Shown here piece by piece: positions 1-64,000 of a stretch of 64,000 bases of DNA. The notes below the pieces were generated by a model. It saw nothing but the letters and a program-made list of their open reading frames with translations, was not told the origin of the DNA and did not search any database. The stretch is from positions 4,228,582 through 4,292,581 of the forward strand of contig NC_014364.1 of NCBI RefSeq assembly GCF_000143985.1, read 5' to 3'. The translations under genes and the position numbers were made by a program. Each line of letters opens with the position of its first letter. Positions within the stretch are counted from its first letter, which is position 1. This stretch comes from Sediminispirochaeta smaragdinae DSM 11293 (lineage in GTDB: Bacteria > Spirochaetota > Spirochaetia > DSM-16054 > Sediminispirochaetaceae).

Positions 1-459
1 TGGTGGAATAAAATTCCCAATCCCGAAAAATGCCTGTCCCGCGCTCATGGCACCGCTGTAATTCATCGAAAAAGCCCGGGAGAGAATAACGGGACAGCCG
101 CTGTCCTGAAACCCCATACCCATGCCCGCTATAGCCATGAGAATAAGTGCAAGCCAGTAATGGGTGTTCAGGGGCATAAAAATGAAATTGATGCCAAGTG
201 CGAGGTAGCCGATCATGAACGACCTCCGCACCCCCAGTTTTTCGGTGATGATACCGCAAAAAAAGACCATTGCGACCCGGCCTAGGGCAAAGGCAGAGCT
301 GAGAGCCGCTACCTGAGCCACCGAGACTTGAAAATAACCGGTCAAGGCAATCATAGAAGCCCCGATACAAGCGGCGGCTATACCGGTCATCAGATAGAGG
401 CCGTAGGCCTCTATAACGGCTATACGTGAGTAAGTACAAAGTGTATCGTTTCGTTTCAT
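1..459 (-). CDS. MFS transporter, N-terminal part (cut by window edge)
   Basis: Starts at the ATG at 459 and stays open to base 1, giving the first 153 residues of a major facilitator. Several hydrophobic helices are visible, and the loop after the second ends in ITEKLGVRRSF, the usual cytoplasmic GRLxDRxGRR-type position. The start codon overlaps the TGA of the upstream ATPase gene as ATGA (456-459), so translation is probably coupled and the gene is the last visible member of the ECF transporter operon. Context suggests it moves the same compound, or its desulfurated product, as the ECF system. The substrate cannot be read from the sequence. Family assignment is firm; the role is inference. 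Confidence 0.8.
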   Translation of the reverse strand, partial: MKRNDTLCTYSRIAVIEAYGLYLMTGIAAACIGASMIALTGYFQVSVAQVAALSSAFALGRVAMVFFCGIITEKLGVRRSFMIGYLALGINFIFMPLNTHYWLALILMAIAGMGMGFQDSGCPVILSRAFSMNYSGAMSAGQAFFGIGNFIPP

Positions 460-1274
460 ACAATATCTGCCGTTTGGCCTAGGGCATCCAAGAGTTCCTG
501 TTGCGTCACAATTCCTCTGGCCAGACCGAGCTCTCGTGCCAGGCTGCAGACCGGCGGCTGTTTCAGTGAAGCCTTTTGCATGATCTCCATGTCCCAGAAA
601 ATATCGCGGGCGTCACCATCGGCGATCTTCCGCTTGTCGGCCATTACAATGACCCGACGAAAATGTTCCAGGACAAAATCCATGTCGTGGGTGATGGTGA
701 TGATTGTTTTTCCCCGCCCTTGTAAGACTTCGATAATACGGGCCAGCAAATTCAGCCCATGTAGATCCTGTCCCGCCGTGGGTTCGTCGAAAATCAGCAC
801 ATCGGGGTTCATGGCAATAACGCAAGCAATGGTGACGAATTTTCGAATGGAGAGGGGAAGATCGTAGGGGTTGAGCTCCATTTTGTCTTCCAGGTCGCAG
901 AGCTCAACCGCCAGATCGATCCATTTCTTACTTTCCTCTTCCGGAACCTTATTCATTTTGGGAGAATAGATGACCTCCTTTTCAACCGAAGACTGAAAAA
1001 GCTGGTCGTCCGGGTTCTGAAACACATACCCTACCTTTCGTGCAATCTGGGCGGTAGAAAAATCCCTCGTATTCTTGCCCTGCACGAAAACGGTTCCTTC
1101 GGTCGGCTGAAAAAGGTTGTTCATCAATTTCACCGTCGTCGTTTTTCCTGCCCCATTCTGTCCGACGATGGCAACCGCCTCGCCGGCATCAAAGCCCATA
1201 CCGACGTGATCGACGGCCTGAAATCCGCCGGGATAAGAAAAGCTTACATCTACAAGTTCAATTGCATGCATCAT
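456..1274 (-). CDS. ECF transporter ATPase with degenerate signature motif
   Basis: A 272-residue ABC ATPase of the energy-coupling factor (cobalt/vitamin) type. Walker A is GQNGAGKTT (about 38-46), the Q-loop lies in FQNPDDQLF (about 85-93), and Walker B with catalytic Glu is VLIFDEP (about 159-165). The normal LSGGQ signature is replaced by LSIRK (about 141-145). In a heterodimer with the neighbouring canonical ATPase this predicts one strong and one degenerate ATP site. It lies 6 bp downstream of the second ATPase and overlaps the MFS gene by 4 bp. The family is clear from the motifs. The substrate is set by the S protein, not by this subunit. Confidence 0.92.
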   Translation of the reverse strand: MMHAIELVDVSFSYPGGFQAVDHVGMGFDAGEAVAIVGQNGAGKTTTVKLMNNLFQPTEGTVFVQGKNTRDFSTAQIARKVGYVFQNPDDQLFQSSVEKEVIYSPKMNKVPEEESKKWIDLAVELCDLEDKMELNPYDLPLSIRKFVTIACVIAMNPDVLIFDEPTAGQDLHGLNLLARIIEVLQGRGKTIITITHDMDFVLEHFRRVIVMADKRKIADGDARDIFWDMEIMQKASLKQPPVCSLARELGLARGIVTQQELLDALGQTADIV

Positions 1275-1280
1275 TGTTAC

Positions 1281-2132
1281 CTATTTGTGGTTCATAAGAT
1301 CCCGGAGAAGAACTACCGTCTCCTCATGGGTGATGGGAATCCGTTCCACCGGTTTTCCCGCCTTTCGAAGCCGATGGCCTATCCGCGCATAAACGGGAAT
1401 CTGGGTATCATGGTCCAAAAGCCGCTCGTCAGAAAGAATTTCCCGGGTCGGCCCGAAAAAGGCGATCCGTCCTTTATCCATAACGATGATTTTGTCGGCA
1501 TATTCGGCGACAAGATCTATCTTGTGCTCAACAAGGATCACTGTTTTTCCCTTCTGCTTGACCAGATCGATAATGGCAAAGACCTGTTCGGTACCCACAG
1601 GGTCAAGCTGACTCGTCGGCTCATCGATGACCAGCACATCCGGATCCATAACAAGAATCGAGGCAAGGGCGACCCGCTGTTGCTGCCCGCCGGAAATCTC
1701 GAAGGGATTCTTATCCTTTAGATATCCTATGCCCAGTTCGTCAATGATGGCCTCGACCCGCCTGATAATCTCCGAAGCCTCCACACCAAGGTTTTCCAGC
1801 CCGAAGCAGAGCTCTTCAAAAACCGTATCCTTGATATAGCTTATCTGATTGAAGGGATTCTGAAAGATGTACCCGATACGAACAGCCAATTCTCCTGAGG
1901 AAATCTTTGAAAGATCCTTTCCCTCGAATAGGATTTGGCCGAAGCTGATCCCCTTGTAGAAACTGGGAACAAAGCCGCGAATTGCATTGCATAAGGTGGT
2001 CTTACCGCTTCCGTTCGGCCCAATGACACCCACGAAGTCTCCCTGTTCGATGGAGAAGGTGATATTTTTCAGAGCAAAGTCGTCGCTGACGGGATATTGG
2101 TAGCTAAAATCATCGATTTCTATCAGTGCCAT
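1281..2132 (-). CDS. ECF transporter ATPase, canonical
   Basis: A 283-residue ECF-type ABC ATPase with Walker A GPNGSGKTT, Q-loop FQNPFNQISY, signature ISGGQQQR and Walker B VLVIDEP. It forms the energizing pair with the next ATPase. The start is the ATG at 2132, where GGGAGG lies 8 nt upstream. A GTG three codons earlier (2141) sits inside that ribosome-binding site and is rejected. The start overlaps the end of the T-component gene by 10 bp, so the subunits are co-translated. All residues for hydrolysis are present, unlike its partner. Confidence 0.93.
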   Translation of the reverse strand: MALIEIDDFSYQYPVSDDFALKNITFSIEQGDFVGVIGPNGSGKTTLCNAIRGFVPSFYKGISFGQILFEGKDLSKISSGELAVRIGYIFQNPFNQISYIKDTVFEELCFGLENLGVEASEIIRRVEAIIDELGIGYLKDKNPFEISGGQQQRVALASILVMDPDVLVIDEPTSQLDPVGTEQVFAIIDLVKQKGKTVILVEHKIDLVAEYADKIIVMDKGRIAFFGPTREILSDERLLDHDTQIPVYARIGHRLRKAGKPVERIPITHEETVVLLRDLMNHK

Positions 2133-2878
2133 ATGGTACACCTCCCGGCAACAGCGGCAAGTAGAATAAGGGCGGCAACTACTCTCAGCAGACCGTCGAA
2201 CCGTCCCTTTTCCACGGTGCGGATGTGCGTTTTTTTACAGGGAGCAGAAAAGGCCCTGGCCTCCAGGGTAAGGGCCCGTTCCTCAATTCCCGAAAAGGAA
2301 CTCAAAATCAATGGTGCAAGCATCGGAATAAAGGCCCGCAGTCGGACCTTTAAACCTCCTTTCGTCTCGATACCCCGCGCCTGTTGGGCATTCATGATTA
2401 CCTCCGACCGCTTCTTGGTTTGGGGAATCATTTGGAGCGTCGATAAGATGATATAGGATGCCGTATGAGAAAAGCCGGAGGCCTCCAAAGAGAGAATCAA
2501 ATCCTGCATCTGCGTTGTCTGAAAAAAAAGGATAAAAGAACTGGCGATAACCAGGAGAATACCGCAGAGATTTAAGGCGTAAAAGATGCCCTCCCACTTT
2601 GCCGCAAAAATCCAGAGATGAAAGATAATATATTGCCCCGGCCGAAATAGCGTTTGAAGGGCAAAAATAAGAATAAAAAGGAAAAGGACCGAGCGGGCGA
2701 TCTTTTTCATGAACACCTTGATGCTATCCCCCGTCGCAGCAAAAAGCACAAGAAAGATAAAAAGAATATAGGAATACCACCACGAGGGCACAATAATGCT
2801 CAGTATGGAAAAGAGAAGAAGATACAAAAGTTTTGTGATGGGATAAAGCTTATTCAAATATCGCCGCTTAACATCCAT
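2123..2878 (-). CDS. ECF transporter transmembrane T component
   Basis: A 251-residue membrane protein that couples the two ATPases to the substrate-binding S protein. It has hydrophobic segments near residues 20-60, 75-95 and 100-145 and the two diagnostic cytoplasmic Ala-Arg motifs, QQARGIE and LEARAF, in the C-terminal half; these coupling helices contact the ATPases. The start at 2878 is chosen because AGAGGA lies 5 nt upstream; a start 16 codons earlier has no such signal. It is third in the S-T-A-A order, after a 102-bp gap that contains a hairpin. Confidence 0.9.
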   Translation of the reverse strand: MDVKRRYLNKLYPITKLLYLLLFSILSIIVPSWWYSYILFIFLVLFAATGDSIKVFMKKIARSVLFLFILIFALQTLFRPGQYIIFHLWIFAAKWEGIFYALNLCGILLVIASSFILFFQTTQMQDLILSLEASGFSHTASYIILSTLQMIPQTKKRSEVIMNAQQARGIETKGGLKVRLRAFIPMLAPLILSSFSGIEERALTLEARAFSAPCKKTHIRTVEKGRFDGLLRVVAALILLAAVAGRCTIWH

Positions 2879-2903
2879 AAAAGTCCTCTGTTGAATCACT
2901 TCT

Positions 2904-2938
2904 ATCCCGCCGGAAGCCAAGCCCATGCCCGGCGGGAT
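2904..2938 (-). promoter_or_regulatory. Intra-operon hairpin between S and T genes
   Basis: A perfect 10-bp inverted repeat (ATCCCGCCGG at 2904-2913, CCGGCGGGAT at 2929-2938) encloses a 15-nt loop. No T tract follows on the transcribed strand, so it is not a standard terminator. In this position it could stabilise the upstream S-component mRNA or slow transcription into the T-A-A part. Structure is seen; function is inference. Confidence 0.6.
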
Positions 2939-2980
2939 GATAATCAGCCTGCTATCTCTTCGGTCTTGCTGTCGAAATGT

Positions 2981-3616
2981 CTAGGCATCCTTTCCGTCAT
3001 CGGCAACAGGAGCCTCAACAGCAGTAGTCTTCTTATGTTTAAGGAACTGTTCGCCACAGGGGTATTTGACAAGGATACGATCGCTCATTGCCTTTATGAT
3101 GATGTAGGCCACAATGATCGAAAGGCCCTTATCTGCAATCTCGGTGAAAACCTGTGAGGTAAATACCGAAGTAAAAAGGGTCTTTCCCGTTGCCAGCATC
3201 AATGCCGTGAGGTAGGTGCTGCCATTACCGGTGATGCCTCCATAGACATACATAACGATGGGGGACCCCACAACCACACCTACAAGGGTAACACAGAGAA
3301 TAGAAATGATGATCTTCCACCAGGTGGTAAACATATGCTTTCTTGAAAGGATTCCGCTAACCAAACCAATCACTCCGCTTACCACGGCAAAGGGGAAAAA
3401 ATTCGGCTGAAAGATACCATTGATAACATTGCTCAGGACACCGGCGACAAGGCCGACCCAGGGACCCGCCAAAATACCGGCAAGGATGGTTCCGATCGAA
3501 TCGATATAGATCGGAAGGGCCAAGACCGCCGCAATCTGGCCACCTACGACATTCAGAGCAATTGCCACGGGAATGAGCAACGTACTCATCAGGGTGAAAT
3601 CATCTTTCACACTCAT
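2981..3616 (-). CDS. ECF transporter S component (CD3073-like)
   Basis: A 211-residue integral membrane protein, the substrate-binding subunit of the ECF transporter. It has about six hydrophobic segments and the conserved stretch PIYIDSIGTILAGILAGPW followed by GVLSNVING, found in S components of this group. Its neighbours are the complete T and ATPase set, so this is a dedicated ECF system, and a TudS-related gene lies beyond the regulator. That pairing resembles Clostridioides difficile CD3072/CD3073 (family names recalled, not searched). AGGAGG lies 9 nt before the ATG at 3616. The substrate is unknown; a thio-substituted heterocycle is my inference from the desulfidase. The charged C-terminal tail (about 180-211) is probably cytoplasmic. 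Confidence 0.8.
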   Translation of the reverse strand: MSVKDDFTLMSTLLIPVAIALNVVGGQIAAVLALPIYIDSIGTILAGILAGPWVGLVAGVLSNVINGIFQPNFFPFAVVSGVIGLVSGILSRKHMFTTWWKIIISILCVTLVGVVVGSPIVMYVYGGITGNGSTYLTALMLATGKTLFTSVFTSQVFTEIADKGLSIIVAYIIIKAMSDRILVKYPCGEQFLKHKKTTAVEAPVADDGKDA

Positions 3617-3638
3617 GTTCCTAACCTCCTACTGTTAT

Positions 3639-3688
3639 GCAAATTATGGTATTCGCCACTGCCGGGAGACCCTATAGTGACAATTTGC
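3639..3688 (-). promoter_or_regulatory. Possible control region upstream of the ECF operon
   Basis: The 87-bp gap between the regulator and the S gene holds a 7-bp inverted repeat (GCAAATT 3639-3645, AATTTGC 3682-3688). On the minus strand it also holds AATACCATAA, which resembles one arm of the operator upstream of the GntR gene (AATACCAATA). I see no strong promoter here; the operon may be read through from the GntR promoter. Low certainty. Confidence 0.3.
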
Positions 3689-3703
3689 ACACGAGACCAA
3701 GAT

Positions 3704-4447
3704 TCAGATTCGATCGACCCGTAACGTCAGTCCGTTCACCGACGAATTAATAATTGTCTTGTTAAAAAATATCGGAGTACCGATTTCATCACTGACCAAT
3801 TGCTGCAGAAGCAAAAGGGGGGTATTTGCTTTCACCTTAAAGATATTTGCATAGAGAGAACCTGCAATTATTGCAGTTACAATACAGCTGCTGCTATGAC
3901 CCTTTCCCTCTACATAGCGCACAATCTCTTCTTTGCGACCCGAACGCGGAAACTCTAGTTTGGTAGTCAGAGGAACAAAATCCAGAAGATGCGCAAAAAC
4001 GATATCCTTCTCTTGTGCATCCCTGTAGACGCGATCGAAGACATGAATCAACGATCCCTTGGGCAGAGAGAGAATCTCACTTTCCAGTTCATCCACATTC
4101 TGGACGGAAATCTCGAGACAGGCGAGTTTCCAGGAAAAATCAAGCTTATCCAGCAAGGTTTCGATGGTCGAATAGCGATTGACGCTTGCACTGTGCATAA
4201 AGGGACGTCGCGAAACATAAGCTCCCGATCCCTGCCGTCTGTTAATCAGGCGATCTTCTTCGAGCAGCTGTAAAGCCTGACGCAGGGTATTACGGGAAAC
4301 GGCAAACTGCCTGATCAGCATCTCCTCGGTCGGAAGTTTAGCGCCCGGCTCCATATCGGCAATGAAATCACAGAGACGATTGTAGACAGAGATATACATC
4401 GGAAGCTTTTTTTTCTTCATCCCATCGGGGATATGCCCTTCATACAT
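3704..4447 (-). CDS. GntR/HutC-family transcriptional regulator
   Basis: About 247 residues. The N-terminal winged helix-turn-helix carries the GntR pattern (KLPTEEMLIRQFAVSRNTLRQALQLLEE...GSGAYV). The C-terminal part, from about residue 90, is a UTRA ligand-binding domain as in HutC proteins. The start at 4447 is chosen because a TTGACG-N17-TATGAT promoter ends 6 nt before this ATG. An earlier TTG at 4474 would lie inside the operator and upstream of transcription. A further in-frame ATG at 4420 is possible. The gene sits between the ECF operon and the divergent desulfidase gene and probably senses the transported compound or its product. Autoregulation is suggested by the inverted repeat in its promoter. 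Confidence 0.88.
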   Translation of the reverse strand: MYEGHIPDGMKKKKLPMYISVYNRLCDFIADMEPGAKLPTEEMLIRQFAVSRNTLRQALQLLEEDRLINRRQGSGAYVSRRPFMHSASVNRYSTIETLLDKLDFSWKLACLEISVQNVDELESEILSLPKGSLIHVFDRVYRDAQEKDIVFAHLLDFVPLTTKLEFPRSGRKEEIVRYVEGKGHSSSCIVTAIIAGSLYANIFKVKANTPLLLLQQLVSDEIGTPIFFNKTIINSSVNGLTLRVDRI

Positions 4448-4496
4448 AAAAATATCATAAAATAGTAATACCAATACGTCAATAATTTATTGGTAT
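4448..4496 (-). promoter_or_regulatory. Leaderless GntR promoter with operator
   Basis: On the minus strand TTGACG (4477-4482) and TATGAT (4454-4459) are 17 bp apart, and the -10 ends 6 nt before the ATG at 4447. A 9-bp perfect inverted repeat (ATACCAATA 4468-4476, TATTGGTAT 4488-4496, 11-bp gap) places one arm inside the spacer and the other just upstream of the -35, the layout expected for autorepression by a GntR dimer. Confidence 0.7.
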
Positions 4497-4561
4497 CAAT
4501 TTATTTCTAATTAGATATAGTGGAACCTATAAGCCTATATCCTGATTTATACTAATAATAA

Positions 4562-4590
4562 TTGACAGACAGGGTAAGCAATGTTATTTC
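4562..4590 (+). promoter_or_regulatory. Promoter of the desulfidase gene
   Basis: TTGACA (4562-4567), a 17-bp spacer and TATTTC (4585-4590) precede the gene starting at 4609. The -35 is perfect and the -10 weak, as expected for a regulated promoter. The GntR operator lies about 70 bp upstream. Confidence 0.5.
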
Positions 4591-4608
4591 TGTTGCAAGA
4601 GGTTAGTC

Positions 4609-5169
4609 ATGACCAAGATACTGTTTGTTTCGCATTGCATTCTGAATACCGCCTCCAAGGTGGAACTTTTTTGTGAAGAAGAGATGGAAAAGGAAGAAAA
4701 CCTCCGTCGCCTCTTTCTCAAACAGGCGATAGAGGCGGGTTTCCAACTCGTCCAGTTGCCTTGTCCTGAATTCCTCTTATACGGTCCTCAGCGATGGGGC
4801 CATGTCAGTGATCAGTTTGACAATACCTTCTTCCGCAATTACAGCGATGCCTTTCTTGCCCCCTACATCGATCAAATCAAGGAATATCATTCCCACCCTG
4901 AGAAGTTCAAGATCGCAGGTGTTGTCGGCATCGACGGCAGTCCCAGTTGCGGTGTTACCTACACCTGCAAGAGCGCTCGTTGGAAAGGTGATTTCTCAGG
5001 CAGAGAAAATGTTGATGCGATCATCGATTCCGTTACCCTTGAGAAGGGGAACGGCATTTTCATCCGTGAGCTGCGCAGGCTCCTTGAGAAAGAGGGGTTG
5101 CAGGTCCCAGTGGTAGGTCTTTTTGCCGACGAGCCACAAAGATTGTTCGACCTGCTGGAAAGAGCATAA
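4609..5169 (+). CDS. TudS-related putative desulfidase (CD3072-like)
   Basis: A 186-residue cytoplasmic protein related to the DUF523/TudS thiouracil desulfidases, which remove sulfur from thiolated substrates using a [4Fe-4S] cluster. Candidate cluster cysteines are C10 (VSHCILN), C52 (QLPCPEF) and C114 (GSPSCGV); C22 and C120 are extra. Length and motif order fit the CD3072 subgroup rather than classical TudS. AGAGG lies 6 nt before the ATG. It is divergent from the GntR gene whose operator lies in the shared 161-bp region, and so probably belongs functionally with the ECF importer. The biochemical substrate is unknown. Confidence 0.8.
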   Translation: MTKILFVSHCILNTASKVELFCEEEMEKEENLRRLFLKQAIEAGFQLVQLPCPEFLLYGPQRWGHVSDQFDNTFFRNYSDAFLAPYIDQIKEYHSHPEKFKIAGVVGIDGSPSCGVTYTCKSARWKGDFSGRENVDAIIDSVTLEKGNGIFIRELRRLLEKEGLQVPVVGLFADEPQRLFDLLERA

Positions 5170-5173
5170 CTAC

Positions 5174-5226
5174 TGTCCGGAATCGTGGTGGTTGAAACGA
5201 CATGCGTATCACCAGGATTCGGAACA
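5174..5226. mobile_element. 53-bp mini insertion element with target duplication
   Basis: The left end (5174-5191) is identical over 18 bp to the left end of the insertion sequence at 39249. The right end (5209-5226) is its inverted copy with 14 of 18 matches. The element is flanked by perfect CTAC repeats (5170-5173 and 5227-5230). It keeps only the terminal repeats and a 17-bp centre, with no coding capacity. It is a MITE-like or deletion derivative of that IS family. Confidence 0.8.
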
Positions 5227-5298
5227 CTACGTAAAGAGCACACATATTGAAGTTGTACGCGGAATGACTATCTGTTACTATTTCACCAGAGGATATGA

Positions 5299-6207
5299 AT
5301 GGCAATACCTGATTACGAAACGTTGATGTTACCAATCTTGAAGTTCCTATCGGATTCAAAAAATCGAAAAACAAGTGAAATTGTTCAACACATGATTGAA
5401 GAATTTAATATATCTCCAGAAGAAGCAAAAGAGCTGATTCCAAGTGGCCGTGCGAAATTAATCAGTAACCGCGTCGGTTGGGCCTGTACTTATTTACGAA
5501 AGGCCGGATTAATTGAATCTCCTCAACGAGCATATAATCAAATCACACAAGTCGGTTTAGAAGCCTTTAAAAGCAAGCCACAAAAAATTGATACTGCTTT
5601 TTTATCTCGTTATGAGAGATTTCAAGAATTTAAAGAAGAACATACCGAAAGAAGTAATCGGAAATCAAATAACAAAATTACAATTGAAGAGAAAACACCA
5701 GAAGAAATAATCGGCATACAAAGTCAGCTAATAAACAATAGCCTTAGCCGAGATTTATTAGACGTCATATCAACTATGGAGCCAACGAATTTCGAACAAC
5801 TCGTTGTAGATTTACTTTTAGCCATGGGATATGGCGGAACAGTAGATGATGCAGGGTCTGCAATAGGGCAAACAAATGACGGTGGCATTGATGGAGTAAT
5901 CAAAGAAGACATTCTAGGATTGGATACGATTTTTATTCAAGCAAAAAGATGGAAAAATACTGTTCCGATAAAAGAAGTAAGAGATTTTGCAGGTGCATTA
6001 TTATCAAAAAAATCAAACAAGGGTGTATTTATTACAACCAGTACGTTTCCGGATCGTGCATATGATTTCGTTTCGACAATTGATCGAAAAATAATCTTAA
6101 TTGATGGCAAAAGACTTGCCAATCTCATGATCAAATTCAACCTTGGAGTAGGGACAAAGGAAGTCATAGAGATTAAAGAAATTGATACTGATTACTTCAC
6201 AACATAA
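5299..6207 (+). CDS. Mrr-like type IV restriction endonuclease
   Basis: A 302-residue protein with an N-terminal Mrr winged-helix domain (about 1-95) and a C-terminal Mrr_cat PD-(D/E)xK nuclease domain (about 155-285). The nuclease core is visible as NFEQLVVDLLLAMGY, DGGIDGVI and FIQAKRW, where D, Q and K form the D...QxK variant of the active site. Such enzymes cut DNA with modified bases. AGAGG lies 7 nt before the start. The coding sequence is clearly more AT-rich than its neighbours and follows directly after the mini element, so acquisition by transfer is likely. There is no modification partner of a classical RM system; the next gene is not an obvious DNA methylase. Confidence 0.9.
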   Translation: MAIPDYETLMLPILKFLSDSKNRKTSEIVQHMIEEFNISPEEAKELIPSGRAKLISNRVGWACTYLRKAGLIESPQRAYNQITQVGLEAFKSKPQKIDTAFLSRYERFQEFKEEHTERSNRKSNNKITIEEKTPEEIIGIQSQLINNSLSRDLLDVISTMEPTNFEQLVVDLLLAMGYGGTVDDAGSAIGQTNDGGIDGVIKEDILGLDTIFIQAKRWKNTVPIKEVRDFAGALLSKKSNKGVFITTSTFPDRAYDFVSTIDRKIILIDGKRLANLMIKFNLGVGTKEVIEIKEIDTDYFTT

Positions 6208-6244
6208 GTACTAATCAGCCATCCAAACTCGTTCAGAAGGAGAC

Positions 6245-7009
6245 ATGATGATAGATAAAAACTATACAGAGCTTAATGCGCTTGTTATTGATAGATGGGT
6301 TAATACAGGCTGGGAATGGGGAACACCAATCAGCCATGAAATATTTTCTCAGGCACAGAATAATTCGTGGTCGGTGGTATTGACGCCTACCAAACCCGTC
6401 CCCAAAGAGTGGTTCTGCGACTTTAAAGGAGCAAAAGTCCTTGGATTGGCTTCGGGTGGGGGACAGCAAATTCCTATCTTTGCAGCATTGGGGGCTGACT
6501 GTACCGTATTGGACTATTCGGAAAAACAGTTGAACAATGAAAGAATTGTTGCAGCAAGAGAAAAGTATGAAGTTGAACTTGTACGGGCCGACATGACACA
6601 ACCATTTCCTTTTGATGATGATTCCTTTGATCTTATCTTTCATCCGGTATCAAATTCGTATATAAAAGATGTCCTTCCGGTATGGAAAGAGTGCTATAGG
6701 GTCCTGAAAAACGGAGGAGTGCTCCTGGCAGGATTGGACAATGGATTCAACTATCTTTTTGATGATGATGAAAAGGAAATAATACACAGGCTCCCTTTCG
6801 ACCCGCTGGAAAATGAAGAATTGTATGAGTACTCGTTAAAGAATGATTGGGGAATCCAATTCTCTCATACTATTGAGGAACAAATCGGAGGGCAATTGAA
6901 AGCAGGTTTTATGTTGACGGATATTTATCAGGATACAAATGGCGAAGGGAATCTACATGCATATAATGTTCCAACGTTCTATGCAACGCGAGCCGTAAAA
7001 AAGGTATAA
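6245..7009 (+). CDS. Class I SAM-dependent methyltransferase
   Basis: A 254-residue Methyltransf_11-like enzyme. Motif I is VLGLASGGGQQ (about 64-74), the acidic motif II position is CTVLDYS, and the post-I region is VRADMTQPFPFDDDSFDLIFHP; RVLKNGGVLLAGLDNG is motif III/IV. The catalytic-loop motifs of DNA methylases (NPPY, DPPY, PC) are absent, so it probably methylates a small molecule. The start at 6245 has AAGGAG 2-3 nt upstream; the Met at 6248 has better spacing. It shares the AT-rich composition of the Mrr gene before it, 37 bp away. The substrate is unknown. Confidence 0.88.
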   Translation: MMIDKNYTELNALVIDRWVNTGWEWGTPISHEIFSQAQNNSWSVVLTPTKPVPKEWFCDFKGAKVLGLASGGGQQIPIFAALGADCTVLDYSEKQLNNERIVAAREKYEVELVRADMTQPFPFDDDSFDLIFHPVSNSYIKDVLPVWKECYRVLKNGGVLLAGLDNGFNYLFDDDEKEIIHRLPFDPLENEELYEYSLKNDWGIQFSHTIEEQIGGQLKAGFMLTDIYQDTNGEGNLHAYNVPTFYATRAVKKV

Positions 7010-7062
7010 ATGTTCCCACGTCTGTATAGCTGTCGGCCCAACGGAAATGAGGAGGCCCTTTC

Positions 7063-7491
7063 ATGAATATATCATGGAGATTCGAACAATCCACAATTGA
7101 TTGGCAAGCGTTGTCCGATCTGTATAGAATTGCTCCTCTTGGTACAAAGGAACCGGAAAGACTAAAAATCACTTTCGGCAATAGCATGTTTACATGTTTT
7201 GCCTTTGACAACGATGAACTTATTGGGGCAGGCAGGGCCCTGGCGGACGGTGCCGACTGTTCCTATATCTGCGATATTGCCTTACACCCCGATTACCAGG
7301 GACATGGTTTAGGGAAACAAATAGTGCAGCACCTAATCAACCAATCAAAAGGACATAAAAAAATCATCCTTTATGCAAATCCCGGAAAAGAAGGCTTTTA
7401 CGCAAAACTCGGCTTTAAAAAGATGAATACGGCAATGGCCATTTTCGAAAATGAAGATGCAATGATAGCAAATGGGACGATCGCTTCCTAA
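7063..7491 (+). CDS. GNAT family N-acetyltransferase
   Basis: A 142-residue single-domain acetyl-CoA-dependent acetyltransferase. The acetyl-CoA pyrophosphate loop HPDYQGHGLGK is preceded by the conserved beta strand CDIALHP, and the C-terminal LYANPGKEGFYAKLGFKK is the usual GFYxKLGF motif. AGGAGG lies 7 nt before the ATG. It is the last of three co-oriented accessory genes and ends 7 bp from the converging glycosyltransferase gene. The substrate cannot be read from the sequence. Confidence 0.9.
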   Translation: MNISWRFEQSTIDWQALSDLYRIAPLGTKEPERLKITFGNSMFTCFAFDNDELIGAGRALADGADCSYICDIALHPDYQGHGLGKQIVQHLINQSKGHKKIILYANPGKEGFYAKLGFKKMNTAMAIFENEDAMIANGTIAS

Positions 7492-7498
7492 ATAGCCG

Positions 7499-8377
7499 CT
7501 ATAAGACTATTTCTCGCTCAAAGCGCAAGGCCTCTTCCAGCCGTCCCCGCTTGCGGCAGCCGGCGGCGTATATCCGACATTTTTTCGCCAGGGTCTGTTC
7601 CGCCTGGTGCTGTCGGAGAAGAGCGGCATCACCGTCGTTTTCACCGGCACGACGATGCTCGGCAAACCAGGAATCCTTTACAAGGCGAAGCAGGCCTTGG
7701 ATGCGAAACTTCTCTATCTGCCCATACTTTTCCGAAAGCTGGGGCCAGGATCCGGCCCGCTTGATAATGCAGTCATTGGAAAGCCAAGCAACCGGCTCCA
7801 GGGCGGTAATTCTCAGCCAGAATTCGTAATCCTCCGCGATTTCAAGGTCTTCGCGAAAGCCTCCGCTTTCACGGTAGAGCCGCCGTTCCATCATGACGGT
7901 GGAAGGGCCGATGATGCATTTGGCAAGAGCGTCGGAGAAGATCTCACCATCCCTGCGATGGCGCTGCCCTTTCTGGCTTATTATCCGGTCGCCTCTTAGC
8001 CACACCTCACGGCCATGGATAATTCGGGGGTGCCGGCCCAGACTGCCCAGCTCACGAAGAAGAGAAAACTGCTGGGAAAGCTTTTCCGGCAGCCAGATAT
8101 CATCGCTGTCGAGAAAGGCAAGCCATCGCCCTCTTGCAGCGGCGGCACCACGATTCCGAACAGCCCCGGCCATGCCGCTCCGAGGAGGGATAAGAAGCCT
8201 GATACGGGGATCAGAGGAAAGGGGACCAAGGGAGTGGACCGTTCCGTCGTCGGAACCGTCATCCACCACGATGAGTTCGAGATCACCGAAACTCTGCATC
8301 AGAACAGAACGAACCGCATCGGCCAGGAGTTTTCTTCGGTTATAGACGGGTATAATGACGGAGACAAGCGGATCCAT
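7499..8377 (-). CDS. Family 2 glycosyltransferase
   Basis: A 292-residue inverting GT-A glycosyltransferase. The nucleotide-sugar fold is shown by VSVIIPVYNRRKLLADAVRS, ELIVVDDGSDDGT and WLAFLDSDDIWLPEKL (DxD-type SDD), with DYEFWLR as the acceptor/base region. It has no membrane segment. It is the last gene of a minus-strand group after the giant secreted protein and a lipoprotein, with an 18-bp gap to the lipoprotein gene, so it may decorate that surface protein. This link is inference from gene order only. Confidence 0.88.
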   Translation of the reverse strand: MDPLVSVIIPVYNRRKLLADAVRSVLMQSFGDLELIVVDDGSDDGTVHSLGPLSSDPRIRLLIPPRSGMAGAVRNRGAAAARGRWLAFLDSDDIWLPEKLSQQFSLLRELGSLGRHPRIIHGREVWLRGDRIISQKGQRHRRDGEIFSDALAKCIIGPSTVMMERRLYRESGGFREDLEIAEDYEFWLRITALEPVAWLSNDCIIKRAGSWPQLSEKYGQIEKFRIQGLLRLVKDSWFAEHRRAGENDGDAALLRQHQAEQTLAKKCRIYAAGCRKRGRLEEALRFEREIVL

Positions 8378-8395
8378 GAAGGTTTTCTACCACAA

Positions 8396-8875
8396 TCACG
8401 GTTCAGGAAGCAAGGCCGAAAGCTTTATGCTTCCATACTGGGGCGCTGGAAAAAGCGTATCGTCGTATTTCGCCACGCCCGAGTCCAAAAGCCGGGGAGA
8501 ACTCCAACCATCGGGAACGAGCTCTTCATAGAGAATACGTGCGGTAAGCCCATCGCCGGAGGCAAGGGTACAATCCAGGCTTACATACAACGCGCGGTTC
8601 GGATCGCTCCTATCAACAAGAGCCGTGGCACTCCAGGTATAGGGCAGATCTGAAGAAGAGAGGGAAAGATTTGTCACCGCGCTCCAGGCATTTCCCTCTG
8701 CATCGGTGAACGCAGTAGCTTCGTTAAAATCGATATTGAGGGTTGCAGCGGAACAGGTTCCCGTAAGCTCCACACTTACCCGAAAAAAACGCACGCCCCC
8801 GGCATCCGGGGCATAATCACAGGAGGATAAGGCCATAATGAAAAGCATCGATAGCAAAGGCCAGCGAAACCTCAT
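8396..8875 (-). CDS. Small secreted lipoprotein, unknown function
   Basis: A 159-residue protein with a lipoprotein signal: basic start MRFRW, a hydrophobic core and ALSSC at about 15-19, with Cys19 as the lipidation site. The mature part is rich in Ser, Thr and Asp and looks all-beta. I do not recognise a family. Its ATG overlaps the stop of the giant protein gene as ATGA (8872-8875), so the two are translationally coupled. It may anchor or assist the giant protein at the outer membrane; that is inference. Confidence 0.75.
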   Translation of the reverse strand: MRFRWPLLSMLFIMALSSCDYAPDAGGVRFFRVSVELTGTCSAATLNIDFNEATAFTDAEGNAWSAVTNLSLSSSDLPYTWSATALVDRSDPNRALYVSLDCTLASGDGLTARILYEELVPDGWSSPRLLDSGVAKYDDTLFPAPQYGSIKLSALLPEP

Positions 8876-11800
8876 CGAATCACCATCACCTTTCGATACT
8901 CATCGATACCAGGACCGCTGAACCGGACAAAGTAGATTCCCCGGCCTACCGCATAGCCGGCCCGGTTGCGGCCGTCCCAGCTAACAGCGTACTCGCCGGC
9001 ACTTCGCCTTCCCCGGTAGAGAACATCAATCAGGTCCCCCGCGAGATTGAATACCTGAATGGTAATGGTACCGGAACGGGTTATGGTGTAATGCAGGGTA
9101 GTCTTTTCCCCCTCATCCGGGTTGATGACGTTGTTGAGGATGGTCACATCACCAGTCTGCGTCCGTACCTCCCGCATTTCGAAGGAGAAAGGCCGAATGG
9201 TACGATACCAGTTTGAGGCGGCAGGGGAAGCAACCCTGGCATGGTAGAGATCATCGGCATAAAGGAAGAAATCAAAGGTACCGTTGTCCTTTAATTTATC
9301 CGAAGAATCGGAGATGGTGAAATTAATCAGGGAAGAGCCCTGATCCGCTCCTGAGAGACTTGCAGGATCGGAAGAACTGTAGCCCGAAGGCAAGGTTGCC
9401 GATGGATCGTTCGGATAAGGAACCAGACCACTGAAGTCGGTTTCATCGAAAGAAGGAAGCCACAGGCCTGAGTTGTCGGAAGAAGTAAAATCCTGGGGAA
9501 CATCGCTATCGTAAGAAAGGGTAGGCACGGATGCCGATCCGTAGTTGACCTGCAGTTCGATCTCCTGGGGTTCCAGCCATGCCGAATCATCAAAGTAGTT
9601 GATAAGCCCGACCCCCGCCCCGCGAGTGGCATCCCGCTGAACGGCGGTATTGCGGGCGTAGACGGGTTCGATGATGCCGAGGCCAAGATCGGAGACTCTG
9701 TGGGTGGTGGAGCCGATGATATTGCCCTCCGCATCCTGGGTCGTAGTAGGTAGCGTGACAGTAACATGACCGATGATATTGGCATCGGAAAGCGCGGAGG
9801 CGGTGTTCAAGGTTACCTCTTCTATTTCCGCGCTGCTTCCCGTTACGATGGACAGACTTGTTGCCGACGTTCCGTTTACCGTAAAATCGCCGGCGATCCA
9901 GGAACTTGCACTGCTGTCGACCTGAACAGGCTCCGAGAAATGGATGAAGACCTTGCTATACCCGGAGACGGCCAGGGTGTAACCAATGACGGGAGACGCG
10001 CTATCGATAGTAGCGGCAATGTCGTCCGTATCTTCAATGGTGACATATCTGCTAGTACCGGTAGTCGACCGGAGGCTGTCATTCGTATCGTTACCACCGG
10101 TAATCCACCAGGAGGGGGTTGCATCGGTATCCAGATATGGTTTCTCCTCAAGCAGAATATAGAAGACATCGTCGTACGAAGTACCGGTATCGTAACCAGC
10201 CACTGTGTAACCGTCCACCGTTGCCGAAAAATCGGAGAAGTCATCATTCAACGGAGTGGAGGCATTTACCGTCACCTGGATTCGGTCCAGTTTTCCGTCA
10301 CCGTTGGAATCCTGCATAAGGCTTTCGATAACAGGAATGACAAGCCGCCAGTTGTAACACCAATCGTCTTCGCTGTGGCGATCGGGCCGAAACAGCGCTG
10401 AGGTGGGGTAAATGGGGACATACGAATAACTCAACTCAACGTAGGCGTTATCAATATCGGCGGTTCCTCCTGCCTCGATGGTAAGCCTCCACTGTTCGGA
10501 ATAAAGAGCATCATCATAGGCAGTCGCAGGATGGGAATTGCTTTCGGTATAGGAGCTTAAAAGCTCGACCTCATGATTCTCGGCACCGGTCACGACTAAA
10601 GAGCCTCCTGCAGCGATGGTGATCAGCTCACCTTCGGGAAAGTAGACGATCTTCGGCGTGTCATCATTATCCCCATTGGTATCGACGATTTCCAAATTGT
10701 AAAAGGTGTAGGCCCGGCCGATGTGGCTTTCCTGGATCGTATCATCATTGAAGGCGATGGTACTCTCTCCAGGATTAAAGGTGGTGATGTCGAAATCCTG
10801 CCCAACGTTGATTTCGACCGAGTCGGCGGAAGAACCGGCATCCAAGGTTCCAGTGCCGAAAATATCTTCCCCGGCGGTCAAAACAACCGTGCCGGAAAGA
10901 GAGATGGTTCCGTCGCACTCCACATCGCCGTCCGCAGTCAGATTTCCATCCGACACCGAAAGGGAAACGCCGGAAGCAACGTAGAGACTACCGGGGGCAG
11001 AGCCTCCTATACTAAGATCGTATCCGCCAAGGTCAAAGCTCCCCTGAAGGACCCGAACCTCACTTGCAATCTCCGTATTTTTTACCAAGGTAAAGGTGGT
11101 ACCGCTATTTGTCGCATTGAGCTCGAGAATATAGAAGTTGGCAGGATCGCTTGATGGGTCATCAAGATCGTACACCGTTGCCGAGACAGCCCCAGAAGCG
11201 GTCAAATCACCGACAAATCGCACAATTCCGCTGTCGATATCCATTGTTCCGATGGATACCGTTTCCCTGCCGTCAAGCTCAAATACACCGCAGTCGGGGT
11301 ATGTGAGGCCTTCGAGGGACATGGCTCCTGACAGGGTAACATCATTTCCGCCGGTGGAAAACTCGGCATCTGCTGTCACCGAAAGGTCTCCGTCGATGGT
11401 CGTATCATCAAGGGGAACCACCCGGGTTAGCGATAATCCCGATGATTCCACCGATACCGACATAAGAGAAAGCCCGGCACTGGTTAGATTCTGCTCTACT
11501 TCCCCGGAAAAGATGAGGGTATCAGAGGAATCACTGTTGTCCAAACTCGTCGCCGAAGAACATACAAGATCCCTCTGACACTCGAGAACTCGATCAACCG
11601 AGGGACCAAAATCGATGGTGGCCCCCGACAGGTCGGCATCGCCAACCAAGGTTACGCCCCCCCCTCCGATGACAACCGTCCCTGCTGCGATTGTTGTTCC
11701 GGTCACCGTTACCGCTCCGGCCCCGGATACATCCAGTGTGCCGCCGGAACTAAGGGTGAGATTGCCTCCGGCGATAAAGTTTCCGTCGCTGAAACTCAAG

Positions 11801-14800
11801 TTCCCGTTCAAAACCGCATCACCCGAGGTGGAAAAGTCACTGGCCCCGCAGCTCAACGAAGAACCACTTCCCACGGTGAGCGTATTCACATCGGGGTCCA
11901 TCCCGCCATCGATGAAGGTGATATCTGCCCCGATAACCAAGGCTCCGATACTTTCATCATCATCCAGCGTAAGGGCTCCTGTCCCGTTAAGGGTGAGGGT
12001 GCTTCCCAAATCGGTAATAGTTCCTGACGTGTTGATCGTATAGATCCCCGCTCCGCCTCCGGCAGAAGTCAACGCGGCCGTTCCTAAGTCGAGATTACCT
12101 CCGGTAATATATATGTCTTCTATTCCCGTGACGGTTTTGGCACCGAAGAAAAGTGAGCCGCTGCTTTCCGTCAGGTCGGCCCCCGGGGCCCCGGTAAAGA
12201 CAAGCGTGCCGCCGGCCGATCCGCTGTCCCAGCTGCAGCTTCCTCCCGTCACACTCAGGGAATCCACACTCTGGGTATTCCCTCCGTTGTCTCCCGTCTG
12301 CGTAAAGCTTCCGTCGCTCACTTCCAGCTGGCCGCTTATTGCGATATCTCCAACGCCAAACAAAGAGCTTCCCGTCCCACTGTGCGTGTAACTCGAGACC
12401 TCCACACGTCCACTCGTATGTATCAGGTCTCCAGTCCCACTCACCGTAAGAGCCTGGCCCCCATCCAGGGTTCCTGCAAGTACGTTGAAACCTACGTTGT
12501 CATTGATATCTACCGCTGCCTCAAGCGTCCAGCTTAGTCCATTCAAATTCACTGCCGTTGCCCCACTGCAGCCGAAACTAAGCGTCGCACCCGTGGCCTG
12601 CGTCATGTTATCTGTATCTAAACCAAGGCTTCCTCCGCTTTTATTCACCTCTACACTGGGAAACGCATGGCCTCCGCTTCGTACCAGCTGTGCCCCGGCA
12701 CCGGTGAACCGAATCACATCTCCCGAATCACCATTCGTGATACTACTTCCGCTTGTAAAGGTTACATCGGCAGATACCTCAAGTTCTCCATCATTTGTAC
12801 CATTGAAGTCTATCGTCCCTCCGCTTCCGTCAAGCGCTCCTAGAACGCTAACTATTCCGCTCCCCATGTTGAGTGTTCCGCTATTGATAAGGTCGGAACC
12901 AAAGCTCACCGCTCCCACACCTGTCAATGTCCCACTGTTCGTAAACGTCCCCGCATAACTTTGGCTCCCGCTTGTTATCGTCTCTATGGTCCCGTTGTTA
13001 CCCGACGCCCCGGTTCCTGTTACCGCTATATCTCCTCCCGTCACACTCAGCGTACTGTACATCGTGAGTACTCCCCCGACACTCACCCCTCCGGCCCCGG
13101 CACTTATATTTCCATTGCCGGCCGCAGCCTGACTCAGATCACCATTCACCGCTATTCCGCCAGCTCCGACACTTATCTCCCCCGTGGAACTTCCATCCTG
13201 TGTCAGGTTTCCGCTTACCAGCAGCTGCCCACCTCCGGAAAGGCTCACATCACTGCTTGCCCCTGTCCACACAAGATTTCCCGTCACATCTATATTTCCC
13301 GCTCCACTAGAGCTGAGCGCCCCGCTCCCGTTGAGGGCCGCCCCACCAGCACTCACACTCATGGTTCCGTCTTCCACACTTACGGTTCCGGTCCCATTCA
13401 TCGTCAGAACAGCTCCAGCCGTTACAATGCCGCTTCCGGAAGCCGTAATGCTTCCCCCATTATTCACTGTCAGCGCCCCTACCGTACCAAAGCTCCCGCC
13501 GTTCCCTACCGTCACCGCTCCACTTACATCGGCACTGTTCGCACGAAAGGCATTTCCACCTACCGCAAGGCTGCCTCCCGAAAAGCTCAGCGTATCCACA
13601 TCAGGATCCGCCCCGCCATCGCTAAAGGTGATAGCTGCCCCAATAACCAGGTCTCCGATACTCTCATCGTCATCCAGGCTAAGGGTGCCGTCTCCGTTAA
13701 GGGTGAGGGTGCTTCCCGAATCGGTAATAGTACCTGACGTGTTGATCGTATAGGTCCCCGCTCCGCCTCCGGCAGAGGTCAAAGCAGCTGTCCCTAAGTC
13801 GAGATCACCTCCGGTAATGTATATGTCTTCTATTCCCGTGACGGTTTTAGCGCCAAAAGAGAGCGAGCCGCTGCTTTCTGTCAGGTCGGCCCCCGGGGCC
13901 CCGGTAAAGACAAGCGTGCCGCCGGCCGATCCGCTGTCCCAGCTGCAGCTTCCTCCCGTCACACTCAGGGAATCCACACTCTGGGTATTACCTCCGTTAT
14001 CTCCCGTCTGCGTAAAGCTCCCGCCTGTCACACTCATCGCCGCAACGGTAAAGGCACCTGTTCCGATCGTTACCGTTCCCCCGGATACCGTAAAATCGAG
14101 AACACCGATACTTCCCGTCGTATGGGTGATACTTCCCCCGGCCACGGTCACGTCATAGCTGCTTCCGCCATCCAGACTTCCGCTCACCACCGTTACGGTG
14201 CCGTCCGAACTATTCAAACTAAGGTCGGCGCCCAGGGTAAGGGTATTGCCGTCAAGGTCCAGCTCTCCGGTGGTGACGGTAAGAACGCCACCCGCATTCT
14301 GAGTCAGATTATCGGATAGCTGCAGCGTGTCGCCTGCAGCATCTTTTGTAACTGTTATGCTGTAAAATGATTTCCCGCCGCTTGCCAAAGATTGAGGATT
14401 ATGGTCTCCGCTAAAAGTCACGGTTTCACTTCCCGGATCAAAGGCCGAAGCAGAATCGCTGCTCCAGTCTCCCTGCAATTCGAGGGCGGAACCGGAGGTC
14501 GACATATCAAGGCCTCCTGCAGAGTCCAGGGTGATGTTTCCGGCACTTCCGGTGCTGTCGTTCAGGGTCAGGGTATGAGCGTTAAGATCCAGAGTTCCCA
14601 CAACGATTGTCATGCTCACATCCTGCAGGGTCAGATCCCCGGCAAGTCGGAGAATCGAAGCCTGAAGATCCTTGTTGATGCTCACATCCCCATCAAGGGT
14701 GTTGGCGTTGGGATCAAAAACCTGAGGAGTAGCTGTTCCCGAAAAGAGGACCGAAGTACCATTGGGAGTGAAGGTACCAAGGGTGGTGGAAGCTCCCTCG

Positions 14801-15408
14801 AAGGTGATGGTCCCAGCGGCATTCCCCACAAGAACTCCTCCGCTGTAGTTCCCTTCGAAGCTCACCCCTCCAGTTCCCGACGTTATCGTTCCAGTACCGC
14901 TCACCGCACCGCTAAAGCTTACTAAACCGCTCCCTCCAGTTATCGCTCCCCCATTCGTCGTGCTTCCACTCACACTCAGCACATTGTTCCCCATACCCAG
15001 CGTGTGCCCCGTCGCTATATCCAGATCACCCGCAAGATTCAAAGAACCACTCACATTCACCGTTTCAAATCCACTCCCGTTGCTGATCGTCAGGCTGTAC
15101 AAGCCCTGCCCTCCCGTACTCAAGGCTACCGGTGTTCCCGTCCCGTCAAGATCAATCTCCCCACTGTTGTGCGTCAAACTCGTAAAGCTTACCGTCGTTC
15201 CTGCTATACTCGTCGTTCCACTCGTCGCATTATACGCGCCAACCGTAAAATCTCCATTTACATCGACGCTCCCGCTTCCTCCGTCAAGCGTCCCACCTCC
15301 GCTCACATCTCCGCCAATACTACAGCCTAAGGCTACAAGATCCACACTCGTACCTAGCGCTATCGTCAAATCGCCCGCAAGCTTCAGATTGCTGGTGACC
15401 GCACTCAC
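8872..15408 (-). CDS. Giant surface repeat protein, C-terminal ORF (frame-shifted part)
   Basis: 2,178 codons continuing the protein of the upstream ORF in the -1 frame. It begins at a GTG overlapping that ORF's TGA (GTGA, 15405-15408) and has no signal peptide. Residues 1 to about 1,600 are beta-helix-like repeats rich in G, S, T and N (patterns such as SGNLT, LTLNG, GGxLxV), typical of adhesin stalks. Two 144-residue in-register copies lie at nucleotides 11881-12312 and 13591-14022. Further on come a calcium-loop-like DSNGDGKLD, an SbsA/Ig-like segment (VFIHFSEPVQV), and a C-terminal FlgD-like Ig segment (YTITRSGTITIQVFNLAGD...GEYAVSWDGRNRAGYAVGRGIYFVRF). It probably reaches the surface only when joined to the upstream ORF. 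Confidence 0.85.
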   Translation of the reverse strand: MSAVTSNLKLAGDLTIALGTSVDLVALGCSIGGDVSGGGTLDGGSGSVDVNGDFTVGAYNATSGTTSIAGTTVSFTSLTHNSGEIDLDGTGTPVALSTGGQGLYSLTISNGSGFETVNVSGSLNLAGDLDIATGHTLGMGNNVLSVSGSTTNGGAITGGSGLVSFSGAVSGTGTITSGTGGVSFEGNYSGGVLVGNAAGTITFEGASTTLGTFTPNGTSVLFSGTATPQVFDPNANTLDGDVSINKDLQASILRLAGDLTLQDVSMTIVVGTLDLNAHTLTLNDSTGSAGNITLDSAGGLDMSTSGSALELQGDWSSDSASAFDPGSETVTFSGDHNPQSLASGGKSFYSITVTKDAAGDTLQLSDNLTQNAGGVLTVTTGELDLDGNTLTLGADLSLNSSDGTVTVVSGSLDGGSSYDVTVAGGSITHTTGSIGVLDFTVSGGTVTIGTGAFTVAAMSVTGGSFTQTGDNGGNTQSVDSLSVTGGSCSWDSGSAGGTLVFTGAPGADLTESSGSLSFGAKTVTGIEDIYITGGDLDLGTAALTSAGGGAGTYTINTSGTITDSGSTLTLNGDGTLSLDDDESIGDLVIGAAITFSDGGADPDVDTLSFSGGSLAVGGNAFRANSADVSGAVTVGNGGSFGTVGALTVNNGGSITASGSGIVTAGAVLTMNGTGTVSVEDGTMSVSAGGAALNGSGALSSSGAGNIDVTGNLVWTGASSDVSLSGGGQLLVSGNLTQDGSSTGEISVGAGGIAVNGDLSQAAAGNGNISAGAGGVSVGGVLTMYSTLSVTGGDIAVTGTGASGNNGTIETITSGSQSYAGTFTNSGTLTGVGAVSFGSDLINSGTLNMGSGIVSVLGALDGSGGTIDFNGTNDGELEVSADVTFTSGSSITNGDSGDVIRFTGAGAQLVRSGGHAFPSVEVNKSGGSLGLDTDNMTQATGATLSFGCSGATAVNLNGLSWTLEAAVDINDNVGFNVLAGTLDGGQALTVSGTGDLIHTSGRVEVSSYTHSGTGSSLFGVGDIAISGQLEVSDGSFTQTGDNGGNTQSVDSLSVTGGSCSWDSGSAGGTLVFTGAPGADLTESSGSLFFGAKTVTGIEDIYITGGNLDLGTAALTSAGGGAGIYTINTSGTITDLGSTLTLNGTGALTLDDDESIGALVIGADITFIDGGMDPDVNTLTVGSGSSLSCGASDFSTSGDAVLNGNLSFSDGNFIAGGNLTLSSGGTLDVSGAGAVTVTGTTIAAGTVVIGGGGVTLVGDADLSGATIDFGPSVDRVLECQRDLVCSSATSLDNSDSSDTLIFSGEVEQNLTSAGLSLMSVSVESSGLSLTRVVPLDDTTIDGDLSVTADAEFSTGGNDVTLSGAMSLEGLTYPDCGVFELDGRETVSIGTMDIDSGIVRFVGDLTASGAVSATVYDLDDPSSDPANFYILELNATNSGTTFTLVKNTEIASEVRVLQGSFDLGGYDLSIGGSAPGSLYVASGVSLSVSDGNLTADGDVECDGTISLSGTVVLTAGEDIFGTGTLDAGSSADSVEINVGQDFDITTFNPGESTIAFNDDTIQESHIGRAYTFYNLEIVDTNGDNDDTPKIVYFPEGELITIAAGGSLVVTGAENHEVELLSSYTESNSHPATAYDDALYSEQWRLTIEAGGTADIDNAYVELSYSYVPIYPTSALFRPDRHSEDDWCYNWRLVIPVIESLMQDSNGDGKLDRIQVTVNASTPLNDDFSDFSATVDGYTVAGYDTGTSYDDVFYILLEEKPYLDTDATPSWWITGGNDTNDSLRSTTGTSRYVTIEDTDDIAATIDSASPVIGYTLAVSGYSKVFIHFSEPVQVDSSASSWIAGDFTVNGTSATSLSIVTGSSAEIEEVTLNTASALSDANIIGHVTVTLPTTTQDAEGNIIGSTTHRVSDLGLGIIEPVYARNTAVQRDATRGAGVGLINYFDDSAWLEPQEIELQVNYGSASVPTLSYDSDVPQDFTSSDNSGLWLPSFDETDFSGLVPYPNDPSATLPSGYSSSDPASLSGADQGSSLINFTISDSSDKLKDNGTFDFFLYADDLYHARVASPAASNWYRTIRPFSFEMREVRTQTGDVTILNNVINPDEGEKTTLHYTITRSGTITIQVFNLAGDLIDVLYRGRRSAGEYAVSWDGRNRAGYAVGRGIYFVRFSGPGIDEYRKVMVIR
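11881..12312 (-). repeat. 432-bp internal direct repeat, copy 2
   Basis: Matches 13591-14022 with a constant offset of 1,710 bp and no length change, encoding 144 residues in register. The translated copies share SFTQTGDNGGNTQSVDSL and the stretch onward through the TVTGIEDIYITGG block. Identity is strongest around 12170-12310, where long runs are identical, suggesting recent duplication or gene conversion. Confidence 0.85.
13591..14022 (-). repeat. 432-bp internal direct repeat, copy 1
   Basis: Partner of the copy at 11881-12312, and first in the direction of translation. It encodes the same 144-residue block within the repeat region of the giant protein. The unequal divergence along its length (nearly identical at 13890-14020, more different at 13591-13720) fits partial gene conversion. 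Confidence 0.85.
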
Positions 15409-15412
15409 CCCG
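15400..15412 (-). other. -1 frame junction splitting the giant protein gene
   Basis: On the coding strand the sequence is GCG GGG TGA GTG. The upstream ORF stops at this TGA, and the downstream ORF continues in the -1 frame with the same repeat style and no signal peptide. A tRNA on GGG could slip back onto an identical GGG because there are four Gs. A single missing G (mutation or sequencing error) explains it equally well. Confidence 0.75.
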
Positions 15413-18400
15413 CACTTCCGCTTGTCTCAAGGCTTCCCGCCTGCACCACCGTGTTGATCGTCGCACTCGCACCGCTCATCTCTACCGTCGAGTTCGCAGG
15501 CGTTCCAAAACTTCCATCTATCTCCACATTCCCGGACGCCCTCACCAAGGATGTCTGGCTGTTGTTCACCGTTCCACTGCTTGTAAAGTCTCCACTTATA
15601 AGCGCAGGACTTCCCGTCGTATTGAAGGTCAGCTCTCCGCTGGCTCCGACCGTCACCGCCCCGCTTCCCACATCAACGTCCCCGCTCCCGCTTACCGCTA
15701 CCGTCCCTTCCGTTATTGTCAGGCTTCCCGTCGTTAGTGTATTGTCTCCCGTCGTCAGCGATGCTCCCGTCCCATTCAGGGTCAGCGTTCCGCTGAAGCT
15801 TACATCTCCCACCAGTGTTACCGCATCTCCCGCCCCAAGGGTATGATCTATCGCCGTTTCAAATCCCCCCAGGTTCAGGCTTTCTCCGTTTACATCAAGC
15901 TCGTTTCCCGTCAGTGTCGTCGTTCCCGGGCTCGACAGCTCTACCGCCCCTGTGGATGATACCACCTGCAATACTCCGCTGTTCGCTATCGTTGTCCCGT
16001 CCGCCATATACAGACTCGTCGGTCCTCCGGCATCGTCGCTGTTCAGGTAGAGGCTTCCCCCGTTCGTCACGGTTCCGTTCACCGTCAGCCCCGTCGTTAC
16101 CGCCCCTCCTCCCAGGGTCAGGCTCTCTCCTCCTGCTATCGTCAGCGACTGAAAACTCCCGGTCCCGCTCAGCGTCACTCCTCCGCTCCCGCTTAAGCTT
16201 ACCGCTCCAAAGCTCTGTCCGTTCGGCACGATAGCCTGGGCACTGCTTCCGTCAAGCTCCAGCGTCGATCCCGATCCGCCAGTCAGCGTTCCGAAGCTGA
16301 CATCTCCTCCCACCTTAATCGTCCCGGATCCTCCGGCATCAAACGTTCCGCTACTTACATCCACATCTCCACTCACCGTTACGTTGTTCCACGCAGTGGA
16401 AGTGGAAAGGGTGGTAGACGAGCCAACTGTTAGCGTGTCGGATACGGAAAGATCGGCTGAAAGCGTCCAGGTAACAGAAGTTGCATCAACACTGTTCTCG
16501 AATAGCAGATCGGTATAGGAATTGCCTCCTACCAAGCCAGTGGTGTTGCTGTTGCCATAGTAATGCACCGTACCGGGTATCGGTGACGAAGGAAGGGATA
16601 CCGTACTCTCTCCACCGGCAAAGCCGAGGGTATCGGAATTGGAAAAAGAGCCTGAGACCGTGATTCCAAAGCCCTCCACATTAAGGCTTCCGCTGTTAAT
16701 GGCAAGATCACCGTCGAGAACAAGGGCGTTATTTGCAAGGGAAACGGTGTTGCCACTACCGGGATCGACGCTCAGATTCCCCAAGTTTTCCGAGGCGTCA
16801 AGTCTTGTTCCGTCCCCACTCATGGTCAAGGTGTTGTCGGTTGAAGTACCACCGAAGCTTCCTGATATGACGACATCGCCCGATGCAGAGATGGTATTGG
16901 CCGCAGCATTGGTAAAGGTCCCGGTAGACGAGAAATCTCCTGCAGTAATGGCCCCGGAGCTTATGAGGGTTCCCGCATTGGTAAGCGCACCACTTCCTAC
17001 ATCGATGCTGATGCCCGTCCCAATCGTCAAAGAGGCACCGGAATCAATGGTAAGCGAATCCACGATAAGATCTCCCGAAGGGGTAACGGCAGTTCCGCTA
17101 CCGGCCACAAGGAAAGCCCCGAGGTCTTGTGCGTTAGGATCAAGACTCTGGGCATCTGCCGCCTGAAGGGTAAAGGTTCCCGTCCCTTTGGAAAATGTAC
17201 CGCCGCTGAAATCAACATCACCGCCAAGAAGAAGATCGGCGCCTCCCGAGGCATCCAGAGTTCCGGAGGAAACCGTCAGATCGTTCTCAACGGTGAGTGC
17301 CGCCCCAAGAGCGTAGCTTCCGCCGCCGGAAATGGTAAGATCGTAGTATGAATTACCGAAAGCGAGGTGGGAATAGGAGCCGGTACCGTAATACTCGACG
17401 CTACCGCTGTCGGTATTAAGGCTGGCGGTCACAGACCCTCCGCCCTCGGCTCGGAGGGTCCCGACATTCGTAAGCGTTCCACTAACCGTCAGATCATAGT
17501 CGTTAAGGTCAAACTCGACCCACGCCTCAATCGTCAAATCATCTACCGTCACCGCTCCGGTAAGCTGAGGATCACGCGATGTAAAGGGAATTGTTACACT
17601 GTCTCCGGCTCCGGGAGTCCCGTCGTTTCCGGCGCTTTCGTCACCACTGTCCCAATTTCCCTCATCGCCCCAGGCGCTGCTTATTGAGCCGGTCCAGGTC
17701 CAGGCCGTCCCGAAGAAATTCCAACCCGGAGAAGTAGTATCGTTACGGTCGCCATCTATTGAATAATAGGCAGCGATATCGTTCGTACCTCCTACGGCAC
17801 TATCCTCGACCTCAACATACTGAACGGTTTCACTCCCGCCTCCGTTGGTAATGGTCCATTGGGTTTCGGGATTACTACTGATCAGGTTGATGAGATTTCC
17901 GGCAACACCTACCACATAAAGCGTACCGTCAACGGTAAAAGCATCGCCCGCACCAAACTTTATGATCTTTCCGGCCCGCTGCACCGTAAGATTATAAAAG
18001 GAGGTATCTCCTGAAAGAGAAGCAATGCTACTGCCGACAAACTCGACAGTTCCGGTACCGCCTGAATCACTATTGGCGGAAAAGGTACCGGAAGAAAGAT
18101 TCCAATCGCCACTGATGCTGATTGCCTGCCCTCCGTCCTCAACGGTGGCTCCGCTTATGGTCATATCACCCTTGACGGTAAGATCAGAGGCAAGGGTATA
18201 GGTCCCGGAGGAGAATTCGATGTTATAACAGTTGTCAAGCTGGACACTTCCTCCACCTGAATACTCAATGGTTCCGCTATCGGTATCAAAACTACCCAGA
18301 CCGGTACCCTGACCTGCGGCACCGGACAGAATGAGTCGTCCATCATTGGAGGAATCACCATTAACGGTAAGAACAGTTGAGCCGATATCAAGTTCACCGC

Positions 18401-20360
18401 CCGAGCCTATGCTCAGATCGTTTATGGTCACGGCACTTGCAAGAACAGGGTAGTTTGAGAGGCCGCCGGGAATAACAACATTATCAGTGATGACGCTTTC
18501 ACCGGGATAGCCGTCATCTCCCGCTGTTCCGTCACCACTATCCCAGTTCGTCTGATCGGCCCATGTAGTATTCGAACCTGTCCATGTATAAGTCGAGGCG
18601 GTATCCTGCACGATAATAAGCTTATTGTCAGAGACCTCGGCCACAAGATCTCCATCAAAGGAGAATTCCAGAAAAAAGCTTGTGTCGCTATCGGCGGCAG
18701 CCGTCAGTTCAAGACCGGAAACGGTGAGACTATCAATAGTCCCAAAATCAGTGTCAACATTAATTACTGCAGTCTTATTACTGTTATCGTACGAGACGGT
18801 TCCTCCCCCATTTGAGACCGACAGACTAAGAGAAGAAGGCGTCGTATTAAATGTCACATCCTTGCTGGTCGGGATCGTGATCCGAATACCGTCCGCCGCG
18901 GTAATCGAAGGGAAAGAACCGGCCTCTGCAATGGTAATAGCTGCAATAGCCTGAGTGGCTCCCTCGATAAAACTGGTACCGAATGCAGAGGATGCGGTTG
19001 GATATGCATCTGCAATAAACGAAAGCTGCGGGGCATCGTTTACTCCCAAGCTTCCGCTTGAGGGGAGTCGACTACTCGTTAACGATTGCGAGGCAACACC
19101 CGTTGTTCCGTCGGTAATGACGGTGAGTGTTACGTTTTCTGCAACGGTATCGCTCACATCGACCCAGGCAAAGCCTTCACTGTCGGTGGTGACCACCCGC
19201 TCGGTAGCATTCAGAAGGCCTGCTTCGTCACTGGTGGCCTCGATTTCTGCAGAACCGTCGACCGACAAGTAGATATTTCGTACATAAGGAACCGCATCAC
19301 CCGAGTCATCCACCAGTTGAAGAAGAACACGTTCCAGATCGCTGCCGTTCGAAATAGCACTACCATCTTCGGCCGTGGCAGACACATGGTCGGGAGCTGC
19401 GGGGAAATAGTCGGAGGCATAAACGCGATACGCTTCCGCCGGTGAAGAACCCTCGGCATAAAAGAGCGCTGTATTAATAGCGGGAAAACCATTTGTTTCG
19501 GTCAGTTCAACATACCATGTGCCATTGGTTTGTCCGGTCACAGCGGTAGAATAAGAATCAGTAGCAGCATTCCCAAGATTCGAAGCAAGGGCGGTTGTGC
19601 GATCGGTTTTATTATAGACACTTCCTTGATCCTGATTGTCAAAATCAACGAAAAAGGCAGTAATATTTCCTGTCGCACTGTCCGGCACAAAGGGGTACAG
19701 CTCCCATGTTCTTCCTGTGTTGTTAAGCAGAGCAAGGGTCCAGGCATAGGCAAAGGCCCGCACCCCGGCAATACCAGTGGGGTCCCCACTGTCTGTTTTT
19801 GAAACATTTAAACGAAAAGCATTTTTGTCTGTGTTGGGAGCTTCCGCCACCACCTTAAAGTAATATTGGTTTCCAATATGCTCTCCCTGAGTGGGAGAGA
19901 CACCGGAAAAGTAATGCCACCCGTTGTCTCCTCCCCCATCTCCATCAAACTTAAGTTCTTCAAGAGTGGACCCGTTCGCGGCCTCTCCTATATCTCCGAA
20001 GGTTACCTGCCTGGATATTGGGCTTGAGAAGGTTCCGCTCCCCCCCACCAGATAAAAATCCCAGGAGTCCCCTCCGGCAGTGTCGGTCCCGTCGTCAGGA
20101 CTTGTTCCGCTAAGATAAGGATCATCGATGGCAAAGTAGAGGGGGCCTGAGGTATCATCGGGAACGGAGAAAAAGACCACCATGAAGGTATCATTGTCAC
20201 CTGTGGCTGCAGAGCCGGTAACCTGAAGATAGTTTCCAGGAGTTGAAGGGATAAGGCTTTGTCCCCAGCCTGTTTGCGCCCCTCCCAAAAGAAGCAGAAA
20301 CAGCAAAAATGAGAGTGGTTTCCGGATGTCCCTTCGGCTCATACTACTACTATCGGCCAT
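15405..20360 (-). CDS. Giant surface repeat protein, N-terminal ORF
   Basis: 1,651 residues. A signal peptide is visible (arginine-rich start, core LSFLLFLLLLGG, probable cleavage after GWGQ, about residue 34). Residues about 35-330 form a distinct N-terminal region. Residues about 330-440 are an invasin/Ig-like domain (VSATAEDGSAISNGSDLERVLLQLVDDSG). Two 'TWTGS...NWDSGD...AGxDGxPG' modules follow, and then beta-helix-like repeats. It is exported to the envelope and presumably acts as an adhesin or sheath component; that role is inference. It ends at a TGA that overlaps the next ORF's GTG. Together the two ORFs would encode about 3,829 residues. Its promoter appears to lie just upstream, with TATACT at 20373-20378. 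Confidence 0.85.
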   Translation of the reverse strand: MADSSSMSRRDIRKPLSFLLFLLLLGGAQTGWGQSLIPSTPGNYLQVTGSAATGDNDTFMVVFFSVPDDTSGPLYFAIDDPYLSGTSPDDGTDTAGGDSWDFYLVGGSGTFSSPISRQVTFGDIGEAANGSTLEELKFDGDGGGDNGWHYFSGVSPTQGEHIGNQYYFKVVAEAPNTDKNAFRLNVSKTDSGDPTGIAGVRAFAYAWTLALLNNTGRTWELYPFVPDSATGNITAFFVDFDNQDQGSVYNKTDRTTALASNLGNAATDSYSTAVTGQTNGTWYVELTETNGFPAINTALFYAEGSSPAEAYRVYASDYFPAAPDHVSATAEDGSAISNGSDLERVLLQLVDDSGDAVPYVRNIYLSVDGSAEIEATSDEAGLLNATERVVTTDSEGFAWVDVSDTVAENVTLTVITDGTTGVASQSLTSSRLPSSGSLGVNDAPQLSFIADAYPTASSAFGTSFIEGATQAIAAITIAEAGSFPSITAADGIRITIPTSKDVTFNTTPSSLSLSVSNGGGTVSYDNSNKTAVINVDTDFGTIDSLTVSGLELTAAADSDTSFFLEFSFDGDLVAEVSDNKLIIVQDTASTYTWTGSNTTWADQTNWDSGDGTAGDDGYPGESVITDNVVIPGGLSNYPVLASAVTINDLSIGSGGELDIGSTVLTVNGDSSNDGRLILSGAAGQGTGLGSFDTDSGTIEYSGGGSVQLDNCYNIEFSSGTYTLASDLTVKGDMTISGATVEDGGQAISISGDWNLSSGTFSANSDSGGTGTVEFVGSSIASLSGDTSFYNLTVQRAGKIIKFGAGDAFTVDGTLYVVGVAGNLINLISSNPETQWTITNGGGSETVQYVEVEDSAVGGTNDIAAYYSIDGDRNDTTSPGWNFFGTAWTWTGSISSAWGDEGNWDSGDESAGNDGTPGAGDSVTIPFTSRDPQLTGAVTVDDLTIEAWVEFDLNDYDLTVSGTLTNVGTLRAEGGGSVTASLNTDSGSVEYYGTGSYSHLAFGNSYYDLTISGGGSYALGAALTVENDLTVSSGTLDASGGADLLLGGDVDFSGGTFSKGTGTFTLQAADAQSLDPNAQDLGAFLVAGSGTAVTPSGDLIVDSLTIDSGASLTIGTGISIDVGSGALTNAGTLISSGAITAGDFSSTGTFTNAAANTISASGDVVISGSFGGTSTDNTLTMSGDGTRLDASENLGNLSVDPGSGNTVSLANNALVLDGDLAINSGSLNVEGFGITVSGSFSNSDTLGFAGGESTVSLPSSPIPGTVHYYGNSNTTGLVGGNSYTDLLFENSVDATSVTWTLSADLSVSDTLTVGSSTTLSTSTAWNNVTVSGDVDVSSGTFDAGGSGTIKVGGDVSFGTLTGGSGSTLELDGSSAQAIVPNGQSFGAVSLSGSGGVTLSGTGSFQSLTIAGGESLTLGGGAVTTGLTVNGTVTNGGSLYLNSDDAGGPTSLYMADGTTIANSGVLQVVSSTGAVELSSPGTTTLTGNELDVNGESLNLGGFETAIDHTLGAGDAVTLVGDVSFSGTLTLNGTGASLTTGDNTLTTGSLTITEGTVAVSGSGDVDVGSGAVTVGASGELTFNTTGSPALISGDFTSSGTVNNSQTSLVRASGNVEIDGSFGTPANSTVEMSGASATINTVVQAGSLETSGSAG

Positions 20361-20372
20361 AACTCTACCAGA

Positions 20373-20378
20373 AGTATA
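20373..20378 (-). promoter_or_regulatory. -10 box upstream of the giant protein gene
   Basis: TATACT on the minus strand ends 12 nt before the ATG at 20360, predicting a leader of only a few bases and no good Shine-Dalgarno sequence. The -35 is poor (TTTTCT with 16 bp spacing). Confidence 0.45.
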
Positions 20379-20452
20379 ACCCGTGTTGAGAAAAAGAAAA
20401 GAGGGATAAGGGAAATAGACACGCTCCTCAGTTAATGAGTGAATTACGGAAA

Positions 20453-21358
20453 CTACTCCTCGAACACCACGCCCCGAAGCAAGCCTGCCGCTTCGTCGCT
20501 GTCCTGATCCTCGGTAAGGTCGAAAACAGGTCCCCTATTACCACTCACCGAAACCATTGCGTTTTCGAGGAGACGGTCAAGTTCTCCCGGGTTGAGGCCT
20601 TCGGCAATAAGTTTCCGGGAAAGAGGATCTATAGATGGGTCGCGGCCGAGCCAAACCATTCGCTCCCGCAAGCCTTCCACGGGACCGGCGGAGGCATGGA
20701 CTCCGTTCCGGCTCATTTCGGGGCGATCGGCAATGCCAAGTTCCTGATATCGTGTCAGGATCTGCCCTCTCAGCGAGCTTTCCGGAGCAGCTGTGGGATC
20801 GGTTGCTCCGATCACCTTTGATCTAAACTCTTCCCAATGGAGTTTCTCCGGCGAAAAGGAGGCCTCGAACAATATCACTTGGGCATCGGGGTTGGTAAAC
20901 ACCTCACGCTGACCGGGATAGAAGCCGTTTATTACATACCAGCCCTTGTCGGCAAAAAAGCCAGCATAAAGGCCGGGGGCCATCTTTACCTGCCTGCTTG
21001 CCTTCCAAAGCTCGTTCAGGTCGATTCCGGATATTCCGCCAAGACGTTCCTGGGCCTCTTGTGCATTCAGCAGAAGCCCTGATGCAAGGGCCTCTTCCCA
21101 ACGAAGGCCGAAACTTCCCCGAAAGGCCTCCCTGGCATCTTCTGATAGTGTATAATCGGCAGGGTTGCGCTCGACCGCGGTTCCGGCAATGGCGAAATAG
21201 TGTCTATCGATGGTCCTCTCTGCCGCAATGGTGGTCCCTCGTACCGAAACCGGCTCAGAGAGGCATACCCCCCATCCATCGAGGAATTTCACGACAAAAT
21301 CGACAACCTTGGGCTTGGCTGCATCGGGTTTGATAAATATCAGGGCCTTATTATCCAT
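20453..21358 (-). CDS. Nucleoside diphosphate kinase-like protein with extensions
   Basis: A 301-residue protein built on a nucleoside diphosphate kinase fold. It opens with NKALIFIKPDA (NDK 'TxxxIKPDA'), contains VIGATDP...SLRGQ (NDK 'GATNP...IRGDF', about 183-199), and has RNGVHASAG (NDK 'NxxHGSD'), whose His is about residue 221, the phosphohistidine position. It is twice the normal NDK length (about 140). There is a roughly 100-residue insertion in the middle and about 80 extra residues at the C terminus. It starts at 21358, where AAGGAG lies 6 nt upstream, and overlaps the SDR gene before it by 8 bp. It could be a real kinase or a regulatory derivative. Confidence 0.75.
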   Translation of the reverse strand: MDNKALIFIKPDAAKPKVVDFVVKFLDGWGVCLSEPVSVRGTTIAAERTIDRHYFAIAGTAVERNPADYTLSEDAREAFRGSFGLRWEEALASGLLLNAQEAQERLGGISGIDLNELWKASRQVKMAPGLYAGFFADKGWYVINGFYPGQREVFTNPDAQVILFEASFSPEKLHWEEFRSKVIGATDPTAAPESSLRGQILTRYQELGIADRPEMSRNGVHASAGPVEGLRERMVWLGRDPSIDPLSRKLIAEGLNPGELDRLLENAMVSVSGNRGPVFDLTEDQDSDEAAGLLRGVVFEE

Positions 21359-22136
21359 GGATCTCTCCTTTTCGATATTCACGAAGGTCGATAATCGAAC
21401 CGCTTTCCAAGCTAGTATCGTTGATGATTTTCATGAGCCAGGAAGCGGTCTCATGAGGATCATCAAGCTTCCCATCCTCATGATAGCGCACAAAGGCGTC
21501 ACGATCGGGGAATTGCTGGGGATCACTCCTTCGCACCACTTCCTGCATCCGCGTGTCTATGATCCCCGGAGCCACAGCCAGAGAAAGAAAAGGATACGCT
21601 TCCTCCTTCTGCTCCAGGGCAACGGTTCTTGCAAACATTGCAAGGCCGGCCTTACCGGCACAGTAGGCGCTCCAGCCTTGATAGGGACGATGCGCCGCAC
21701 CACTGATAATCTGAAGAGCAAGCTTTCTGCCTGATATGGCGGCCCGGGCGGCGGCGGCGATACAGAGTGAAGTCAATCGCATCGGAGCGAGCAGATTGAC
21801 CCTCATGTGGTGCTCGACCGCTGCCGTAGAGTTATAGCCAGCGGGGCCGACAGGTTCAAGAACACCGGCATTATTAATTAACACCAATTCCTCGCAGTGT
21901 GCCGCATCTATCCCTCTGAAGATGCGGTCGACAAGGTCGTCAATTTCTGCAGTCTTAGAAAGATCAAAACGTATATCGTTAACAACGGCACCACTATTTC
22001 CCACAAACTTCGAGACCTCCTCGCTTCCTCCACGGCTGATGCAAAAAAGCATCGTACCGTTTCCATCGGATGCCGCAGCCTTGGCAAGGTCCTCTCCGAT
22101 TCCTCTGCTGGTACCGGTAATGATGTAATAGCGCAC
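21351..22136 (-). CDS. Short-chain dehydrogenase/reductase
   Basis: A 261-residue classical SDR. The cofactor loop is TGTSRGIG near residue 7, the structural NNAGV motif is present, and the catalytic YCAGK (YxxxK) with an upstream Ser (IISGAAHRP) is intact. The overall pattern resembles benzil/sepiapterin-type reductases. The GTG at 22136 is the start: AAGGAGG lies 6 nt upstream, and no other start in the region has one. It is third in the minus-strand operon, 41 bp after the metalloenzyme and overlapping the NDK-like gene. The substrate is unknown. Confidence 0.88.
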   Translation of the reverse strand: MRYYIITGTSRGIGEDLAKAAASDGNGTMLFCISRGGSEEVSKFVGNSGAVVNDIRFDLSKTAEIDDLVDRIFRGIDAAHCEELVLINNAGVLEPVGPAGYNSTAAVEHHMRVNLLAPMRLTSLCIAAAARAAISGRKLALQIISGAAHRPYQGWSAYCAGKAGLAMFARTVALEQKEEAYPFLSLAVAPGIIDTRMQEVVRRSDPQQFPDRDAFVRYHEDGKLDDPHETASWLMKIINDTSLESGSIIDLREYRKGEIHG

Positions 22137-22177
22137 GTGTAACCTCCTTAACCGTACCGCCCATGGTAAAAGATTGC

Positions 22178-23113
22178 TCAATCAGAGGCAAGCAGGTCGC
22201 GCATCCACCGCCCAACATTGGAAATGGTTTCGAGTCCTTCGGCTCCATCGGCTCCCGGACCTGCGACGAGGAGGGGAACAAGATGATCGGTATGATTTTT
22301 TCGTTCCATCGATTCGAGATTACCGTGATCCGAGGTGATAAGAACCAAAAGATCCTCGCCTTCGGCCGATGTTTCAAGAAGCAAAGACAGAAAGCGATCA
22401 AGCGTTTCTACGACGGACTGCGCCTCCTCAAAACTTCCCCGATGGCCTATGTGATCGCTGAGCCAATACTCGAAAAGGGTAAAACGGGCCGACTTGGCCA
22501 AAACAAGGAGACGATCGGCGGCCGCTTCCGGACTAAGAAGGGGGATTTCCCCATAACCGAGTTCTTTTTGCCATCCCAATCCGGTGATGTCGGAGGAGAG
22601 GGCTCTGCCGGCCACAAGATCCTGGTAATCGGGAAGCCTGCCGCCGATATCGAGAAAGGCCTGCTGGAGAGAGCTGGGAATCCGCCGTCCGGAGGCAAGG
22701 GCCTGAAAAAAGGAATCGGGAAAGGCAACAGCGAAGCGGCACTCGCCTCCGGCAGCCTTGGCCGCGGAAAAAAGCGTTCCCCTGCCAATCACCTCTCGCA
22801 CCCTGCTGTTCGGACGAGGACCCCAATGCCTGCCGATTTCCTGCTGGCAGTTGATACCGGTAATAAGAGAACACTGACCGGTGGCGCTCTGGGGCAGTCC
22901 CGGTACACCCATAATCGGATCGATATGGCCGAGCAACAATTGACGGCGAAGCAGAATGGTACCGGGAGGCTCCCCTACCATACCGAAATTCCATCCCTCT
23001 CCCAGAAGTGCATCGAGTTTCGGAGTCATAGCCACAAAGGGATTATGGGCGAGATCCCGACGACCGATGCCTAGCCCATCGAGAAAGACAAAAAGGAGAG
23101 ACTTAGGCGTCAT
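22178..23113 (-). CDS. Alkaline phosphatase/phosphopentomutase-superfamily metalloenzyme
   Basis: A 311-residue member of the metalloenzyme superfamily that includes cofactor-independent phosphoglycerate mutase. Metal-binding features are FVFLDGLGIG at the N terminus (first Asp), ATGQCSLITG with the nucleophile position, DHIGHRG, and SDHGNLE near the C terminus. It is shorter than iPGM (about 510) because the inserted phosphotransferase domain is missing. The start at 23113 has GGGGAG 4 nt upstream and overlaps the preceding gene by 11 bp. The specific substrate cannot be assigned. Residues read upstream of this Met are an overlap artefact. Confidence 0.82.
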   Translation of the reverse strand: MTPKSLLFVFLDGLGIGRRDLAHNPFVAMTPKLDALLGEGWNFGMVGEPPGTILLRRQLLLGHIDPIMGVPGLPQSATGQCSLITGINCQQEIGRHWGPRPNSRVREVIGRGTLFSAAKAAGGECRFAVAFPDSFFQALASGRRIPSSLQQAFLDIGGRLPDYQDLVAGRALSSDITGLGWQKELGYGEIPLLSPEAAADRLLVLAKSARFTLFEYWLSDHIGHRGSFEEAQSVVETLDRFLSLLLETSAEGEDLLVLITSDHGNLESMERKNHTDHLVPLLVAGPGADGAEGLETISNVGRWMRDLLASD

Positions 23114-24635
23114 CGCTCCCCCCGGGAAGGAAGGCCTCGAAGAATCGGGAATCAAAGCCCTTACGGGGTAGAAGGCTGCGACCGTAGAGGTGTAAGAGAA
23201 GCCTGCCCACCCGATGGTAGGCAAAGGAACGGGCCATATCAACAACCCCCTGCCCGGCAATAGGAACGGCAAGGGTGACGGCAAAGCCGGTGATGCCACT
23301 TCCCGTACGTATCACCCGTCCCAACCGCCGGACTCGGCGACTTGCCCTCCAGGCCCTCCAACCACTTTGAAAGCCCTTGGCCGCGAAACGTAGAGAATCA
23401 TCTTCAATCAAACCCTTCGCGGTAATGACAACGTTGAGAGAAATTCCTCCAAGGGTTTGAGGCAGCCCCGGAATTTGGTAGAGGCGATAAAAGGTGAGAA
23501 GAAGTGCAAGATAGCCGCTCTCTATGAGATCCCCGGGGCGGAGGTTCAACTCTGGTCGTCCATGGCCAGGGTAAAAGGCGCTTCCGACCGCTTCGGCAAG
23601 TTCCTTCATCCGCTGCACATCCTCTATGGCAGGTGCCCCTGAATCAACGATCCGAACCAAGACCTGCCTTCCCGAATGGAAAAGACGGCGGGCTATCCGT
23701 AAAAGAAACTCACCAAAGGAGTCGATGCTGTCGTGGCGGTCCAAGGCCGAGGCCTCCCTACGCAGGGTGACCCTGTCGGGGTCGATCTTCCATGCTGCAA
23801 GAAGCTGTCGATAGCGACGAAGGGCAGTAAGATAGCGCGTATCGGCCTGCATCTCCGGATCATTTTCCTGTAAAAGAGACTCGGCCATTTTTCCCCAGGC
23901 AAAAACCTGCTTTCGGTTGACCCTTCCGGAGCGTTCGGCTATCAGACTCTCTTTATCACAGTAGAGATGGAGGAGATAGTATCCAAAGCGGATCAATAGC
24001 TCACTGTAATAAAACCTGCTGAATCCCTCCAGAAGGCCGATAAGCAAAAAGCTCCGTATGATGGTAAGGATAAGAACCGGCGCTCCAAGAAAGGGAAGGA
24101 GCAGGAGTCGAAACAGAGGGCCGACAAGCCGCAGGGAGGCTGCCTTTCGCACCGGAGCAAGATTGTAGAAGCGGCGCCGCCACCTGTCCACGGTGCCGTA
24201 GCGGTAAAACCATTTCAACGGTAAAGAAGAGAGGAGCCGGAACCAGCCCTTAGCCCCATACTTTTTCACAAGATCTCCGTAGGCGAAAAGGCCGCTCTCA
24301 AGCAATCTGCGGATGGAAAAATTCAAGCGGAGTTCCCCATCAGGGCCCGCATCGGGATAATAGATCCTGCCGACAAGTAACATCAGCTCCTTGGCGTCAT
24401 CAAGCGGCCTGGGGCGAAAGGGCTGGGTAGGTCTGAGCCGGGCCTTCACAAAGTCGATGATTCGGTCCACCGCTTCGGCCTCTTTCGGCTCCGACCAGCC
24501 GTCACGGATATATTCCAGCTCCTCGGGAAGGTGCCGGGAACTCAGACGCCAAAAGATCAGCGGAGTAAGTACAAAGCGGATCACAAGGGGGTAGACCACA
24601 AGGGGAATGGCCAGATAAAGCAGAAGATCACCCAT
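23103..24635 (-). CDS. Unknown integral membrane protein
   Basis: A 510-residue protein of no family I recognise. A hydrophobic N terminus (LLLYLAIPLVVYPLVIRFVLTP), a central hydrophobic region (about 180-225) and weaker hydrophobic stretches near the C terminus predict several membrane segments, with long Arg-rich soluble parts between them. Two regions share the pattern FYPGHGRPELNLRPGDLIESGYL / IYYPDAGPDGELRLNFSIRRLLESGLF, so the protein seems to be an internal duplication. It is first in the four-gene minus-strand operon. The start at 24635 follows a TACAGT -10 box by 6 nt (leaderless). Confidence 0.6.
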   Translation of the reverse strand: MGDLLLYLAIPLVVYPLVIRFVLTPLIFWRLSSRHLPEELEYIRDGWSEPKEAEAVDRIIDFVKARLRPTQPFRPRPLDDAKELMLLVGRIYYPDAGPDGELRLNFSIRRLLESGLFAYGDLVKKYGAKGWFRLLSSLPLKWFYRYGTVDRWRRRFYNLAPVRKAASLRLVGPLFRLLLLPFLGAPVLILTIIRSFLLIGLLEGFSRFYYSELLIRFGYYLLHLYCDKESLIAERSGRVNRKQVFAWGKMAESLLQENDPEMQADTRYLTALRRYRQLLAAWKIDPDRVTLRREASALDRHDSIDSFGEFLLRIARRLFHSGRQVLVRIVDSGAPAIEDVQRMKELAEAVGSAFYPGHGRPELNLRPGDLIESGYLALLLTFYRLYQIPGLPQTLGGISLNVVITAKGLIEDDSLRFAAKGFQSGWRAWRASRRVRRLGRVIRTGSGITGFAVTLAVPIAGQGVVDMARSFAYHRVGRLLLHLYGRSLLPRKGFDSRFFEAFLPGGSDDA

Positions 24636-24641
24636 AGAAGT

Positions 24642-24682
24642 ACTGTAGTACCTTTGACACCGTTGTTCTATGCTCGTACAAT
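24642..24682. promoter_or_regulatory. Divergent leaderless promoters: aroA and membrane protein
   Basis: On the plus strand TTGACA (24654-24659), 17 bp, then TACAAT (24677-24682) ends 8 nt before the aroA ATG at 24691. On the minus strand TACAGT (24642-24647) ends 6 nt before the ATG at 24635, with a weak -35. The plus-strand promoter is the best in the window and fixes the aroA start: a transcript would begin at or next to the A of the ATG. Confidence 0.75.
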
Positions 24683-24690
24683 CGAACGCC

Positions 24691-25962
24691 ATGAAACGGA
24701 TCGTATCGCCAGGAAGAATTTCCGGAAGCCTCAAAATCCCCGGATCAAAGAGCCACACCATACGGGCCCTGCTCATTGCAAGCGCCGCACAGGGTCGCTC
24801 GATCATCCAGGATCCCCTCGATTCTTCGGATACACGGGCAGCTCTTTCCCTCTGCCGCAGTCTGGGAGCCCGTGTGACGGAAGAGCAGGGAAGATGGATT
24901 GTAGAGGGTACCGGCGGTGCCATGAATCAGGCACATATCGATGTGGGAAACAGTGGGACCTCTCTCTTCCTTGCGGCGGCCGTTGCCGCGGCATCGGACA
25001 AGGCGGTGAGCTTCGATGGGGATGAACAGATTCGACGGAGAAGTGCCGCTCCTCTTCTCGATGCGCTGAGAGGATTGGGCGCCGAAATCATCGAATCGGG
25101 GGAGGCCGGTTGCGCTCCCTTCACGGTGAAAGGCCCCTTACAGGGAGGAAAAGTATCCATCGCATGCCCCACAAGCCAGTACCTCTCCGCCCTCCTTTTG
25201 GCAGCCCCTCTTACCCCTTCGGGCAGCAGCACAGAGATTGAGGTATCCCTACTCTACGAGCGTCCCTATGTCGAGATGACCCTCAAATGGCTCGACGACC
25301 AGGGAATCGAATACCAGAGGCGGGGCTTAGAGTGGTTTCTGGTCCCAGGAGGGCAGCACTACAAGCCCTTCAGCGCCGCAGTTCCGGCCGACTTTTCCTC
25401 CGCCACCTTCTTTTTTTGTGCGGCGGCGATCACCGGCGACAAGCTATTTCTTAAAGGGCTTGATCCCACGGATATTCAGGGTGACAAGATGGTTCTTCCC
25501 ATCCTGGAGAAGATGGGATGTCGTGTTAGTCCCAAAGATGGGGGAATCGAAATCCAAGGCCCCGAAGAGGGACTTTCCGGCGGTACCTTCGATCTGAATT
25601 CCATCCCCGACGCCCTCCCTGCCCTGGCGGCGACCGCCTGTTTTGCAAAGGGAGAAACACAGCTGACCAATGTACCACAGGCCCGGATTAAAGAGACCGA
25701 TCGTATCGCCGTCATGGCCCAGGAACTGACAGGCATAGGTGCCGAGATTAGGGAACTGGAAGATGGGTTGCTTATTTCGGGCAGAGGGCCCAAGGGGCTT
25801 TCGGGAGGCAACGTCCGAGGTCACGGCGACCACCGGGTGATCATGGCCGAGGCCATTGCAGCCCTGGGCGCACGGGAAGAGGTGATTATCGACGATGATG
25901 GGGCGGTGGCCGTCACCTTTCCGAACTTCTTTTCCCTCCTCGATTCAATACGCAAAGTGTGA
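24691..25962 (+). CDS. aroA: 3-phosphoshikimate 1-carboxyvinyltransferase (EPSP synthase)
   Basis: A 423-residue enzyme of the shikimate pathway that adds the enolpyruvyl group of PEP to shikimate-3-phosphate, in the cytoplasm. Diagnostic parts are IPGSKSHTIRALL (PEP/S3P site), NSGTSLF, CPTSQYLSALLLAAPL, DFSSATFFFCAAAITG, DAL-PALAATA, and RIKETDRI followed by HGDHR-VIMA at the C terminus. Length fits the family. A start 7 codons upstream is ruled out because it would lie in the promoter spacer. A threonine aldolase follows 13 bp downstream; no other aro gene is adjacent, but a chorismate mutase lies at 56333. Confidence 0.97.
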   Translation: MKRIVSPGRISGSLKIPGSKSHTIRALLIASAAQGRSIIQDPLDSSDTRAALSLCRSLGARVTEEQGRWIVEGTGGAMNQAHIDVGNSGTSLFLAAAVAAASDKAVSFDGDEQIRRRSAAPLLDALRGLGAEIIESGEAGCAPFTVKGPLQGGKVSIACPTSQYLSALLLAAPLTPSGSSTEIEVSLLYERPYVEMTLKWLDDQGIEYQRRGLEWFLVPGGQHYKPFSAAVPADFSSATFFFCAAAITGDKLFLKGLDPTDIQGDKMVLPILEKMGCRVSPKDGGIEIQGPEEGLSGGTFDLNSIPDALPALAATACFAKGETQLTNVPQARIKETDRIAVMAQELTGIGAEIRELEDGLLISGRGPKGLSGGNVRGHGDHRVIMAEAIAALGAREEVIIDDDGAVAVTFPNFFSLLDSIRKV

Positions 25963-25975
25963 TAGAATTTCGGCT

Positions 25976-27007
25976 ATGAAACAAAAATTCTACGATCTGA
26001 GAAGCGACACCATCACCCTTCCCACCCGGGACATGCGAAAGGCGATGTACCGTGCAGATGTCGGCGATGATGTCTATGGTGAGGACCCCACGGTCATCAA
26101 GCTCCAGGAGCTTGCGGCCAAAATCACCGGAAAAAGAGACGCTCTTTTTATTCCTTCGGGATCAATGGGAAATCTCATTCCGCTGATGATAAACGGGGGT
26201 CGAGGGAACGAGATCCTTGCCCAAAAAAACAGCCATATCCTCCACTACGAACTCTCTTCGGCTGCGGCCCTTGCAGGAGTAACTATTGTCCCGGTGGAAG
26301 GAGAGCGCGGTATTATAGAGCCGACCGAGCTTGCAAAGCATGTGCGGCCGGATATCTACTACATGCCCCGCGTTTCCATGATCTCGGTGGAGAATACCCA
26401 TAATAAGGAAGGCGGCAGCTGTTGGAGCCTTGAGGAACTGAAGGCTGTCAGTGACTTTGCAAAGAAACAGAACCTTCTGCTTCATATGGACGGTGCCAGA
26501 TTGTTCAATGCCTGCATTGCAAAGGGAATAGCGGCGAAACGCTACTGCGGCTTGGTCGACACCGTCACCTTCTGCCTTTCAAAGGGGCTTGGGGCCCCGG
26601 TCGGTGCGGTTCTCTGCGGCTCTACAAAATTCATCGAAGAGGCACGACGGATTCGGAAGATGCTCGGAGCAGGCATGCGCCAGGCGGGATTCATGGCTGC
26701 GGCTGGTATCTACGCATTGGAACACCACATCGAACGTCTTGCCGACGACCATAGGCATGCATCCCAGATTGCCCAGGCCCTGACAGAAAAAAGCTGGGCA
26801 ACGATCAATCCGTCGGATGTCGAAACCAATATCCTCTACTTTGATACACCCAATCACGATGCGGTACAGGTAGCCGCAATTCTCAAAAAAAGAGGAATAG
26901 TCTGCGGCCCCTCGGGAGAAAAAACCATCAGAATGGTCACCCATCTCGGTATAGATGATCAGGATGCAGAAGAGATCTGCAAGGTGATCAGCAACTGCTC
27001 GATATGA
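25976..27007 (+). CDS. ltaE: Low-specificity L-threonine aldolase
   Basis: A 343-residue PLP-dependent fold-type I enzyme that cleaves threonine/allo-threonine to glycine and acetaldehyde. Family motifs are DLRSDTITLPT at the N terminus, GDDVYGEDPTV, FIPSGSMGN, and LHMDGARLFNA (PLP-binding Asp), with the lysine in VTFCLSKGLGAPVGAVLCG. Length is typical. The start at 25976 is used because a TAGAAT box (25963-25968) ends 7 nt upstream and the longer reading frame overlaps aroA. It converges on the lipoprotein gene with 3 bp between. Confidence 0.95.
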   Translation: MKQKFYDLRSDTITLPTRDMRKAMYRADVGDDVYGEDPTVIKLQELAAKITGKRDALFIPSGSMGNLIPLMINGGRGNEILAQKNSHILHYELSSAAALAGVTIVPVEGERGIIEPTELAKHVRPDIYYMPRVSMISVENTHNKEGGSCWSLEELKAVSDFAKKQNLLLHMDGARLFNACIAKGIAAKRYCGLVDTVTFCLSKGLGAPVGAVLCGSTKFIEEARRIRKMLGAGMRQAGFMAAAGIYALEHHIERLADDHRHASQIAQALTEKSWATINPSDVETNILYFDTPNHDAVQVAAILKKRGIVCGPSGEKTIRMVTHLGIDDQDAEEICKVISNCSI

Positions 27008-27010
27008 ACC

Positions 27011-27580
27011 TTAGAGGGGAAAGGTCGATATCTCGATGGAGCTGATACGTTCGCCGCTGAAAACAAAGGTGTAGCGTACCATTGCCGAAGTCCCAAGAGA
27101 GGCAGGACGTTCATATATAACGCGGTCATCTTCCACCCTGTTGCTCTCACCAAAGGTACGAAGGAGGTCCCCTCTGTCGTTACCGACCGAAACCCCTTCG
27201 GGGATGGCCCACCCACTTCCGGTAAGTAAAACGTTCATGAGGAACTCCCGCCCGTCGTAACCGGATCGCTGAAGGACGAAGGTGATCCCATCGTAGGTAT
27301 AGGTGATGATCAAATCGGTCACATCGGGGTTGTGTCGATTGGCACGCTGTTCGGTTTCCACCGAAAGAGGAATGCCGAGGGCAGCACTGAGCTCTTCACT
27401 GTTTGTAAGCGGAGAGAAGGCTATTGTAGGCACCTCCTGCTTGGCCCTTGAAACCTCGGGAAGAGCCGGGACGCTCTTTTCTCCTTTTCCCTCATGCTCG
27501 GCAGGGGTTGTACAGCCCCAAAACCAGACGGAAACCATGATAATGGTGATGATCACATAGCAATTCGTTCTCTGTTTCAT
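27011..27580 (-). CDS. Putative lipoprotein, unknown function
   Basis: A 189-residue protein with a signal peptide ending in VSVWFWGC, so Cys23 is the probable lipidation site. The mature part has no family that I recognise; it reads as a small alpha/beta domain with TDLIITYTYDGITFVLQRSG and a GDxxxDLLRTFGESNRVEDD stretch near residue 140, which resembles domains that compare a stored parameter with a slope or index. It is divergent from psuK with 71 bp between. Function unknown. Confidence 0.65.
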   Translation of the reverse strand: MKQRTNCYVIITIIMVSVWFWGCTTPAEHEGKGEKSVPALPEVSRAKQEVPTIAFSPLTNSEELSAALGIPLSVETEQRANRHNPDVTDLIITYTYDGITFVLQRSGYDGREFLMNVLLTGSGWAIPEGVSVGNDRGDLLRTFGESNRVEDDRVIYERPASLGTSAMVRYTFVFSGERISSIEISTFPL

Positions 27581-27616
27581 GCCTCAAAGATATCATCCAT
27601 ACACATGATATTCCAC

Positions 27617-27645
27617 TTCACGGCCTCCGTAGGGAGGGCTATACT
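27617..27645 (+). promoter_or_regulatory. Leaderless promoter of psuK
   Basis: TTCACG (27617-27622), 17 bp, then TATACT (27640-27645), which ends 6 nt before the ATG at 27652. There is no Shine-Dalgarno sequence downstream of the predicted start point. Confidence 0.6.
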
Positions 27646-27651
27646 GCCGAC

Positions 27652-28593
27652 ATGAAAGAAAACATCATCGTTGCAGGCGGTATCAATATAGATATAAAGG
27701 GATTTCCCTTCGCAAAAGCAATCCCCGGTGATTCCAACCCCGGCAGGGTGAGTAATGCGGCCGGAGGAGTAGGGCGCAACATTGCGGAGAATCTCGCCCG
27801 GTTGGGAACACGGGTACGGCTGTGCGGAGCAGTGGGAGAGGATACGCAAGGACGTTTTATCCTGGAGAGCTGTGAAAAAAGCGGAATCGATACCTCACTC
27901 GTCATTCGCAGCGCAAGGCAGCCAAGCGGATGCTATCTCTCTATTCTCGATGAAAAGGGAGAGTTGGTGATGGCAGTTGCCGATATGTCTGCAACCGAAA
28001 GCTTGACATGCGAGGTTTCCGCGTCCTGGTTTCGTTCCATTGAAGAGGCGGCACTTCTCATCATAGATGCAAACCTTCCCACGCCTCTCATCAAAGAGCT
28101 GGTTACAAGAGCGGAGGCAGCAGGGGTGCCCGTTGCTGCGGACCCGGTATCCGTATCCAAGGCCATTCGGTTATCCCCCTATCTTTCGAAGATCCGCTGG
28201 CTCTTCCCAAATCGTGACGAATGGCAGGCCCTGTTCCCGGGAACGCCTATAGGGCAAAGGGAGCATGGCATTCCCCGATGCGGCTGCGTGGTTACCCTTG
28301 GGTCGAACGGAGCTGCCCTCCTTCCCCCTCCCGACCTGGCGATCGAGCCCTTTCCGATGGGGGCCCTGCCGACCGTTGTCCATGATGTGGGAGGTGCAGG
28401 GGATGCATTTGCCGCAGGTTTCTGTTACGCTCTCATTTCCGAGGAAAATAGCGTTGGTGAAACAGAGGCCGGATTGAGACGGGCGCTGATCACAGGTCTC
28501 GCCGCTGCGTCTCTCACCTTGGAATCGGATCTAAGCGTATCACCAAAGATGAACGTGTCCAGCCTGAAGGAGCGAATAGATGAAACGCATTAA
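27652..28593 (+). CDS. psuK: PfkB-family kinase, probable pseudouridine kinase
   Basis: A 313-residue ribokinase-fold kinase. Motifs are GGINIDIKG at the N terminus, GGVGRNIAENLARLG (substrate Gly-rich loop) and VHDVGGAGDAFAAGFCYAL (PfkB signature 2 with the catalytic Asp in GAGDAF). The specific call comes from the next gene, PsuG, with which it overlaps by 14 bp: PsuK phosphorylates pseudouridine and PsuG cleaves the product to uracil and ribose-5-phosphate. Without that neighbour it would be only a PfkB sugar or nucleoside kinase. Confidence 0.88.
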   Translation: MKENIIVAGGINIDIKGFPFAKAIPGDSNPGRVSNAAGGVGRNIAENLARLGTRVRLCGAVGEDTQGRFILESCEKSGIDTSLVIRSARQPSGCYLSILDEKGELVMAVADMSATESLTCEVSASWFRSIEEAALLIIDANLPTPLIKELVTRAEAAGVPVAADPVSVSKAIRLSPYLSKIRWLFPNRDEWQALFPGTPIGQREHGIPRCGCVVTLGSNGAALLPPPDLAIEPFPMGALPTVVHDVGGAGDAFAAGFCYALISEENSVGETEAGLRRALITGLAAASLTLESDLSVSPKMNVSSLKERIDETH

Positions 28594-29524
28594 TACAAAG
28601 GCCGTTGAGAGAGCATATCCCCTCCTCTTCGGAGAAGAAGTATGCCAGGCGGCGGAGGAAGGGAAGCCCATCGTTGCCCTCGAGTCGACCATCATCAGTC
28701 ACGGCATGCCCTGGCCCCAGAACATGGAAACCGCCGAGGGTCTGGAAGAGGCCGTCAGATCGGCAGGCGCCGTCCCTGCAACCATTGCCGTTATCGACGG
28801 ACTTATACGAATAGGGATCAGCAAGGAACAGCTTGATTTTCTTTCCACCGGAAAGGGTATCGTAAAGGCAAGCCGCAGAGACCTGCCAGTGGTCTTCGCA
28901 AAGAAGATGTCCGCCGCAACCACGGTGGCGGCAACCATGATCGCCGCATCCATGGCGGGTATCAAGCTTTTTGCAACCGGAGGCGTGGGCGGCGTTCACA
29001 GGGGTGCACCATCGACCTTCGATATCTCCGCAGATCTTCAGGAATTGGCAAAAACCAATGTGGCCGTGGTGTGTGCGGGCGTGAAGGCAATCCTCGATCT
29101 TCCGCTTACCATGGAATATCTGGAGACCATGGGCGTTCCCGTGCTTGGCTTCGGTACCGATGAACTTCCGGCTTTCTACAGCAGAAAAAGCGGGATTTCC
29201 CTGGAGTATCGAATCGATTCTTATGAAGAGGGAGCACACATCCTCGATGCAAAGTGGAAGGCGGGTCTTTCAGGGGGTGTTCTGATCACCAATCCGATCC
29301 CCGAGGCCCATTCCATGGAAACGGCGAAGATAAACGGAGCAATCGAGGCAGCCCTTGCAGAGGCCGACCGCCTTAACATACGGGGCAAGAAAATCACGCC
29401 CTTCCTCCTCGACAAGGTGAAAAGCCTTACCGAAGGAGAAAGCCTCACGGCAAACATCGCCCTGGTGAAAAACAATGCGACCGTGGCCGCAGGCATCGCA
29501 AAGGCCCTCAGCGAAGAAGAATAA
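28580..29524 (+). CDS. psuG: Pseudouridine-5'-phosphate glycosidase
   Basis: A 314-residue enzyme that breaks the C-C glycosidic bond of pseudouridine 5'-phosphate. Clear family stretches are IVALESTIISHGMPWPQNMETA (catalytic Glu in ALEST), IGISKEQL, ASRRDLP, TTVAATMIAA (contains the manganese/phosphate site region), FATGGVGGVHRG and GVPVLGFGTDELPAFYSR. Length matches the family. It overlaps psuK by 14 bp, so they form one operon for pseudouridine salvage. No dedicated nucleoside permease or regulator lies next to it. Confidence 0.95.
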   Translation: MKRINTKAVERAYPLLFGEEVCQAAEEGKPIVALESTIISHGMPWPQNMETAEGLEEAVRSAGAVPATIAVIDGLIRIGISKEQLDFLSTGKGIVKASRRDLPVVFAKKMSAATTVAATMIAASMAGIKLFATGGVGGVHRGAPSTFDISADLQELAKTNVAVVCAGVKAILDLPLTMEYLETMGVPVLGFGTDELPAFYSRKSGISLEYRIDSYEEGAHILDAKWKAGLSGGVLITNPIPEAHSMETAKINGAIEAALAEADRLNIRGKKITPFLLDKVKSLTEGESLTANIALVKNNATVAAGIAKALSEEE

Positions 29525-29528
29525 GCTT

Positions 29529-32500
29529 TTACCGGTTCGAGTTCGAATGGTCTTCTGACCGGTCACTCAGCTCGAGATAGCGGTCGATCAGGCCGTCGCA
29601 ATCCAGGCCATCGGTCTCGATTTCGACGGCCTTCTTTTTCCTCAAGTACCAGAGGAAGGTTCGCACCGGTTTTTTCGTCAAATGAGAAGCGGCTTCACGA
29701 TACATGGCAAGCTGAGGTAGATGGTGTTCAGGATCATCTCCCCGGTCGCTTTTAAAATCAACCACCACAGCCTCAGCTCCACCGTCCGGCCCTCTCTCAA
29801 GGAGGAGGTCGATGGAGCCGTCGACAAAACGGCCGGCGGGAGTAAGAAAGAGAAAGGCAACTTCGCTCACCGAACCTCCTGCCTGTTGCTCCTGTCGTGC
29901 CAAGCGACCGAAAGGAGCATCCATGAAAGAACGTGCAAGATCGACGGCGGTATCGAGAATCAGCGAGGAGGCCTTATCCGAAAGGGCGCGGAAGGGTGTG
30001 GGAAGGTCCCGAACATCGCCCTTTACCACCCCCTGGGTAATACCCTCCTCGATAAGACGATGGCAAAGGGAGCCGAAGGCGGTAATGCGTTCCTCTCCGC
30101 CGAGATAACGGTCGACCGGAAGTTCACTATCCGAAGCCGATAGATCCCGTTGTCCTTTGAGGTCCGCCATCTGGGGCACAGAGAGGCGCGATATTGCGGC
30201 GGAGACAAGACTGGGCGAGAAGGCTTCGACAGGGGCGGGAAAGGCGAGAATTTCGGCTTTTCGATACTCCTCCGCTGCTTCCGGTAGTGGCGGGCCTTGT
30301 CTTTTGCTTACTACATTCCTCTCTATCTCTTCGATCGTCACAGGGGGGATGATTTCGATATGGCTCTCAAAGGCTGGATCACACTCCCACTGGTCGCTTT
30401 CGGCCCCAAATCCTTTTCCGATCCAATTCAAAAGAGCAAAGCGCCCCAGCCCATCCATCTTCCTATTGCTCCGGCCATGATAGCCGGAAAAAAAGAGGTG
30501 GCACTCGGCCCGGGTCGCCGCAACATAGAGCAGTCGTTTGAGCTCGGCAACCTCCTGCTCGTTCTCCAGTTCAAGCCCCTGGCGGTAGAAGAAATTGGCC
30601 TTGCCGCTCTTACGCTCCCGGGATGGAGCCGACAGCGTCACTCCGAGTTCGGGATGGAGCTGAAAGGGAGAAGCCCCCTCATGTTCCCTTCTTCCGGTTG
30701 ATCCGCAACCCGCCACAAAGACAACGGGAAATTGAAGTCCCTTTGATTTGTGAATGCTCATGATACGAACCCCCCGCTCCTCTTGCCGGGATGGTTCCAC
30801 CTCTTCGACCTTCTCATACTTGCCGAGGTTTTTTCGAAGAAACCTAAGAAAGGTAACAAGATTCTCGCCCCGCCTGTCGGCGAGAAGGGCAAATTCGAAA
30901 AGATAATCGTAATACTCGAGATAGACATGGTAGTCGGGATTGCGAAGCACCGCATAGCGATAGCCGAAGCCGGTCCATAGGCGACGGATAAGCTCGCTAA
31001 TCGGAACCCGGTCGGCCTCTTGCCTGACCATTCGCCAGGCCTGACCTGCAAGACGATATCGCTCCCCCTCATCACCCAGGATCGGATCATCGGGGTCGAG
31101 AGCAAAGGGAGCGGCATGTATTTCCTGTTCACGGAGCATGACGGCGGCGATCACATCGTCGGAAAGAGCGGCAAAGGGGGAACGCAGCAGAGAAAAATAG
31201 GCAAGCCGGTCCTCGGGATAGAGGGCCAGTTGTAAGAGCTGATAAAAATCGCTCGCCGGAGCCTCAAGAAAGAGAGCCCGGGCGCTTTGTACCGTGTAGG
31301 GGATGCCCAGGCGGCGGAAGGCCCGTTCAAAACTGATCTGATTCCCGCTGGAGCGCATCAGAAGGGCAATATCACCGTAATCTGCAGCCCCTCCTGCGAT
31401 AGTCAGCTCCTTTTTTTCCACCATCTCCCGTATGCGCCTGGCAAGATACCACGCCTCAGCCTCCGGAGCAGGCAGAGCCTCCTCCTCGGAAGATCCGGGG
31501 TAGTAAAAGAGGGAAATCCTTGGAGAAACACCCTCGGTTTTTTCCCGGCTGGAAAGGGGGCGGAATCTGGCTTCGTAGGACCGGTCAGCATCGGCAAAAA
31601 CCCGGGGGAAAAAGTCGTTGAAAAAACCGATTAAGGCCGGTTCGCTCCGATAGTTACGGGAAAGATCGAGGGAAACGCCTCCGGCGGAGACCAGCTCCTC
31701 CCCCAGACGCTTGAAGACCCCCACCTCGGCGCCTCGGAAACGGTAGATGGACTGCTTTTCATCACCGACAAAAAAAAGCTTTCCCGGAACAAGCTCATCT
31801 GCACGGGGTACGCCCTTCTCCATCCGTTCGGGCCTCTCGGCCAAAAGGTAGAGAAGCTTACGCTGAAGATCGTTGTTATCCTGGAACTCGTCGATCATGA
31901 TATAGCGAAAGGCATGTTTCCAGCTGCTGCGAAACTCCGGGTCCTCTTCGAGAAGACGGACGGCCATGGCAGGGACATCCCGAAAGGTAACGATCCCGGT
32001 CATACGCTTTTCCTGTTCATAGCTGCTGCGAAAGCGATCGATCACCTCTCCCAACTCCTGAAACAGGGGCCAGGCCAAGAGGGTTTCCGCGGCGGAGACC
32101 GCCAGCCCCGCACCTTCCCGCCAGTTCTCCACAAGATCCCGATATTCGAGAGCGTCGACGTTGCCCTCGGCGATCCTCCCCCTCGGCTTTTTCAAATCCG
32201 CTGTAAGCTGAGAAAGGAGGACAGAGAGATCATCCGGCCGGTCGACACCGGCTTCGAATAGCTCGCCGATGTCGTGCTCGGAAAAGAGCGCATGGGCATC
32301 GGCAATCTGCTTGTGTGCACCGGGATCAAGGCGCAGAATTTGTTGACTTAGGGCATCAAGACCGGAAAGCAGACGGGGAATTTCGCTGCGCAGGTGTTCT
32401 TCCTGTCGGGCAAGAAGCTCTCCCATGCCATCGGTATCGGCAAAGGTAAAATATCTGGTGGCCAGGGCAACAAAAAGCCCTTCCAGAACCCCTTCGAAGC

Positions 32501-32942
32501 CGAAAAGATCGATATACTGCTCGAGAGCATCGCTTCCACGATGCCGAAGCAGGGTTTCAAGGGCAGCCGCCCTGGCAATATCTTCGGCCTTCTGATCATC
32601 CTGAACAAAATCCGAGGGGATTCCGAAGCGGTCGCTCCTGTCCCGGACAATACGGGCACAGAAGCTGTCGAGCGTGGAAATTGTTGCCTGATCATAGGCC
32701 TTTGCAGCATCGGGGACGGCGTTCCTCAGTTCGCGGTAGATCCGCTCGTACATCTCTGCGGCCGCTTTTCGGGTAAAGGTCAGGGTAAGGATCTCATCGA
32801 CCGAGGCTCGTCCGGTCTCGACGAGGTAGACAAAACGGCGGGAAAGGATCGTCGTCTTTCCCGAACCGGCTCCGGCCGAAACGACTGCGGAATGGTGGGT
32901 AAAGGCTGCTTCTTGTTGTTGGGGATCAAGTTTCATCGACAT
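29529..32942 (-). CDS. addA: AddA-type UvrD helicase-nuclease
   Basis: 1,137 residues. It is a superfamily 1A helicase (Walker A AGAGSGKTTIL near 22-32, LTFTRKAAAEM, DEFQDNND for Walker B, DEKQSIYRFRGA, LSRNYRS, and MSIHKSKGLQFPVVFV). The RecB-like nuclease at the C terminus shows GSIDLLLE, VVVDFKSD and HLPQLAMYREA. With AddB it processes double-strand breaks for recombination. The ATG at 32942 has AAGGA about 7 nt upstream and overlaps addB by 10 bp. It converges on psuG with 4 bp between. Confidence 0.95.
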   Translation of the reverse strand: MSMKLDPQQQEAAFTHHSAVVSAGAGSGKTTILSRRFVYLVETGRASVDEILTLTFTRKAAAEMYERIYRELRNAVPDAAKAYDQATISTLDSFCARIVRDRSDRFGIPSDFVQDDQKAEDIARAAALETLLRHRGSDALEQYIDLFGFEGVLEGLFVALATRYFTFADTDGMGELLARQEEHLRSEIPRLLSGLDALSQQILRLDPGAHKQIADAHALFSEHDIGELFEAGVDRPDDLSVLLSQLTADLKKPRGRIAEGNVDALEYRDLVENWREGAGLAVSAAETLLAWPLFQELGEVIDRFRSSYEQEKRMTGIVTFRDVPAMAVRLLEEDPEFRSSWKHAFRYIMIDEFQDNNDLQRKLLYLLAERPERMEKGVPRADELVPGKLFFVGDEKQSIYRFRGAEVGVFKRLGEELVSAGGVSLDLSRNYRSEPALIGFFNDFFPRVFADADRSYEARFRPLSSREKTEGVSPRISLFYYPGSSEEEALPAPEAEAWYLARRIREMVEKKELTIAGGAADYGDIALLMRSSGNQISFERAFRRLGIPYTVQSARALFLEAPASDFYQLLQLALYPEDRLAYFSLLRSPFAALSDDVIAAVMLREQEIHAAPFALDPDDPILGDEGERYRLAGQAWRMVRQEADRVPISELIRRLWTGFGYRYAVLRNPDYHVYLEYYDYLFEFALLADRRGENLVTFLRFLRKNLGKYEKVEEVEPSRQEERGVRIMSIHKSKGLQFPVVFVAGCGSTGRREHEGASPFQLHPELGVTLSAPSRERKSGKANFFYRQGLELENEQEVAELKRLLYVAATRAECHLFFSGYHGRSNRKMDGLGRFALLNWIGKGFGAESDQWECDPAFESHIEIIPPVTIEEIERNVVSKRQGPPLPEAAEEYRKAEILAFPAPVEAFSPSLVSAAISRLSVPQMADLKGQRDLSASDSELPVDRYLGGEERITAFGSLCHRLIEEGITQGVVKGDVRDLPTPFRALSDKASSLILDTAVDLARSFMDAPFGRLARQEQQAGGSVSEVAFLFLTPAGRFVDGSIDLLLERGPDGGAEAVVVDFKSDRGDDPEHHLPQLAMYREAASHLTKKPVRTFLWYLRKKKAVEIETDGLDCDGLIDRYLELSDRSEDHSNSNR

Positions 32943-35632
32943 CGTACATCCTTCATATGAAACCGCATTCTGCAGGCCCCGCGAAGCGAGCAGCCGTCAC
33001 AGTGACCGGAGGGGAGAAAAAAGCTTCCATCCTCCAGGGCTGCCGTCATGGCATCAAGAGCCTGATCCAGGCGATCGAAAAGCAAGCGACTCTGCTCATC
33101 ATCGAACCACTGCTTCTCCTCTGTCCCGCATACCGGCTGAAAAAGGCCGCTGGTCATATCGAAATAGGCAGCGGCGGCCTCACCAAAGCCATTTTCCCTA
33201 AGCAGGCTCCGATAAAGGGCCATCTGAAAGGATTGGGGAAGACTCTCATCATCGGGTAACAGCTGCCCCTTTTTCCAGAAAAGTCGCTTTTTGTAGTCGA
33301 TGATCAGATAAGAGGAGGCACTGCGTCCAATCCAGTCGGGACGGCCGCTTATGCTTATCTTCCAACGGCCACCTTCCAGAGAGATACCTCGACCCTTTCG
33401 GGGGCTTTTCATTCCCTTTTCCACATCCATGGGACGAAAAGCGGAAAAATGGTCGTAAAACTCCCGAACCAAGGCCTTTGCCCCGGCACGGACAAAGCGT
33501 TCCATAGCACCGGCAACGGGAGGGAGAGGCACCGGCTCCGGGCCTCGATGCCAGTTGGAAAAGAGCCTGGAAAGGAGCTGCTCCATTCGTTCATCTGCAT
33601 CCTCGGCAGATGTATCGGAAAAAAAACGTGCCGCCGCCGTGTGAAAGAGGTTTCCCACAATACGGGGATCGGTAAAACGCAGTTCGAGTTCCGGCTCTCG
33701 GGCCTTGAGACAGCGATCTGCAAGAAAGGCAAAGGGACAGGACCAGAAGGCCTCAAGCATGGCGGGACTGATTTCGATCTCATCCCGCCCACCGGCAAGG
33801 CGGGAAAGCAAGCTTCGCAGAAGATTGTCGTCCTCTACCTTCCGAATGGTGAAATCGACCCGTTTGCCGGCCCCTCCGGTGGCAAGATAGCGTAGAAGTC
33901 CCTTTTGCTGCAGGGGCCAAAGGCTGGCTGGCAGTCTCCCTCCGGCCCAATAGGAGATCTCATTCTTAAAAGGATCGCTGAAACTCTCGTCTCCGGACTC
34001 TTCCCCGGACCTTTCATAGTCGATCAATTCCGAAGGCGGTAGATCCGGTCCGCCGAAGCCTTCGTCGGCAAAGGAGATTTCGGCGCCGCTTCCTGCCGAG
34101 GCGTAGAGTCCCAGAAAGGCGGAAGAGAGATCCTTTTCGCTTCCGGAAAGCTGTTTGCGCTCTTCTTCCGAAAGGAAGGAGTAACGGTGAAGGAGGACCC
34201 TACTTTTTTCCTGCCCGCAACCGGGCAGGAAATGGTACTTCGGCGAGATACCGGCGGAAACCCGGTACTGATAGACGGAAATACCCATTCGCGCCTGGCG
34301 CCTTACGTATTGGCGACCTTCCAGATAGGAAAGCCAGAGAGGGAAAACGGCTCCAAGATCCCCCAGGCCCGCGGAAGTTTCTGCTTCGGCAAGTTCTCCG
34401 AGGCTTTCCAGACAACGCTGCAGCACGGGCAGATCATCATCAGCCCAGCCATCGGGATCGATATGGGTTCTGAGGAAGGGCTGCATTCGGTCCCGAAGCA
34501 GGGCGAAACTCTCTGCCCCGGTAAGCTGCCTAATGCCATCCCGAAGGGAGACGAAGGTCGATGCGAGAACAGGATGCTCCGCCCGCGAGAGGGTCTGCTC
34601 CCAGAGGCGGGCCCCCTTATGGCAAAAATAGTCCCGGCCGAAACGGACAATCCGTCTGACCAAACCGGCCGAGCGCCAGGGAACGGCCTGATTCATGAAG
34701 AGATTTTCTACCTGATCAAAGGCCCAGTCACCGGATGAAGTCTCCCACAAAGCACGAAAAAACCGCCCGGGGACGCTCTCGCTAAGCGGCTCTCCCCCTC
34801 GAAAACGCAAGGAAATCGAACGATCGGCGGCGGCCGCGGCAAGACGAGGGCGCCACTCCCTATCGTCGGGGAGGGTAATCGCTATCTCCCTGGGATCCTC
34901 ACCTGATTGTAAAAGGGCGGCAATCCGCTCAATCAAGGCCGCAAGCTCTGCGGCAGCCGTTCGATACCGCAACAGAACCGGGTGGACGGAATCATCGAGC
35001 CGAAGGTAATCATCGGTGTCGAGAATTCTGATTCCCCCGCAGCGGGAAAGGGAGGATTCATATTCACCAAAATCCTCCAGCACCTCGGAAAAGAGTATCC
35101 AGCTGATTCCCGGCAGGGGCCGAGGCTCCGGCAGAGCGGCACCCGGTTCGAAAAGATTCCGCTCGGACAGAAACCGCTTATAACGGGAGGCAAGCAGATC
35201 GATATCCGTAATAAGCGCCCTGGGGAAGCGATTTCTGAGACCGGAGCCGTCAAGCTCCCGCAGGAATCCGTCCAGACGCGGAAGGATAGAGGTGACAAGG
35301 CTACGGTAGGAACGGGAGAGTTCGGCGTAATCGACGGGAACAATACGCTGAAAAAGGGGTGGACTGCTCTTGCTGTTTTCGTCAAGGAGAGCGGTGGCAA
35401 AGAGCATACGCAGGGCTCCATTTACCGGGCGTTGTTTGCGGGATTCATCGAACACCTTCTCCTTGAAGGTGTCCCAGCTGATAAAACGGTCCTTCCTTAA
35501 CGCAGCCGCAGCGCCGAATTGAAGGGCACGAGCGAGACGGGAATCGGCCACCACCTGGCTGGGAAATACAAAGCGACAGCTCGCCGATTTCCCAAGGGTC
35601 TCGGCAATAAAGCGGTCGATTCCGTCAAACAT
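32933..35632 (-). CDS. addB: AddB-type nuclease subunit
   Basis: 899 residues. Its C-terminal third is a PD-(D/E)xK nuclease (GRPDWIGR, YLIIDYKKRLF, QSFQMALYRSLL). An iron-sulfur cluster is suggested by the FWSCPFAF cysteine before the nuclease and CDGCSLRGAC at the end, the 1+3 cysteine arrangement of AddB. The N-terminal part is a degenerate helicase-like region without a clear Walker A. It partners with AddA in break resection. AGGAG lies 7 nt before the ATG. It follows the flavin reductase gene by 10 bp and overlaps addA. Confidence 0.88.
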   Translation of the reverse strand: MFDGIDRFIAETLGKSASCRFVFPSQVVADSRLARALQFGAAAALRKDRFISWDTFKEKVFDESRKQRPVNGALRMLFATALLDENSKSSPPLFQRIVPVDYAELSRSYRSLVTSILPRLDGFLRELDGSGLRNRFPRALITDIDLLASRYKRFLSERNLFEPGAALPEPRPLPGISWILFSEVLEDFGEYESSLSRCGGIRILDTDDYLRLDDSVHPVLLRYRTAAAELAALIERIAALLQSGEDPREIAITLPDDREWRPRLAAAAADRSISLRFRGGEPLSESVPGRFFRALWETSSGDWAFDQVENLFMNQAVPWRSAGLVRRIVRFGRDYFCHKGARLWEQTLSRAEHPVLASTFVSLRDGIRQLTGAESFALLRDRMQPFLRTHIDPDGWADDDLPVLQRCLESLGELAEAETSAGLGDLGAVFPLWLSYLEGRQYVRRQARMGISVYQYRVSAGISPKYHFLPGCGQEKSRVLLHRYSFLSEEERKQLSGSEKDLSSAFLGLYASAGSGAEISFADEGFGGPDLPPSELIDYERSGEESGDESFSDPFKNEISYWAGGRLPASLWPLQQKGLLRYLATGGAGKRVDFTIRKVEDDNLLRSLLSRLAGGRDEIEISPAMLEAFWSCPFAFLADRCLKAREPELELRFTDPRIVGNLFHTAAARFFSDTSAEDADERMEQLLSRLFSNWHRGPEPVPLPPVAGAMERFVRAGAKALVREFYDHFSAFRPMDVEKGMKSPRKGRGISLEGGRWKISISGRPDWIGRSASSYLIIDYKKRLFWKKGQLLPDDESLPQSFQMALYRSLLRENGFGEAAAAYFDMTSGLFQPVCGTEEKQWFDDEQSRLLFDRLDQALDAMTAALEDGSFFLPSGHCDGCSLRGACRMRFHMKDVRCR

Positions 35633-35642
35633 TCCGGTACTC

Positions 35643-36176
35643 CTATTCGGTTCGGCCGGAAAAAAGCCCGATTATTTCTCCGACATACATGTCGTGCCAC
35701 TGCTTTTCGGGATAAAAATCAAGGAGGGAAGGATCGAGAAACCCCTCCGGAGCTATTTGCCCGGTATAAAGCTTCCGGCACTCCACTACGAGCCTCGCCT
35801 GACGAAAGGTTACCGAACCTCCCGGAAGGGCAAGCGGCTGCAGTCCCGTTTCCACGGTCTTGTCCACATCCCGACCCGATACAGAACCGCAGTAGGCAAG
35901 GGCCTTCTTCCATGATGCATCGAAAAATGAAAGGGCAAAGAGCTCTCCTTCCTGTATAAACTTCCAGGTATGCCGATTCCTTCTGACGAAGATAAAGCAA
36001 ACATCCTTGTTCCAGAGATGCCCCATCCCTCCCCAACTGGCAGTCATGGTATTCCAGGCATCGGGACTCCCGCCTGTAATCAGCATCCAGTTTCTACCGA
36101 TCTCTATACAGGGGTTGAACTGAAGCGAGTTGATGTCAACCTTTGTAAGGTATGTCGTGGCATGGTCCACGGTCAT
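35643..36176 (-). CDS. Flavin reductase-like FMN-binding protein
   Basis: A 177-residue member of the flavin reductase-like family (split-barrel FMN fold). Visible features are LITGGSPDAWNTMTASWGGMGHLW at the FMN-binding start, RRNRHTWKFI, and GELFALSFF. The start at 36176 is the best choice: the upstream extension runs into the divergent chemoreceptor gene. A GAGGT lies about 10 nt upstream, and an AAGGAGA immediately before the ATG is too close to be ideal. It leads the addB-addA genes with a 10-bp gap, which looks fortuitous rather than functional. Confidence 0.82.
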   Translation of the reverse strand: MTVDHATTYLTKVDINSLQFNPCIEIGRNWMLITGGSPDAWNTMTASWGGMGHLWNKDVCFIFVRRNRHTWKFIQEGELFALSFFDASWKKALAYCGSVSGRDVDKTVETGLQPLALPGGSVTFRQARLVVECRKLYTGQIAPEGFLDPSLLDFYPEKQWHDMYVGEIIGLFSGRTE

Positions 36177-36216
36177 TCTCCTTTGTACCTCACCATTATG
36201 GTCGATGGTTTTTTTC

Positions 36217-36245
36217 TTGCCAAGCATCTCTGAAAAAACTACCAT
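36217..36245 (+). promoter_or_regulatory. Leaderless promoter of the chemoreceptor gene
   Basis: TTGCCA (36217-36222), 17 bp, then TACCAT (36240-36245) ending 6 nt before the ATG at 36252. The AGAGGT touching the ATG is too close to act as a Shine-Dalgarno sequence and would lie at or before the start point. Confidence 0.6.
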
Positions 36246-36251
36246 AGAGGT

Positions 36252-37847
36252 ATGGTTAGCTACCTGCGACGATTTAGGATCAGCGGCCGCATTCTTGCCA
36301 TCATCGTGTTGATGCTTTTCTCTATTGCCGCCGTAGTTACTGTCTATTGGTTTGGGACTCTTTCGCTGAAAGAAAAAGCCGCGGAAGAGACTCAAAGCAT
36401 CATGATCGAAGGGGAGCGAAAGAAGCTACGGGTTGCAACCCATTCTATGGCGCTTTCCATCGGTTCGGCCATATCGCATATAGCCTACTATCAACAGCAG
36501 ATCGAATTGATCAGAGCAATGGTCGATGAGATCCGCTTCGAAGAAGACGAATCGGGGTATTTTTTCGTCTACCGAGGCACCGTAAACCTCGCTCTCCCTC
36601 CAAAAAAGGAACTACAGGGCCAGGATCTTTCAGCAAATCAGGATGCAAACGGCGTCTTTTATGTGAAGGAAATGGCAGAAGTCGCCGCCTCGGGAGGGGG
36701 CTTCGTCCGTTATATATTCGAGAAGCCCGGAGCCGGAAATCAGCCGAAACTTGCCTATGCAGAGCTTATCCCGGGAACCGATCTATGGATAGGTACGGGA
36801 ATCTACATCGACAATGTACAGGCAAAAGAAGAGGCGATCCATGCCCTCTTCGATACACAAGTAAAGAAGCTAACCCTTGGCATTCTTTTCGGCGTGTCGT
36901 TCATGCTCCTGGTGATTATTCTCCCTCTTACTCTTGCCATACGTCTGAGCATCATCCGGCCCTTGTCCAAGGCCATCACCGTTACAAAGCAGATAGCGAA
37001 CGGTAATCTTGCCGTAGAGATCGACGACATCCACTCCGACGAAACAGGAGAACTCAATAAGGCCCTGGCCACCATGGCCGGTCGCTTAACCCAAATTCTC
37101 GAAGAGATCCAGGAAACGGCAAGCCGTCTTGCCGCTAGTAGCGGGGAATTGAGTTCCACCGTTTCACAAATCTCCTCGGGAGCCAGCGAGCAGGCCGCCG
37201 CAGTTGAAGAGATTTCAGCCTCGATCGAAGAGATGAATTCAACCCTTCAGCAAACCAGCGATAACGCCCGGCAGACAGAAAAGCTCAGCGAGGAGGCCTC
37301 ACATAGTGCGGAAGAAACCGGCACCGCGGTGGAGGAATCGATTGCCACGCTGAAAACCATCGCCGACAATATCACCATCATAGACGAGATCGCCAGGCAA
37401 ACAAATCTCCTTAGCCTGAACGCCGCCATTGAGGCGGCCCGGGCAGGAGATGCAGGACAAGGCTTTGCCGTGGTTGCTTCGGAAGTTCGAAAACTCGCAG
37501 ACAGAAGCCGAAGTGCCGCCGCTGAGATTCTGGAGCTATCGGCAAAAAGCGGCAGAGTCGCGGAACATACCGGAAAAACCGTCGGAGATACCATCCCGAG
37601 AATCAAGCGGACAAACGAATTGATCCAGGAGATCAGTGCCGCCTCAAAGGAGCAGACCCACGGGATGGAACAGATCAATCAGTCCATGCTGGAATTGGAC
37701 CGGGTGACCCAGCAAAATGCATCGGCATCCGAAGAGATCGCCTCAACGGGAAAAGCCCTTGCGGATGAGGCGGAACGTCTTCGGGAAACCTTGAATTACT
37801 TTCATACCACAGAGAGGAAGGAGCTTGAATATGGATCTGAAGCTTAA
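36252..37847 (+). CDS. Methyl-accepting chemotaxis protein with Cache sensor
   Basis: 531 residues. There is a membrane segment at about 13-35, then a periplasmic single-Cache domain (about 40-190; [35 protein letters not shown]), a second membrane segment (about 195-217), HAMP (about 218-270, [20 protein letters not shown]) and an MCP signalling domain. The signalling tip is [43 protein letters not shown]. It senses a ligand outside and controls CheA; the ligand is unknown. The gene is first in an operon with the SDR and MarC genes. Confidence 0.93.
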
Positions 37848-38619
37848 GGGAAAAACGCTCTTTATCGCAGCCGCGAGTCGGGGGCTCGGCTTTGCAACGG
37901 CCATGGCAGCCGCGAAAGAGGGAGCCAAAGTGGTCATCGGCAGCAGAGACGAGGATGCGATTCAGGCCGCAGCCAAGAAAATTACAAAAGAAAGCGGGGT
38001 AACGTGCATCGGGTTACCGCTGGAAATGCGGGAATACGCTTCAATACGTCGCTGGATTGGAGAGGGGACAAAGGCTGCCGGAGCCGTGAACGGGCTTTTA
38101 GTCAACGCAGGGGGACCTCCTCCCGGAGGGTTTTCAGATTTTTCAGACGAGGATTGGCAGGATGCTTTTGAATTGACGCTTCTCTCATCCATTCGTCTTA
38201 TTCGGGAGGCGGTGGAGCATTTTGCCTCCGGAGGTGGAGGAATTTTAACGGTCACCAGCTCTTCTATCAAAGAACCAATCGCAAACTTGATCCTGTCGAA
38301 TGTCATGCGCAGCGGTGTGGCAAGTCTTGTCAAAAGCCTTTCCAGAGAGCTCGCCCCTCGCAAAATTAGAGTTAACAACATAATACCAGGTTATTTCGAC
38401 ACCGATCGCCTCAGGAAACTGGATGAAAATGCCGCAGAGATAGAAGATATTCCCGTAGATGCGATGAGGCAAAAACGGCAGACACAGATTCCGGCAGGCC
38501 GATATGGGGAACCAGAAGAGTTCGGCGCGGCGGCGGCCTTTCTCCTCTCCCCCGCCGCATCTTACGTAACAGGTCACTCATTCACCATAGACGGGGGCGC
38601 CATGCATACAGTATGGTAA
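37831..38619 (+). CDS. Atypical SDR-fold protein lacking the catalytic Tyr
   Basis: A 262-residue Rossmann-fold protein of the SDR superfamily. The cofactor loop is altered to [10 protein letters not shown], and [10 protein letters not shown] replaces NNAG. The position of the catalytic YxxxK is LSNVMRSG, so both Tyr and Lys are missing, though SSSIKEP keeps the Ser. The C-terminal [11 protein letters not shown] is typical. It belongs to a recognisable subgroup with NAGGPPPG and 'NLxLSNxxR' motifs, whose activity I cannot state. The start at 37831 has AAGGAG 7 nt upstream and overlaps the MCP gene by 17 bp. Confidence 0.85.
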
Positions 38620-38625
38620 GCCGTT

Positions 38626-39237
38626 ATGGAACTCTTTAACGGTAATGATTTCTTCAACAGTTTTCTCATGTTGCTGGCGCTGATCAATCCGATCAGCAAG
38701 GTATTCGTTATTGCCACCCTGTCAAAGGAGTACCCCCGCGGGGAGGTCAACAGGGTGGTATTTAGAAGTTCGGTCATTGCCATGGGGATCCTCCTCATTT
38801 TCGGCCTGACCGGTAACTTCATTCTCAGCAAGCTCTTCCATGTCGAACTCTACAGCTTCAAGCTTGCCGGAGGCTTCATACTTGCGGTCAGAGGCTACAC
38901 TGCTTTGAATAAAGGGCTTTTCTTCGAACTAAGCCATGGACAGAAACTGCACGATGCATCGGTGGTTCCCATTGCCAGTCCGATGATTGCCGGTCCCGCC
39001 ACCATCACCGCTTCGGTCAGCCTCCAGACCATGTACGGAATCGGCAGTGTGCTGACGGCCATCGTGATGGTTATCGCCGTCAATATGATTGTGATGCTGT
39101 TCAGCGAGGAAATCGGAAATGTTCTCAATCGTTACAATCTCATGGGAGCCTTGATTCGGATTACAGGCCTGATCGTTTGCACGATGGGGGTACAGATGAT
39201 GGCAAACGGAGTACTTGATATCAGGCTGCTCATGTAG
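38626..39237 (+). CDS. MarC-family integral membrane protein
   Basis: A 203-residue protein with six hydrophobic segments of the MarC/YhgN family (FLMLLALINPISKVFVIATLS near the start; AVRGYTALNKG; PIASPMIAGPATITASV, the family's conserved PLAxPxxAGPGAI-type segment). Function is unclear in the family as a whole. The gap after the SDR gene is 6 bp, so it is the third gene of the operon. Insertion of the IS at 39249 lies only 11 bp beyond its stop. Confidence 0.9.
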   Translation: MELFNGNDFFNSFLMLLALINPISKVFVIATLSKEYPRGEVNRVVFRSSVIAMGILLIFGLTGNFILSKLFHVELYSFKLAGGFILAVRGYTALNKGLFFELSHGQKLHDASVVPIASPMIAGPATITASVSLQTMYGIGSVLTAIVMVIAVNMIVMLFSEEIGNVLNRYNLMGALIRITGLIVCTMGVQMMANGVLDIRLLM

Positions 39238-39248
39238 CCTGTAACTAG

Positions 39249-39266
39249 TGTCCGGAATCGTGGTGG
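39249..39266 (+). repeat. Left terminal inverted repeat of the outer IS
   Basis: Identical over 18 bp to the left end of the mini element (5174-5191), and 17 of 18 with the right end of this IS read on the opposite strand. It marks the outer boundary of the element. Confidence 0.9.
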
Positions 39267-39770
39267 AAAATGAATAAAATCTCCTTTTCTCGTAGTTACT
39301 TATAGTAAGAACAATACGAAAAAGGAGTTTCCCATGTTCCATCCCCCCTTCTGCCCCAACCCCCATTGCCTCAACCACTTCTCTCCCTCCGGCCACTGGT
39401 TCTTTAGAACAGGCTCCTACTCCACCCAAACCTCTCCCCGCATCCAAAAGTTCAAATGCAAAACCTGCCACCTCTCCTTCTCCACTCGCACCTTCAGCAT
39501 CGACTACTGGACCCATTTCCACCTCCCCTACACAACCATCCTCTCTCACCTCGTCACCAGCTCCGGTATCAGAGACCTCTCCCGTATCCTTAAGGTCTCA
39601 TGCTCCACCATCTCAGACCGTATCCGTCGCCTTTCCCACCAGTGCCTTGCCTCTTCCGCCTCCCTCACCTCAGACATGAACCTCCACGAAGACCTGGTCG
39701 CAGACGGCTTTGTGAAGGGTTATCCTAAAAGTGCAGTCTAAAAACACCCGAAAATAAAAGGGGTGGATTT

Positions 39771-40046
39771 ATGAGACGTTATAACGAAGAGTTTAGGGAG
39801 CAAGCATTAAAGCTGTCGGATGAGATTGGAGTAAAAAAAGCAGCGGAACAGCTGGGAATCATTTACGGGACACTAATGGACTGGAGGAAAAGCAGAAACC
39901 GGAAAAAGGAGGGTTCGGCAGAACCTGAAATACTACCGTTGACGGAACGGGAACGGCACATGCTCAAGGAGATACATGAGTTGAAGGAAGCGAATGAGAT
40001 CCTGAAGGATGCCCTGGGTTTTTTCGTAAAAGACCGGAAGAAGTAA
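39771..40046 (+). CDS. IS3-family transposase OrfA
   Basis: A 91-residue protein with an N-terminal helix-turn-helix (EEFREQALKLSDEIGVKKAAEQLGI, then TLMDWRKSR) and a leucine-zipper-like helix (ERERHMLKEIHELKEANEILKDAL). It binds the IS ends. Its last codons contain the frameshift heptamer T TTT TTC (40019-40025), after which a -1 shift joins it to OrfB. It ends 11 bp before the OrfB ATG. Confidence 0.93.
   Translation: MRRYNEEFREQALKLSDEIGVKKAAEQLGIIYGTLMDWRKSRNRKKEGSAEPEILPLTERERHMLKEIHELKEANEILKDALGFFVKDRKK
40019..40025 (+). promoter_or_regulatory. Candidate -1 frameshift site between OrfA and OrfB
   Basis: T TTT TTC is in phase with OrfA codons (GGT TTT TTC) as X XXY YYZ. The -1 frame is open from here through the OrfB ATG at 40058, so slippage would give the OrfAB fusion that is the active transposase in IS3 elements. 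A Shine-Dalgarno AAAAGGAG before OrfB may enhance slippage and also start OrfB. Confidence 0.7.
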
Positions 40047-40057
40047 GCAAAAGGAGC

Positions 40058-40945
40058 ATGTTCGGATACATCCGAGAAACAAAGGGAAGGAAAAGATTTT
40101 CAGTTGTGCGGATGTGTAAAGCCCTAAAAGTCAGCGAAACAGGATATTACAAGTGGAAACGCACGGGTAATAAGCCGAAAGCATGGCAGCTTCTTCTGGT
40201 CAAAATCCATAAGATTCTTGATGAGCACCCGGATAATCAGAATTATGGGATAAAGAGAATCCTGATAGCACTGGAGCAACGGGGAGAGCGAGTATCACGA
40301 TCAACAGTCATCAGAGCCATGAGAAAGGGAAATCTTCTTCATGCAAGCCCCAGAAGACCGGAGGGAGTGACAAAAGCGGAGGAAAAAGCACAGAGGCCGA
40401 AGAACCTTCTCCAGAGGGACTTTAGTGCAACGGGTCCGAATGAGAAATGGCTTACTGATATAACGCAGATACCCTGTTTAGACGGCACACTTTACATAGC
40501 CCCGATCTTTGACTGCTTTGGTGGAGAGATTATTGCACTGGCAATGGAGAGCACCATGAAGAAAGAGCTTTGTATACAAGCGGTGAAGGAGGCATATAGA
40601 ACCAGGAATCCGGGAAGTGGGGTAATTATTCACAGTGATGCGGGAAGTCAGTACACCAGTGAGTTGTACAAGAAAACACTCGGAGGATTCCACGCTGTAC
40701 AGAGTATGAGCGATGTGGGGAAGTGCTACGACAATGCGCGTATGGAAAGCTTTTTTGCGACACTGAAAAAGGAAAAACTGTATCAAATGAACACCATGAA
40801 AAGGACTAGGGAAGATGTAAAAACCATAGTCTGGCGCTACGTCATGGTATACTACAACCGACAGCGTATAAGCACGGTGAACAAAGGCGGCTTACCGCCG
40901 ACTATGTTCAGGATTCAGGCCGCAGCAAGACAGGCTGCTGCTTAG
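40058..40945 (+). CDS. IS3-family transposase OrfB (rve/DDE integrase domain)
   Basis: A 295-residue catalytic part. Residues about 1-110 are an HTH_21 region (VRMCKALKVSETGYYKWK; DNQNYGIKRILIAL). The integrase core shows D, D and E in WLTDITQIP, IIHSDAGSQYTS and NARMESFFATLKKE, and ends with the usual RISTVNKGGLPPTMF. No stop or frameshift is seen inside it, so the element could still be mobile. It lies in the -1 frame relative to OrfA. Confidence 0.95.
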   Translation: MFGYIRETKGRKRFSVVRMCKALKVSETGYYKWKRTGNKPKAWQLLLVKIHKILDEHPDNQNYGIKRILIALEQRGERVSRSTVIRAMRKGNLLHASPRRPEGVTKAEEKAQRPKNLLQRDFSATGPNEKWLTDITQIPCLDGTLYIAPIFDCFGGEIIALAMESTMKKELCIQAVKEAYRTRNPGSGVIIHSDAGSQYTSELYKKTLGGFHAVQSMSDVGKCYDNARMESFFATLKKEKLYQMNTMKRTREDVKTIVWRYVMVYYNRQRISTVNKGGLPPTMFRIQAAARQAAA

Positions 40946-41746
40946 CATAACATTTGGGGCGTTTGGGGTCTGCACTTATTTTGACTTTTCCATTGAAAGC
41001 TTTGTCTGTTCCCAGTACCTCCCCAACAACATCCACATCCTGGCAGGAAAAGACTCCCAGTTCTGGTTCCTCTCCGACTATGCACAGCTGACCAGAAAGG
41101 GACGAATGACCTGCTATCAGAAGAAGAAAAACAGGGTGATCAAGGAGAAGCTAAAGGTCTATAGAGGAAGTGTTTATCAGTCGTTTCAGAATGTCGTGGC
41201 AAAGGTGCTTGCCCTGACCGAGCAATCGGGGCGGAGTACAGTGAAACTCTATACCGATGAGCATACGCAATACAAAAGGGTGATGAAGGGACTACCGGAA
41301 GAGATGGCAGGAATGATAGAGCACCACAGGATCAGCTCGAAGAGGGTTCGGGATCTGTGTAATCCCCTCTTTAGTGTGAATTATCTTGACAGGGAGATAC
41401 GGAAGGATGACTCGGATCATGTGAGGCAGACGGTCCAGTTTGCAAGGAGTACGGTGAACATGCTGGAGCGGCTTGAGATCTACCGGTATTATCACAACTT
41501 TATGAAGCCCTATCGGGTTGGGGGAAAGGATGAGAAGCGGGGGCAGACACATGGGGTGGTGGCTGGGATAGAGGGGAAGAGGATAGCGTCCGAGCTGAGG
41601 ACTCTTTACAGTAGGCGGAGGTTTTTCTTACGGAATCAGCCTATGAATCGGAGTGGGAGGGAGCTGTGGGTCAGGTGTATTCCTACACCCTTACGGTGGA
41701 TGATTGACTATCTGCCCTCTTATGCATGGGCTTAAAGGTAAAGGAA

Positions 41747-41764
41747 TCACCACGATTCCGGACA
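41747..41764 (-). repeat. Right terminal inverted repeat of the outer IS
   Basis: The reverse complement of this 18-mer matches the left end at 17 positions. The histidine kinase promoter box TATAAT starts 15 bp beyond it, so the IS end borders that gene's control region. Confidence 0.9.
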
Positions 41765-41778
41765 GTAGATACATGTAG

Positions 41779-41784
41779 TATAAT
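41779..41784 (+). promoter_or_regulatory. -10 box of the two-component operon next to the IS end
   Basis: A perfect TATAAT ends 10 nt before the chosen ATG at 41795. With a 17-bp spacer the -35 position (41756-41761, TTCCGG) falls inside the IS terminal repeat, so present transcription may use an IS-derived -35. Confidence 0.5.
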
Positions 41785-41794
41785 GGAAGCCATA

Positions 41795-42967
41795 ATGCTT
41801 CGTTTCGACCATTATCGATGCCGCATTCTGGCGCTATCCGTTCTCATCGCATTATCTTTCGCCTATCCGTTTTCGACGAAAGCATCAATCCTTGCCCTTG
41901 CCCTAACATTCGCAACCATGGGATTGCGCTTTCTTCCCATTATCCCCTCCACCTTGGCGCTTCTCGGAGAATTACTCTTCATCGTTTTCGGGGCGGCTGC
42001 ATCCGGTGTGACTCCGCTTCTATTTTTCGCTCCTCTGGTCGGATCAAGAATCGCCGTCGACGCAGCACAGAACAGCGGCTGGAAATTGCGTCTTCCCTTT
42101 GCCGTAAGCGTGATCGGCCCCTGTGCGGCGGGCCTCCTATCGCTTTCTCCCTTTCTCCCGTTCTTCGCAGCGACCGCAATTGTCACTCCGTTGGTCCTCT
42201 TGTTTACCCTTCTTCTGATACGGAATCAGGAAGCGAAACGGCTGGAAATAGAGAAGCGCCTTAAAACAAAAGAGGCAATTCTTTCCACCCTGGCCCACGA
42301 AATACGCACCCCCCTCACCGTCATTCAGTCTACCGTCGATCTTTTGATCGAAGAAAGGATTGGGCCCCTGGAAGAACGCCAACACCAATTTCTCTCTTCG
42401 GTGGGAAGCAATGTGCAAAGGCTGGTCACCCTTTCCGATACCATTCTGGCAAGTATCAAAGTAGAAAGTGCCTGGTTTACCATCAAGGTTAAGCCCATCG
42501 ATATCAGAAAGGTCATCAAGAATGTGGCCCTTCACATGCGACCGATCCTCGAAGCTAAAGGAATCGAGCTGCGTTACTCCTTTCCGAAACTGCTCTCCCG
42601 CCCCCCTGCCGATGAGGGATGGATACATCAGGTCCTAGTCAACCTGGTGCACAACGCCGTCAAGCACATGCGAAGAGGGGGCAGTGTCATCATATCGGTC
42701 AACGAAAACGAGCAGGCGGTGGTGGTATCGGTGAACGACAATGGTTCCGGAATTCGTACGGGAGAGCAGCCGCAGGTATTTACCGAGTTCTTTCAGGGGG
42801 GGATCCTCTCGGGTGCCCAGCTCGAGGGGGCTGGACTTGGTTTGGCTATTGTCAAGCGGGTAATCGAAAAGCATAATGGGAAGGTCTATGTGGGATCGGT
42901 GGAGGGTTCGGGAACCACGGTTTCCTTCACGCTTCCCCTTGACGGAGTAGTTACCGAAAATGAATAG
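41795..42967 (+). CDS. Membrane sensor histidine kinase
   Basis: A 390-residue kinase. Residues about 5-155 contain five or six hydrophobic segments with no large periplasmic domain, so it senses within or near the membrane. HisKA carries the phospho-His in LSTLAHEIRTPLTVIQ (about 190), and the catalytic domain shows NLVHNAVKHMR (N box), DNGSGI (G1) and GAGLGLAIVK (G2). The start at 41795 is chosen because it lies just after TATAAT; longer forms begin inside the IS. It overlaps the response regulator gene by 8 bp. The signal may be iron, as the next operon encodes an iron-type importer (inference). Confidence 0.9.
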   Translation: MLRFDHYRCRILALSVLIALSFAYPFSTKASILALALTFATMGLRFLPIIPSTLALLGELLFIVFGAAASGVTPLLFFAPLVGSRIAVDAAQNSGWKLRLPFAVSVIGPCAAGLLSLSPFLPFFAATAIVTPLVLLFTLLLIRNQEAKRLEIEKRLKTKEAILSTLAHEIRTPLTVIQSTVDLLIEERIGPLEERQHQFLSSVGSNVQRLVTLSDTILASIKVESAWFTIKVKPIDIRKVIKNVALHMRPILEAKGIELRYSFPKLLSRPPADEGWIHQVLVNLVHNAVKHMRRGGSVIISVNENEQAVVVSVNDNGSGIRTGEQPQVFTEFFQGGILSGAQLEGAGLGLAIVKRVIEKHNGKVYVGSVEGSGTTVSFTLPLDGVVTENE

Positions 42968-43658
42968 CGACAAACATATTCTCGTTGTCGACGATGAGCC
43001 GCATATTTTGCAGATCCTCCACTTTCTCCTGACCGACGAGGGGTATCAGGTTACCACAGTGGAGACGGGGGAAGCCGCAGTAGAGACCGCCGACAGCGAA
43101 GACTTCGATTTGGTCGTCCTGGACCTGGCTTTACCCGGTATAGACGGCTTTTCGGTCTGCCGGACCCTCCGAGACAAGGGCATTCCGATTTTGATATTAA
43201 GCAGTCACGACGAGGATGATTACGTCGTTTCAGGCCTGGAGCTGGGAGCCCTGGACTATGTTCGCAAGCCCTTTAATCACCGCGAATTAATCCTGCGGGT
43301 GGCGAACCTGATCGGAAGAAACGATGGCGAGGAAAGGCCGCAAGGGATAGTCAGCGAAGGAGTTTCCGTCAACCTCGATTCCGAAGAGGTGCTATGCAGG
43401 GGAGAACGGGTCCGCCTAACTCCTACCGAGTATCTTCTTCTTGTGTTGCTGATGAAGCAAAAGGGAGCGGTAGTCACCTGGGAGGAAATTCTTCGGGAAG
43501 TGTGGGGAACCGAAGAGTGGGACGGATATCGCCAAATGATCAAGGTAAATATTCAGCGTCTTCGCACCAAGGTGGAACAGGATCCCCATAATCCGCGAAT
43601 CATCGTCAATCAGTGGGGACGCGGTTACCGCTTCGCTCTTCCCGTTACTATTTCGTAA
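42960..43658 (+). CDS. OmpR/PhoB-family response regulator
   Basis: A 232-residue regulator. The receiver domain (about 1-120) has the acidic pair DDE, phospho-Asp in VVLDLALPGIDG (about 56), the T/S position in ILILSS and Lys in VRKPFN. The C-terminal winged helix (about 130-228) has the Trans_reg_C pattern LTPTEYLLLVLLM...VNIQRLRTKVE...WGRGYRF. It pairs with the overlapping kinase gene. Three 11-bp-spaced repeats begin at its own stop codon region and lead into the promoter of the importer operon, making that operon its likely target. Confidence 0.93.
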   Translation: MNSDKHILVVDDEPHILQILHFLLTDEGYQVTTVETGEAAVETADSEDFDLVVLDLALPGIDGFSVCRTLRDKGIPILILSSHDEDDYVVSGLELGALDYVRKPFNHRELILRVANLIGRNDGEERPQGIVSEGVSVNLDSEEVLCRGERVRLTPTEYLLLVLLMKQKGAVVTWEEILREVWGTEEWDGYRQMIKVNIQRLRTKVEQDPHNPRIIVNQWGRGYRFALPVTIS

Positions 43659-43710
43659 CTCCATTGTAACCGGATTGTTTCTTGTCTCCGTTCGGGGGAG
43701 ATCCTACACT
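43652..43710 (+). promoter_or_regulatory. Importer operon promoter with three 11-bp-spaced repeats
   Basis: TTCGTAAC (43652-43659), ATTGTAAC (43663-43670) and ATTGTTTC (43674-43681) recur with exactly 11-bp spacing, the pattern bound by OmpR/PhoB-family dimers. They abut TTGTCT (43682-43687), a 17-bp spacer and TACACT (43705-43710), in the position of an activator site. Confidence 0.6.
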
Positions 43711-43752
43711 GTAAGGGATCTAGTCATAAACCCAAACAGGAGGAGAACTGTT

Positions 43753-44781
43753 ATGAAACGAGTTGTAGCAATTGTCTTGGCGATGCTGCTTGTTACCTCA
43801 TTTGCGTTGTTCGCAGGAGGAGAGAAGGAGAGCGCCGGAAAGGTAACCGCCTATACCACCCTCGACGAAGAGCTTGCCCGCAAGGTGTTCAACGCCTTTA
43901 CCGAAGAGACCGGCATTCAGGTCGATTGGGTACGCCTTTCCACCGGCGAATGCACCGCCAGGATGGAAGCGGAAAAAGAAAATCCCCAGGCCAGCATCTG
44001 GTACGGAGGTGTAGGCCTCGGTCATATCGAGGCAAAGGACAAGGGTTTGACCATGCCCTATGATTCCCCCGCCGCTAAAATGCCTGAAAAATTCAGAGAC
44101 CAGGATCGATACTGGTCGGGAATCTATGCAGGTCCCCTCTGTTTTGAGAGCAATACCCAGGCCTTGGAAAAATACGGCCTCACCGCTCCTACATCCTGGG
44201 AAGAACTTGCCGACCCCAAATATAAGGGACACGTGCAGATGGCAAACCCCGGATCTTCGGGAACAGCCTATAACGTTCTTGCCACCATGGTAACCCTCTA
44301 CGGAGAGGAGAAGGCCTTTGAATACATGAAGCGGCTGGACGCCAATATCACCCAGTATACAAGAAGTGGCTCGGCCCCCGGGAAGAATGCAGCCATTGGA
44401 GAAACCACGATTGCCATCGGATACGCCCATGACGGCGTACGTTTGATTGCCGAAGGATATCCCCTGGAAATCACCTTCCCCTCCGAAGGAACAGGCTACG
44501 AGGTCGCCTCCATCAGCCTGATCAAAAACGGTCCTGCCGAAGAGCTCGCATATGCAAAGAAGCTCTACGATTGGGCCCTTGGTGAAACCGCCGCAAAAAT
44601 CTATACCACGGCCTTTACCGTTCCCTTTGTTGATGTGCCCCTTCCCAAGGGTGCCCTTCCCATCAGCAAGGTCAACACCATCAATCAGGACGACGAATGG
44701 GCCGCAGCCAACAAAGCCCGCCTAGTGGAAAAGTGGAACGCCGTCATAGGCGGTGAATCTCGTACCGAACCAAAGAAGTAA
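43753..44781 (+). CDS. ABC importer solute-binding protein, iron(III) type
   Basis: A 342-residue type 2 periplasmic binding protein. The signal peptide is MKRVVAIVLAMLLVTSFALFAGG, with cleavage near GG-EKES and no lipobox Cys. The fold signature is TAYTTLDEELARKVFNAFTEETGIQVDW, followed by GPLCFESNTQALEKYGLTAPTSWEELADPKYKG. The pattern is that of FutA/AfuA iron proteins and of 2-aminoethylphosphonate binders; Tyr residues for iron are not certain. AGGAGGAG lies about 8 nt before the ATG at 43753. First gene of the importer operon. Confidence 0.85.
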   Translation: MKRVVAIVLAMLLVTSFALFAGGEKESAGKVTAYTTLDEELARKVFNAFTEETGIQVDWVRLSTGECTARMEAEKENPQASIWYGGVGLGHIEAKDKGLTMPYDSPAAKMPEKFRDQDRYWSGIYAGPLCFESNTQALEKYGLTAPTSWEELADPKYKGHVQMANPGSSGTAYNVLATMVTLYGEEKAFEYMKRLDANITQYTRSGSAPGKNAAIGETTIAIGYAHDGVRLIAEGYPLEITFPSEGTGYEVASISLIKNGPAEELAYAKKLYDWALGETAAKIYTTAFTVPFVDVPLPKGALPISKVNTINQDDEWAAANKARLVEKWNAVIGGESRTEPKK

Positions 44782-44798
44782 TAGCCTATCGGAAAGGT

Positions 44799-44822
44799 AT
44801 AGGGGCCCTTAGCGGCCCCTAT
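44799..44822 (+). promoter_or_regulatory. Hairpin between binding-protein and permease genes
   Basis: A perfect 9-bp stem (ATAGGGGCC 44799-44807, GGCCCCTAT 44814-44822) with a 6-nt loop, followed by only a broken T stretch (AGTCGTCTTTATT). Its position suits partial termination or 3'-end protection, giving more binding protein than permease. The effect is inference. Confidence 0.65.
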
Positions 44823-44852
44823 AGTCGTCTTTATTCGTAAGGAGCACCGTGC

Positions 44853-46538
44853 ATGACAACCACGACCACCGGCCGGAACCTAAATAATCGTTTTTACCAA
44901 TTAACAAGAGAACCGGCCCTCATGATCGGCGTAATAGTCATCTTTGCGCTGCTGGCATTGTTTATCCTCTATCCTCTCGTCTCTGCAGCAAAATTGAGCC
45001 TTGCCCCGGAGGGAAAACTTACCGGCGACGTATACCGTCAGATTTTTACCCATTCGCAATATTTACGGGCGATACGAAACAGCGTCACCCTCGGGGTGAT
45101 CGTAGCCACGCTGGCAACCGCCATCGGCTTTTTGTTTGCCTTCGCCCTTACAAGAGCCCGAATCGGCGGAAGGAAATTTTTCCAGGGGATGGCCCTTCTT
45201 CCGATCATCTCACCACCCTTCATGTTTGCCCTTTCCGTTATTCTCCTTTTTGGGCGAAACGGACTTATTACGGCGAAACTGCTGGGAATCGACATGGCAA
45301 ATATCTATGGTCTAAAAGGCCTGATCATCGTCCAGACCATCAGTATGTTTCCCATCGCCTACATGACACTTTCAGGCATCCTCCAGGGTATCGACCCGGA
45401 CCTCGAAACCTGTGCCATGAACCTTGGAGCAAAACGGGGAAAGGCATTCTTGACCGTTACCCTTCCCCTTGCTCTTCCGGGGATTTTTGCCTCCTGGCTG
45501 CTCGTGTTTGTCAGCAGCCTCACCGACTTCGGAAATCCTATCATTATCGGCGGAAACTTCGATGTCCTCTCTGTCCAGGCCTATATGGAATTCACCGGTA
45601 TGGGGAACCTTCCCCGGGGAACGGCCCTCGCAATTCTGTTGTTGATCCCCACGGTTAGTGTGTTCTTTATTCAGAAGTATATTATGAGAAAGAAAAGCTA
45701 CATCACGGTAACCGGTAAGTCGAGCAGGCGAAGCACCGCACAAACGGGAAAAGGAGTTACAATTCTTTTAACCTTTGTCTGCGGCATCATTTCCGCTTTT
45801 GTCCTGCTTTTGTACGCCACCATCATAAGTGGTAGCTTCGTAAAATTGTGGGGAATTAACTGGCATCTTACCCTCGACCACTTTGCCTACAGCTGGGATG
45901 TTGGGCGCACCACCATGAAAAATACCCTCTTTCTTGCGATTATCAGCACACCCATCACCGCTATCTTCGGCATGGTCATTGCCTACATCGTCGTGCGAAA
46001 GAACTTCCCGGGTAAACATCTTATGGAGTTCCTCTCCATGCTCAGCTACGCCATCCCGGGAACCGCCGTCGGTATCGGCTATATTTTAGCCTTCAATAAA
46101 GCCCCCTTCGAACTTTCGGGAACCGCCTTTATCCTGATCACCTGCTATGTTTTTAGGAATGTTCCGATCGGAGTGGAAGGAGGCATAGCGGCACTGAAGC
46201 AGATTTCCAATGAAATCGAGGAATCCTCCATCAACCTGGGGGCAACCAGTGCCCTTACCTTTAGAAAGATTACCCTGCCGCTGATCCGTCCGGCCTTTTT
46301 CTCCGGAGCGACCTTTGCCTTTGTCAGAAGCATGACGGCCATAAGCGCTATTATTTTTCTTGTATCTGCACGCTGGAACCATATGACGGTTCTTGTTCTT
46401 GCCCAGACGGAGATTATGCGGCTGGGAGTCGCCTCGGTCATGTCCTTCGCCCTGATTGTAGTCATCATGGTGTTCATCTTCATCATCATGAAACTCACGG
46501 GTCTGGGACGCGAACAAATTTTCGGAACGACGAAATAA
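44853..46538 (+). CDS. ABC importer permease, two-domain FbpB type
   Basis: A 561-residue membrane protein with about 12 hydrophobic segments forming two fused BPD_transp_1 domains. Each has an EAA-like loop that contacts the ATPase (DLETCAMNLGAKRGKAFLTVTLPLALPGI in the first half; EIEESSINLGATSALTFRKITLPLIRPA in the second). Fused permeases of this type occur in iron(III) and 2-aminoethylphosphonate importers. AAGGAG lies 9 nt before the ATG. The ATPase follows after 11 bp. Confidence 0.92.
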   Translation: MTTTTTGRNLNNRFYQLTREPALMIGVIVIFALLALFILYPLVSAAKLSLAPEGKLTGDVYRQIFTHSQYLRAIRNSVTLGVIVATLATAIGFLFAFALTRARIGGRKFFQGMALLPIISPPFMFALSVILLFGRNGLITAKLLGIDMANIYGLKGLIIVQTISMFPIAYMTLSGILQGIDPDLETCAMNLGAKRGKAFLTVTLPLALPGIFASWLLVFVSSLTDFGNPIIIGGNFDVLSVQAYMEFTGMGNLPRGTALAILLLIPTVSVFFIQKYIMRKKSYITVTGKSSRRSTAQTGKGVTILLTFVCGIISAFVLLLYATIISGSFVKLWGINWHLTLDHFAYSWDVGRTTMKNTLFLAIISTPITAIFGMVIAYIVVRKNFPGKHLMEFLSMLSYAIPGTAVGIGYILAFNKAPFELSGTAFILITCYVFRNVPIGVEGGIAALKQISNEIEESSINLGATSALTFRKITLPLIRPAFFSGATFAFVRSMTAISAIIFLVSARWNHMTVLVLAQTEIMRLGVASVMSFALIVVIMVFIFIIMKLTGLGREQIFGTTK

Positions 46539-46549
46539 AGGGAAAGAAG

Positions 46550-47641
46550 ATGAAACAGAACGATTACCTGATGCTAAAAAACTTGGTGAAGGACTTTCAC
46601 GACGGACGAGGCAATACCGTACGTGCTGTAGATGATATTTCGCTCTCCATCGCCAAGGGGGATTTTGTCACACTCCTTGGGCCCTCGGGATGCGGGAAGA
46701 CCACAACCCTTCGAATGGTTGCAGGTTTCGAGGTGCAGAGTACCGGCGATATCATCCTGGACGGAAGGAAAATAAATACAATCCCCGCTTTCGACCGCAA
46801 CATGCCGATGGTATTCCAGAGCTACGCCCTCTTTCCACACCTCACCATTTTCGAAAATATCGCTTACGGATTAAAAATACGCAAAATGCCGAAAGAGGTG
46901 ATCAAAAATGATGTTGCTCTGGCAGCACAGATGGTTAATCTTGTGGGATTGGAAGACCGTTACCCTGGAGAATTGTCGGGAGGGCAGCAGCAACGGGTGG
47001 CTCTTGCCCGGGCGCTGGTCTTAAAGCCGGAAATCATTCTTTTCGACGAGCCTCTTTCGAATCTGGATGCAAAGCTACGAATCCAGACACGAACGGAAAT
47101 CAAACGGGTCCAACAACTCTTGGGTATCACCGCACTTTACGTTACCCATGATCAAAGTGAAGCCTTGAGTATCAGTGATACTATTGTTATTATGAACAAT
47201 GGTAAAATTGTTCAGAGCGGCAGCCCCGAGGAGATTTACAATCACCCCGCAGGTCCCTTTGTGTCCGATTTTATCGGTAACGCAAATTTCTTCGACGGTG
47301 TGGTAACGGAGATCGACAATCGTTTTATTTCGGTCTCGCTACTCGGATCCGAGGTGCAAGTTCCTCTCCCCACCGCCGGACAATCATTTTCAAAGGGAGA
47401 CGAAGTGGTCCTGGCGATAAAACCGGAAGCGGTTGAAGTTAGACCAGGAAAAGGAGCGTTTAACGGTAAGATTGAGGTTAGTAGCTTTCTTGGGGCAACT
47501 ACCGAATACAAAATAGAATACGCCGACGGTTTTATGACGGCGATTACGCCGAATACCCAAGGTGAGATCCATAATTATCGTTATGGCCAGGAGATTGCTT
47601 TCTCCTTTAAAAAGGAGTTCTTCAGAATTTACAAGAGATAA
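46550..47641 (+). CDS. ABC importer ATPase with TOBE-like C terminus
   Basis: A 363-residue ATPase of the FbpC/PotA type. Walker A is GPSGCGKTT, the Q-loop FQSYALFPH, signature LSGGQQQR, Walker B ILFDEPLSNLDAK and the switch His in YVTHDQSEA. Residues after about 245 form a TOBE-type regulatory domain. It energises the permease encoded 11 bp upstream; the substrate is probably ferric iron, with a phosphonate as alternative. It is the last clear transporter gene, though the next gene follows after 34 bp. Confidence 0.93.
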   Translation: MKQNDYLMLKNLVKDFHDGRGNTVRAVDDISLSIAKGDFVTLLGPSGCGKTTTLRMVAGFEVQSTGDIILDGRKINTIPAFDRNMPMVFQSYALFPHLTIFENIAYGLKIRKMPKEVIKNDVALAAQMVNLVGLEDRYPGELSGGQQQRVALARALVLKPEIILFDEPLSNLDAKLRIQTRTEIKRVQQLLGITALYVTHDQSEALSISDTIVIMNNGKIVQSGSPEEIYNHPAGPFVSDFIGNANFFDGVVTEIDNRFISVSLLGSEVQVPLPTAGQSFSKGDEVVLAIKPEAVEVRPGKGAFNGKIEVSSFLGATTEYKIEYADGFMTAITPNTQGEIHNYRYGQEIAFSFKKEFFRIYKR

Positions 47642-47675
47642 GCGCTCAATAAGTCAGGCATTGAAAGGAGACGGA

Positions 47676-49145
47676 ATGACCGAATATAAATCCTCAATTC
47701 GGGCTCATGGGAAGACCCAATTGGAGTTAAAAAACAGATATCCTCTTGATCCAAAAGAAAATCGGGCATTCTACACACTTGAAACATATATGTTCACTCC
47801 GGCACAACTTGGTATAACGGCCAAGCGTTACGGAGTGGACCATTTTTTCTCGGACGTTAAAAGCCATACTCGTTTTTCCATCTCGTACATTCCCCTTTCG
47901 CGGCTGATGGATCCGGACTGCGCCATCAGTCCTATCGCACGCATCGGAAAGTTTCTGGATAAGGCGAACTTATCGAGCGATATCGACGAAAACCGGATAC
48001 TCTACGAACTGCGGACCCTTGCAAATCTCTTTTCGGCGGAAATGAAAGCGACCCACAGACTGTTGAGCGGTATTGCAAAAGAGGGAACCAATCCGACAAT
48101 CATCACGAAGATTGAATTGTTTCTCAAGGAGACCGAAACCTTCCTCCATGTTTTTCGTGCCCTTCATGCCCGTTTCATGGAACCATCCATCACCGAACGG
48201 CTGAGAACGGCCCTTCGGTGGACAGACGAATCGATCAGCTTATCGGCGGAGAAAATGCTTTTTTACCTTCACGGTATGCTCCGGCAGGAAGCACTGGTGG
48301 AAAAGATTACGGTACTTATGGAGCACGAGCAGTATTATCGCAAAGAAATGGGTTATCCGTCGGTTATCACGAACGGAACGGAAGTAGAGGTCGAAGGGAT
48401 GCTCTATCGTGAAAGTATCCTGAAAAAATGGTCCCAGACCGTTCTCTATATGTCCAGTGAGGAAACAGGTACCAATCGCAAGATAGGACATATGCTGGCG
48501 GCAGTGGCAGCGGCAACCGCCATGGTTTTCTCGGTTGTCGCCACCTTCTTTGCAAATAATCTTTTTCCAAGTTACAGCGTTCCCTGGGCCTTTATTGTGG
48601 TTGTCAGTTACATGCTGAAAGACCGTATCAAGGAAATTCTGCGGGGTATATTGGTAAAAATAATGCCTCGATTCATAGCGGACAGAACAGAACGATTGGT
48701 AGATCGGGCGGTCGATCGGCATGTGGGGAAAACACGCAGTATGGTCCGTATCATCTCCCCGGAAGAGCTTCCGCAAAATGTAAGGACAGTGCGTCAGGCA
48801 GGCTCTAATCCCTTCCGTTCGATTCTTCCTCCGGAAAACGTCATCCATTTCCGGAAAGAGGTGGTTATCGACAGTCGCAAACTGCTCAGAGAACATTCCC
48901 GTGTGGAAGCGATAACCGAAATCATTCGGTTGAAGCTCGACCGATTTCAGGAAGAGATGGATGCATCCAAGAAGCTGTTAAGAACCTGGTACGGGGGTGA
49001 GGCCCAGGCTATCAAGGGAAAGCGAGTTTACCATATTAATCTCATTCTGGTCCTTTCAAGCAAGGGAGAGGAAGAACAACTTTTTCGATATCGGCTTATA
49101 CTTACCCATCAGGGAATACAGAGGATCGAGGAAGTGCCTACATAA
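47676..49145 (+). CDS. Unknown protein with central membrane segment
   Basis: A 489-residue protein of no family I recognise. It has long mainly alpha-helical soluble parts on both sides of a hydrophobic region at about 268-313 (AAVAAATAMVFSVVATFF, then VPWAFIVVVSYML), likely two membrane helices, and then an Arg/Lys-rich segment. AAGGAG lies 5 nt before the ATG at 47676; the longer reading frame overlaps the ATPase gene and is rejected. The 34-bp gap suggests co-transcription with the importer operon. Function unknown. Confidence 0.65.
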   Translation: MTEYKSSIRAHGKTQLELKNRYPLDPKENRAFYTLETYMFTPAQLGITAKRYGVDHFFSDVKSHTRFSISYIPLSRLMDPDCAISPIARIGKFLDKANLSSDIDENRILYELRTLANLFSAEMKATHRLLSGIAKEGTNPTIITKIELFLKETETFLHVFRALHARFMEPSITERLRTALRWTDESISLSAEKMLFYLHGMLRQEALVEKITVLMEHEQYYRKEMGYPSVITNGTEVEVEGMLYRESILKKWSQTVLYMSSEETGTNRKIGHMLAAVAAATAMVFSVVATFFANNLFPSYSVPWAFIVVVSYMLKDRIKEILRGILVKIMPRFIADRTERLVDRAVDRHVGKTRSMVRIISPEELPQNVRTVRQAGSNPFRSILPPENVIHFRKEVVIDSRKLLREHSRVEAITEIIRLKLDRFQEEMDASKKLLRTWYGGEAQAIKGKRVYHINLILVLSSKGEEEQLFRYRLILTHQGIQRIEEVPT

Positions 49146-49221
49146 ATCCCTTGAAAGTTCTTTACCGCTTTCCATCTTTTTACTTGCGAACTTGCCGGAT
49201 TTTGCTACCATGGAAGGTAGG

Positions 49222-50565
49222 ATGAAGATCATTATCGGGCACACCAACATGGACCTGGACTGTATCGGCTCGATCGTCTTGGCAAAGTATCTTTTTCCCG
49301 ACCATCAAGCGATACGCAGCAGGCTTCTCCATCCTGTTGCGCGCAAGATGCACAATATCTACCGGCATAAGCTTACCTTTCTCAACCCCAAGGATCTCGA
49401 GGGAGAAACGGTGGAAAAAATCGTCATAGTGGATACACGAGCAATGTCGAGGGTGAAGGAGTATTTCCAGTTCATCAAAAACGACAACTATGAGGTGGAA
49501 ATTTTCGATCACCATCCCGGAGAAGCGGAAGGATTTCCCGGGGCGCTTATTCACAGCATGCCTTGCGGAGCGAATACAAGTCAGATAGGCCTGAAATTGA
49601 TGCAACGCAAGATTGCTGTGGATCCGGAAGATGCTACCGTCGCTTTGGCGGGGATCTATGCCGATACCGGAAATTTCACTCATGAGAATGTACAGGAGGT
49701 CGATTTCTCCGTTGCCTCCTATCTTTTGACCTGCGGCGCTTCCCTCTCCATGGTAAAGCGATTTCTAAAGCCTTTATCGGGAACCTACCAGGTAACCCTC
49801 TTTCACGAGCTTCTCAACAGGCTGACATACCATTCGATTCACGGACATCAAGTTATTACCAGTTATTGGGAGATAGAAACGGAAACAGAAGGGCTCGGTG
49901 CGGTGGTGGAAAAGGTGTTCGAGGTGGAAAACCAAGATCTATTTTTCGCCACATTCCATTTTCCCAAAAAGAAGAAGACACTCATCATTGCACGAAATCA
50001 AAAGAATACCATCGACCTTAACGACATCCTCAGACTCTTCGGTGGAGGAGGACATCCGAAAGCAGGTTCGGCCTTGGTAAAACATGAGGACGGACGTTTC
50101 GTGCACAAAAAGCTGCTCGAGCACCTCGAAGAAATGCTTGCCCCGGCGATTACGGCCGAGGAGCTTATGAGTAGCCCAGTCCATACGATACGTGATACGG
50201 CAAGTTTGCTGGAAGCCTCAATACTTCTGGAAAAGCTGGGCCACACCGGCATTCCCGTGATATGCGAAACCGGGGCTCTTGCCGGCTTCATCACCCTTAG
50301 GGACATCATGAAGGGAAGAAGGGCGGAGCAAATGCACTCACCGGTGAAAGGCTACATGACCAGAAACCTCATCACTGCCGCTCCGGAAACTACGGTCCGG
50401 GAAATCGAAGAGAAACTTTTCGATAATAATATCGGCCATCTTCCGATCATCAGGGAGGGAAACCTTGCCGGTATTGTAACCAGAACCGATTTTTTGAACT
50501 TCGCAAAAAACGAAAAACGAAAACAGCAACGGGCCATGCAGGAGGTAGGCATTCCCGTCGCCTAA
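49222..50565 (+). CDS. DHH phosphoesterase with tandem CBS domains
   Basis: 447 residues. The DHH domain (about 1-160) shows HTNMDLDCIGS (replacing the usual HxNPDGD), VIVDTR and FDHHPG, the metal-binding DHH. The DHHA1 region ends in LFGGGGHPKAGSA. Two CBS domains follow (about 315-430; MSSPVHTIRDTASLLEAS and MTRNLITAAPETTVREIEE), predicting adenine-nucleotide control. It resembles the N-terminal part of some polyA-polymerase/CCA proteins but here stands alone, so it may be an NrnA-like oligoribonuclease or cyclic-dinucleotide enzyme. A Met four codons upstream is possible. It converges on the MATE gene with 13 bp between. Confidence 0.82.
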   Translation: MKIIIGHTNMDLDCIGSIVLAKYLFPDHQAIRSRLLHPVARKMHNIYRHKLTFLNPKDLEGETVEKIVIVDTRAMSRVKEYFQFIKNDNYEVEIFDHHPGEAEGFPGALIHSMPCGANTSQIGLKLMQRKIAVDPEDATVALAGIYADTGNFTHENVQEVDFSVASYLLTCGASLSMVKRFLKPLSGTYQVTLFHELLNRLTYHSIHGHQVITSYWEIETETEGLGAVVEKVFEVENQDLFFATFHFPKKKKTLIIARNQKNTIDLNDILRLFGGGGHPKAGSALVKHEDGRFVHKKLLEHLEEMLAPAITAEELMSSPVHTIRDTASLLEASILLEKLGHTGIPVICETGALAGFITLRDIMKGRRAEQMHSPVKGYMTRNLITAAPETTVREIEEKLFDNNIGHLPIIREGNLAGIVTRTDFLNFAKNEKRKQQRAMQEVGIPVA

Positions 50566-50578
50566 ACGTCTTCCCTTT

Positions 50579-51958
50579 TTACCCCTCCAGCATCTGTGTT
50601 TCTCGAGCCTTCAAAACATTGCTTTGCCGGAAGAAGAGTATCATTCCCACAAGGAGAGCAAAGACAAACCCCGCAGGCTGGGCGGCGAATACACCCGAGA
50701 TGCCGAAAAAGCGGGGAAGGATAAGCACCAGAGGAATCAGGAAAAGCCCCTGCTGACCTGCCGCCAGAATCAAGGCATACCGCCCATTCCCAAGGGCCTG
50801 AAAAATCCCGCCGAACATGATCACTAAGCCCACGGGAATAAGAGAAAGGGCCATCATGCGCATCGCCTCTGAGCCCATAGCAATGACATCGGGGTCCTGG
50901 GGTGCAAAAACCCGCATGATCGCTGGGGCAAAGATAAAACAAAGGATTCCGGCAAACAGACCGATTCCACTTGCAACACTGAAAACAATCCTAATGGTTT
51001 GACGTACCCTATCGAAACGGCGAGCGCCATAGTTGTATCCGGCCAAAGGCTGTAAGCCCTGGGCCAGTCCGAAAAGCGCCATCATCAGAAGACTAAAAAG
51101 ACGGGAATTGATACTGACGGCTGCAATAGAGGAATCCCCGTAGACCCCTGCAGCGTTATTGACGATAGCAAAGGAGATGCTTCCCAAAATCTGCCGTACG
51201 AAGGTGGGAATTCCCATGTTCATAATATTTCGATAGGTCCTTACCGTGGGGTGGAAATAAGAACGCTTAAAGGGATTGACGGCTCCCTTGTCTCGGAAAT
51301 AGTAGCTGGCAAGATAGAGTGTCGATATGCCTTGTGAAATCACCGTTGCAATGGCGGCCCCGGTTATGCCCATATTCAAGGCAAAGATAAAAAGAGGATC
51401 GAGGATAATATTCATAACTGCACCGATAATCTGCCCGGTACTGCTATGTAAGGCAGCTCCCTCAGAACGGAGAATATTGTTGAGGGTCATGTTGGAAACC
51501 TGGAAGATGGAACCACCCACAATGACTCTGCCGTAAAGGTCTGCGGTGCTCAGGATAGAGTCGGTGGCCCCAAAGAGAATCAGAAGTGGTTTTATAAAGG
51601 TTGCACCGACAAGAGCAAATACGATACCGACGCCCAAAGAGGTATAAAGAGCGGTCGCAGCGGTGCGGTTTGCCTCTTTGTAATCATTTTCTCCCAGCTT
51701 TCTGCTGATAACACTGGCGGCTCCCATCCCAAAGGTAAGGCCGATGGAACCGATAAGCTGAAAAAGGGGAAAGACAATCCCTGTAGCGGCAACTGCCGTG
51801 GTGTCCCGCAAAAGGCTCACGAAAAAGGTATCTACTACATTATAGATTGCCATAACCATCATGCCGGCCACTGCCGGAGCCGAAAGCTTGAAAAGGGCCG
51901 AGCCGATGTCTCCCTCTGCCAGCAATTGGATTCGTTCATTATTGTAATTATCTGCCAT
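50579..51958 (-). CDS. MATE-family multidrug efflux pump
   Basis: A 459-residue protein with 12 hydrophobic segments of the MATE fold in two halves. Typical early stretches are SAPAVAGMMVMAIYNVVDTFFVSLL and GIVFPLFQLIGSIGLTFGMGAASVISRKLGE. The start at 51958 has GGAG 6 nt upstream and overlaps the end of the TetR gene by 11 bp, so the pump and its regulator are one operon. It extrudes cationic compounds by ion antiport; the substrate is unknown. Confidence 0.93.
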   Translation of the reverse strand: MADNYNNERIQLLAEGDIGSALFKLSAPAVAGMMVMAIYNVVDTFFVSLLRDTTAVAATGIVFPLFQLIGSIGLTFGMGAASVISRKLGENDYKEANRTAATALYTSLGVGIVFALVGATFIKPLLILFGATDSILSTADLYGRVIVGGSIFQVSNMTLNNILRSEGAALHSSTGQIIGAVMNIILDPLFIFALNMGITGAAIATVISQGISTLYLASYYFRDKGAVNPFKRSYFHPTVRTYRNIMNMGIPTFVRQILGSISFAIVNNAAGVYGDSSIAAVSINSRLFSLLMMALFGLAQGLQPLAGYNYGARRFDRVRQTIRIVFSVASGIGLFAGILCFIFAPAIMRVFAPQDPDVIAMGSEAMRMMALSLIPVGLVIMFGGIFQALGNGRYALILAAGQQGLFLIPLVLILPRFFGISGVFAAQPAGFVFALLVGMILFFRQSNVLKARETQMLEG

Positions 51959-52544
51959 CTGTCGCTCCATATTCTTTTGTCCCGCGCTGAATCAGTTGCG
52001 TAATAAATTGCATATTTTCCTCACCTTGCTCAGGGAAAAGAAAGATAAGGCGGGGCACGATCGAGACCACCATAATGGTAAGCCGATCAACATCGATATT
52101 TGAATCCGGAAATACTCGATTCCAGATTGGACGAAATGCTTCCCTAAGCCAGAGCCACCCCTCAGGCCGATGGGGATAGCTTGGCAGGCGAAAAGCACCT
52201 TTTTCCTTGCAGCCGCCGAGTAACGTTTTTCGTTGGGGAAGCGTTCGCCCAACCTGTTCACTCAACTCATAGATCATGCCGACAATCTTCCGGATTTGAT
52301 CGTTACGAGATACCTCGGCAGAATCCAACTCTTTCACAATCTCGGTGATAAGGTTTGACCATTCCCGCTGGAAGAGAGCCTTCAGGAGATCGTCTTTATC
52401 CGGAAAGTAATTGTAGATTGTTCCGACAGCAATTCCCGCACGTTCGGCGAGGGCTCTGAGCGTCAACTCAGAGCCCCCGGTAAAAATCATATTCTCAAGT
52501 TCGTCTATAAGACGAGTCTCAATATTCTTGATAAGCTTCGGCAT
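51948..52544 (-). CDS. TetR-family regulator of the MATE pump
   Basis: A 198-residue repressor. The TetR N-terminal HTH is LTLRALAERAGIAVGTIYNYFPDKDDLLKAL (about 28-58), and the rest is an unclassified ligand-binding domain. It sits directly upstream of the MATE gene. A perfect palindrome in its promoter spacer suggests autorepression and joint induction with the pump when a drug binds. The ATG at 52544 lies 9 nt after the -10 box. Confidence 0.93.
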   Translation of the reverse strand: MPKLIKNIETRLIDELENMIFTGGSELTLRALAERAGIAVGTIYNYFPDKDDLLKALFQREWSNLITEIVKELDSAEVSRNDQIRKIVGMIYELSEQVGRTLPQRKTLLGGCKEKGAFRLPSYPHRPEGWLWLREAFRPIWNRVFPDSNIDVDRLTIMVVSIVPRLIFLFPEQGEENMQFITQLIQRGTKEYGATDGR

Positions 52545-52553
52545 TATCTTATA

Positions 52554-52582
52554 TTTTTATGAACATTGTTCACAAGAGTCAA
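52554..52582 (-). promoter_or_regulatory. tetR-MATE promoter with palindromic operator
   Basis: On the minus strand TTGACT (52577-52582), a 17-bp spacer and TAAAAA (52554-52559). The spacer contains the perfect palindrome TGAACATTGTTCA (52560-52572), so a TetR dimer would sit between the two boxes. The -10 ends 9 nt before the ATG. Confidence 0.75.
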
Positions 52583-52591
52583 GTAAAAAAC

Positions 52592-53653
52592 CTATATCCA
52601 CCGCTTTTTTCTGAAAAAAATCAGCATTCCGATCAAAATTAAAAAGCAAACGAGCCAAAATATAGGATAGGACCACCGCCACTGAAGCTCCGGCATGTAA
52701 CGAAAATTCATGCCGTACACTCCGGCAATGAAGCTGAGGGGAATAAAGAGGGTGGAGATGATGGTGAGAACCTTCATCACCACATTCATTTTATTGCTGA
52801 CACTGGAAAGATAGATATCCAGCATGGAGGAGGCCATATCACGATAGCTTTCGAGGGTATCGATGATCTGGACGGTATGATCGTACACATCTCGTACATA
52901 CATTCGGGTAGTTTTTCCGATCAAAAGAGATTCACTACGGATCAGACCGTTTACCAACTCCCGAAGAGGCCAGATTGAACGCCTAAGCCCTATCATCTCC
53001 CGCTTCAAATCGTGAATTCGGTAGAGTGTTGTTTCGTTGGGATCACCGATAAGCTCATCCCCAAGAAGCTCAATCTTATCACCCATCCTCTCGAGGACAA
53101 GATAGTAGTTGTCGACGATGGCATCGATCAGTCCATAGGCAAGGTAGTCGGATCCTTCCTTACGGAGCCTTCCTGCCCCGTGCCGTATCCGCTCCCGGAC
53201 GCAGTCGAGTACATCACCGCTCCGCTCTTGAAACGATAGGACGAACCCCTTCCCGAAGACCAGACTGATCTGCTCCACATCAATAGCCATCTTGTGATCG
53301 TCGAAACTGATCATGGGCAGAATGACAAAAAGGCGGTCGCCATACTCTTCGAACTTCGGCCGTTGCCCGATGTTGGTAACATCCTCGAGAATTAGAGGAT
53401 GAAGATCAAAGGCCGTACCAACACGCTGAATCAAGGAAACATCGTGCAGACCATCAATATTGATCCAGGTAACCCCCTTCAACGTTGCCAAAGAAGTGAA
53501 ATCGGTCTCTGCATCAAGGGCTTGCTCCTCACAACTGGCTCCGGAGTAGTGCATCATGGAAACCTTCGCCGCCTTGATCTTTTGGTCCCCGGTATGTACT
53601 ACCGTTCCGGGAGGCAGCCCGATTTTCTTTGTGTAACGGGAAATCATCTTCAT
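52592..53653 (-). CDS. corA: CorA-family Mg2+/divalent cation transporter
   Basis: A 353-residue protein. It has a large cytoplasmic alpha/beta domain (about 1-290) and two C-terminal membrane helices. The first ends in the GMN selectivity motif (IPLSFIAGVYGMNF), followed by WSYPIFWLVCFLILIGMLIFF. It forms a pentameric channel for Mg2+ (or Co2+/Ni2+). A GGGGG lies about 6 nt before the ATG, with TATACT farther upstream as a -10 box. Length is normal. Confidence 0.95.
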   Translation of the reverse strand: MKMISRYTKKIGLPPGTVVHTGDQKIKAAKVSMMHYSGASCEEQALDAETDFTSLATLKGVTWINIDGLHDVSLIQRVGTAFDLHPLILEDVTNIGQRPKFEEYGDRLFVILPMISFDDHKMAIDVEQISLVFGKGFVLSFQERSGDVLDCVRERIRHGAGRLRKEGSDYLAYGLIDAIVDNYYLVLERMGDKIELLGDELIGDPNETTLYRIHDLKREMIGLRRSIWPLRELVNGLIRSESLLIGKTTRMYVRDVYDHTVQIIDTLESYRDMASSMLDIYLSSVSNKMNVVMKVLTIISTLFIPLSFIAGVYGMNFRYMPELQWRWSYPIFWLVCFLILIGMLIFFRKKRWI

Positions 53654-53677
53654 GTTGTACCCCCGGCTTCAGTATAG

Positions 53678-53977
53678 TCAAAAGGGCATACTCTCACAAC
53701 AAAACGAATCATAAGGTCTGACATGAAACGTTGCATCAAAAAGAAGAATGGGAACCTGTGAAAAGCTCCGAATCATGGAGACTGCATCGGCGGCATTTAC
53801 CCCCGTCCTCAGGTTACTATTCATCAATATGCCATCGTAGAATTCCCTACTGTACATGAGTGCAACGGCCGCACCGCCCGAAGATACCGGGAAGACCTCA
53901 CATCCCACAGACCGAAAAAGCAGTGTCAGCCCAAGACGAAAAAGCTCATTCGGTTCTACCAAGATAAACGTTTGCAT
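53678..53977 (-). CDS. Degenerate receiver-domain protein
   Basis: A 99-residue protein resembling the first two-thirds of a response-regulator receiver. It has the beta-alpha start TFILVEPNELFRLGLTLLFRSVG and the third strand YDGILMNSNL, where the phospho-acceptor Asp is Asn, and the first acidic pair is reduced to one Glu. The normal Lys motif after strand 5 is missing. It may be a phosphorylation-independent 'pseudo-receiver' or a decaying gene. It is divergent from the XRE gene. The start at 53977 is preferred; one six codons earlier is possible. Confidence 0.55.
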   Translation of the reverse strand: MQTFILVEPNELFRLGLTLLFRSVGCEVFPVSSGGAAVALMYSREFYDGILMNSNLRTGVNAADAVSMIRSFSQVPILLFDATFHVRPYDSFCCESMPF

Positions 53978-54075
53978 TCTCGGCAATAAAGACATGGGAG
54001 TATTTGATCAAATTAAACGATTTGTGTCTACAATTCATCCGTTATGTGCTACATATTTTTTACGCTTACACACTA

Positions 54076-54104
54076 TTGGCAATCAAAGACAACGATCGGA
54101 TACT
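54076..54104 (+). promoter_or_regulatory. Leaderless promoter of the XRE gene
   Basis: TTGGCA (54076-54081), 17 bp, then GATACT (54099-54104), ending 8 nt before the ATG at 54113. No Shine-Dalgarno sequence lies before that ATG. Confidence 0.6.
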
Positions 54105-54112
54105 CATACATA

Positions 54113-54442
54113 ATGAAATCGGAACAACTGCTGGAATTATTGGCTACAAATATCCGCAATGCGCGCAAATCCCAAGGCTTAAGTCAGATGGAACTTGCCG
54201 AACGCGCCGAAATTTCTACCGGTCACATGAACGATATCGAACGTTCCAGACGCTGGTTGGGGGCCGATACCTTTGTAAGGCTGGCTTCGGCATTGCAGCT
54301 TGAACCATATCAGTTGCTTCTTCCGGAAACAGAGCAGCATCTGCTCAGTGATTATCGCAAAATCACCAAATTAAAACAGGAACTTCAGGGTACCCTCGTA
54401 AAAGAAATCGATTCGGCATTTTCCGGCTTTCTAGAAAAATAG
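54113..54442 (+). CDS. XRE-family helix-turn-helix regulator
   Basis: A 109-residue DNA-binding protein. Residues about 10-65 are a Cro/C1-type HTH (LATNIRNARKSQGLSQMELAERAEISTGHMNDIERSRRWLGADTFVRLASAL), and the C-terminal 40 residues are a charged helix that may dimerise. The start at 54113 follows the leaderless promoter; upstream codons would lie inside it. It precedes the diguanylate cyclase by 51 bp, with a separate promoter between them. Its target is unknown. Confidence 0.88.
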   Translation: MKSEQLLELLATNIRNARKSQGLSQMELAERAEISTGHMNDIERSRRWLGADTFVRLASALQLEPYQLLLPETEQHLLSDYRKITKLKQELQGTLVKEIDSAFSGFLEK

Positions 54443-54457
54443 TGCTACCTTTCCGTC

Positions 54458-54486
54458 TTGCATGATAGTAACCCGTTCGCTATCAT
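54458..54486 (+). promoter_or_regulatory. Leaderless promoter of the diguanylate cyclase gene
   Basis: TTGCAT (54458-54463), 17 bp, then TATCAT (54481-54486), ending 7 nt before the ATG at 54494. This rules out a start at 54458, which lies in the -35. Confidence 0.55.
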
Positions 54487-54493
54487 TTTTGTG

Positions 54494-56323
54494 ATGTATA
54501 ATCGTTGTCGCCCTTGCCTTATTTTTTTTATATGTTTGATAACCCCTTGTATGATGTATGCGTCAAAGACGACCGACGACGCAATGATCGACCTCAGCAT
54601 GAAGCGCTATGAAACTATGGGAATCGTCCCCCTGGATGGAAGCTGGGAGTTTTATCCTCAGATGCTCTTAAAACCGGGAGAATTTACCGAGAGTGAGCCT
54701 CCCAGCTCCCTGATGCTTCCCCAGGAGCTGATCGGTTATCGGGGTACGGCGACCCTCCGCTTGAGGCTTAAACTTCCTATGAACGATGGAAACAGGATGC
54801 ACAATTTTGCCCTTAAAATGCCCTATTTCGGGGCGGCATCTAAGGTGTGGATCGACGGTTCTCTTCGGATGGTTACCGGTTCCATCAACCCCTTTATTCC
54901 TCGATATATCCCTCGGGTTATTCAGTTTTCGACCAGGCGAAAAAAGGCGGACATCGTCATTCAAGTCGCAAACTACCACCACCGCCGGATGAGTCTGAAT
55001 AGAATTCTGTTTGGAACAGAGACAGCCATACGGGAAATGACCCATCGTTATATCATCCGAGATTCTATCCTTTTCGGCAGCTTGCTTATGCTCTCGCTCT
55101 ATCATATGCTCCTTTTCCTCACATACAGAAGGGACAGAACCCTTTTATACTTTGCAATCATTGCATTCATAACGGCATTGAGAGAAGGAATTGTCGACGA
55201 ACGAATTCTTGTTCGGTTATGGCCCGGCATGCCTGGTGAAGTGATGATGAAACTTGGCTATATGCCGGTTTTCCTTTTATTACCGCTCATCATTCTCTAT
55301 ATCTGGGGTATTGCGGGTAGTAAGGCCTCCATCCTGCCGCTCATGCTGGCTCGAGGGCTACTTATTGCTTCCGGCGTACTTCTGCTTTTCTTTCCTGTGA
55401 GTATCTATGATTGGTTTTTTCAGTATGCACTCTTCATATTCATCGCCCTCGGCTGTTACGTTATAGTGGTTATATTCTCAGGGAAGATACTCACGAGTAA
55501 AACGGGGACTATTTTGCTGGCGGTCGGCGGGGCTATCGTTTTGACCGCTGCGCTTTCCGATTATTTTAGAGAAATCAATAACATCAATATGCCGGAACTC
55601 CTAAGCTTCGGGATCCTTTTCTTTTTACTGTTGCAGGCGTATTTTCTTTCTTGGAAGCTCGACCGTTCCTACAAAAAGGCTGAGCACCTGGCGGAAGAAG
55701 TCAAACTCCTCAATGATCAACTTGAACAAAAGATAGAAGAGCGGACCTGGGAACTTGGACAGGTAAATCAAAGATTAGAACGGCTTTCAAGAATCGATCC
55801 GCTCACGGAGATTCCGAATCGACGTTACTTTGAGGAGGTATATACGGGAGAATGGCGACGCAGCGAACGAGAAAACCTTCCCCTCTCCCTGATTATGATG
55901 GACGTCGACTTTTTCAAGGCGTATAACGATAACTACGGTCACCCTACGGGAGATGTCTGTCTGAAGAAAATCGCGACCTTGGTTCAGGAAAGCCTAAAAC
56001 GGGGTGAAGATTTTGTCGCCCGCTATGGTGGAGAAGAGTTTATCATCCTTCTTCCGGGGCATCCACTGGAGAGTGCGGCAAAGGTAGCGGAAAGATTACG
56101 GCAGGGGATCCAAGATCTCAATATCGTGCATGCCTACTCGGAGGTTGCTTCCGTGGTTACCGTAAGCCTGGGAATAGCGGAAAAACATATACGCCCAGGA
56201 ATCGACAGGGGCATCCTTGTCAAACTGGCCGATCAGGCGCTCTATTCGGCAAAAAGGAGTGGAAGGAACAGGGTTTCCATTTCCCCGGAAGATGCAAGCC
56301 CCTTGTCCCCGGAGGGTAATTAG
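54494..56323 (+). CDS. 7TMR-DISM diguanylate cyclase
   Basis: 609 residues. After a signal/anchor segment (LIFFICLITPCMMYA), residues about 25-180 form a 7TMR-DISM extracellular jelly-roll-like domain. About 190-390 holds seven membrane helices, then comes a coiled coil (LDRSYKKAEHLAEEVKLLNDQLEQKIEERT), and a GGDEF domain at about 435-600. The active site is intact as RYGGEEF, with the metal Asp in MMDVDFFKAYND; no RxxD inhibitory site is obvious. It makes cyclic di-GMP in response to an outside signal, probably affecting motility or adhesion. The chorismate mutase gene follows after 9 bp. Confidence 0.93.
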   Translation: MYNRCRPCLIFFICLITPCMMYASKTTDDAMIDLSMKRYETMGIVPLDGSWEFYPQMLLKPGEFTESEPPSSLMLPQELIGYRGTATLRLRLKLPMNDGNRMHNFALKMPYFGAASKVWIDGSLRMVTGSINPFIPRYIPRVIQFSTRRKKADIVIQVANYHHRRMSLNRILFGTETAIREMTHRYIIRDSILFGSLLMLSLYHMLLFLTYRRDRTLLYFAIIAFITALREGIVDERILVRLWPGMPGEVMMKLGYMPVFLLLPLIILYIWGIAGSKASILPLMLARGLLIASGVLLLFFPVSIYDWFFQYALFIFIALGCYVIVVIFSGKILTSKTGTILLAVGGAIVLTAALSDYFREINNINMPELLSFGILFFLLLQAYFLSWKLDRSYKKAEHLAEEVKLLNDQLEQKIEERTWELGQVNQRLERLSRIDPLTEIPNRRYFEEVYTGEWRRSERENLPLSLIMMDVDFFKAYNDNYGHPTGDVCLKKIATLVQESLKRGEDFVARYGGEEFIILLPGHPLESAAKVAERLRQGIQDLNIVHAYSEVASVVTVSLGIAEKHIRPGIDRGILVKLADQALYSAKRSGRNRVSISPEDASPLSPEGN

Positions 56324-56332
56324 CATAAGCTC

Positions 56333-56623
56333 ATGCATATGAGCAGTGATCAGTTGAATGATTTACGACATAGCATCGATAATATTGATGCCGCCTTACT
56401 CCGTCTCATGGCGGAACGATTCAAAACGACGGAAAAGATAGGCAATCTAAAAAAGAAAGAACAAAGGGCAATCGCAGATCCCGACAGAGAACAAGAGCAG
56501 ATAGAACGTTACAAACGGATTGCCTTTGAAGCGGGCCTTGACGTATCCCTGGCTCTCCGCCTCCACGCTTTTCTCGTCGAAGAGGCGAAGAAAGACCAGC
56601 ATGCTATTATGACATCCTCATAA
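56333..56623 (+). CDS. AroQ-type chorismate mutase
   Basis: A 96-residue all-helical monofunctional chorismate mutase domain, converting chorismate to prephenate. It shows the N-terminal LRHSIDNIDAALLRLMAERFKTTEKIGNLKKKE, with the key Arg, Arg and Lys, and the DPDREQEQIERYKRIA region. No prephenate dehydratase or dehydrogenase is fused. It follows the diguanylate cyclase gene closely, a link that seems accidental. The converging cupin gene ends 2 bp away. Confidence 0.85.
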   Translation: MHMSSDQLNDLRHSIDNIDAALLRLMAERFKTTEKIGNLKKKEQRAIADPDREQEQIERYKRIAFEAGLDVSLALRLHAFLVEEAKKDQHAIMTSS

Positions 56624-56625
56624 TA

Positions 56626-56964
56626 CTATCGATATTCGGGCCGTGAGGGAGTGAAGAATTCGATGATTTCGCTCTCTTCGAAGACCTCCACACCGTGTTC
56701 TTCATCTGGATCGAACACATAACTCGTTCCGGCTTCGCCGATAAAAGATTCCCCGTTTCCTCTCATAAATTTTGCTTTTCCGCGGATGACATAGCCGCTT
56801 TGTACTGCCGAATGGTGGTGCATCGGAATAACAGCCCCCTTTTCGAGTAGGAAATGACAGGTCATGGCCTCTTTGTTCCAGGCAAGGGTTCTTCGGACAA
56901 TTCCCTGCGGTCCTGCTGCAGGAATCGCACGATCGAGGGTGGCGTAAGCAATTCGTTCTTCCAT
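56626..56964 (-). CDS. Small cupin-domain protein
   Basis: A 112-residue single cupin beta-barrel. The metal-site pattern is visible as HHHSAVQSGYVIRGKAKF (His, His and Glu/Gln positions) and EEHGVEVFEESEIIEFFTP. It may bind a metal and a small ligand; no reaction can be given. Its ATG directly follows the TAA of the DUF4349 gene, so the two are co-translated. Confidence 0.88.
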   Translation of the reverse strand: MEERIAYATLDRAIPAAGPQGIVRRTLAWNKEAMTCHFLLEKGAVIPMHHHSAVQSGYVIRGKAKFMRGNGESFIGEAGTSYVFDPDEEHGVEVFEESEIIEFFTPSRPEYR

Positions 56965-57900
56965 TTATTCTTCTTCCTTTTCCGTTGTGTTCTTTGTCCG
57001 TCGGCTGGGCCGTAGTCTATGCCAGAATCGGCGTACCAGGCCGACCTTCCCAAAGGCAAGCCAATATAAGGCCCCGACCACAAGCACACCGGGAATCCCA
57101 AAGACAACAAGTCCAAGCAGAAGGAAAAGAATCACATAGAGAACCTGAACGATCATTCGCCCGAAACGTTTCAAGCCCGCCCGAATAGAGGGCAACGGAT
57201 CTTCCTGCTGTTCCCAGGAGGGTAAGTGAGCCACCATATGAAGGGTCGAGAAGGAAACCCGATGGTCAAGGTTCTGAAAAGAGCCTTTGAGCTGCTCAAG
57301 TTCCGTTGTCGCATCGTTTAGTTCCCGTTCCACCGTCAGAAGATCTTCAACACTTTTTGCTTCCTGCAGATACTTCTGGTAGCGTTCAACGAGGATCTCC
57401 TTATTTTTGATCCGATGCTCCAGATCGTAATAGCGATCGGAAACATCTTCAACATTGATACTGCGGGACTCCAGCCGGCCAAAACCTTCTGCCGCATCAA
57501 GAAACGCAGAGAACGCCTCTGCGGGGATCTTCAACTCCATCGAAAGGGTGTCTTCATATCTGCTCGAAGACTGCACATAGCCGCCGGCCGAATCCGTCGC
57601 CTTACGAACGGCGCTCTCGGCAATATCAAGGTCGTTGACCTCAAGTTCCATCGAACCCGTACTTACAAGCTTTCGATCACTTGTATCAGGAGCTTCCTGA
57701 GCCGCCTGTGCAAGAGCCCCTCCGCCGGTATCAAAGCTCGCGAAGCTTTCCACACTGCGCCGCAGATCGGCACTACCGACGCGCTTTTCGGCCATGGGGG
57801 CAAAGGCGGCGGTTTCAGCCGTCTTCGAACCACACCCCGCCATAAAGAAAGAAAGCGGCACAAGGAAACATGCCGTCACATAAAAAATGGATCGTTTCAT
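56965..57900 (-). CDS. DUF4349-family lipoprotein
   Basis: 311 residues. The signal peptide ends in FFMAGC (Cys about 23), giving a lipoprotein. The DUF4349 domain runs from about 75 to 290: KLVSTGSMELEVNDLDIAESAV, GYVQSSSRYEDTLSMELKIPAEAF, a coiled coil (RIKNKEILVERYQKYLQEAKSVEDLLTVERELNDATTELEQLKG), and a membrane helix at the end (VLYVILFLLLGLVVFGIPGVLVVGALYWLAFG). Function in the family is unknown. TAGACT (57909-57914) ends 8 nt before the ATG, which has no Shine-Dalgarno sequence. Confidence 0.88.
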   Translation of the reverse strand: MKRSIFYVTACFLVPLSFFMAGCGSKTAETAAFAPMAEKRVGSADLRRSVESFASFDTGGGALAQAAQEAPDTSDRKLVSTGSMELEVNDLDIAESAVRKATDSAGGYVQSSSRYEDTLSMELKIPAEAFSAFLDAAEGFGRLESRSINVEDVSDRYYDLEHRIKNKEILVERYQKYLQEAKSVEDLLTVERELNDATTELEQLKGSFQNLDHRVSFSTLHMVAHLPSWEQQEDPLPSIRAGLKRFGRMIVQVLYVILFLLLGLVVFGIPGVLVVGALYWLAFGKVGLVRRFWHRLRPSRRTKNTTEKEEE

Positions 57901-57947
57901 ATAGGAAGAGTCTAACCCATTTACCTATCTCTCTCCAGCATTAATTC

Positions 57948-57976
57948 TTTCCAGGAGCGAGTGAATCCCCTATAAT
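57948..57976 (+). promoter_or_regulatory. Leaderless promoter upstream of a small ORF and sensor kinase
   Basis: TTTCCA (57948-57953), 17 bp, and a perfect TATAAT (57971-57976), which ends 6 nt before the ATG at 57983. This is the only promoter I can see for the small ORF and the kinase. Confidence 0.65.
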
Positions 57977-57982
57977 CTTCCC

Positions 57983-58096
57983 ATGAATAGGAACAGGTTA
58001 TCCATCTGTAGTATTGCAGCACAGCAGCTTTATAAGCAAAAGGTGATTAATCCGGTGCTCATCAGCAAGTGGGCCCTGAGCCGACAAAGGCTATAA
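57983..58096 (+). CDS. 37-residue small ORF upstream of the sensor kinase
   Basis: A small ORF, ATG 57983 to TAA 58096. It starts at the predicted first base of the leaderless transcript and ends 3 nt before the kinase ATG, so it could couple translation to the kinase. The peptide is basic (Arg and Lys rich) with a Cys at residue 9 and no signal peptide; it resembles no family I know. It could be a true microprotein, a leader peptide or chance. Ribosome profiling or conservation would decide. Confidence 0.45.
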   Translation: MNRNRLSICSIAAQQLYKQKVINPVLISKWALSRQRL

Positions 58097-58099
58097 AGG

Positions 58100-60169
58100 A
58101 TGGACATATTGCCACTATTCGGTAGCAAAAGACGGCGGGGCATCAGAAGCTTGCTCACCTTAGTACTTTTTCCGCTGATGGTTCCCTCAATCCTGCTCTT
58201 CTCCATCATCATGTACAGAACCACATCGGACATCTTACTACGGCAGATTCGGCAGGATAATGAATTTCTTGCCCGCTCTATCCAAAGGGAAATTTCACTT
58301 TTTTTGGAGGGAGCAACGGCCATGACACAAACAATTACAAAAGAGAGCATCTGGTTGCGAAATGAGGGATCAAATGACTACGAAAGACTTCTCTCCTCGT
58401 TGCTTGAAACGATTCCCCCTTTTAGACGACTAACGATTGTAAGTGCCTCAGGCGATGTCGTGACCACCGTTCCCTACGATGAGAATTTTATCGGCAGTAA
58501 TTTGGGAAACACCACGTTCTTTCGTACCGTGAAAGCAGATCAGATCGGATACTGGAGCAACTCTTTCATCTCTTCAATTACATCGGAACCTACAATCTGC
58601 TACGGTGTTCCCTTCGAACAGGGCGTGCTCATGGCAGATCTTAACCTGGACATCCTGTCGGCATTTGTACAGGATGTCAGACAATCAGGAAATCGGTCGA
58701 TCCTTATAACCGATAAAACGGGAACGGTCATCGCCTTTGAAAATAAAACATTGGTGGAACAACAGCATAAGCTTTTTTCGGACCATCAAACGCGGCCATC
58801 GGAAATTCTTAAGATCGCGGGAACCCGGTACTTCTCCCGGCGGCTGGTCATAGAAAAGACGGGTTGGCCTCTTTATGTTCTCTCTCCCGCAGATGAATTC
58901 TTTTCTCCGGTACACACCTTAGGTTTCACCATTATTATTGTAACCGTCATATTTTCGATCTTCCTTATCGGGATCATCCTTTTCCTTGGAAGACGTATCG
59001 TCAACCCCATTGAAGCATTAACCAGACAAGCACAATTGATAGCAGATGGCAGGTACGAGGTTAATGGCGAAAAGAGCTTCAGAGAAGCGGAGGCTCTTCT
59101 CAATGCGATGAAAACCATGGCCGAACGAATTCGAACCAGAGAGTTGGCGCTACAGAAGAGTGAGCAAACCTACCGCCTACTTGTAGAAAATGCCCAGACC
59201 ATCATCATTCGCTGGAACAAGGAAGGTTTCATCACCTATTATAACGAATTTGCCGCCCGCTTTTTCAATTTCGATAGTACCATACAGCCCATTCCTCTCG
59301 CCCGCATAACAATAGCAAACGACCCTATCCTATTCGCCGACATCTGGAATGATCCCGAATCCTTCTCCTCTTACAAAAATATAAATCATAAGGGCAACGG
59401 AGAGCTTGCATGGATTCAGTGGACTTCAATGCCGCTTCGAAACGAAAAGGGAGATCTCGTCGAAATCCTTTCGGTCGGATCGGATATCACCCGTCTTCAG
59501 AAAGCAATTCGGGAAAAAGAGGTACTCCTTGAAGAGGTGCATCACAGGGTAAAAAACAATCTACAGTTGATCATCAGTCTTCTCAATCTCAAGCAGTCAC
59601 AGCTTCGTGGTTCGGCAGAAGCCGTAGGTTTTCACGAGAGTATCGCTCATATCTATTCCATCAGCCTCGTTCATGAACAGCTATACCAGAGTAATAGTTT
59701 CGATCATATAGAATTGGAACCCTATCTTCTGGCCGTTGTGGGGCATCTCGCCGAAATGCATACGGTAAACGGCCGCGCGATTTCCTTTACAGTCGACGCG
59801 AACAACCTCAACCTTTCTGTCGAGCAGGCCATGCCCTGTGGCCTTATCCTTACCGAACTGGTTTGCAACGCTCTTCGTCATGCTTTCTCGGACGCGAAGA
59901 AGGCTCACATAAGCATCAAAGGGAATCGTGATAAGCGCGAAATGGTGGAGCTCACGGTCTCCGACAACGGAAAAGGATTTCCGAGGAGTTTATTCAGCAA
60001 AAAACGCTCTTTGGGATTCCAACTGGTGCATCTACTTGTAGAGCAACTCAATGGATCGGTTTGTTGCTATGGAGAAGAGGGCACAACCTTTTTCATTAGC
60101 TTCCCCGAGATAAAGGATTCAAGCTTGGTCTCGGCCGGCAAAGGCGGAGAGATTACCTCCGCACGCTGA
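58100..60169 (+). CDS. Cache-PAS sensor histidine kinase (HisKA_2 family)
   Basis: 689 residues. There is a membrane helix at about 17-37 and an outer double-Cache sensor (about 40-270, with YSNSFISSITSEPTICYGVP-like stretches), a second helix (about 275-300), HAMP (RRIVNPIEALTRQAQLIADGRY), and PAS (about 355-470). The HisKA_2 region holds the phospho-His in LLEEVHHRVKNNLQLIISLLNLKQSQ, followed by a HATPase_c domain (LILTELVCNALRHAF; SDNGKGFP; LGFQLVHLLVEQLNG). No partner regulator is adjacent. AAAGG lies before the ATG. It converges on the oxidoreductase gene with 4 bp between. Confidence 0.93.
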   Translation: MDILPLFGSKRRRGIRSLLTLVLFPLMVPSILLFSIIMYRTTSDILLRQIRQDNEFLARSIQREISLFLEGATAMTQTITKESIWLRNEGSNDYERLLSSLLETIPPFRRLTIVSASGDVVTTVPYDENFIGSNLGNTTFFRTVKADQIGYWSNSFISSITSEPTICYGVPFEQGVLMADLNLDILSAFVQDVRQSGNRSILITDKTGTVIAFENKTLVEQQHKLFSDHQTRPSEILKIAGTRYFSRRLVIEKTGWPLYVLSPADEFFSPVHTLGFTIIIVTVIFSIFLIGIILFLGRRIVNPIEALTRQAQLIADGRYEVNGEKSFREAEALLNAMKTMAERIRTRELALQKSEQTYRLLVENAQTIIIRWNKEGFITYYNEFAARFFNFDSTIQPIPLARITIANDPILFADIWNDPESFSSYKNINHKGNGELAWIQWTSMPLRNEKGDLVEILSVGSDITRLQKAIREKEVLLEEVHHRVKNNLQLIISLLNLKQSQLRGSAEAVGFHESIAHIYSISLVHEQLYQSNSFDHIELEPYLLAVVGHLAEMHTVNGRAISFTVDANNLNLSVEQAMPCGLILTELVCNALRHAFSDAKKAHISIKGNRDKREMVELTVSDNGKGFPRSLFSKKRSLGFQLVHLLVEQLNGSVCCYGEEGTTFFISFPEIKDSSLVSAGKGGEITSAR

Positions 60170-60173
60170 TATA

Positions 60174-61346
60174 CTATCGATCCTCGCCATCGGGAAAATC
60201 CTGAGGAAGCGGCGCAGGTATGAGAAAACTACTTTCAATCGAATAGAAACAGCCTTCCCGAGCAGATTGAAGCATCTTGAGCATAACCTCGAGAGAGTGA
60301 TATGCCATTTCACCGCTGGCCCGAGCTCTCCTTCCCCCTTTGATCGCATAGACCATATCCACAAGGCCGATCCCCCGGCTGTTTTTTTCATGAGAGGTAG
60401 AGGTATAACGGTGCAGAATCGGTACCTCGATCCAATCGGAGAAATGGTCTGGTCTGGGAAAGCCATACCATCGATACTCTTTTTTTGTCCGTAAAAGCAC
60501 AGGGCCGCCAAAGATGTTAGGACCATCAAGAGGATCGGGGTCATTGATGGAAATCGTTCCCTCTGTACCGTAGATTTCGATTCTTGGCATTTCGGAATCC
60601 CAGACATCGAAGCTGGTAATGATACTTGCCACAGCACCGCTATGAAACTCGAGGTTGCCAATAACGTGCGTATCCACTTCCACATCGATCTTTTCCCCCT
60701 TACAGGGGCCACCAAGAACCTCTCTCGTGTTCGACGCCCTGTTCGCCATGGCGCTACATCGTTTTACCGGTCCGATCAGGGAAAGAAGGGCAGTCAGGTA
60801 ATAGGGACCGATATCGAGAAGGGGCCCCGCCCCCTCTTTAAAATAGAAAAAAGGACTATTGTGGAAGGTGTCGACACCATGATAGACACAGTATGCCCCG
60901 GCTCCGACAACCCTTCCGATTCTTCCTTCGTCTATCACCTTTCTACAAGTCTGCAAGCGTCCTCCCAGAAAGGTATCCGGTGCACAGCCCACATAGAGGC
61001 CCTTTTCTGCGGCGAGGGAAATAATGGTACGCCCCTCCTCGAGGGTGGCGGCAAGAGGCTTTTCTGAATAGATATGCTTCCCGGCACGCAGGGCGGCAAT
61101 ATTATACTGAGCATGAACAGAAGGAGGGGTTAGGTTTAAAACGATATCGACATCGGGATCATCGATCACCTCTTGCCCACAGGCGTATGCCCGGGGTATA
61201 CCGAATTGATCGGCAAAGGCCTGCGCCTTTTCCCATCCTCGGCTGGCACAGGCTATCAGATGCACAACATCAAATTGTTTCAGATTGGCAATATACTTAT
61301 CGCTGATATCACCGATACCGATAACTCCGACATTAAAAGATTTCAT
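60174..61346 (-). CDS. Gfo/Idh/MocA-family oxidoreductase
   Basis: A 390-residue NAD(P)-dependent sugar/inositol dehydrogenase-like protein. The Rossmann start is NVGVIGIGDISDKYIANLK, then DIVLNLTPPSVHAQYNIAALRAGKHIYSEKPLA contains the catalytic EKP motif. The C-terminal domain has DIGPYYLTALLSLIGPVKR. Length is normal. The start at 61346 has GGGAG about 8 nt upstream. On the minus strand TGTACA (61408-61413), 17 bp and TAGAAT (61385-61390) form its promoter. The substrate is unknown. Confidence 0.92.
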   Translation of the reverse strand: MKSFNVGVIGIGDISDKYIANLKQFDVVHLIACASRGWEKAQAFADQFGIPRAYACGQEVIDDPDVDIVLNLTPPSVHAQYNIAALRAGKHIYSEKPLAATLEEGRTIISLAAEKGLYVGCAPDTFLGGRLQTCRKVIDEGRIGRVVGAGAYCVYHGVDTFHNSPFFYFKEGAGPLLDIGPYYLTALLSLIGPVKRCSAMANRASNTREVLGGPCKGEKIDVEVDTHVIGNLEFHSGAVASIITSFDVWDSEMPRIEIYGTEGTISINDPDPLDGPNIFGGPVLLRTKKEYRWYGFPRPDHFSDWIEVPILHRYTSTSHEKNSRGIGLVDMVYAIKGGRRARASGEMAYHSLEVMLKMLQSAREGCFYSIESSFLIPAPLPQDFPDGEDR

Positions 61347-61384
61347 GCGCTTTGCTCCCAAGAATATCGAGATATGTTCACTTG

Positions 61385-61413
61385 ATTCTAGCGTAAAACA
61401 GTGTCGGTGTACA
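61385..61413 (-). promoter_or_regulatory. Promoter of the oxidoreductase gene
   Basis: TGTACA (61408-61413), a 17-bp spacer and TAGAAT (61385-61390) on the minus strand. It predicts a leader of about 30 nt that includes the Shine-Dalgarno sequence, in contrast to the leaderless promoters elsewhere in the window. Confidence 0.55.
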
Positions 61414-61441
61414 TTTTTTTTGCGGCTCATTTTATCTACTG

Positions 61442-61626
61442 GAAGATAATCTTGATTATGGAGGAGGTTGCCATGGGACAGCACACTCAAGCAGCCCCGA
61501 GGAAGCAAATCTGAACGGAATTGTAAGAGACACCGCGGCCGGGAACCTCTGGGCACGCCTGCCGGCGGGGATGGCTCTCCAACGGAATAAGCTAGTTGCC
61601 GTTATCCATCTTCGGAGATTATCTTC
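61442..61626. other. Inverted-repeat-bounded 185-bp segment, possible structured RNA or MITE
   Basis: This is the core of the only gap over 300 bp (61347-61675). Perfect 11-bp arms (GAAGATAATCT 61442-61452, AGATTATCTTC 61616-61626) enclose further stems: GCCGG/CCGGC (61538-61542/61562-61566), GGAT/ATCC (61569-61572/61604-61607) and, within that, AACGG/CCGTT (61581-61585/61599-61603). A 13-codon ORF (61473-61514) follows a strong GGAGGAGG. It does not match the conserved cores of SRP RNA, 6S RNA, cobalamin or TPP riboswitches that I know. No target duplication flanks it. The direction of transcription is unclear. Confidence 0.4.
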
Positions 61627-61675
61627 ATCCGAGCCGGCTGAAACGCCTTATTGCAAGAATACGTTGGCTATATGG

Positions 61676-62671
61676 CTATAGAGCCCCGATCGTGGCGACC
61701 ATAACCGCCTTGATGGTGTGCATTCTGTTCTCAGCTTCGTCAAAGACCACCGAGTGCTTGCTGCGAAACACCTCATTGGTGACCTCCATCTCGGCAAGAC
61801 CAAATTTAGTGTGAATCTCTTTCCCGATACTGGTTTCGAGGTCATGAAAAGAAGGAAGGCAATGCATAAAAAGGGTGTCGGGGTTGCCTGTCGATTTCAT
61901 CATCTTCATATCGACCTGATAGGGCTTCAGCAGTTTGATCCGCTCGGCGAACTGGGCCTCCTCACCCATGGAAACCCATACATCGGTGTATATGACATCC
62001 GCATCTTTTACACCTTCGGCGATATTGTCGGTCATGGAGATAACGGCACCGGTCTCTTTCGCAACCGAAGCGGCATAATCAACCATCTCACCAGAAGGGT
62101 GGAGTTCCTTTGGAGCAACGGCGACAAAGGTCATTCCCATTTTCGCCGAAGCAAGCATAAGGCTGTTGCCCATGTTATTACGGGCATCACCTACGAAAAC
62201 AAGCTTCACCTTTGAAAGGGGCTTGTCAACATGTTCCATAATGGTCATAAAATCGGCAAGAATCTGCGTTGGATGATAGAGGTCCGTCAAACCGTTCCAT
62301 ACCGGAACTCCGGAGTATCTAGCAAGGAGCTCAACAGTCTCTTGCTTAAAGCCCCGGAACTCAATACCGTCGTAGAAACGGCCAAGCACGAGAGCGGTAT
62401 CCTCGATCGATTCCTTCTTTCCCATCTGGCTATTGGTGAGAAAGGTCACCTGGGCACCTTCGTCGAAGGCGGCAACTTCAAAGGCACAACGGGTACGAGT
62501 AGAGGCCTTCTCAAAAAGCAGAACGATATTCTTTCCGACAAGCAGGTTTCCCCGAATTCCTGAACGTTTCTTACGTTTTAGATCAACAGAAAGGTCGAGA
62601 AGATAGCGAATCTCCTCAGGTGTGTAGTCCTTCAAGGTCAGTAAGCTTCTTCCTTTCAAATTTACAGGCAT
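61676..62671 (-). CDS. arcB: Ornithine carbamoyltransferase
   Basis: A 331-residue enzyme. Carbamoyl-phosphate binding is shown by [20 protein letters not shown] (STRTR), and ornithine binding by DVWVSMGEE and [10 protein letters not shown] (HCLP). In this arrangement, directly after arginine deiminase, it probably works catabolically, turning citrulline into ornithine and carbamoyl phosphate. The start at 62671 has AAGGAGG 5 nt upstream; earlier in-frame codons overlap the arcA end. The gap after arcA is 25 bp. No carbamate kinase is inside the window. Confidence 0.95.
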
Positions 62672-62696
62672 GGGTTCCTCCTTATCTCGTGCCTTC

Positions 62697-63923
62697 TCAA
62701 ATCGCTTCACGCTGAAGCGGCATGCTCATACAGCGGGGACCGCCTCGGCCCCGAACAAGCTCCGATCCCTCTATCTCGACCACCTCGATGCCTGCAGCAC
62801 GAAGCGTATCGTTTGAGGCGACGTTTCGATCATAGGTAACGACGACTCCCGGCTCAAGGGCCAGGGTGTTGGTACTATCGTTCCACTGTTCACGAGCGGC
62901 GGTCAAATCATCGCCACCACCACTTTCAATCAAACGGATCGCAGGAAGCTTGAGAGATTCTTTCAGGCTCTTCTCTAGACTGTCAAGAGGGGAGATGCTA
63001 ATTCCTCCTCTTTTTGTCGGCTTAAGGCGAAAGAGTGCAATCTTTTCCCGAATATCGGGAAAAATGGTAAATGTGTCCCGATCTACCATGGTGATGACGG
63101 TATCAAGGTGCATAAAAGCACGAACAAAGGGGATCTGTATTACCAAGACCTCTTGTATCCCGGAGGGACCGGAGAAAAGCCGCTCGGCAAGCCGCTCTAT
63201 CCCTTCGGTCCCTGTTCTCGCGCTGCACCCCACCGCGACAACTTCGGGAGAGAGCATCAAAATATCTCCCCCTTCAATACTATCCAGATCAGAAGGCTTA
63301 TACCAGAGCGGAATCTGTCCCTCACCCTGAGGATCGGCGAACAGAGGGTGATAATCATGAAGATATTGAAGTATCAGCGATTCCCGGTTTCTTGCCGGAG
63401 TCTTCATTGCACTGACGACAAGTCCCGAATCGATGACAGCGCCGGGGTCCCGTGTAAAGTAAAGGTTTGTAAGGGGGTTGATGTAGAAAGGGTAAGCCTC
63501 CCGAATATAGCTCGAGAGACGCGACTGACCGGCTAAACGGTCGATCTCTTTTTTCTCTAAACCGGAGATGAAGACCTCTGCCAGCCGCTCTGCCTCCATG
63601 CCGCGCAGATAATCTCGAATGGACTCTTTTAGCAGGGTCGATCCGATTCGGCAAGCAGAGAGCACATCGTCGATCATGACACGACAGACTGCTTCCTCCC
63701 TCAGGATATCGGCAAGGAGATCGTGATAGTAGTAGACCTTACATCCTCGTTTTGAAAGTGTCTCGGCAAAAAGATCGTGCTCTTCCCTGATCTTCTTCAA
63801 CCACGGAATATCTTCAAAGAGCATCTCTTCTAGGTATCTTGGGGTAAGCCGCTCCAGCTCCCGGCCGGGGCGATGTACAAGAACAGACTGCAACGTTCCT
63901 ATTTCATTGGTCACATTGATCAT
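62697..63923 (-). CDS. arcA: Arginine deiminase
   Basis: A 408-residue enzyme that converts arginine to citrulline and ammonia, the first step of the ADI pathway (energy and acid tolerance). Residues of the guanidine site are visible as [20 protein letters not shown] and [12 protein letters not shown], and the nucleophilic Cys (about 398) is in [13 protein letters not shown]. Length matches the family. The start at 63923 is chosen because TACCAT ends 8 nt upstream; a TTG nine codons earlier lies in the promoter spacer. It leads the arcA-arcB operon. Confidence 0.96.
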
Positions 63924-63931
63924 GAGAAGGT

Positions 63932-63960
63932 ATGGTATACACTTTTTCAAAATGACGCAA
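63932..63960 (-). promoter_or_regulatory. Leaderless promoter of arcA
   Basis: On the minus strand TTGCGT (63955-63960), 17 bp and TACCAT (63932-63937), ending 8 nt before the ATG. No Shine-Dalgarno sequence follows it. Confidence 0.5.
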
Positions 63961-64000
63961 CGTATAATAACTATTGCAGTAGTAATAAGAATTTTCTCCT

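Follow-up and report, generated by a model that had tools for sequence, protein, structure and literature searches.

The window analysed here, a 64,000-nucleotide stretch of the Sediminispirochaeta smaragdinae genome spanning contig bases 4228582-4292581, begins within an operon that on balance appears to import and catabolize a sulfur-bearing pyrimidine nucleoside, most probably a product of tRNA degradation and of the 4-thiouridine (s4U), 2-thiouridine (s2U) or 2-thiocytidine (s2C) type. The evidence computed for this reading comprises gene content, protein families, catalytic residues, a fold match, conservation of the neighbourhood in other genomes and a single uridine phosphorylase clade. 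NCBIfam already defines two of the families involved, CD3072 as a putative desulfidase and CD3073 as an S component, and as their names come from adjacent locus numbers, curators had probably noticed the pairing. A literature search found no paper on CD3072 or CD3073 and none on the operon or joining these enzymes. The parts are individually known; as far as could be checked, no description exists of them joined into a nucleoside module. S. smaragdinae SEBR 4228T (formerly Spirochaeta) is a halophilic strict anaerobe that converts thiosulfate and sulfur to sulfide (PMC3035371).

The locus reads gntR-S-T-A1-A2-MFS-UP-amidohydrolase-NH on the minus strand, where S, T, A1 and A2 are ECF transporter components, UP is a uridine phosphorylase and NH a nucleoside hydrolase, and the TudS-like gene lies divergently on the plus strand. 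The MFS transporter, the GntR/UTRA regulator and the divergent TudS-related gene named in a preliminary description of this DNA are all present and coherent, and the overlapping genes reported there are real (MFS and A2 by 4 bp, A1 and T by 10 bp). The locus is not self-contained as had been claimed, since the window cuts the operon and the genes for UP, the amidohydrolase and NH lie just outside it. The MFS transporter (1-459, minus strand) is seen in the window as the first 153 of its 396 residues because the window begins within its gene. In the DNA beyond the window's start, read as L055 (window coordinate equals L055 coordinate minus 10000), the minus-strand run continues unbroken past window base 1 from the MFS gene (L055 9269-10459) to UP, the amidohydrolase and NH, with gaps of 36, 2 and 13 bp. 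The entire gene set is kept at 93-99% identity in a congener (G376), and the arrangement is not due to chance because this congener keeps it and comparable sets are found in many Bacillota as well as in other Spirochaetota.

The GntR-family regulator with a UTRA domain (HutC type; 3704-4420, minus strand; PF00392 57.8 bits, PF07702 25.3 bits) has a preferred start at 4420 in a frame that is open to 4474. Its gene is co-directional with the ECF genes and precedes S with a gap of 87 bp, which makes the interval between gntR and tudS the shared divergent region. Within the divergent region, an operator-like inverted repeat, ATACCAATA-N11-TATTGGTAT, is predicted at 4468-4496 (no strand assigned) and may be regarded as a candidate operator through which the GntR/UTRA protein would control the gene set. 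The repeat has one exact copy in the window and none in shuffles, and with one extra flanking base it occurs once in the genome. It overlaps a promoter-like site for gntR (4482-4454, minus strand) that is, taken alone, not above chance. An Rfam search of 13 loci found no riboswitch near the operons, its matches being tRNAs, a T-box 8 kb away and a group II intron only.

The TudS-like protein (4609-5169, plus strand; 186 aa) is the putative desulfidase of the locus. It passes the CD3072 profile (NF045597, 154 bits against a cut-off of 130) and falls short on PF04463 (20.2 bits against a gathering score of 34.7). Residues C10, C52-P-E54 and S111-P-S113-C114 are invariant among 42 aligned sequences, and the CPE and SPSCG motifs are present in 71 of the 71 loci examined. 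In TudS (DUF523; PDB 6z92 and 6z96), a thiouracil and 4-thio-UMP desulfidase, Cys10, Cys43 and Cys104 are the cluster ligands and Glu45, Ser101 and Ser103 take part in catalysis, and docking places Arg17 in contact with the phosphate and Tyr18 in a stack with the uracil base (PMC10611767). The two proteins align in register (C10 with Cys10, K17 with Arg17, C52 with Cys43, E54 with Glu45, S111 with Ser101, S113 with Ser103 and C114 with Cys104). All three [4Fe-4S] cysteine ligands and the catalytic Glu, Ser and Ser are kept in the window protein, while the substrate contacts Arg17 and Tyr18 are replaced by K17, a lysine that is nearly always kept, and V18; thus, the reaction centre is retained and the substrate contacts are altered. 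A Foldseek search of the PDB with an AlphaFold (AF2) model of the protein (pLDDT 93.9) returned the TudS structures 6z92 and 6z96 as the two top matches (probability 0.99 and 0.98, E 6e-3, with a moderate TM of 0.47-0.57). When the PDB was searched by sequence alone with the TudS-like profile, TudS was not among the hits, although the fold search did find it, and a profile comparison with DUF523 proteins aligned the same motifs weakly (probability 42, E 2.6e-4). The valine in place of Tyr18, the PF04463 score, the moderate fold match and the weak DUF523 profile match are points against the thio-nucleoside reading. Another is that known TudS enzymes favour 4-thio-UMP (PMC10611767), yet the operon is without a nucleoside kinase.

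The ECF transporter is complete, as had been described, with S, T and two ATPases found by profile matches. The putative substrate-binding S component (2981-3616, minus strand) matches PF12822 (50.2 bits), the T component (2123-2878, minus strand) the CbiQ family (PF02361, 82.7 bits), ATPase A1 (1281-2132, minus strand) TIGR04520 (227 bits, cut-off 315) and ATPase A2 (456-1274, minus strand) TIGR04521 (207 bits, cut-off 330). The T component carries the coupling motifs Ala-Arg-Gly at residue 167 and Ala-Arg-Ala at residue 207, and these motifs, like the joint presence of S, T and two ATPases, are features of an ECF transporter with a dedicated module. An LSGGQ-type signature is found in A1 only (ISGGQ, intact); in A2 the Walker A motif is intact and the ABC signature is replaced by LPLSIRKF. 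All other A2 proteins readable at this place have LPLS-x-RKF or a close form, and their A1 partners keep L/ISGGQ. Because A2 is without the ABC signature, one of the two ATP sites in the ECF module would be degenerate. On the CD3073 profile (NF045596) the S component scores 126 bits, below the cut-off of 180, which makes it a distant relative of CD3073. The description of a CD3072/CD3073-type pair holds for the TudS-like protein, and the CD3073-type label is doubtful for the S component because its score is under the curated cut-off. The nearest solved relatives of the S component are folate S components; folate was rejected as the substrate, as the similarity is weak (E 8.5e-5) and the operon showed no folate gene.

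The enzymes encoded beyond the window are informative of the substrate. The UP-like protein (L055 8459-9232, minus strand) scores 246.5 bits on TIGR01718, below the cut-off of 280.3, and 115 bits on PF01048, above its cut-off. It is 55% identical to the Streptococcus pyogenes UP (PDB 3qpb) over the aligned part and has in common with it the KDxFYGQ stretch; the operon UPs nonetheless make up a clade of their own, set apart by about 20 near-fixed differences. In NH (L055 6128-7120, minus strand; PF01156, 259.6 bits) the DxDxGxDD calcium motif is intact (DVDTGTDD), and the TRZ/ATZ-type amidohydrolase (L055 7134-8456, minus strand) has HxH, FHTH, AHS and GCDG in order, metal motifs of the HxH/H/H/D type. 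Since UP and NH stand beside the importer, the substrate would be a nucleoside and not a free base, and the sequences of the three enzymes together point to this redirection from the free thio-base favoured previously. Import followed by desulfuration is still the best reading, given the TudS catalytic residues, the fold match and the linkage to importers across genomes, and it is the imported compound that has been revised. A further point against the thio-nucleoside reading is that UP and NH also act on ordinary nucleosides.

Across the 84,980 species genomes scanned, 288 relatives were found, and the loci of the best 80 were read. Many of these 80 loci are cut by contig ends, and the neighbourhood counts are lower bounds because a greedy ORF caller was used that passes over some genes, S in several loci among them. 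An ECF set is present in at least 24 of the best 80 of 288 loci, all in other genomes, and these 24 include at least 18 with UP, 18 with NH, 16 with a 400-aa protein, 14 with an MFS transporter and 10 with TenA. The typical order in Lachnospiraceae is Iso400-NH-(TenA)-UP-MFS-A2-A1-T-(S), with a Crp-type regulator and the TudS-like gene divergent. In 20 further loci of the best 80 a CUT1-type ABC importer is nearby instead, usually adjoining the TudS-like gene and often with a HAD phosphatase; UP occurs in 1 of these 20, in contrast to at least 18 of the 24 ECF loci. Overall, at least 21 of the best 80 of 288 loci have UP close to the TudS-like gene, where about one would be expected if, roughly, two UP genes are assumed for every 3 Mb. 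A ribokinase is also among the neighbours. Many CD3072-family loci have another importer or none nearby, partly as a result of short contigs, and this too counts against the thio-nucleoside reading.

Within a sample of 393 Spirochaetota genomes, 8 of the 8 CD3073 S components above the cut-off adjoin a CD3072 gene, and in single spirochaete loci (L061, L064) a CD3072 gene lies beside an amino-acid-type and another ABC importer. As ECF, CUT1, amino-acid-type and other ABC importers are all found beside CD3072 genes, importer linkage is the common theme. The preliminary description had proposed a search for a conserved neighbourhood in other genomes, and with the TudS-like gene repeatedly linked to importers its reading was not refuted. 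The same diversity of importers suggests that substrates may vary and, with the loss of Tyr18 and of the Pfam match, could be taken to mean that the TudS-like protein is an Fe-S enzyme with a different reaction, such as hydrolysing or dehydrating a nucleoside base that carries no thio group, in an operon that handles an unusual sulfur-free nucleoside. This is unlikely, as the TudS cluster ligands are all kept, along with the proposed catalytic Glu and Ser residues. It is very unlikely that the module detoxifies thio-nucleosides or thio-base antimetabolites instead of feeding on them, with the MFS protein as an efflux pump. An MFS gene does belong to the operon in at least 14 of the ECF loci among the best 80 of 288, and 4-thiouracil is reported to inhibit growth of S. 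aureus via pyrimidine salvage (PMC12210855); a dedicated importer would however be counter-productive in detoxification, and catabolism is the better fit for neighbours such as NH, the isomerase-fold protein and ribokinase.

Catabolism of a thio-nucleoside is also consistent with the accessory genes of Bacillota, whose TenA and isomerase-fold extras fit pyrimidine and pentose handling. A sugar-isomerase-fold gene occurs in at least 19 and a TenA-like gene in at least 12 of the best 80 of 288 loci. The 400-aa protein, which matched no Pfam family, has a modelled structure (pLDDT 93.0) with an L-arabinose isomerase fold (TM 0.81, E 1e-20), and judging from this model it would suit the pentose freed by NH. 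S. smaragdinae has a weak match to it (28% over part) and carries the amidohydrolase in place of a TenA or isomerase-fold gene. No TenA gene is present in the S. smaragdinae genome, and TenA was thus rejected as a universal step of the pathway.

The TenA-family proteins of the Bacillota operons conserve the thiaminase II cysteine region in alignment, and the one tested scored 104 bits on TIGR04306 against the thiaminase II cut-off of 130. TenA cleaves the pyrimidine-CH2-N bond of aminomethylpyrimidine. The substrate might accordingly be a 5-aminomethyl-type 2-thiouridine of the tRNA wobble position (mnm5s2U, cmnm5s2U), cleaved at that bond by the TenA-like protein and relieved of its 2-thio group by the TudS-like protein. 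The recurrence of the TenA family, its TIGR04306 match and its conserved cysteine argue for such a substrate, as does the bacteria-specific mnm5s2U, which is transient in E. coli medium (PMC11708014). The absence of TenA from S. smaragdinae and from what could be seen of over half of the ECF loci, together with the score below the thiaminase II cut-off, argues against it. This rival reading is quite unlikely. For the preferred thio-nucleoside reading, the candidates would be s4U, s2U and s2C and, in TenA-bearing operons, also 5-aminomethyl-2-thiouridines. Such thio-nucleosides are available in principle, since mnm5s2U, s4U and s2C occur in RNA and the medium levels of most modified nucleosides fall during E. 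coli growth (PMC11708014).

The evolutionary history of the module appears to be one of mobility. In a tree with ten UPs of other spirochaetes and the S. pyogenes UP for comparison, the operon UPs of S. smaragdinae, its congener, a Treponema and Bacillota fall on one side of a branch with support of 99/98. Since the operon UPs of Spirochaetota and Bacillota make up a single clade, UP travels with the module. The ECF and UP setting requires at least 5 changes when mapped on the TudS tree, and a single vertical origin of that setting was not supported. The simplest reading of these trees would be a functional unit that moved between phyla and joined up with different importers. A horizontally spread anaerobe pathway that imports tRNA-derived modified thio-nucleosides, the wobble 5-aminomethyl-2-thiouridines included, and strips ribose, side chain and sulfur in turn would be a bolder and fairly unlikely extension; if true, it would include the first ECF transporter with a thio-nucleoside substrate and the first link between a TudS-type enzyme and uptake.

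In the order of steps that we infer, the nucleoside would be bound by the S component and imported by the T/A1/A2 module, and its ribose would be removed by the uridine phosphorylase and the nucleoside hydrolase. A base bearing an amino group would then be deaminated by the TRZ/ATZ-type amidohydrolase, and in relatives the TenA-like proteins may treat other side groups. Desulfuration by the TudS-like protein would take place on a [4Fe-4S] cluster liganded by C10, C52 and C114 and yield a normal base and sulfide, and the MFS protein may export or import the base or nucleoside. If true, such a pathway would give a function to the CD3072 family and the related S component, add a new class of ECF substrate and extend TudS chemistry from internal 4-thio-UMP to imported compounds. 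Little is known of what becomes of RNA-derived modified nucleosides in bacteria, and this operon type, conserved in gut and sediment anaerobes, would provide a concrete and testable route.

Relative to the NCBIfam CD3072/CD3073 pair, the TudS-like protein is above the CD3072 cut-off and the S component is distant from CD3073. Two CD3072/CD3073 loci of Brachyspira type were mapped (L059 and L060, genus presumed) and contain S, TudS, A, A and T and, as mapped, no UP, NH, amidohydrolase or MFS, all four of which the S. smaragdinae operon adds. TudS itself is 166 aa in length against 186 aa for the window protein. RudS, which joins a TudS domain to DUF1722 and acts in tRNA 4-thiouridine demodification, has a TudS-type catalytic domain in common with the window protein, which is without DUF1722 and has another genomic setting. 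A RudS-like protein is encoded in the same genome (L057 5183-6160). The window gene is part of a transport operon, while the TudS and RudS papers make no mention of a transporter. Queuosine-precursor salvage by QueT and QrtT is the uptake of a tRNA-derived modified base or nucleoside. The S. smaragdinae operon is alike in principle to that salvage (PMC11130926); it has another S component and other downstream enzymes, and the modification would be removed rather than reused.

The two ATPases of the ECF transporter module differ in their ABC signatures. The signature of the second ATPase, A2 (window 456-1274), is degenerate and reads LPLSxRKF, and LSGGQ is kept in A1 of the same module. A degenerate A2 signature also occurs in every other copy readable at this position, including those at L067, L077, L085, L099 and L117, which are loci around TudS-like relatives in other genomes. 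Judged from these motifs, A1 and A2 are predicted to be a conserved one-sided ATPase pair.

Elsewhere in the S. smaragdinae genome, a RudS-like protein of 325 aa with a TudS domain is encoded at a second locus (L057 5183-7623, equivalent to G000:538183-540623), where its gene precedes one for a further GntR-type regulator and then a further gene resembling an S component. This locus is possibly a second link of the TudS domain to an S component.

Immediately downstream of the TudS-like gene lies an Mrr-type restriction endonuclease (Mrr_N and Mrr_cat; window 5299-6207); the congener G376 has no such gene there (L058). Further along, the minus strand encodes a large, repetitive, Gly/Ser/Thr-rich protein of 2178 aa (window 8872-15408) that is apparently secreted or located at the cell surface.

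In other genomes, a YjjI-type glycyl radical enzyme adjoins or lies near the TudS-like gene at four loci (L079, L099, L106 and L107), accompanied by an additional gene of approximately 280 aa, possibly its activase. At L070, L076, L081, L086, L091, L114 and others, the neighbor of the TudS-like gene is not the ECF set but a CUT1-type ABC importer, often accompanied by a HAD phosphatase. More distant spirochaete CD3072 proteins neighbor an amino-acid-type ABC importer (L061 5562-8333) and another ABC importer (L064 7955-12427).
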